Virus record (IMG/VR): IMGVR_UViG_3300033144_005674
Coordinates: 1 to 20,898 of that record
Length of the DNA stretch: 20,898 nt
Reading direction: 5' to 3' (one strand)
Origin: a virus
A program made the translations under genes and the position numbers. Positions 1 through 20,898 of the stretch are shown in pieces (the first letter of the stretch is position 1; the number at the start of each line of letters is the position of its first letter). Under the pieces are notes generated by a model, which worked only from the letters and a program-made list of their open reading frames with translations, did not search any database and had not been told where the DNA came from.

Positions 1-269
1 CCTTCAAGAGTCAATGTCCAGTCGCCATCAACTAAAGTAGGACCACCGCCCAATTCATTATCAGGATCTCCCCATTTCACTTTTCCAGCAGCACCTATTT
101 GAATTGCATCAGATACTGCACCACTGTCGTCGCCTACTGCTTCATCATCTCTAATAACAACTAGATGATTGACCTGGGCAGTATCCCCCAGAATAGGAAA
201 TGTAGCTCCGTCCCAGGTGGCTGCATCATCCCAAAATCCTGCTTGCACACTAGTATATGCAAATGCCAT
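1..269 (-). CDS. Tail fibre / receptor-binding protein with G8-like N-terminus (partial, cut by left edge)
   Basis: The first 89 residues are visible and the gene runs off the left edge of the window. The start ATG at 269 follows a GGGTG-type ribosome binding site and lies 12 bases after the stop of the baseplate J gene, so it is the next gene of the leftward operon. The N-terminus carries aromatic and glycine spacing (GFWDDAATWDGATFP, then GD and a hydrophobic strand with VNHLVVI) that resembles the opening of G8-type and related beta-helix adhesin domains, where W-x-D-x-A-T-W is followed by G-x-x-P-x-x-GD. In phage genomes the gene after baseplate J often encodes tail fibre or wedge-associated proteins, so a host-binding or baseplate-attached role is inferred. 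Other beta-rich structural proteins cannot be excluded because the C-terminal part is missing. Confidence 0.6.
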   Translation of the reverse strand, partial: MAFAYTSVQAGFWDDAATWDGATFPILGDTAQVNHLVVIRDDEAVGDDSGAVSDAIQIGAAGKVKWGDPDNELGGGPTLVDGDWTLTLE

Positions 270-281
270 GTTTCACCCATT

Positions 282-1697
282 CTAAGTTATAGTTGCAGTT
301 CCGTGAATTACGTATTGCTTGTCAGTCACAGAAATTACTTCATCTACTGGTAAATATGTCACTCCAAATTCATCCTGTAAATAATAGCTGTTAATTATAA
401 CCGCATCAACAGAATCAATAGCAAAATCACCGTAACCTTCTTGAAGCACTATAATAATATCGCTCTTTTGTATATTTTGACCTAATCGGTATGTTGAAAG
501 ATACTGAATTAGCGCGTTTCTAACCCTACTTCTAGTAGTTGGCCCATCTGCATTAGTTTTCAAAGTTAATGTTGCATTGATAATAAACGATAATGGGTAT
601 GCATGTTTTACTAACACATCTGCAGTAAGCACGTTATTGTCATCTTGATCAAACGTACTTTGAAGCTGTGAAACATCTGCCCTATAAGTATATGTAACTT
701 CAAATATCGTTCCTGGTGTTAATGACGCAGCAGCTCTAATTTCAATATAGTCCTGAGAGAGGGCACTTCTTCTTAGTGACGACGAGTTATCTACCCGAAC
801 ATCATAATTACTGCTACTAATAACACCAGAAATAGAAGATACAACTGAAGTAACTTGTACCACTGGCAAATTTTCAAAATAATACCTAAGAATACCCAGT
901 TGATACGTAAATGACTGTGTTGCTGCCGTTATATACGTATCAATAATAAACACATCTATGCCAGTTGATCTTTCAGAATCTGCGTCTTCAACTCTAATAG
1001 CATGAGCATCGATAAACCCTGCTGATTCAACATATGAGGTTAATCCATTAACTGTATTTAAATCTCTTCCGGTTTTAGCTGCTTGAATCCTGGCCCTAAA
1101 ATCTTCATCAGATTCTGCATCAGATCCGCCGCTGCTTGCTGCAAGATTAGTTACCCCCGCTATTTGAGCAATTGATGCTGAAAGAATAATAAGTGTTCCT
1201 GAACCAATATTTCCGTCTGACCCAACGTTTTCAGCAGTGCAAAGAACCGGAAATTCATAGCGTGCACGATCATACGAGAAAAAGTCAGCAACAGCAGATA
1301 CACTCACCGTATAATCAGCTACAGTTTCAAAAACTATTGGAGAAGTAAATGAAGTTCCAGCTGTTTGCATGTTTGTACCTGCAGCAATAAAAATATCAGA
1401 TGTCGGAACAGTTTCCGTGTAAAATGTAGCAGTAACAATAGCAAACGTGCCACCAGACCGTTCTAATTTATAATTTGTACCCTCTAAATCCAACTCAGAA
1501 CTGCTTTGTTGCGATAAAATAAAAAGGTTATTTACGATCTCAAGCTGTTCAAAAATTAAAGATCCACCTACAGACTGTGGCAACAAAATAAAATCTTTAG
1601 TAAGGCTGTTTTGCCCAGTGTCAATCAGCCTATTATATGCGGTTAAAAATGTTCGAAGTTCACCTAAAACAACCTCTTTAGATTTAAACTGTACCAT
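282..1697 (-). CDS. Baseplate J family protein (phage Mu gp47-like, T4 gp6-like wedge protein)
   Basis: This 471-residue protein has the hallmarks of the baseplate J family, which forms the wedges or ring of contractile-tail baseplates. The N-terminal part has the typical LDLEG..Y.LER segment followed by a beta-rich stretch ending in IAAGTNMQT (about residues 68-112). The signature GGSDAESDEDFRARI sits at about residues 190-204, and a C-terminal domain with HAYPLSFIINATLTLK and a following helix (about residues 370-430) matches the usual C-terminal J region. The start at 1697 follows AGAGGT with 6-base spacing, and that site overlaps the stop of the upstream gp25-like gene. The length is usual for the family. 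Neighbouring gp25-like, hub and spike genes support a baseplate role; the family call is secure, the precise wedge stoichiometry is not visible. Confidence 0.93.
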   Translation of the reverse strand: MVQFKSKEVVLGELRTFLTAYNRLIDTGQNSLTKDFILLPQSVGGSLIFEQLEIVNNLFILSQQSSSELDLEGTNYKLERSGGTFAIVTATFYTETVPTSDIFIAAGTNMQTAGTSFTSPIVFETVADYTVSVSAVADFFSYDRARYEFPVLCTAENVGSDGNIGSGTLIILSASIAQIAGVTNLAASSGGSDAESDEDFRARIQAAKTGRDLNTVNGLTSYVESAGFIDAHAIRVEDADSERSTGIDVFIIDTYITAATQSFTYQLGILRYYFENLPVVQVTSVVSSISGVISSSNYDVRVDNSSSLRRSALSQDYIEIRAAASLTPGTIFEVTYTYRADVSQLQSTFDQDDNNVLTADVLVKHAYPLSFIINATLTLKTNADGPTTRSRVRNALIQYLSTYRLGQNIQKSDIIIVLQEGYGDFAIDSVDAVIINSYYLQDEFGVTYLPVDEVISVTDKQYVIHGTATIT

Positions 1698-1708
1698 AGT
1701 GTTACCTC

Positions 1709-2464
1709 TTACGTTATTTTATTTTGTCTTCCAATAGATAAACTAATAAGTGTATCGAGCAGATTGCGTATTTCCACTTCAATAATTAACCCTCGTGGTT
1801 CAAGCGTATCTACAAACACACGAATTTCTTCAATAGTCTCTAATAATTCAGATTTTTTATACAGTTTGTTTGTAATTACATACAATGTTACAGCCTCGTT
1901 ACCTGAAATGCCAATTACATTAGATCCAATTACTAGTTTTTGTTTGGATAAAAACTGCGATGGAGTAACGTTGATTTGCTCAAGTTGTGAAGTTACAGCT
2001 CCGTTTCTATATGTTTTTGCTATTGCGTACTCATAAACACTCCCATTTTCCAGATGTAGATCTGAAAACTTATGGGTTATTTCGCTTTTAGATATCTTAA
2101 CAAACGTATCCGAAGTATCCCCAGAAAAACTGACAGGTCCACCACGTCTATATATTGTATACCCGATAAAATCCGGGTTTATAAGATCAGTTTCTTCTAC
2201 TTGAATACGTTTGAAATTTCGCAAAATTAATGAAATTAAGGTGCTTGCCTGCCTTGAAGCTGTATCAATAGGGATATTTAACGGCAAACCTACTTTTTCG
2301 TTTATAATTGCTCGTACTAATTGTGCTATAAGCTTATCTTTACCACTCACAAACTGAATATCACCTGTAGGGGAAAGCGCAAGAGCTGCTTTAGGAGTAA
2401 AACCATTTCCTTCTCCCTTAAACACAACTCCTAAATCATATTGAAATCTAGTATCAATTGCCAT
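1709..2464 (-). CDS. gp25-like baseplate wedge protein with inserted fibronectin-III-like domain
   Basis: The protein has 251 residues, longer than ordinary gp25-like wedge proteins (commonly about 100-150). Residues 31-75 (SPTGDIQFVSGKDKLIAQLV and the following PLNIPIDTASRQ) match the gp25/lysozyme-like W pattern, in which a GDI..V.G...L strand-helix is followed by a helix and a structural loop. Residues about 100-166 then read like a fibronectin type III domain (YTIYRR, a central SDLHLENGSVYEYAIAKTYR strand pair, then a VT end). The last 60 residues return to a helix and two strands (RGLIIEVEIRNLLD) that could complete the gp25 fold. The start at 2464 has GAGGA upstream and its stop is followed directly by the baseplate J gene. 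The gp25 call rests on the N-terminal part and on position next to baseplate J; the FnIII insertion is my inference from strand pattern. Confidence 0.75.
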   Translation of the reverse strand: MAIDTRFQYDLGVVFKGEGNGFTPKAALALSPTGDIQFVSGKDKLIAQLVRAIINEKVGLPLNIPIDTASRQASTLISLILRNFKRIQVEETDLINPDFIGYTIYRRGGPVSFSGDTSDTFVKISKSEITHKFSDLHLENGSVYEYAIAKTYRNGAVTSQLEQINVTPSQFLSKQKLVIGSNVIGISGNEAVTLYVITNKLYKKSELLETIEEIRVFVDTLEPRGLIIEVEIRNLLDTLISLSIGRQNKIT

Positions 2465-2466
2465 GG

Positions 2467-2940
2467 TTATTCCTCACCACCGCATGTCTCTATAGCTGAT
2501 TTTAATTCTGTTAGCACATCAATAATCCTATCTATTTCTTCAATCTTGAGGGATTCTCTATCAAGTGCTGCAATAAATTGTTCTAATTCAAACCTATGCT
2601 CTTCCAACTCCCCCGTCAAAAACTCCCTTACTTTACCATTAGCTGTGATAAGTGACGATACAGGGTCACAGTCAGCATATGGGCGTGCATAGCGTGTTAC
2701 ATAGGATAGTGGCGCTTCTATAACGCCTACTAGCTGAGTCACTAGAGCTAATTCTGCTTCGTACCGGACTTTTTTTAACTGATCAGTTAGGTTTGTAGGA
2801 ACCAACGCTAGCGTAACTTTAATCGCAGTAAATGTAACGATGCTTGTGTCCAACAACGCCAATAATGTATCTTTAAAATCACCAATGAATGCAATCCAGG
2901 CACACAAACATGGATCAAGTTCTATATCAGATTCTGCCAT
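2467..2940 (-). CDS. Phage protein of unknown function between the DHH gene and gp25
   Basis: I do not recognise this 157-residue protein. It is mostly helical by pattern: a hydrophobic N-terminal third (DPCLCAWIAFIGDFKDTLLAL) without charged interruptions, a middle section with an RYARPYADCDP loop, and a strongly acidic helical C-terminus (EELEEHRFELEQF, then EEIDRIIDVLTELKSAIE), probably a coiled coil. Four cysteines (two in CLC, one in ADCDP, one in the terminal TCGGEE) are unusual for this window. Its start at 2940 has AAGGAA upstream. It is separated from the rest of the leftward operon by the plus-strand DHH gene but its stop lies 2 bases before the start of the gp25-like gene, so it is probably a baseplate-associated or assembly protein. 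Confidence 0.6.
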   Translation of the reverse strand: MAESDIELDPCLCAWIAFIGDFKDTLLALLDTSIVTFTAIKVTLALVPTNLTDQLKKVRYEAELALVTQLVGVIEAPLSYVTRYARPYADCDPVSSLITANGKVREFLTGELEEHRFELEQFIAALDRESLKIEEIDRIIDVLTELKSAIETCGGEE

Positions 2941-3012
2941 AGTGTTTCCTTACTCCAATAAACAACTATATCTGCATTTACTTTTTGTACGTTAACTTCT
3001 GAAAAAAATCCT

Positions 3013-3039
3013 TTGAAATTCTAGTATTTAAAGTATAAT
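3013..3039 (+). promoter_or_regulatory. Sigma70-like promoter for the DHH gene
   Basis: A perfect TATAAT box sits at 3034-3039 and TTGAAA at 3013-3018. The spacer is 15 bases, shorter than the preferred 17. The predicted transcript start is near 3046, giving a leader of about 20 bases before the ATG at 3065. The surrounding sequence is very AT-rich. It reads away from the leftward tail operon, so the DHH gene can be expressed separately from the late genes. Confidence 0.6.
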
Positions 3040-3049
3040 GTTATAAAAC

Positions 3050-3056
3050 AGGAGGT
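3050..3056 (+). promoter_or_regulatory. Strong ribosome binding site (AGGAGGT) of the DHH gene
   Basis: AGGAGGT is a near-perfect Shine-Dalgarno sequence, with 8 bases to the ATG at 3065. It fixes the start of the DHH gene and is stronger than most sites in the structural operon. Confidence 0.85.
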
Positions 3057-3064
3057 TAATTAAA

Positions 3065-3979
3065 ATGGCATGGCACCTAAAGTTACATAACGATTTTGAT
3101 GCAGTTGGCAGTCGCATAATTGCTGAAGCCTCCGGGCTTGAAATTGTGTCTACTTCATATCATACTTACAAAACCATAGATGAATCAATAGTAAACTATA
3201 TAAAAAACAAAGAATTTAGCAATGGAGATAGCCTGTTAATTTGCGATATATGTCCAACTAGAGAAACTGCCTTACTAATTGATAAAGAAGCAAAAAATGG
3301 ATTAGATGTTATTTTGGTAGATCACCACAAAACGCGTGCTTGGGTAGAAAAATACGAGTGGGCAACTGTAGATTTAACCAAATCAGCCACTGAAATTCTG
3401 TTTTCGCTATATGAGGGCAAAACAAAAGGCTCCCATGTGGATTTTATAAAGGCTGTAACTGCCTGGGATATATGGCAACTAGATTCACCTTACAGGGAAC
3501 GCGCAGAAAAGCTAAATACACTCTTGGGGTTTATAGGAAAAGACGCGTTTGTAAAGGCCTTTTTAGAAGATCTTAGTGCAGACACAACAGAGCCATTCAA
3601 AACTATTATAGGTTATCTTATTGCACGTAAAAAACGTTATGTTTCTCAGGTAATTAGAAACCAGTTAAGTAAAACAAGGTGCTATACAGACGGCTTCAGA
3701 AATCGATTCAAAATTATATTTGCAACTGACTACATTTCGGAAATAGGGCATGCAGCATTAGATCATATAGCTTCAGAAGACCTAAATTATATTTGCGTGA
3801 TCAATCCAATTACAAACGCCTGCTCCTTACGTGCAAGAGACGGCGAGGTCGATGTACAGGTAATCGCTAACTATTTTGGAGGTGGCGGACATCCTGGAGC
3901 AGCGGGCTTCCCATTCGATTTTACATCTTCTATAGAAGCTAACGTATGGAAATTATTGAATAGCTTAGAGATTGACTAA
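3065..3979 (+). CDS. DHH-DHHA1 family phosphoesterase (NrnA/RecJ-like)
   Basis: This 304-residue protein is a complete DHH-DHHA1 phosphoesterase, a family that uses two metal ions to cleave phosphodiester or phosphomonoester bonds in short RNA, pAp, cyclic dinucleotides or single-stranded DNA. Visible motifs: HNDFDAVGS (residues 8-16, metal ligands D10 and D12), CDICPT (D61), LVDHHK (the DHH triad at 86-88), AWDIW (D135) and the C-terminal DHHA1 signature GGGHPGAAGF (273-282) preceded by SLRARDG. All catalytic residues appear intact and the length fits NrnA-like enzymes. The gene is the only plus-strand gene, with its own TATAAT box and AGGAGGT site, and its stop overlaps the stop of the convergent 174-residue protein gene by 4 bases. 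It is not a structural protein; a nucleotide-recycling, nanoRNase or second-messenger-cleaving role is inferred. The substrate cannot be told from sequence. Confidence 0.92.
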   Translation: MAWHLKLHNDFDAVGSRIIAEASGLEIVSTSYHTYKTIDESIVNYIKNKEFSNGDSLLICDICPTRETALLIDKEAKNGLDVILVDHHKTRAWVEKYEWATVDLTKSATEILFSLYEGKTKGSHVDFIKAVTAWDIWQLDSPYRERAEKLNTLLGFIGKDAFVKAFLEDLSADTTEPFKTIIGYLIARKKRYVSQVIRNQLSKTRCYTDGFRNRFKIIFATDYISEIGHAALDHIASEDLNYICVINPITNACSLRARDGEVDVQVIANYFGGGGHPGAAGFPFDFTSSIEANVWKLLNSLEID

Positions 3980-4500
3980 ATTATCGTTTGCGGACCAAGC
4001 CCCCCAGGAGGGGCTGGAAATTGAGCAACCCCATCTGATTGCGCTGTATGAATTGTATTAGCAATCGTAGTCAAAGCTGCTTCTTTTGCTACCATACCAG
4101 TTGTATTAGCTGCAAAGTCTGTATCCAATAAATCCTTAAGACCAAGCAATCCAGCCGGGGGTGTAATCGCGGTCGCAGCCGCAGGGGGAGCTACTACAAA
4201 GATCGTTGCTGCATTGGTGCTCAAGCTGCCCCAATAGGCTGTGATGCCAGCTACAATTTTAGTTGACCCCATATTATCCACATGCATCCCCAGAAGCGCA
4301 GCTTCCATAGCATCTCGCGCATCGGCTGTAACAGATGGTGCAGGGGGTACAGCAGGGATTATTGGGATCGCACCAGCCATAGCTGACTGAAAATACGTAT
4401 CGAACGAATCTGCCCAAGCCGTAGGGGCGTCTGTTATCGTTGTAAAGTTATCTACGTTTGCAATTAGCTCAGCAGCTAATGTAGCGGGTAAAAGTGCCAT
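3976..4500 (-). CDS. Ala/Pro-rich phage structural protein, function unknown
   Basis: I do not recognise this 174-residue protein. About one residue in five is alanine, with proline runs (IIPAVPPAP near residue 50, VAPPAAATAITPPAG near 105-120, and FPAPPGGLGP at the end), no cysteine and one arginine. The Pro/Ala linkers separate short helical segments. It is translated by coupling to the spike gene: the stop and start share a base (TAATG at 4498-4502) and there is no clear ribosome binding site. Its base composition is visibly GC-richer than flanking genes because of the Ala/Pro/Gly codons. Its stop codon overlaps the stop of the convergent DHH gene by 4 bases. Position directly after the spike gene suggests a baseplate or spike-tip/assembly component. 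Confidence 0.65.
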   Translation of the reverse strand: MALLPATLAAELIANVDNFTTITDAPTAWADSFDTYFQSAMAGAIPIIPAVPPAPSVTADARDAMEAALLGMHVDNMGSTKIVAGITAYWGSLSTNAATIFVVAPPAAATAITPPAGLLGLKDLLDTDFAANTTGMVAKEAALTTIANTIHTAQSDGVAQFPAPPGGLGPQTII

Positions 4501-5429
4501 TACGTTATGAATACTTTTTTACTAAACATCGAATCTACCAATGGTATAATTGGTTGAATTGGTGGACTTGTAGGGCCTGTTCCTGATCCATGAGTGTGCG
4601 CCAGTAACCAAGTGCTTAGCGCAGTACCTAATACTGCAGGTTCTGTAGCAAGAACGTCCTGTGTAGTACCCAAATGAATAAGGAGCGCGTCTACCGCAAT
4701 CTTAGTAAGTGCAGATATCGACAAAAGGCCTGTTCCTGGTGCAGGCGCATTTATTGACATGTTCCCTAAATTATCTAGTTTTACCGATGAAACTTCTAAT
4801 CCTGTGTCACTGAACGCTTGTAACACTGTACGAAGAGCAACTGCGGGAACTATACCAGCTGCGCCAGCTTCTGTATGTGGTTGTAAAATGCCAGTATCTT
4901 GTGACGTAATTGGCTCAATAAAAATATCTCCTAGTTTGATTGCAGCCATTGGTCGTGCAGTTAGTGGGTTACTAACAACAGTAGTTGCTTCTACTGCACC
5001 TTGTTGTGTCAGCGGATTTTTAACTATAAAGTCACCCAGACCAGGAAAAAACCGCATGACAGTGCCTAATGTAGTAGTCTGTCCGCTTGCGTCATTTACA
5101 ATCGTTTGCCCTAATAACCTTAACGTTCTTATTGTAGTTTTACCCGAATTATATATGTACTTAATTCCCTCGTTAACCCCTCCTAGCAACGAAAAACTAC
5201 GCGAGTTAGATAGTGATAACCATATCCCTTTAGCTAGATTCCCAAGAACGGCTTCTCCACCCTTCACTATCTTAGCTTTATAGGTGTCCCCAACCTTAGT
5301 ACCATCGGATAACGTAACAGTAGCTGGATTACCTTCTTCATCAGGTTTTCCCTGCCCGACCTTTATTATATATTGTGCGTCTAGTTGCGGTAAATACCTT
5401 ATGCTCACCTGCTTTAGTCCATTTAGCAC
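4500..5429 (-). CDS. Baseplate spike-like protein, main reading frame (N-terminus lies in another frame)
   Basis: The readable frame gives 309 residues from a GTG at 5429, ending in TAATG shared with the next gene. It looks like a baseplate spike/assembly protein of the gpV or T4 gp5 type: an early beta strand group (VTLSDGTKVGDTYKAKI), a long central region, then ISALTKIAVDALLIHLGTT followed by the C-terminal LLAHTHGSGTGPTSPP pattern, where H-x-H-G with G/P/T residues is typical of spike C-termini. The GTG start has no ribosome binding site and directly follows an in-frame TAA. By contrast, an ATG at 5496 with AAAGGA 7 bases upstream opens a different frame that codes convincingly up to about 5341. 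The real protein is therefore probably a fusion of about 331 residues produced by a +1 shift, or the window carries a one-base difference there. Confidence 0.75.
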   Translation of the reverse strand: MLNGLKQVSIRYLPQLDAQYIIKVGQGKPDEEGNPATVTLSDGTKVGDTYKAKIVKGGEAVLGNLAKGIWLSLSNSRSFSLLGGVNEGIKYIYNSGKTTIRTLRLLGQTIVNDASGQTTTLGTVMRFFPGLGDFIVKNPLTQQGAVEATTVVSNPLTARPMAAIKLGDIFIEPITSQDTGILQPHTEAGAAGIVPAVALRTVLQAFSDTGLEVSSVKLDNLGNMSINAPAPGTGLLSISALTKIAVDALLIHLGTTQDVLATEPAVLGTALSTWLLAHTHGSGTGPTSPPIQPIIPLVDSMFSKKVFIT

Positions 5430-5496
5430 TTATTGTGCGTTCTTCAGGAAATACAGCCGTTACTTTTGCTTCAAATACAAAACCGTCAAATGACAT
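5341..5496 (-). CDS. 5' part of the spike gene in the alternative frame (51 codons)
   Basis: From ATG 5496 this frame reads MSFDGFVFEAKVTAVFPEER and continues to a TGA at 5343-5341. It has the proper AAAGGA ribosome binding site (5504-5509), overlapping the stop of the hub gene. The sequence is beta-rich (FEAKVTAVF, then RTISAKW), as expected for the N-terminus of a spike or OB-fold protein. The shift into the main frame must happen after the TAA at 5432-5430 and before TGA 5343-5341. The best site is GGG AAA ACC at 5352-5344, where four A bases allow slippage of the Lys codon or a one-base length error; the joined product would read RAGKPDEEGNP. The 10-base repeat ACGCACAATA occurs twice, 60 bases apart, and both copies are in phase with this frame. 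Confidence 0.65.
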   Translation of the reverse strand: MSFDGFVFEAKVTAVFPEERTISAKWTKAGEHKVFTATRRTIYNKGRAGKT

Positions 5497-5503
5497 TACT
5501 TGA

Positions 5504-5509
5504 TCCTTT
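5504..5509 (-). promoter_or_regulatory. Ribosome binding site deciding the spike gene start
   Basis: AAAGGA lies 7 bases upstream of ATG 5496 and overlaps the TAA stop of the hub gene. No comparable site precedes the GTG at 5429, so translation should begin at 5496. Confidence 0.75.
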
Positions 5510-7649
5510 ATGCTGAAGATTCATCTGGGATTGCCGCTATTGCTTCATTAAGTTCTCTTACTGACTCCATTAATTCTAGTTCCGATAGAGTTTCATCAGA
5601 TGAATCTAAGTAATTTTGCCAGTTAGCTATTTTAATTTTGCTCCAAAATACATCGGTATTTAAGGGGGATTTAAGGTTATATGCAGTTTCAGTGGCTAGC
5701 AAAACACTACTCAAATCTGGAGCTAACTCCATGTCTCTTCTTCCGAAACTACAGTTAATATTAGTAGTAGCGTCGGCTCCGACAACAAAATTATGTTCTA
5801 TAGAATTTATGTAAAATACGTTATTATCTTCACTAAAAATTACAGGAGATGCAATATCTAATTCAGGCCGAAACGCAATAGTTTGTTGGCGTGTATACAG
5901 CTCAGCGTTAGCAAACTGCATCATTACCATAGCTGCTACATCTAAAAATGTTATTTTGTTAGAGATATGTTGATTGACATTAAACAATGTATTATTAAGT
6001 TCTTTTCTGCGATAACCATAGCGTGCTATCATTGATTTGTCTATAGCACTACCATATAAATCCGTAAGTTCACCAGGAGCTTTAATTGTTTCTTCTTGAC
6101 CGGTTACGCGTAAAAACGTAACTAACTCTTCAATATTCAATGCAGTACTAACCGAAAATGTCTCTTCAGGGCAAATCACTTGCGCATGCTTAAATGTCCT
6201 TTTTAGGTATTTTTTATTACCAGGCGCTGAAGTATCATAAATAACTGCATTACTCATTAAAAACTCATTAGTTAAACGCATCGGATGATAATGAAAATTA
6301 CCGCATCCATCAATATAGAAATCATAATAAACTAACTCTGCAACTTCTGTTAATACATCTAATCTTGTAGCAAACGTAGACGTAAATATATTAGGCGATT
6401 GCAAAGTCCAAATTCTATAAGGGGTTAGTTTATCTCCCCATGCAATAAACTTACGTCTACGAGCATCCGTATGTGATACGTAATCTAATCGATACTTATC
6501 TGTAAACTTTTCTTTGTAAACTCCAATATTAGCTAAGGCAAAAAATAATTTACCAGGATCTTCTGAAACATCCTCAAAATTACCTAATGCAGTTAGTGGT
6601 AACCCATCTAAGTCTGCAGGTGCATGTTCTGGATCATGTTTTTTAGGTATCCCTGGAGGTTCAGTAATAGTTGGCTGTCGTATAATATCTACATTGTGTT
6701 TATCTTGAATTTGGGTTGCCTTAGTAACAGGATCATAAATAAGCTTACCACCACGAATCATCTTCCGTACAATCTCAAAATGGTCATGGCCATAGAAAGG
6801 CTTACGTAATAGGTTAATCGCATCAACTTTTTTATTTTCAGCATATTGGATAATTGCAGGATTAATCATTTCAACACTAATTCTTGCTAATTCAAGAGCA
6901 TCTTTACAAACAATCTGATATTCAACAAAACCATTCGAATCTGTTGGAGAAGTTGACACTATGTACCCATCAAAGATAGGAAAATACCAATTTTTATATA
7001 ACCGCCCTCGGCCCCAAATAGTAATTGGAAGCATCGGAGCTAATAACTGGTTAAAGATCCTAAATGTAGAATCGAAAAATATTCGATAATTACCTCTTCC
7101 GTTTCTTACAGGATTTTTTACGTCCTTAAATGTAAGAGATGCATTCCCTATTTGTTTGCGTGATCGGCTAACACTTACTCTAGTTAAAAAATAGTTGATA
7201 ATACGATTGATAAGTAAATTCATACTTTCTTCATTCTGTTCTGCCATATCATAATCTCTAGTAATATCAGATATAAATTTAGTATTTCCCCCTACAGACA
7301 TCACATAATCAAAATATCTTTTTGCAAATGCAATTATTTTAAAGCCAAGAATCTCAAAAACTTTAGCATCTACCGGACGTTTACCCTGAATCTCCTCAGT
7401 AGTTTGTACAAATTGATGTGTAAAATCTATAGCAATTTTGATCTCTGGATGATATACATCTTGGGGTACAACGGCTAACAATTTCGGATCTACTGAACTT
7501 GACTTTAGAGGATTCGCCTCCATAAACTTTACAATCTCGGAGTCATAATAGTTTGTCGTAAAGACTTCTTCGTCTTCTTTAGGGTAAGTATACAGCTCTT
7601 GAATAAGCATTTTAGCTATCAAATCATTTGTATCGATTTTTACAGACAT
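5508..7649 (-). CDS. Baseplate hub protein (gp27/late control D-like)
   Basis: This 713-residue protein sits between the tail protein that follows the tape measure and the spike gene, the usual hub position. Residues about 157-176 form a beta strand with NASLTFKDV, and 208-257 read ITIWGRGRLYKNW then FPIFDGYIVS and VEYQIVCKDALELAR, the strand arrangement of the hub domain whose G-x-I strand precedes a beta hairpin and a D residue. Residues 438-458 (VYYDFYIDGCGNFHYHP) and 612-637 (FYINSIEHNFVVG, TT, then FGRRD) match the later domains of gp27/gpD-like hubs. A long charged helical N-terminus and a polar C-terminus extend the protein beyond short hubs. The start at 7649 follows AGGGGT. The hub call is good by context and motif, weaker by overall similarity, which I cannot test. 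Confidence 0.8.
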   Translation of the reverse strand: MSVKIDTNDLIAKMLIQELYTYPKEDEEVFTTNYYDSEIVKFMEANPLKSSSVDPKLLAVVPQDVYHPEIKIAIDFTHQFVQTTEEIQGKRPVDAKVFEILGFKIIAFAKRYFDYVMSVGGNTKFISDITRDYDMAEQNEESMNLLINRIINYFLTRVSVSRSRKQIGNASLTFKDVKNPVRNGRGNYRIFFDSTFRIFNQLLAPMLPITIWGRGRLYKNWYFPIFDGYIVSTSPTDSNGFVEYQIVCKDALELARISVEMINPAIIQYAENKKVDAINLLRKPFYGHDHFEIVRKMIRGGKLIYDPVTKATQIQDKHNVDIIRQPTITEPPGIPKKHDPEHAPADLDGLPLTALGNFEDVSEDPGKLFFALANIGVYKEKFTDKYRLDYVSHTDARRRKFIAWGDKLTPYRIWTLQSPNIFTSTFATRLDVLTEVAELVYYDFYIDGCGNFHYHPMRLTNEFLMSNAVIYDTSAPGNKKYLKRTFKHAQVICPEETFSVSTALNIEELVTFLRVTGQEETIKAPGELTDLYGSAIDKSMIARYGYRRKELNNTLFNVNQHISNKITFLDVAAMVMMQFANAELYTRQQTIAFRPELDIASPVIFSEDNNVFYINSIEHNFVVGADATTNINCSFGRRDMELAPDLSSVLLATETAYNLKSPLNTDVFWSKIKIANWQNYLDSSDETLSELELMESVRELNEAIAAIPDESSA

Positions 7650-7657
7650 CTTGACCC

Positions 7658-8419
7658 CTACGAATTATCCAAGTTCTTATCTTTATGTTTAGGATCTAAT
7701 TTCTTAACTTTCTCTGTAAGATTAGAAAGAATTACAAATACAAGACTATAAACCCAATTCCAGGGAGAATCTGCAGTAACTGAAAAATTAAATTCTTCAA
7801 AAAAACCCCTATAGATAACATTACCTAGTTCTAATGTGATTATATCATCATCAGCATCTGAATCATCGTAGAGCTTTTCGAGCCTTCTAAACGTTTTATA
7901 CTTTGGCGATAAATCTAGCAGTTCAGAATATGTAAGAGTACCAAAAGTCAATTTATTGAACATAGAGTTTATATGGGAACCTACATTTTGTGCACTTTTC
8001 CAGCTTTCGTTTTCTCTAATATTTTGTTCTGCGCCAGGTGACCATGATGCAACCTCCATAACTGCATCAGAAACTGGGTCTAACACACCCTTCGTTATAG
8101 AATCAGGAAGAAGATTCCCAGTAACACCTTCAATTGATAATATTGTAAGTTCATGACCCCAGTCAAATACAATAAATCGATCAGGTGCACTTGTTTGTAC
8201 TTTTTGAATTACCTTCCGTTTTCCAAAATTTATACTTCTGGGGTTTATCTTCAATATAATTTTTTCGATCTTTTTTTCATCTACTATACCAGAGCCATTT
8301 GCGGCTGCGTGTAATATGTGGCCTGGGTATCGTTTAAATATAAGTTTTTCTGCCTGCGCATCAGGCGTCAAAAAGTCTACAAACTTTTTTGCATGTTGAA
8401 CTGCTGTATTACCACCCAT
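7658..8419 (-). CDS. Tail/baseplate protein following the tape measure
   Basis: The protein has 253 residues and follows the tape measure gene, where contractile-tail phages encode a LysM-type or hub-adapter protein. Residues 53-103 have the pattern seen in that family: KIILKINPRSINFGKRKVIQ, then VFDWGHELTILSIEGVTG, where a conserved WG turn is followed by beta strands. Near 199-230, VIYRGFFEEFNFSVTADSPW precedes a hydrophobic strand (VYSLVFVILS), also typical of baseplate adapters. No LysM repeat can be recognised by eye. The N-terminus is basic and the C-terminus lysine-rich. The start at 8419 is supported by GGAGGA upstream. Role in linking the tail tube to the hub is inferred from order. 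Confidence 0.7.
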   Translation of the reverse strand: MGGNTAVQHAKKFVDFLTPDAQAEKLIFKRYPGHILHAAANGSGIVDEKKIEKIILKINPRSINFGKRKVIQKVQTSAPDRFIVFDWGHELTILSIEGVTGNLLPDSITKGVLDPVSDAVMEVASWSPGAEQNIRENESWKSAQNVGSHINSMFNKLTFGTLTYSELLDLSPKYKTFRRLEKLYDDSDADDDIITLELGNVIYRGFFEEFNFSVTADSPWNWVYSLVFVILSNLTEKVKKLDPKHKDKNLDNS

Positions 8420-8441
8420 GTAACTTTCCTCCGTAAACGTA

Positions 8442-10871
8442 TTATTTACGTGCTGTCACTGTTGATTGTACAGTAGCCCCACCACCTGCTGTAGATACTC
8501 CTGATGCTTTTACCCCGTCACTTCTTACAGGGGCTACCGTACCAGCTACTGCGTCACCTACGTGTGAGGCTCGATCCCATTCTCCAAGTATTCTCATCGT
8601 TTCTTTATAGTTGCGACGTTCCATCGCTTTTGCGAATCGCGGCCCGAGTTTGGGATCGCTTGCGATATCCGCCGCCGCTGCCCCCAGCATTTTCCATTTC
8701 ATAGCGTTGTCGTACTCTGTGCGTGCTTGCGTAAGAGACTTGCCGCCTGGCATGCCAAACATATCTAAAACATCGCGAGCGCCAGCGGTCAGACCCTTAC
8801 CTCCTAATTGTAGGAGGCTATCATCTGGATTCTGTCGGCCTATCATAGTAAGTAGCGCGTCTGTTTTATGCCCTGTCTCCATACCTGGGCCATATTTTTT
8901 CATTCCTTCATGCATAAAATAGGATGCTCCTCCCGCGCCATATTTGGCTATTAGTTTTTCTGTTTCTATTTTCTTTTGATTTTCTTCAGGGTTCTCCCAG
9001 AGTTCAGAAATTGCGCTCCAAATATCACCTAACCAACTCAATATAGGATTGAGATATTTGTTCGCAAAATCCTCAAATTTCCTTTGTAATAATTGTTGAA
9101 TTGTTAATAAATATTGAGAGGTCTTCCCAGCTTCTGTAATCAGTGTCCCACGCTGTTCATTCCATAGTTTTTCATTTTCTTTGATAGCTTCTTTTTCAGC
9201 TTCATATGCTTTAAGTTGTTGTTTAGTAGTTTCATTATTTATCTTACCTTCAACAACTGCATCAGCTAGAAATTTTTGAACATCAGGATCAAATTTGTAC
9301 ATTTCTGCAATTTGACGAACTCTAACATTAGCCCTGGCTTTCTGTGCTTTTGTACCGGTTTCAATGCCTTCAGGAGCTTGAGTACGTGCAAAGTCCATAA
9401 ACCGTTTCAATTGCTCCCCGTAACCTATGGATTCAAACTCAAGTGCACGTATTGGAGCAGTTTCTCCTTTACCTAATTTTGCTTTTAATCCTAAATCTAA
9501 AGCGCCTTTCCAGGCACTAACTGTAGATACAATAGATTTCCGTACGCTAATAGGCACCCCTTTCAATCCTATTTCATCTTCCTTTCTCATCATAGTATTA
9601 TACAATGCAAGAATTCCCATCACGTCTGTTTTATACGTTCGCGCCTGTCCGATTAGTTTTGACCAATCGTCAACAAGTTCAGCAACACCAATATTATCTA
9701 GCTCTGTTGCTGTAGCTATTGCTGCTCCCAACATCACCCTTGCTTCGTCATTTAATTTACCATAGTCTTGTTCCATCTGCTTAACAAACATACCACTTTG
9801 TTGTACCCCTATACCGTATTGCTTTTCAATCGCATATAGTTCTTGCGCAGCGCCATATGTAGCTTTAAATCCTTTTCTTCTTTTATCTTCTGCCTTTTCA
9901 AATGCACTTTCCTGCTCTTTCGCTTCGGCTAGCAGATATTTTGCAGAAGTACGTTGGTCACCCTCCCGCTCTTTGAGCAATCCTGTATAATGTTCAAAAT
10001 CCCCCTTTGTCATAGTTTCTTGTTCCTTACTCAGTTTTGCGCGTATAGCAGTCTGATCCCTAGCCGCAGACATCTGCATATTAGTAAATTTTTTTACGTC
10101 AGCAGTCTTTGAAATAAGCCATGTTTTCTTTTTGAAATGTTTACCTTCAATCTCTTCCGCACTCATCCCCATTTGAGCTAAAGATGTCACAACTTTGCCA
10201 GCTTCCTCATATGTAGCTGCAAACCCACGACGAAGCTGAAACACAGCTGCTCTAGCAGAACCGATTTCTTTTACGCCACCAGAAAAATGTGCGGATGCTT
10301 GACGCGTCATACCACTTAACGTACGCATATTGTTATAGGCTTTTAACAACAATCCAACAATAGTACCTAGCCCAATGCTCAATCCAGTAACTTGTGCAAC
10401 AGTACTCTTAGCAAAACCTGAAGCAGAACTTGCGCTTTTTTTCATCAGTCCATATGACTTCTTCTTTATACTTGATTCTAGTTTACTAAGTTTAACTCGT
10501 TGTCCAGCTACCTCTACAAATTTCTTTTCTTTTGTTAATTCTTGCTCAATTCCTTTAAGTCTGCGGGCTTGCATCCAAGTAAGATCCTTTTGCAATACCA
10601 ACCCTTCTTTTTCTTTTTTTACTAATTTGTCCTGTGTGGACGTTTGTGCTTTTTGAATTTCATTCAGTGATGTCAGGGTTGCCAGTATTTCTTTGGACGT
10701 AGCAGCAAATGCAGCTAGTGCCGTATTACTGCCTTCTAAAGAACTACCAATAATTTTAGTAGATTCTTGTGTAGCTGCCATTGTGTCAGCAACGGATACA
10801 CTAGATGTAGCCATTGCATCTATAGATGCTTTCATGTTTCCTAATTCATCAGGATTCATTGTGTCGGCCAT
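8442..10871 (-). CDS. Tape measure protein
   Basis: This 809-residue protein is the longest gene in the window and follows the paired tail assembly chaperones, which is the usual tape measure arrangement. The N-terminal 150 residues are rich in Ala/Ser/Thr/Lys and look coiled-coil (for example LTKEKKFVEVAGQRVKLSKL). One hydrophobic segment lies at about residues 160-178 (AQVTGLSIGLGTIVGLLLKAY). A long charged helical region with many Lys/Glu follows, and the C-terminal 200 residues are glycine/alanine-rich with a GGKSLTQAR segment. Using the general rule of about 0.15 nm per residue, the tail would be about 120 nm long, a rough estimate. The start at 10871 follows AGGATAATAGT. The coding sequence becomes GC-richer around 8560-8900. 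Confidence 0.85.
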   Translation of the reverse strand: MADTMNPDELGNMKASIDAMATSSVSVADTMAATQESTKIIGSSLEGSNTALAAFAATSKEILATLTSLNEIQKAQTSTQDKLVKKEKEGLVLQKDLTWMQARRLKGIEQELTKEKKFVEVAGQRVKLSKLESSIKKKSYGLMKKSASSASGFAKSTVAQVTGLSIGLGTIVGLLLKAYNNMRTLSGMTRQASAHFSGGVKEIGSARAAVFQLRRGFAATYEEAGKVVTSLAQMGMSAEEIEGKHFKKKTWLISKTADVKKFTNMQMSAARDQTAIRAKLSKEQETMTKGDFEHYTGLLKEREGDQRTSAKYLLAEAKEQESAFEKAEDKRRKGFKATYGAAQELYAIEKQYGIGVQQSGMFVKQMEQDYGKLNDEARVMLGAAIATATELDNIGVAELVDDWSKLIGQARTYKTDVMGILALYNTMMRKEDEIGLKGVPISVRKSIVSTVSAWKGALDLGLKAKLGKGETAPIRALEFESIGYGEQLKRFMDFARTQAPEGIETGTKAQKARANVRVRQIAEMYKFDPDVQKFLADAVVEGKINNETTKQQLKAYEAEKEAIKENEKLWNEQRGTLITEAGKTSQYLLTIQQLLQRKFEDFANKYLNPILSWLGDIWSAISELWENPEENQKKIETEKLIAKYGAGGASYFMHEGMKKYGPGMETGHKTDALLTMIGRQNPDDSLLQLGGKGLTAGARDVLDMFGMPGGKSLTQARTEYDNAMKWKMLGAAAADIASDPKLGPRFAKAMERRNYKETMRILGEWDRASHVGDAVAGTVAPVRSDGVKASGVSTAGGGATVQSTVTARK

Positions 10872-10875
10872 ACTA

Positions 10876-11307
10876 TTATCCTAATTCATCAGACGGTGTA
10901 GGTGTTGGCAATTGCGCACCTTTAAATTCCTGAAGATCATCAAGCTCTCCTCGCAAAACGATTCTATCTTGCGGAGCAATCTTACCCTTTGAATCAAAAA
11001 ATTGCTTTATAGCTTTAGCTATCATAGTATTTTCAGGCATTACACCTGTAGCTCTTCCCTGCGTTTGGATTTGCTTAAATTCAGTGTTAATTTTGTCGTA
11101 TTTACCGGGCGGCATTTCTCCTGAGTGTTCTTTTTCCTTCAACCATATCTCTGGATTCATGTATAATAACGCCTTATCAAATAAACCTTTGCCTATTTCA
11201 AATTTAAACTTGAAATCATCACGCATCGCAGATACTAACATAAGTTTTTGAAAAAGGTTTAAGGACTGAAAGCGAGGATCAGTAGGAAGTACTTTAAAAT
11301 GGGTCAT
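10876..11307 (-). CDS. Tail assembly chaperone, frameshift-extension reading frame (gpT-like)
   Basis: The 143 codons from ATG 11307 encode a lysine-rich, helical protein (FQKLMLVSAMRDDFKFKFEI, then NPEIWLKEKEHSGEMPPGKYDKI) ending in a Pro/Thr tail. It lies between the first chaperone frame and the tape measure. The reading frame is open upstream of its ATG for 13 more codons, right up to the slippery heptamer at the end of the first frame, with no stop codon. A -1 shift there would append these 13 codons plus 143 residues to the first chaperone, giving a 322-residue fusion. The ATG has only a weak upstream GAG. This is the gpG/gpGT arrangement of tail chaperones; independent translation is possible but not required. 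Confidence 0.75.
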   Translation of the reverse strand: MTHFKVLPTDPRFQSLNLFQKLMLVSAMRDDFKFKFEIGKGLFDKALLYMNPEIWLKEKEHSGEMPPGKYDKINTEFKQIQTQGRATGVMPENTMIAKAIKQFFDSKGKIAPQDRIVLRGELDDLQEFKGAQLPTPTPSDELG

Positions 11308-11342
11308 TAACTCAAGATTAAATCTAAAAACACTATCCTTTT

Positions 11343-11843
11343 CTAGTTTTTTTTTGTTTCTTCAAACTTTTCGTTTATTTTCACTTGAAATTCCATGTAC
11401 TTATCGTACATACGGTCAATCATTTCCATTGATTTGATCTTTTCATGCAATATAATACGTGCCATAGTTAGTGATGACGGATGTTCGTTATGTTTTTCAT
11501 AATATTCTTGTTGTTCTTTTTGTGTAAGGACTAATGGTGTATGATTAATTGTAATAATAACTCTTGCTAATGTTTCCAGTTTTTCAGTAATTGCTTGTGC
11601 CCCTACTGTTTCAAATTTGTGTGCAGATTCAACTACATCGCGTAGTTCATTAGGTGTTAATGTTCTAAGTTTCATAACAAATTCGTGTTTATCATCTTTA
11701 TATACTATAATTGGCTCAGATTCAGCATAGCCAAGAAAGAATAACTGCTCAAACGCATAAAATTCAGTATTATGCGTTATATCGCCAATATCTTGTGGGG
11801 GTTCATTTGTAATATCTTTAGGAGCTTCTGGTTTTAACGTCAT
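11343..11843 (-). CDS. Tail assembly chaperone (gpG/XkdN-like)
   Basis: The 166-residue protein has the features of phage tail assembly chaperones, which coat the tape measure during tail assembly: an acidic Pro-rich N-terminus, a beta strand pair (IIVYKDDKHEFVMKLRTL) followed by TPNELRDVVESAHKF and a helical C-terminal half with TEKLETLARVIITINHTPLV, a common pattern of this family. The last codons are GAA ACA AAA AAA AAC TAG, which form the slippery heptamer A AAA AAC immediately before the stop. It lies between the tail tube and the tape measure. The start at 11843 has a modest purine-rich upstream sequence (CGAGAG). Confidence 0.85.
   Translation of the reverse strand: MTLKPEAPKDITNEPPQDIGDITHNTEFYAFEQLFFLGYAESEPIIVYKDDKHEFVMKLRTLTPNELRDVVESAHKFETVGAQAITEKLETLARVIITINHTPLVLTQKEQQEYYEKHNEHPSSLTMARIILHEKIKSMEMIDRMYDKYMEFQVKINEKFEETKKN
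11346..11352 (-). other. Programmed -1 ribosomal frameshift slippery heptamer A AAA AAC
   Basis: On the coding strand, the codons before the TAG stop are AAA AAA AAC; the heptamer A AAA AAC is in the zero frame. Slipping back one base makes both tRNAs re-pair with AAA and continues into CTA GAA AAG and so on, a frame open to the downstream chaperone gene. A weak hairpin of 7 pairs including a G-U (11324-11346) begins at the C of the heptamer, too close for a typical stimulator, so its role is doubtful. Confidence 0.85.
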
Positions 11844-11881
11844 AATGTTCTCTCGTTTCGTTTCGACAAATTAATGTAATA

Positions 11882-12400
11882 CTAAGCTGGCGAAATTGGT
11901 AAATTTTGACCAGTTACAGTACGGCATTCAAATGTCATAGACTCTACTATTCTAGCAGTTCCAATGTTTACTTCTTTACTTGCTGCTGTAGCTACACAGT
12001 CTTCATAGGTGACCATTCTATATTCACTGTTAGCATCTCCAGGAGGTTCTGTGTTTCCAGATTGTGACGGGTTATTGGGAATAAACATCATCTCATGAAT
12101 ATGAAGTGATTGGTTCATATCCTCAATTGTATATATTTGGAAACCTAATGCCTGAAGAATCGATGTAGTATACAATTCAACATGATCGATACTTACTTGG
12201 ATATCAGTGCCAGCCCACACGATTTCTTTGGTCTGTGCACCTCTTGAGAAGTAAACTTCTCGAATACGTTCTGCTGTTCTTGAAAACGTAGATGAGAATT
12301 TCTCAAACGAGCCTATTTGTTTACCAGCACCCACAGTAATCGCATATGAGTAAAATACGCTATGCTGTGTGTTAGGCAATGCATTGTACGGATAAGGCAT
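11882..12400 (-). CDS. Tail tube protein
   Basis: The 172-residue protein lies immediately downstream of the sheath gene and upstream of the tail chaperones, exactly where myoviruses encode the tail tube. It is beta-rich and has the expected size. A stretch with FSSTFSRTAERIREVYFSRG is followed by VWAGTDIQVSIDHVELYT, resembling the alpha/beta layout of tube proteins in which strands alternate with one helix. A loop with PSQSGNTEPPGDA is probably flexible. The start at 12400 follows AGAGGTGA with 4-5 base spacing and 10 bases separate it from the sheath stop. The call rests mainly on order, size and pattern. Confidence 0.8.
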   Translation of the reverse strand: MPYPYNALPNTQHSVFYSYAITVGAGKQIGSFEKFSSTFSRTAERIREVYFSRGAQTKEIVWAGTDIQVSIDHVELYTTSILQALGFQIYTIEDMNQSLHIHEMMFIPNNPSQSGNTEPPGDANSEYRMVTYEDCVATAASKEVNIGTARIVESMTFECRTVTGQNLPISPA

Positions 12401-12410
12401 AATTCACCTC

Positions 12411-13775
12411 TTATGCAGTAAAGGATAATACAAACGTAAATGTTACATCCATCCACTGCAAACCAAACGCGGGTTTGATCTTTCCAGTAATGTTTAATTT
12501 GCGCGGTTCTATGCTATCCTGAGATACAGAGATAGCTTTATACTCAGATATAATAGCATCTGAAACCAATGAATTCAAAATGTTGGTTGATGCAGCTTGT
12601 ACCTGGCCTACCAATGTTTGTGTTATAGGTGCATTTCTAAACACATTCCACAAGCCGTCTCGCCAGTACTTTTTCACATAGTCTTTTACATCTTGGACAC
12701 CGAGCGCTTCTGTAAGTGCACTTGTTGTGTCAGTAGTAATAGCCATAACATTGCGTACTATTTCCCCTGTAATTTTAGCAGGAGAAACACCACGCTGTAC
12801 AAGATAGTTTAGCTCTTCTGGCGTAAAATTATCGTCAAACAGCACATTAGGGATAATTTCATCTGAGATCTCTCTACCAATTGCAACCGAGCACAGCTTT
12901 CCACCTAATGCAGCCGAATAGAAACGTGTGTCATAGCTTCCTGTATAGCCTACAACGCGACTAATTGCACCAGGAGTCATAGGAACTACCATGCGCTCAT
13001 GCGCGTAGCTCTGAGCGAACGTAGCAGCAGCCTGATAACCAGTGCCAGTTGGAAGAGAAGCTATTACTGTGCGTTCCTGCTTATTAGCTGGCTGCGAAGC
13101 CAATACTGCATGATTAAAGAAGATATTAGCAGCCGATGTAGTGTTTAATATGCCTGACGACATAGGATTCAGGAATAGTTTATAATCAGTAATCTTATCT
13201 AATTCATCACGCATTGCAATAAATGCGGTTTCAAGCTCTGCGTTAGTTGGGTTATCTGGATCGACTGCTGCGCTTAGGTTCAGTTGAGCTATAATAACAC
13301 CTAAAGCACCTGCATTTAATCCTAATGCACCGCCAACTGCAACATCATTTATTGTTCCATCTGTTCTCGTACCATTTCCGTGATCTTGATAAATAAGGTT
13401 CTCATTCAGATAGAGCATAGGAGTGTATGCAGATGCAGGACGCGTTTCAGTAAAGGTTACATAGTAGTTATCGGCTACAGTTGGTTCGCTTGCAGCACCG
13501 TTCCAATTAATAGTATTTCCGACTAAAGTATAGTCAGTACCAGCAACATAGCTAGCAATTCCTGGGAGATCTCCAACACTTACTATTTCATTAACAGCTG
13601 TAACCGTTGGCAGATTATCCCACGCGCCACCACCACGTATTAAACGTGTATCTTCTAGTAAGCGGTAGGGGTCGCCCTCACCTATATATACTGGGTATCG
13701 TTGGAAAAGCGGAGGAGCGATAATTCCCGCGTCATTTATGATTCTAACAATGATTCCAGGTATTCTTAGTGCCAT
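12411..13775 (-). CDS. Contractile tail sheath protein
   Basis: The 454-residue protein has the expected sheath layout: an N-terminal part entering with PGIIVRIINDAG, an immunoglobulin-like beta module (about residues 55-115, with VSVGDLPG, GTDYTLVGNTINW, YYVTFTE), a central alpha/beta region, then LNYLVQRGVSPAKITGEIVR and a C-terminal strand segment (LNITGKIKPAFGLQWMDV, then FTFVLSF) characteristic of sheath C-termini that lock neighbouring subunits together. It precedes the tail tube gene. Its length is slightly shorter than T4 gp18, in line with compact sheath proteins. The start at 13775 follows GGAGAAAAATCA. This establishes that the virion has a contractile tail. Confidence 0.9.
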   Translation of the reverse strand: MALRIPGIIVRIINDAGIIAPPLFQRYPVYIGEGDPYRLLEDTRLIRGGGAWDNLPTVTAVNEIVSVGDLPGIASYVAGTDYTLVGNTINWNGAASEPTVADNYYVTFTETRPASAYTPMLYLNENLIYQDHGNGTRTDGTINDVAVGGALGLNAGALGVIIAQLNLSAAVDPDNPTNAELETAFIAMRDELDKITDYKLFLNPMSSGILNTTSAANIFFNHAVLASQPANKQERTVIASLPTGTGYQAAATFAQSYAHERMVVPMTPGAISRVVGYTGSYDTRFYSAALGGKLCSVAIGREISDEIIPNVLFDDNFTPEELNYLVQRGVSPAKITGEIVRNVMAITTDTTSALTEALGVQDVKDYVKKYWRDGLWNVFRNAPITQTLVGQVQAASTNILNSLVSDAIISEYKAISVSQDSIEPRKLNITGKIKPAFGLQWMDVTFTFVLSFTA

Positions 13776-13830
13776 TGATTTTTCTCCGTAGGTAATCCTA
13801 AGCTAAACAGTACAATAACATAAAGGCTAC

Positions 13831-13844
13831 AGTTAAATTTAACT
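13831..13844. other. 14-base perfect palindrome upstream of the sheath gene
   Basis: The sequence AGTTAAATTTAACT equals its own reverse complement. It lies in the 74-base gap between the stop of the tail-terminator-like gene and the sheath start, the widest gap within the leftward structural run. It is AT-rich, too weak to act as a terminator, with no following T run. It could be an operator, a processing site or chance. Confidence 0.35.
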
Positions 13845-13849
13845 CCTGT

Positions 13850-14488
13850 TTACTCTATAATAACCACTCTCCCAGTATCTGGGTCATAATCAGTATATGT
13901 GGTTACATCAACAAGGATACTAAGTAAGCGCTCTTCTATAGCTCGCTCTTCTTGCCAACGGCTAAGGATTCTTATACTCATTTCCCGGTCGTAAATTGGG
14001 TGATCGATGGTAGGTTCGCTAACATCTATTTCAGCACCCAATTTAGGTGCTTCGGGTAACCGCAATCCTTGCCGTAAAAAGTAATCTTTAGCATCTGGAT
14101 GCGCTAGATAAATACCCGTAATATCTGCCAAATTATCGCGTTCTTCTATTGTAGTCGCTCTAACGGCAAATGTTAGCGTAACATCAAAATCCCCACCATC
14201 TCTATATGTTTGATTGGTGTCATCAACTTTAGCACTATCTAGCAGATCCTTAGAAAAGGTTATATATTGTAACCCACCGGATACTTTACCAATAAGAATA
14301 GCAGGCAACACCCTAGCGTCCCAGGAGGCACGTTTGAGGGCTACTGGTGTACTAGAAAACTTTATCTCTTTTGTGCCATCTGTAAAAAGCAAACTTCCCT
14401 TTTGATTGGCAATATAGATATAATTCAGGTATTGACACATGAAATCTTTAATAAACTTAACTCCGCGATACCACATAGTAAGTGCCAT
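13850..14488 (-). CDS. Tail terminator-like / neck protein upstream of the sheath
   Basis: The 212-residue protein lies directly before the sheath gene. Its pattern is alpha/beta: an N-terminal helical segment (YRGVKFIKDFMCQYLNYIYI), strands around residues 30-80 (LPAILIGKVSGGLQYITF), a beta strand (FDVTLTFAVRATTIEERDNL) followed by a helix and a long polar loop, then YDREMSIRILSRWQEERAI. Tail terminator and head-tail completion proteins have this size and arrangement and are encoded next to the sheath, so that role is inferred. Sequence recognition alone is weak. The start at 14488 is close to the stop of the upstream gene (2-base gap) with GAGGCGGGAT upstream; a second in-frame ATG sits four codons later. 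Confidence 0.55.
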   Translation of the reverse strand: MALTMWYRGVKFIKDFMCQYLNYIYIANQKGSLLFTDGTKEIKFSSTPVALKRASWDARVLPAILIGKVSGGLQYITFSKDLLDSAKVDDTNQTYRDGGDFDVTLTFAVRATTIEERDNLADITGIYLAHPDAKDYFLRQGLRLPEAPKLGAEIDVSEPTIDHPIYDREMSIRILSRWQEERAIEERLLSILVDVTTYTDYDPDTGRVVIIE

Positions 14489-14490
14489 TG

Positions 14491-15405
14491 TTACGATCCC
14501 GCCTCATATTCAATGTTATAAACTGAGCTTCTAGGGTCCAATTCAACCATGTCAAAGTGCTGCGAAACTAATATATTTTCTATATAAATAGGAGTAAAAT
14601 CAACAACTTGGAACCTCTGACCAGTCAATTCCCTAATAACAACATCGTGCTCTACTATAGCTGGACTATATGGTGGTGGAACCGTCCAAAAATCTCCACG
14701 GGTTTCCCTTAGCAAACCACCTTCTGTAATTGTAAAGTCAGATGTGATCCCTGGAAATGCTAATAAAAATGAATTTGGTGCGCTCTTTTTGCGTATCTTT
14801 GGAAACGGATTCATCCATTGATCAAAGCCAAATAAGCTACGTTGGTAACCCTCCTGATTGTCCCGTACTGGTTGCATTGCGTTAAAGTTCGTAAGCGGAT
14901 TGATATTACCAAACGTGAAATAAATTGTATTATCCGCAGTAAATGGTGGTGTATTAAATATAACATAAACTGCGTCAGTTATAGCATCACCGTTACTGTC
15001 TATTTCATCTTGAAAGATATCACACGCGTATTCTTGTCTATCTGGAATAAACGTATACTTATCTGCAGCAGCTTCCCATACGTCAGTACCGCCTGAAGCT
15101 TGCACAGTTACTGTCATTGTACCAACATCAGGATATGTCGAGACTGCATCCGTAGATGCAGACCACATACAGTACCTAAGCGCTCCTGTATCAGGATCTA
15201 TACTATACGAATGTGAGCTAGCAGTTTCGGTAAGTGTGCTTACCTTCCTTGATTCTAATTGGAACGTCGTGTTTATACGCGCTAGCCTTTTCAAAAGATA
15301 GCAAGCTTCACCGCCAACTTCAAGAAGTGTGTTGTTTTGTCTGACCGCAAAACTAAGAATCTTATTAGATCTGCGTGTCTTATATGGTGGTTTCCAGTGG
15401 GGCAT
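14491..15405 (-). CDS. Phage virion structural protein, neck/connector candidate
   Basis: I do not recognise the exact family of this 304-residue protein. It has a basic N-terminus (PHWKPPYKTRRSNK), a beta-rich middle (residues 100-165, with TVTVQASGG and VYVIFNTPP), a loop rich in aromatic and proline residues (FGFDQWMNPFPKIRKK) and a C-terminal part with HDVVIRELTGQRFQVVDFTP and a strand ENILVSQHFDMVEL. Its position two genes before the sheath suggests a neck, connector or head-tail joining function. The start at 15405 follows TAGGATGTAA. No membrane segment or enzyme motif is visible. Confidence 0.6.
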   Translation of the reverse strand: MPHWKPPYKTRRSNKILSFAVRQNNTLLEVGGEACYLLKRLARINTTFQLESRKVSTLTETASSHSYSIDPDTGALRYCMWSASTDAVSTYPDVGTMTVTVQASGGTDVWEAAADKYTFIPDRQEYACDIFQDEIDSNGDAITDAVYVIFNTPPFTADNTIYFTFGNINPLTNFNAMQPVRDNQEGYQRSLFGFDQWMNPFPKIRKKSAPNSFLLAFPGITSDFTITEGGLLRETRGDFWTVPPPYSPAIVEHDVVIRELTGQRFQVVDFTPIYIENILVSQHFDMVELDPRSSVYNIEYEAGS

Positions 15406-15412
15406 TTACATC

Positions 15413-15712
15413 CTATTTGAATGGAACATCTATCTTAAACTTTACAGAGTCACCTCTGCCAGTCCATGCAGGTAATACTACGTATGATTGCAATGTATAA
15501 AACCCAGGTTCATCCCAATCATCTACTTTAATAATATATTTCAACTTAGTAAATTCACCCTGCGCATTCGGTGGTCCTAATGTGGCAGTCCAGGTAACTT
15601 CTTTTCCAGAAGGTTTCTTTACAAGCAGTTGCATAGTCGTTGCGGTGTCTACAAGACTGCCTGTATCAACCAGGACTTCAGTGCCTTTATCCCCTACATA
15701 ATATTTGCTCAT
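15413..15712 (-). CDS. Small Ig-like/BppU-N-terminal-like structural protein
   Basis: The 99-residue protein is all-beta by pattern: YVGDKGTEVLVDTGSLVDTA, a strand with MQLLVKKPSGKEVTW, a charged turn, then WDEPGFYTLQSYVVLPAW and FKIDVPF. The D-T-G and KKPSG-x-x-W spacing, then PG-x-Y, resembles N-terminal domains of BppU-type phage baseplate/adhesin proteins and similar Ig-like modules. It stands alone rather than as part of a larger protein. A weak GGAG lies 10 bases before its ATG at 15712. Confidence 0.6.
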   Translation of the reverse strand: MSKYYVGDKGTEVLVDTGSLVDTATTMQLLVKKPSGKEVTWTATLGPPNAQGEFTKLKYIIKVDDWDEPGFYTLQSYVVLPAWTGRGDSVKFKIDVPFK

Positions 15713-15715
15713 CGC

Positions 15716-15901
15716 TTAGTCGCTCCTAAGCTCTAACTTCAAGGTAGACTCAATTGGAAAATCTGTATCAATATCAGACACTAACGTTATGCTATCATCA
15801 AATACAGACTGGTCTTCTACCTCCATGGTGTGGTCCAATACAGACTCTAATTCTATCTGAAGACCTATTGTAGAAGTTAACTGGAGTATGTCTTTTTCCA
15901 T
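15716..15901 (-). CDS. Small phage protein of unknown function (61 residues)
   Basis: This 61-residue acidic protein consists of alternating hydrophobic and acidic residues (LQIELESVLDHTMEVEDQSV and so on), probably beta strands. It starts at ATG 15901 with a weak GGAT upstream, inside the last 25 bases of the preceding 52-codon gene in another frame, and its stop is followed by the 99-residue protein gene after 3 bases. The tight packing supports a real coding gene; the function is unknown. Confidence 0.5.
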   Translation of the reverse strand: MEKDILQLTSTIGLQIELESVLDHTMEVEDQSVFDDSITLVSDIDTDFPIESTLKLELRSD

Positions 15902-16035
15902 TTCGAATCCAATCTGAGTACTTTACTGATTTTAGAATATAGTCTGAGCACTTCTCGATATACAGGGCCAAACACGAAAGAACCAAAGCCTTTCGTCAGT
16001 ACATTAGTTCCCATACCTTTTATAATTACACTCAT
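15877..16035 (-). CDS. Very small basic phage protein (52 residues), overlapping both neighbours
   Basis: The frame from ATG 16035 reads MSVIIKGMGTNVLTKGFGSF and continues to a TAA at 15877-15879. It is basic and glycine-rich, with a C-terminal SKWKKTYSS tail. Its ATG overlaps the stop of the upstream 505-residue protein gene as ATGA (16032-16035), a classic translational-coupling overlap, and its end overlaps the next small gene by 25 bases. Without it, 130 bases would be non-coding in an operon with almost no gaps. It is inferred real from coupling and gap filling; the function is unknown. Confidence 0.6.
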   Translation of the reverse strand: MSVIIKGMGTNVLTKGFGSFVFGPVYREVLRLYSKISKVLRLDSKWKKTYSS

Positions 16036-17549
16036 GTTACTCTAGTCCTCTTTACAATTTTTGTTGGATCATACGTTCTAGCACCGTTTTCATCAAACGT
16101 AGCAAATGTAGCTATAAGGGTAGTATTATCTTCCCTATAAATCTTCCAGGTACCACCATCTTCATCCGTAAGTTCCCAACGCCCCTCTTCTATAGCCTTC
16201 AAAAATGCTATAACTTCACCAAACGTACCAGCTGTTACATGGTTAGCCTGTACTGCATCCCATACAGCATTTTCTACATTGTTTATAAAGGTAGTTGTAT
16301 CCAGATTGTTACCAATAATATTTCCGGCTGATCCTATCTGATATGTTCCCGGTAGCTGCTCACCCCAGAACGACTGTATTAATCCAGAAACACCGATAGT
16401 AGCTGATTGCCAACTACCAGCACCGTGGTTTAGAGTAAGTTCATTATCAATCTGTGCAGGGGTTGATCCCTCCCAGGAGCCAGCACCATGAGTTGCAGAC
16501 AGTTCTGTATCAACTTCTGTAGGAACTTCATCTATTGCAGTCATTGTAGTATTGTCTGTAACTATACATCCAACACCAGTGTTGTCCGTAACTACTGCTG
16601 TACCATTAATATTAACCGTTCCACCGCCATTAGTGTTATCAAGCTCTACCGTACCACTATCCATCGATAGCTCAACTGTAGAACCTGCGTTTCCGGTTAT
16701 CCTTAGATCGCCAGAAAAATGTCGGCATTCAAGAAAGCCACCAGAAACATCAAAAGTAACAGGTACAAAACCCCCATTCTGACAGTCATAGAATTGTACA
16801 GCCGTAGTAATTGAAATAGTACTAGTTAGCACACAGCGAAACCCGCCACCCTGCGCATTTGAAATACCAACTAGCACACATTCAATAAAAGTTTGATCGT
16901 TACCACTGGTATTCCCCGATACTTGCATTCGAATAAAGATGCAATCTTGAACATTTTGTCCATTCACATTTATTATAGAATCAAGCAGTGAAGACCACGC
17001 TTCAAATATCCACCCTACGTGTGGAGACTGAAGTATAATCGCACCTTTCACCTTGTATTTTCTGAGGTTTCTTGCAGCAGCAATTAGAACTGCGTCTGCA
17101 AGGTTATCTACAGGATTCCAGGGCGCACCAATATCCCCAGTAATGCCAGCAACCCCACTTGATCTATCAATCCAAACAGCATCTTGGAATCCAGCAGTGA
17201 TTACATCATCTACAATACTATCAAAATCTTCATCATAAACTTGTAAGGAAGTACTAAACGCATCTCTAACGTTTGGAAAACCGGATGGGCCAGCAAATGT
17301 ATCAACTTCTACAGAAACTGTATACTCACCGTTACCATTAGCCACAAAAAATGCCGATAGAATATCAAAATAGTATATGCCAGTTTTCTGCGCGGATTCT
17401 GAAACGGATGGGGAGTTGTTCGCAGCATCTGCAGGGTCTACTATTGTTACAGTAAAATCTCCAGCAACTAATCCAGTCCTTAATGCCCCTGTATCATCAA
17501 CTACACGAAACCAGCCACGATAGCCAGTAGATTGCTTAGTGAACCACAT
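16032..17549 (-). CDS. Beta-helix-like virion protein with HGAGSW repeats
   Basis: The 505-residue protein opens with an Ig/BppU-like domain (residues 1-108, strands YRGWFRVVDDTG, FTVTIVDPAD, EYTVSVEV). A segment GAPWNPVDNLADAVLIAAAR (about 141-160) is typical of the start of parallel beta-helix domains in phage appendages, and the next 180 residues are Gly/Thr/Val-rich with many short strands (residues 160-345). Two repeats containing HGAGSW are separated by 21 residues (354-359 and 375-380). The C-terminus (EEGRWELTDEDGGTWKIYRE and after) is a beta hairpin often seen at the end of phage structural proteins. The start at 17549 overlaps the preceding stop as TAATG. A tail- or capsid-side appendage or decoration role is inferred. 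Confidence 0.7.
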   Translation of the reverse strand: MWFTKQSTGYRGWFRVVDDTGALRTGLVAGDFTVTIVDPADAANNSPSVSESAQKTGIYYFDILSAFFVANGNGEYTVSVEVDTFAGPSGFPNVRDAFSTSLQVYDEDFDSIVDDVITAGFQDAVWIDRSSGVAGITGDIGAPWNPVDNLADAVLIAAARNLRKYKVKGAIILQSPHVGWIFEAWSSLLDSIINVNGQNVQDCIFIRMQVSGNTSGNDQTFIECVLVGISNAQGGGFRCVLTSTISITTAVQFYDCQNGGFVPVTFDVSGGFLECRHFSGDLRITGNAGSTVELSMDSGTVELDNTNGGGTVNINGTAVVTDNTGVGCIVTDNTTMTAIDEVPTEVDTELSATHGAGSWEGSTPAQIDNELTLNHGAGSWQSATIGVSGLIQSFWGEQLPGTYQIGSAGNIIGNNLDTTTFINNVENAVWDAVQANHVTAGTFGEVIAFLKAIEEGRWELTDEDGGTWKIYREDNTTLIATFATFDENGARTYDPTKIVKRTRVT

Positions 17550-18322
17550 TAGTCTATACTTCCGTATTTCTCATTATGTTGATTTAATATTACAAATACA
17601 TCTAGGGCAGCAGGAACAAATGGTAACGCGTCTGTAACGTAAAAGGCCCCCTGTGCGTTAACGTATAAATCTATTTTTCTAACTACACTACCAGCAACAC
17701 CAATAACCATAATGTACATGCCATTATAAAAATCATTAGGTTTAGTCGAGGTTGTATTTATTTTTGTAGTAGTACTACCAGCGCCAACTGTACCTGTTGC
17801 AACTATCTGTGCGGAATGCAATTCACCTACTTGATTAGCAGTTTGGGTAACCAAATACCCCATAGTTCCTGGAAAAAGATGCTCTGCAGATTGTGCATTC
17901 CAAATGTCATCAGCGCTAGCACCGCCGCCAGAGGCGCTTATAACTGTTGTAACCGCGTTAACAGTAGTGTTCAATCTAACCATTACGTTATAGGCACCAA
18001 TTGTTGGAATGAATGGATTATCTTCGCCACCTTCAACGAAAAGATTTCCATTTATAATCATTTGATGAGTCTGTTCATATGGCCGAATACGCCAACCATT
18101 TATTAAAAAGAAGTAAGGAGAGATATATTGATCTGATGATATAGGATCACCAGCAACAGTTTGGACAGCTTCCAAATATTTTATGTTATCACTAGCTATT
18201 ACCCACTCTTTCCAATCAGAATAAAAATCTACTTCAGCGTCAAGCTCAACTGTGCCTGAAGCTGTTGGCATATACGTAATGGTAATAACCTTTGTGCTTC
18301 CATCGAACGCAACCTTAGCCAT
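17549..18322 (-). CDS. Conserved phage virion structural protein
   Basis: The 257-residue protein has a pattern found widely in phage structural modules: VDFYSDWKEWVIASDNIKYL (residues 32-51), then YFFLINGWRIRPYE (69-82) and a GNLFVEGG turn, followed by an NPFIPTIGAYNVMVRLNTTV strand pair and a glycine-rich ISASGGGASADD linker. The C-terminal half (residues 140-257) is beta-rich with VRKIDLYVNAQGAFYVTDAL. It is translated upstream of, and coupled to, the beta-helix-like protein by the TAATG overlap. I recognise the family as a phage structural protein of uncertain location in the virion. The start at 18322 follows CGAGGTAG. Confidence 0.7.
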   Translation of the reverse strand: MAKVAFDGSTKVITITYMPTASGTVELDAEVDFYSDWKEWVIASDNIKYLEAVQTVAGDPISSDQYISPYFFLINGWRIRPYEQTHQMIINGNLFVEGGEDNPFIPTIGAYNVMVRLNTTVNAVTTVISASGGGASADDIWNAQSAEHLFPGTMGYLVTQTANQVGELHSAQIVATGTVGAGSTTTKINTTSTKPNDFYNGMYIMVIGVAGSVVRKIDLYVNAQGAFYVTDALPFVPAALDVFVILNQHNEKYGSID

Positions 18323-18350
18323 AAGCTACCTCGGCTTGGCTTTCCATACA

Positions 18351-19121
18351 TTAATCTTGTCCTGTAAATATTCTGTTAACATCGTCATCCATAAGCTTCC
18401 GTTCCGCACTACGTTTTGCACGGCCTTCAGCTTCAACACGCGCCGTCTCCGGGATTTTTCCGTTCTTATATTGGTCTTTCATAATTTGCAGCTGTAATGC
18501 AATCTCGGCATCTAGAATTTCTTGATGCCGTAAATCTTTAACTCCATTCCAGTCTTTTTTGTGCAGTACCTCCAAAGGCTTTTTAGGATTAACATCCCAG
18601 CTATGTGTAAAATCCTGAATGGCTTCACCTCGTCTAAGTTGTTTACGTATAATATCCCAAATCATGTTAACTAAATAAAGATTCTTCGGCTCAATACGCT
18701 GATCGCGAAGCCTAAACAGTGAATTACGTACTTTATATCTCGTAAGAGTACCGCTTTCTGTAACAGCTAGTTGAATTTCGTCAACGTGCTGGGCTTCAGT
18801 CAGTGTACTCTTACCGAAGTCTACGACTTCTGAAGGTCGTTCAATCGGCATCTTTCGTATAGTAGCCAACGCTTTAGGTAATTTTCCTCCCTTATCTTCG
18901 CGCCAAGTGGAACTATAACCTTTTACTCCTTTAACATAGTAATAGCGTTTGGTGATTGGTTCAGGAGATCGTTCCCATAGAACCCATTCTCCTGGTTTAG
19001 AACTGACTCCACTAGTCTTCATTGCAGCAAAAAAACTCTTTGTGGATTCTACAACCAACTCAGTCCCATTCTCGAAAAATAACTTATGGGTGTACCGTTT
19101 CGTTTTCGTATTCGTAGACAT
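18351..19121 (-). CDS. Basic phage protein of unknown function
   Basis: I do not recognise this 256-residue protein. The N-terminal half has beta strands (KLFFENGTELVVE, EWVLWERSPE, YYYVKGVKGYSSTWRED), the rest is helical and strongly charged (KNLYLVNMIWDIIRKQLRRG and a basic C-terminus with GRAKRSAERKLMDDD). It is net basic, which may point to nucleic-acid or capsid-interior contact. It lies between a large structural gene and the conserved structural protein gene. The start at 19121 is supported by TAGGGGTAA upstream. No enzyme motif is visible. Confidence 0.6.
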   Translation of the reverse strand: MSTNTKTKRYTHKLFFENGTELVVESTKSFFAAMKTSGVSSKPGEWVLWERSPEPITKRYYYVKGVKGYSSTWREDKGGKLPKALATIRKMPIERPSEVVDFGKSTLTEAQHVDEIQLAVTESGTLTRYKVRNSLFRLRDQRIEPKNLYLVNMIWDIIRKQLRRGEAIQDFTHSWDVNPKKPLEVLHKKDWNGVKDLRHQEILDAEIALQLQIMKDQYKNGKIPETARVEAEGRAKRSAERKLMDDDVNRIFTGQD

Positions 19122-19142
19122 TACATGTTACCCCTAGTCAGA

Positions 19143-20898
19143 TTATGGGTTCGAGTAATTTCGTTCAAGGGCAGACACTAGTGAGAATGTCAATCCTTTC
19201 GCACGGGTAATAGTACCATCGAAACGCACGTACTGTGCAGTATCTAATCCAATTGCAACTATAACAATTGGCGCGTTTGTTGCCTTCGATCCAACTCCAC
19301 GTTGTTCATTTCCATCATAGTCATAAGTAAAACTAACTGATGGCGCTCCACCAACAAGCCCTGCAATTGCTACAGGAATCGTAGACGCGTCATTTACCGT
19401 AATCGCATCTTTGGTTCCAAAATCACGACCTAAATCATCTCCGGGAGGATTGTCATCCAAGAAGAACATACGATAGATTGCGTCACCATCACTTTGTAGA
19501 TATGTATTGAAGTTAATCGTACCTGAAACTACATACGCGAATAGACGTGCCTCACCAGTTGCATCATAGTACGTAACGTTATTTGTGTCATCTGGGTCGA
19601 TATCATCTATGATCATGTTTGTTGTAGTACCAGTAGGAGTACTATATACATACATTTGATCTGTAATATCACCACGCGAAATGCCTGGCCCAAAATCAAT
19701 ATCAGTAGTTTGCCGTAATTGTTGCTGAGTGTACTGATAACAGTCTGCAGCAGATGCTAAGTTTCCAAACAATCTCCAGGCAAAACCGTATACAACGCTC
19801 TGAATTGTACGTTTGAATCCACGGTTGCATACAACGGCTGCAGCTAACGGACCTTCAGCCGTCAACGTGTCAGTAGCTACTAAGGTTACGGTAGTTGCAT
19901 TGTTTACTTGAGCGATTGTATAGCTACCATTGTTATTAACAGAACCAGTAACCGTTAGAATGTCACCTACAGCAACTGCGTCTATAATCCAAGAACCTGC
20001 AGATCTAACAATCGTATCTGGGTCAGCATCGCCAAAGGTCAAATTACCGTGACCAGCCAGCACCACAGATTCCCACTTGTATTGCAATGCTATCGAAGGC
20101 TCAACAATACTATAATCTATAGCACCAACGGCTGTAAACGCTTTATCAGATGTATTAATTGTAAGAGTAGTATCGTTATCTTGACTTATTACTTTGTAGA
20201 TACCACGATGGTCACTTGCTGCCTCAGTAATAATAAGCATGTCACCAGCAGCTACTACACCCGCGAAGCCACCTGCAATAGATGTAAGCGTACCAGTAGC
20301 ACCGCCGCCTATAGTAGCGAGAGTACCATCGTCAGCTATAGGATCAATCAACCAACGCGTATAAACATCAAAGTTTAGCCCTGCTTCTCCAGTAAATGTT
20401 CCATCTGCGATAGCTACAGTAAGCTGCAGCTCAGTATCAACTGATAGAATCTGATAATATGCCTGGTCAACACCTGAAGTCAGCCGTAGGGCATCTCCAA
20501 CCTGTACTTTACTTGTTATAAATTGTGCAGTAGCAGATGTAAACACGCCAGTAGCTGCGGTTGTTACGCCATCATTTTTAGCACCAGCTAATGCGCGTAC
20601 AGCAGATGTAGTAAATGGAGTTTGCGAAACAATGTCACCATCATCATCGGCAATAACCGCATCTGTAGCATGAGAAAGTGGGAACGAATAAACTTTATAT
20701 GTAAGTGCCGAAATACCCTGTTCAGTCAGCAGATCATACTGTGCATACGTCTTGCCCTTTTTCCGCAAGAACGCTTTGAAATAGTCTCTACGATCATCAG
20801 CAAGTTCCCACACAAAAACTGCTTCATTCAGTCCACCAGTAAATGCAAAATCAGTCGGATTAGTTGTTGTATTTATTTGCTGATAATATGCCTGGGCG
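19143..20898 (-). CDS. Large modular beta-rich virion structural protein (partial, cut by right edge)
   Basis: The frame is open to the right edge, so the true N-terminus is missing; at least 584 residues remain. A GTG at 20813 is not the start, because coding continues upstream (TNPTDFAFTGGLNEAVFVW). Segments such as RDYFKAFLRKKGKTYAQYDL and ISALTKVYSFPLSHATDA-like spacing belong to a widespread phage structural protein. Three modules share a V/A-G-D-x-L core (GTG-numbered residues 105, 189, 282), the first with RLTSGVDQAYYQILSVD, the others with D-x-G-x-Y turns, indicating repeated beta domains. A 16-base direct repeat encodes QAYYQ in the first module and again just before the right edge, so another module probably lies beyond it. 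The C-terminal part is beta-rich too. Role in the virion shell or appendages is unknown. Confidence 0.75.
   Translation of the reverse strand, partial: AQAYYQQINTTTNPTDFAFTGGLNEAVFVWELADDRRDYFKAFLRKKGKTYAQYDLLTEQGISALTYKVYSFPLSHATDAVIADDDGDIVSQTPFTTSAVRALAGAKNDGVTTAATGVFTSATAQFITSKVQVGDALRLTSGVDQAYYQILSVDTELQLTVAIADGTFTGEAGLNFDVYTRWLIDPIADDGTLATIGGGATGTLTSIAGGFAGVVAAGDMLIITEAASDHRGIYKVISQDNDTTLTINTSDKAFTAVGAIDYSIVEPSIALQYKWESVVLAGHGNLTFGDADPDTIVRSAGSWIIDAVAVGDILTVTGSVNNNGSYTIAQVNNATTVTLVATDTLTAEGPLAAAVVCNRGFKRTIQSVVYGFAWRLFGNLASAADCYQYTQQQLRQTTDIDFGPGISRGDITDQMYVYSTPTGTTTNMIIDDIDPDDTNNVTYYDATGEARLFAYVVSGTINFNTYLQSDGDAIYRMFFLDDNPPGDDLGRDFGTKDAITVNDASTIPVAIAGLVGGAPSVSFTYDYDGNEQRGVGSKATNAPIVIVAIGLDTAQYVRFDGTITRAKGLTFSLVSALERNYSNP
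20451..20466. repeat. 16-base direct repeat, copy 1 (encodes AYYQ)
   Basis: CTGATAATATGCCTGG occurs here and again at 20880-20895, both in the same reading frame of the partial structural protein. It marks the repeated module boundary QAYYQ. Confidence 0.8.
20880..20895. repeat. 16-base direct repeat, copy 2 (encodes AYYQ)
   Basis: Identical to 20451-20466 and in phase with the same gene, 429 bases apart (143 codons). It lies close to the right edge and suggests a further upstream module. Confidence 0.8.

Follow-up and report, generated by a model that had tools for sequence, protein, structure and literature searches.

The G/GT frameshift of tail assembly chaperone genes is textbook ribosomal recoding that fixes a protein ratio. 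In lambda (gpG/gpGT) and other tailed phages, two frames between the tube and tape measure genes give a short and a long product through a -1 shift, and in lambda it is the ribosome that slips. Bacillus phage G has a homologous pair, gp181/gp182, with T in the -1 frame and the order sheath, structural genes, G, T and tape measure; its A AAA AAC junction contains only six A's, is preceded at 12 nt by the Shine-Dalgarno-like AAGGA and is followed by a fold of about -14 kcal/mol, and from its sequence it looks like a ribosomal layout. In the Herelleviridae pair (BM15, phiAGATE, S2G3), T precedes the tail lysin/tape measure gene, lies in the +1 frame and is accompanied by no A-run. A longer or shorter product made from slipped mRNA is described for tssM (type VI secretion), mxiE/spa13 (type III secretion), Thermus dnaX and IS elements, which carry coding A/T runs of about 9-11 with a nearby stop (PMC4256274, PMC5009743, PMC6260861). 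For Citrobacter tssM, slippage was argued from the A-run and the absence of ribosomal stimulators and was backed by RNA analysis (PMC4256274). The open-access part of the literature, which cannot prove absence, yielded no description of transcriptional slippage in tail chaperones. The locus described here has the two-frame -1 layout of lambda, but with an A9-A10 tract and without recognisable ribosomal stimulators. It resembles the slippage genes in its coding A-run and nearby stop; those genes, however, are cellular or IS-borne and several have RNA or protein evidence, whereas this phage tail chaperone is known from sequence alone.

The junction lies in the window, by which we mean the whole 20,898-nucleotide stretch of viral DNA analysed, and the coordinates of its features are collected in Table 1. 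The upstream frame G ends in GAA GAA ACA AAA AAA AAC TAG. Its nine A's are followed by C 11346. One codon 5′ of A AAA AAC, and overlapping it, A AAA AAA forms another in-frame heptamer. The -1 frame is stop-free from just 5′ of the A-run down to 10876; from the heptamer it passes through 13 codons to ATG 11307, and translation across the junction gives a GT fusion of 322 aa. An earlier note on this DNA had reported the heptamer, the terminal AAA AAA AAC TAG, the 13-codon open stretch and the length of the fusion, and re-derivation returned every coordinate unchanged. In computed translations, one inserted A (A10) likewise brings T in frame and produces the 322-aa fusion, and one deleted A or two inserted A's lead to a stop within a few codons, with products of 169 and 170 aa.

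Table 1. Features of the chaperone junction and neighbouring tail genes (window coordinates).
Feature	Coordinates	Strand	Basis or remark
Tail sheath protein	12411..13775	-	PHROG 2839 tail sheath 1.9e-6; phage G sheath 23% identical over 61%
Predicted tail tube protein	11882..12400	-	Position only, between sheath and chaperone
Upstream tail assembly chaperone, gpG-like, 166 aa	11343..11843	-	Zero frame, stop TAG; relatives and predicted fold
Nine-A run, conserved slippage tract	11347..11355	-	9 or 10 A's at 19/19 loci, any codon phase
Heptamer A AAA AAC, in frame	11346..11352	-	Overlaps A AAA AAA at 11355-11349
13-codon -1 linker LEKDSVFRFNLEL before ATG 11307	11308..11346	-	Motif F-x-L-[DN]-L-x-I and part of T's first predicted helix
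Downstream gpT-like chaperone segment, -1 frame, 156 aa from slip site	10876..11346	-	PHROGs 4988, 25000 and 1316 matches
Predicted tape measure protein, 809 aa	8442..10871	-	Position only, directly 3′ of T

As in G/GT-type pairs, the two frames sit between a tube gene and a tape measure gene, both predicted by position, and the gene order is sheath, (tube), G, T and the 809-aa ORF. PHROG/Pfam-type searches returned no family match for this last ORF, and no relative of the sheath was found in bacterial or archaeal genomes. A DHH-family phosphoesterase-like ORF of 304 aa (window 3065-3979, +) lies on the opposite strand within the baseplate/tail module, with Pfam DHH and DHHA1 matches just under the curated cut-offs.

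By sequence, G gave no useful family match, Pfam included, and tblastn found no G in isolate phages. Its AlphaFold model (pLDDT 79) had as best PDB matches YqbN 3KLU (Z 7.0, 113 aligned, 4.2 A) and the HK97 chaperone 2OB9 (Z 6.8, 101 aligned), and the top BFVD matches were the Finch tail assembly chaperone and phage G gp181/gp182. The scores are moderate and the top matches all come from the expected family; the predicted fold of G is that of a tail assembly chaperone, related to the folds of the HK97 and YqbN proteins. T gave no useful Pfam match and its structure model is poor (pTM 0.29). It matches PHROGs 4988 and 25000 (tail assembly chaperone) as well as PHROG 1316 (labelled RNA polymerase beta subunit), and tblastn against isolate phages returned weak matches, mostly to Herelleviridae-type phages, whose T has the FKVLPTD motif in common with this one and often bears the annotation RNA polymerase beta subunit. 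The T homologue of many Staphylococcus phages carries this annotation. The name of PHROG 1316 looks wrong, since the gene so labelled in Staphylococcus phage S2G3 (L047:2992-3522) sits between the chaperone and the tail lysin gene, continuing in the +1 frame; the label on PHROG 1316 and the T homologues is a probable misannotation. More distant T homologues (L075, L078 and L081) are also in the +1 frame, have no long A-run and overlap G by about 150 nt, which is unusually long.

Direct scans recovered three loci and sheath-based scanning recovered more. After removal of near-duplicates, the set comprised 19 distinct loci, namely the window and 18 related IMG/VR loci; the close relatives are all metagenome contigs, and the loci are related, not independent. 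Protein G of the relatives is 34-84% identical. The earlier note had proposed an alignment of relatives as a check on its frameshift, and this alignment bore it out: the 9-10 A's and the open -1 frame are kept at every one of the 19 loci, T lying in the -1 frame relative to G throughout. An assembly error or a mutation in the A-run, with the true gene being a single ORF or broken, has a negligible probability; homopolymers are error-prone in sequencing and replication, but 19 independent contigs show one and the same -1 relation, each with 9 or 10 A's, and their stop positions differ; this concordance refutes such an error in practice.

The linker between the A-run and T has a near-constant length across the loci, and its residues are conserved in the -1 frame, roughly as F-x-L-[DN]-L-x-I followed by [FY]-[KRQ]-[VI]-L-P-T. 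It is highly improbable that T is a separate protein initiated at ATG 11307. That codon is present, and an ATG precedes the conserved T core at 7/19 loci, but ATG, GTG and TTG are all absent before the core at 10 of the 19, and no candidate T start at the 19 loci has a Shine-Dalgarno sequence; on these two grounds an independent start was rejected. Furthermore, ATG 11307 is residue 14, and both the residue conservation and the first helix predicted for T (residues 5-17 in the low-confidence model) start 5′ of it. Because the linker is conserved in the -1 frame, no Shine-Dalgarno sequence is found, ten loci are startless and the helix begins upstream of the ATG, T needs a frameshift. The constant -1 relation, the conserved linker 5′ of ATG 11307 and the absence of a usable T start likewise make the GT fusion a conserved programmed product. 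The earlier assignment to the lambda gpG/gpGT type agrees with the gene order, the fold, the conserved -1 frame and the missing T start, and comparison of the sequences supports the two frames as such a tail assembly chaperone pair with G and a -1 GT fusion as predicted products.

The short G/T overlap of every locus contains 9 or 10 consecutive A's. Given the shared -1 arrangement and the 9-10 A's at 19/19 loci, and no other A/T run of at least nine in 282 kb, the junction site is not a chance occurrence. The first A of the run is in codon position 1 at nine loci, position 2 at one and position 3 at nine, and about five changes of phase are placed on the sheath tree, at least two of them forced by well-supported branches. 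The run never falls below nine A's even as codons and residues vary, though a heptamer needs only 6-7. At two loci (L021 and L026) the G/T overlap is exactly AAAAAAATAG, so only the A-run can be the slip site there. The earlier note had named A AAA AAC as the main signal. This heptamer is indeed in frame in the window, but it is not conserved as such: A AAA AAA or A AAA AAG replaces it in some relatives, and what persists in every phase is an A-run of nine or more. Away from the junction, A/T runs of 6, 7, 8 and at least 9 numbered 319, 86, 13 and 0 in 282 kb of these loci, against 248, 80, 27 and 12.8 expected from dinucleotide shuffles, and the 90 in-frame A AAA AAN heptamers found elsewhere in ORFs all lay within runs 6-8 long. 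Across the whole records (about 0.97 Mb) there were 8 other distinct A/T runs of at least nine, in 3 records, several of them near gene starts or outside clear genes. Runs of nine are constant at the junction and rare elsewhere, and bare heptamers are tolerated elsewhere; the comparison shows selection for at least nine A's at the junction. Another possible slippage site is the A11 run at L050:1455 (G007:C1:86254-86264), close to the beginning of an adenine-methylase-like frame (YYGSKKKKIAK...).

A classical ribosomal -1 shift, with tandem tRNA slippage on A AAA AAC or A AAA AAA and the extra A's serving only as a second register, is a possible but doubtful account of the fusion. It is the known mechanism of tail chaperones such as those of lambda (PMC5009743), the homologous junction of phage G has a ribosomal look, and an in-frame A AAA AA[A/C/G] is present in 19/19 loci, so that every A9 run includes a good ribosomal -1 site. 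Against it stand the retention of nine or more A's in all phases, the phase-1 loci, which contain a single heptamer, and the 90 bare in-frame heptamers elsewhere. Neither a clear stimulatory fold nor a consistently spaced Shine-Dalgarno stimulator was found at the 16 loci analysed. In pseudoknot-free folding of the 3′ side, most z-scores fell between -2 and +2 and one locus reached -3.5 in one of four windows; upstream, Shine-Dalgarno-like letters stood about 2-7 nt away in some loci, with inconsistent spacing and no conservation. The hairpin that had been noted abutting the heptamer in the window is not meaningful as a structure, at -2.2 kcal/mol and z -0.28; an 80-nt stretch starting at the last base of the heptamer gave z +0.36. 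Weak ribosomal frameshift sites may do without stimulators. Ribosome sliding along poly-A without a heptamer slip is very unlikely. E. coli ribosomes do slide on iterated AAA codons, but A9 or A10 encoding three lysines yielded little product, and A11 was required (PMC4363877); the loci here have 9 or 10 A's.

RNA polymerase slippage is probably the main route to the fusion, favoured by the A9-A10 run in all phases, its avoidance elsewhere, the lack of recognisable stimulators and the contrast with phage G. On tracts of nine A's or T's, slippage by E. coli RNA polymerase is efficient (PMC5009743), selection against runs begins at nine in many bacteria (PMC1088944), and insertions outnumber deletions in A/T runs (PMC5574713). 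The T frame is the one reached by adding one A, the commonest slip, at 19/19 loci. On the other side, T-runs are more slippery than A-runs for E. coli RNA polymerase, and the direction depends on context (PMC6260861), and the avoidance of long A-runs elsewhere may reflect replication slippage and not transcription. No bacterial-type RNA polymerase large subunit (PF00623) was found in 10 of the longer records, all of them fragments. Transcriptional slippage had been raised earlier as a side possibility of the nine-A run; the conservation of the run and its avoidance elsewhere strengthen that suggestion, and the former emphasis on the ribosome is probably misplaced.

Under slippage by the polymerase, the two frames would form one gene unit for two tail assembly chaperones, G (166 aa) and G-T (322 aa). 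G would come from the majority of transcripts, those with nine A's. A minority would arise when RNA polymerase slips on A9 and adds one A (A10; +4 more rarely), and ordinary translation of the A10 mRNA, with T in frame, would yield ...EETKKK-LEKDSV...T. Ribosomes slipping -1 on the overlapping A AAA AAN heptamers may contribute in part. Tandem slippage on A AAA AAC, with Asn-tRNA in the A site, is expected to give mainly KKN-L. A KKK-L junction is expected both from polymerase addition of one A and from a ribosomal slip on the first heptamer, A AAA AAA, and a K-L peptide alone is therefore ambiguous. By analogy with lambda, we infer that G would coat the tape measure protein and that the T part of the fusion would recruit tube subunits.

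That the A-run is kept here and almost nowhere else in this tailed bacterial virus and its relatives suggests that the polymerase rather than the ribosome slips. We consider the chances slightly better than even that a clade of contractile-tailed phages sets its G:GT ratio by polymerase slippage at A9-A10 and not by ribosomal frameshifting. On this reading the frameshift function would have been retained and the slipping machine exchanged: T stands in the +1 frame in Herelleviridae-like relatives, phage G has a -1 junction of ribosomal layout, and here the polymerase would slip. Searches for heptamers would by default class such A-run sites as ribosomal. If true, phages with homologous chaperones would serve one need with different machines, and the G:GT ratio would hinge on the polymerase and the conditions it works under instead of on tRNAs.
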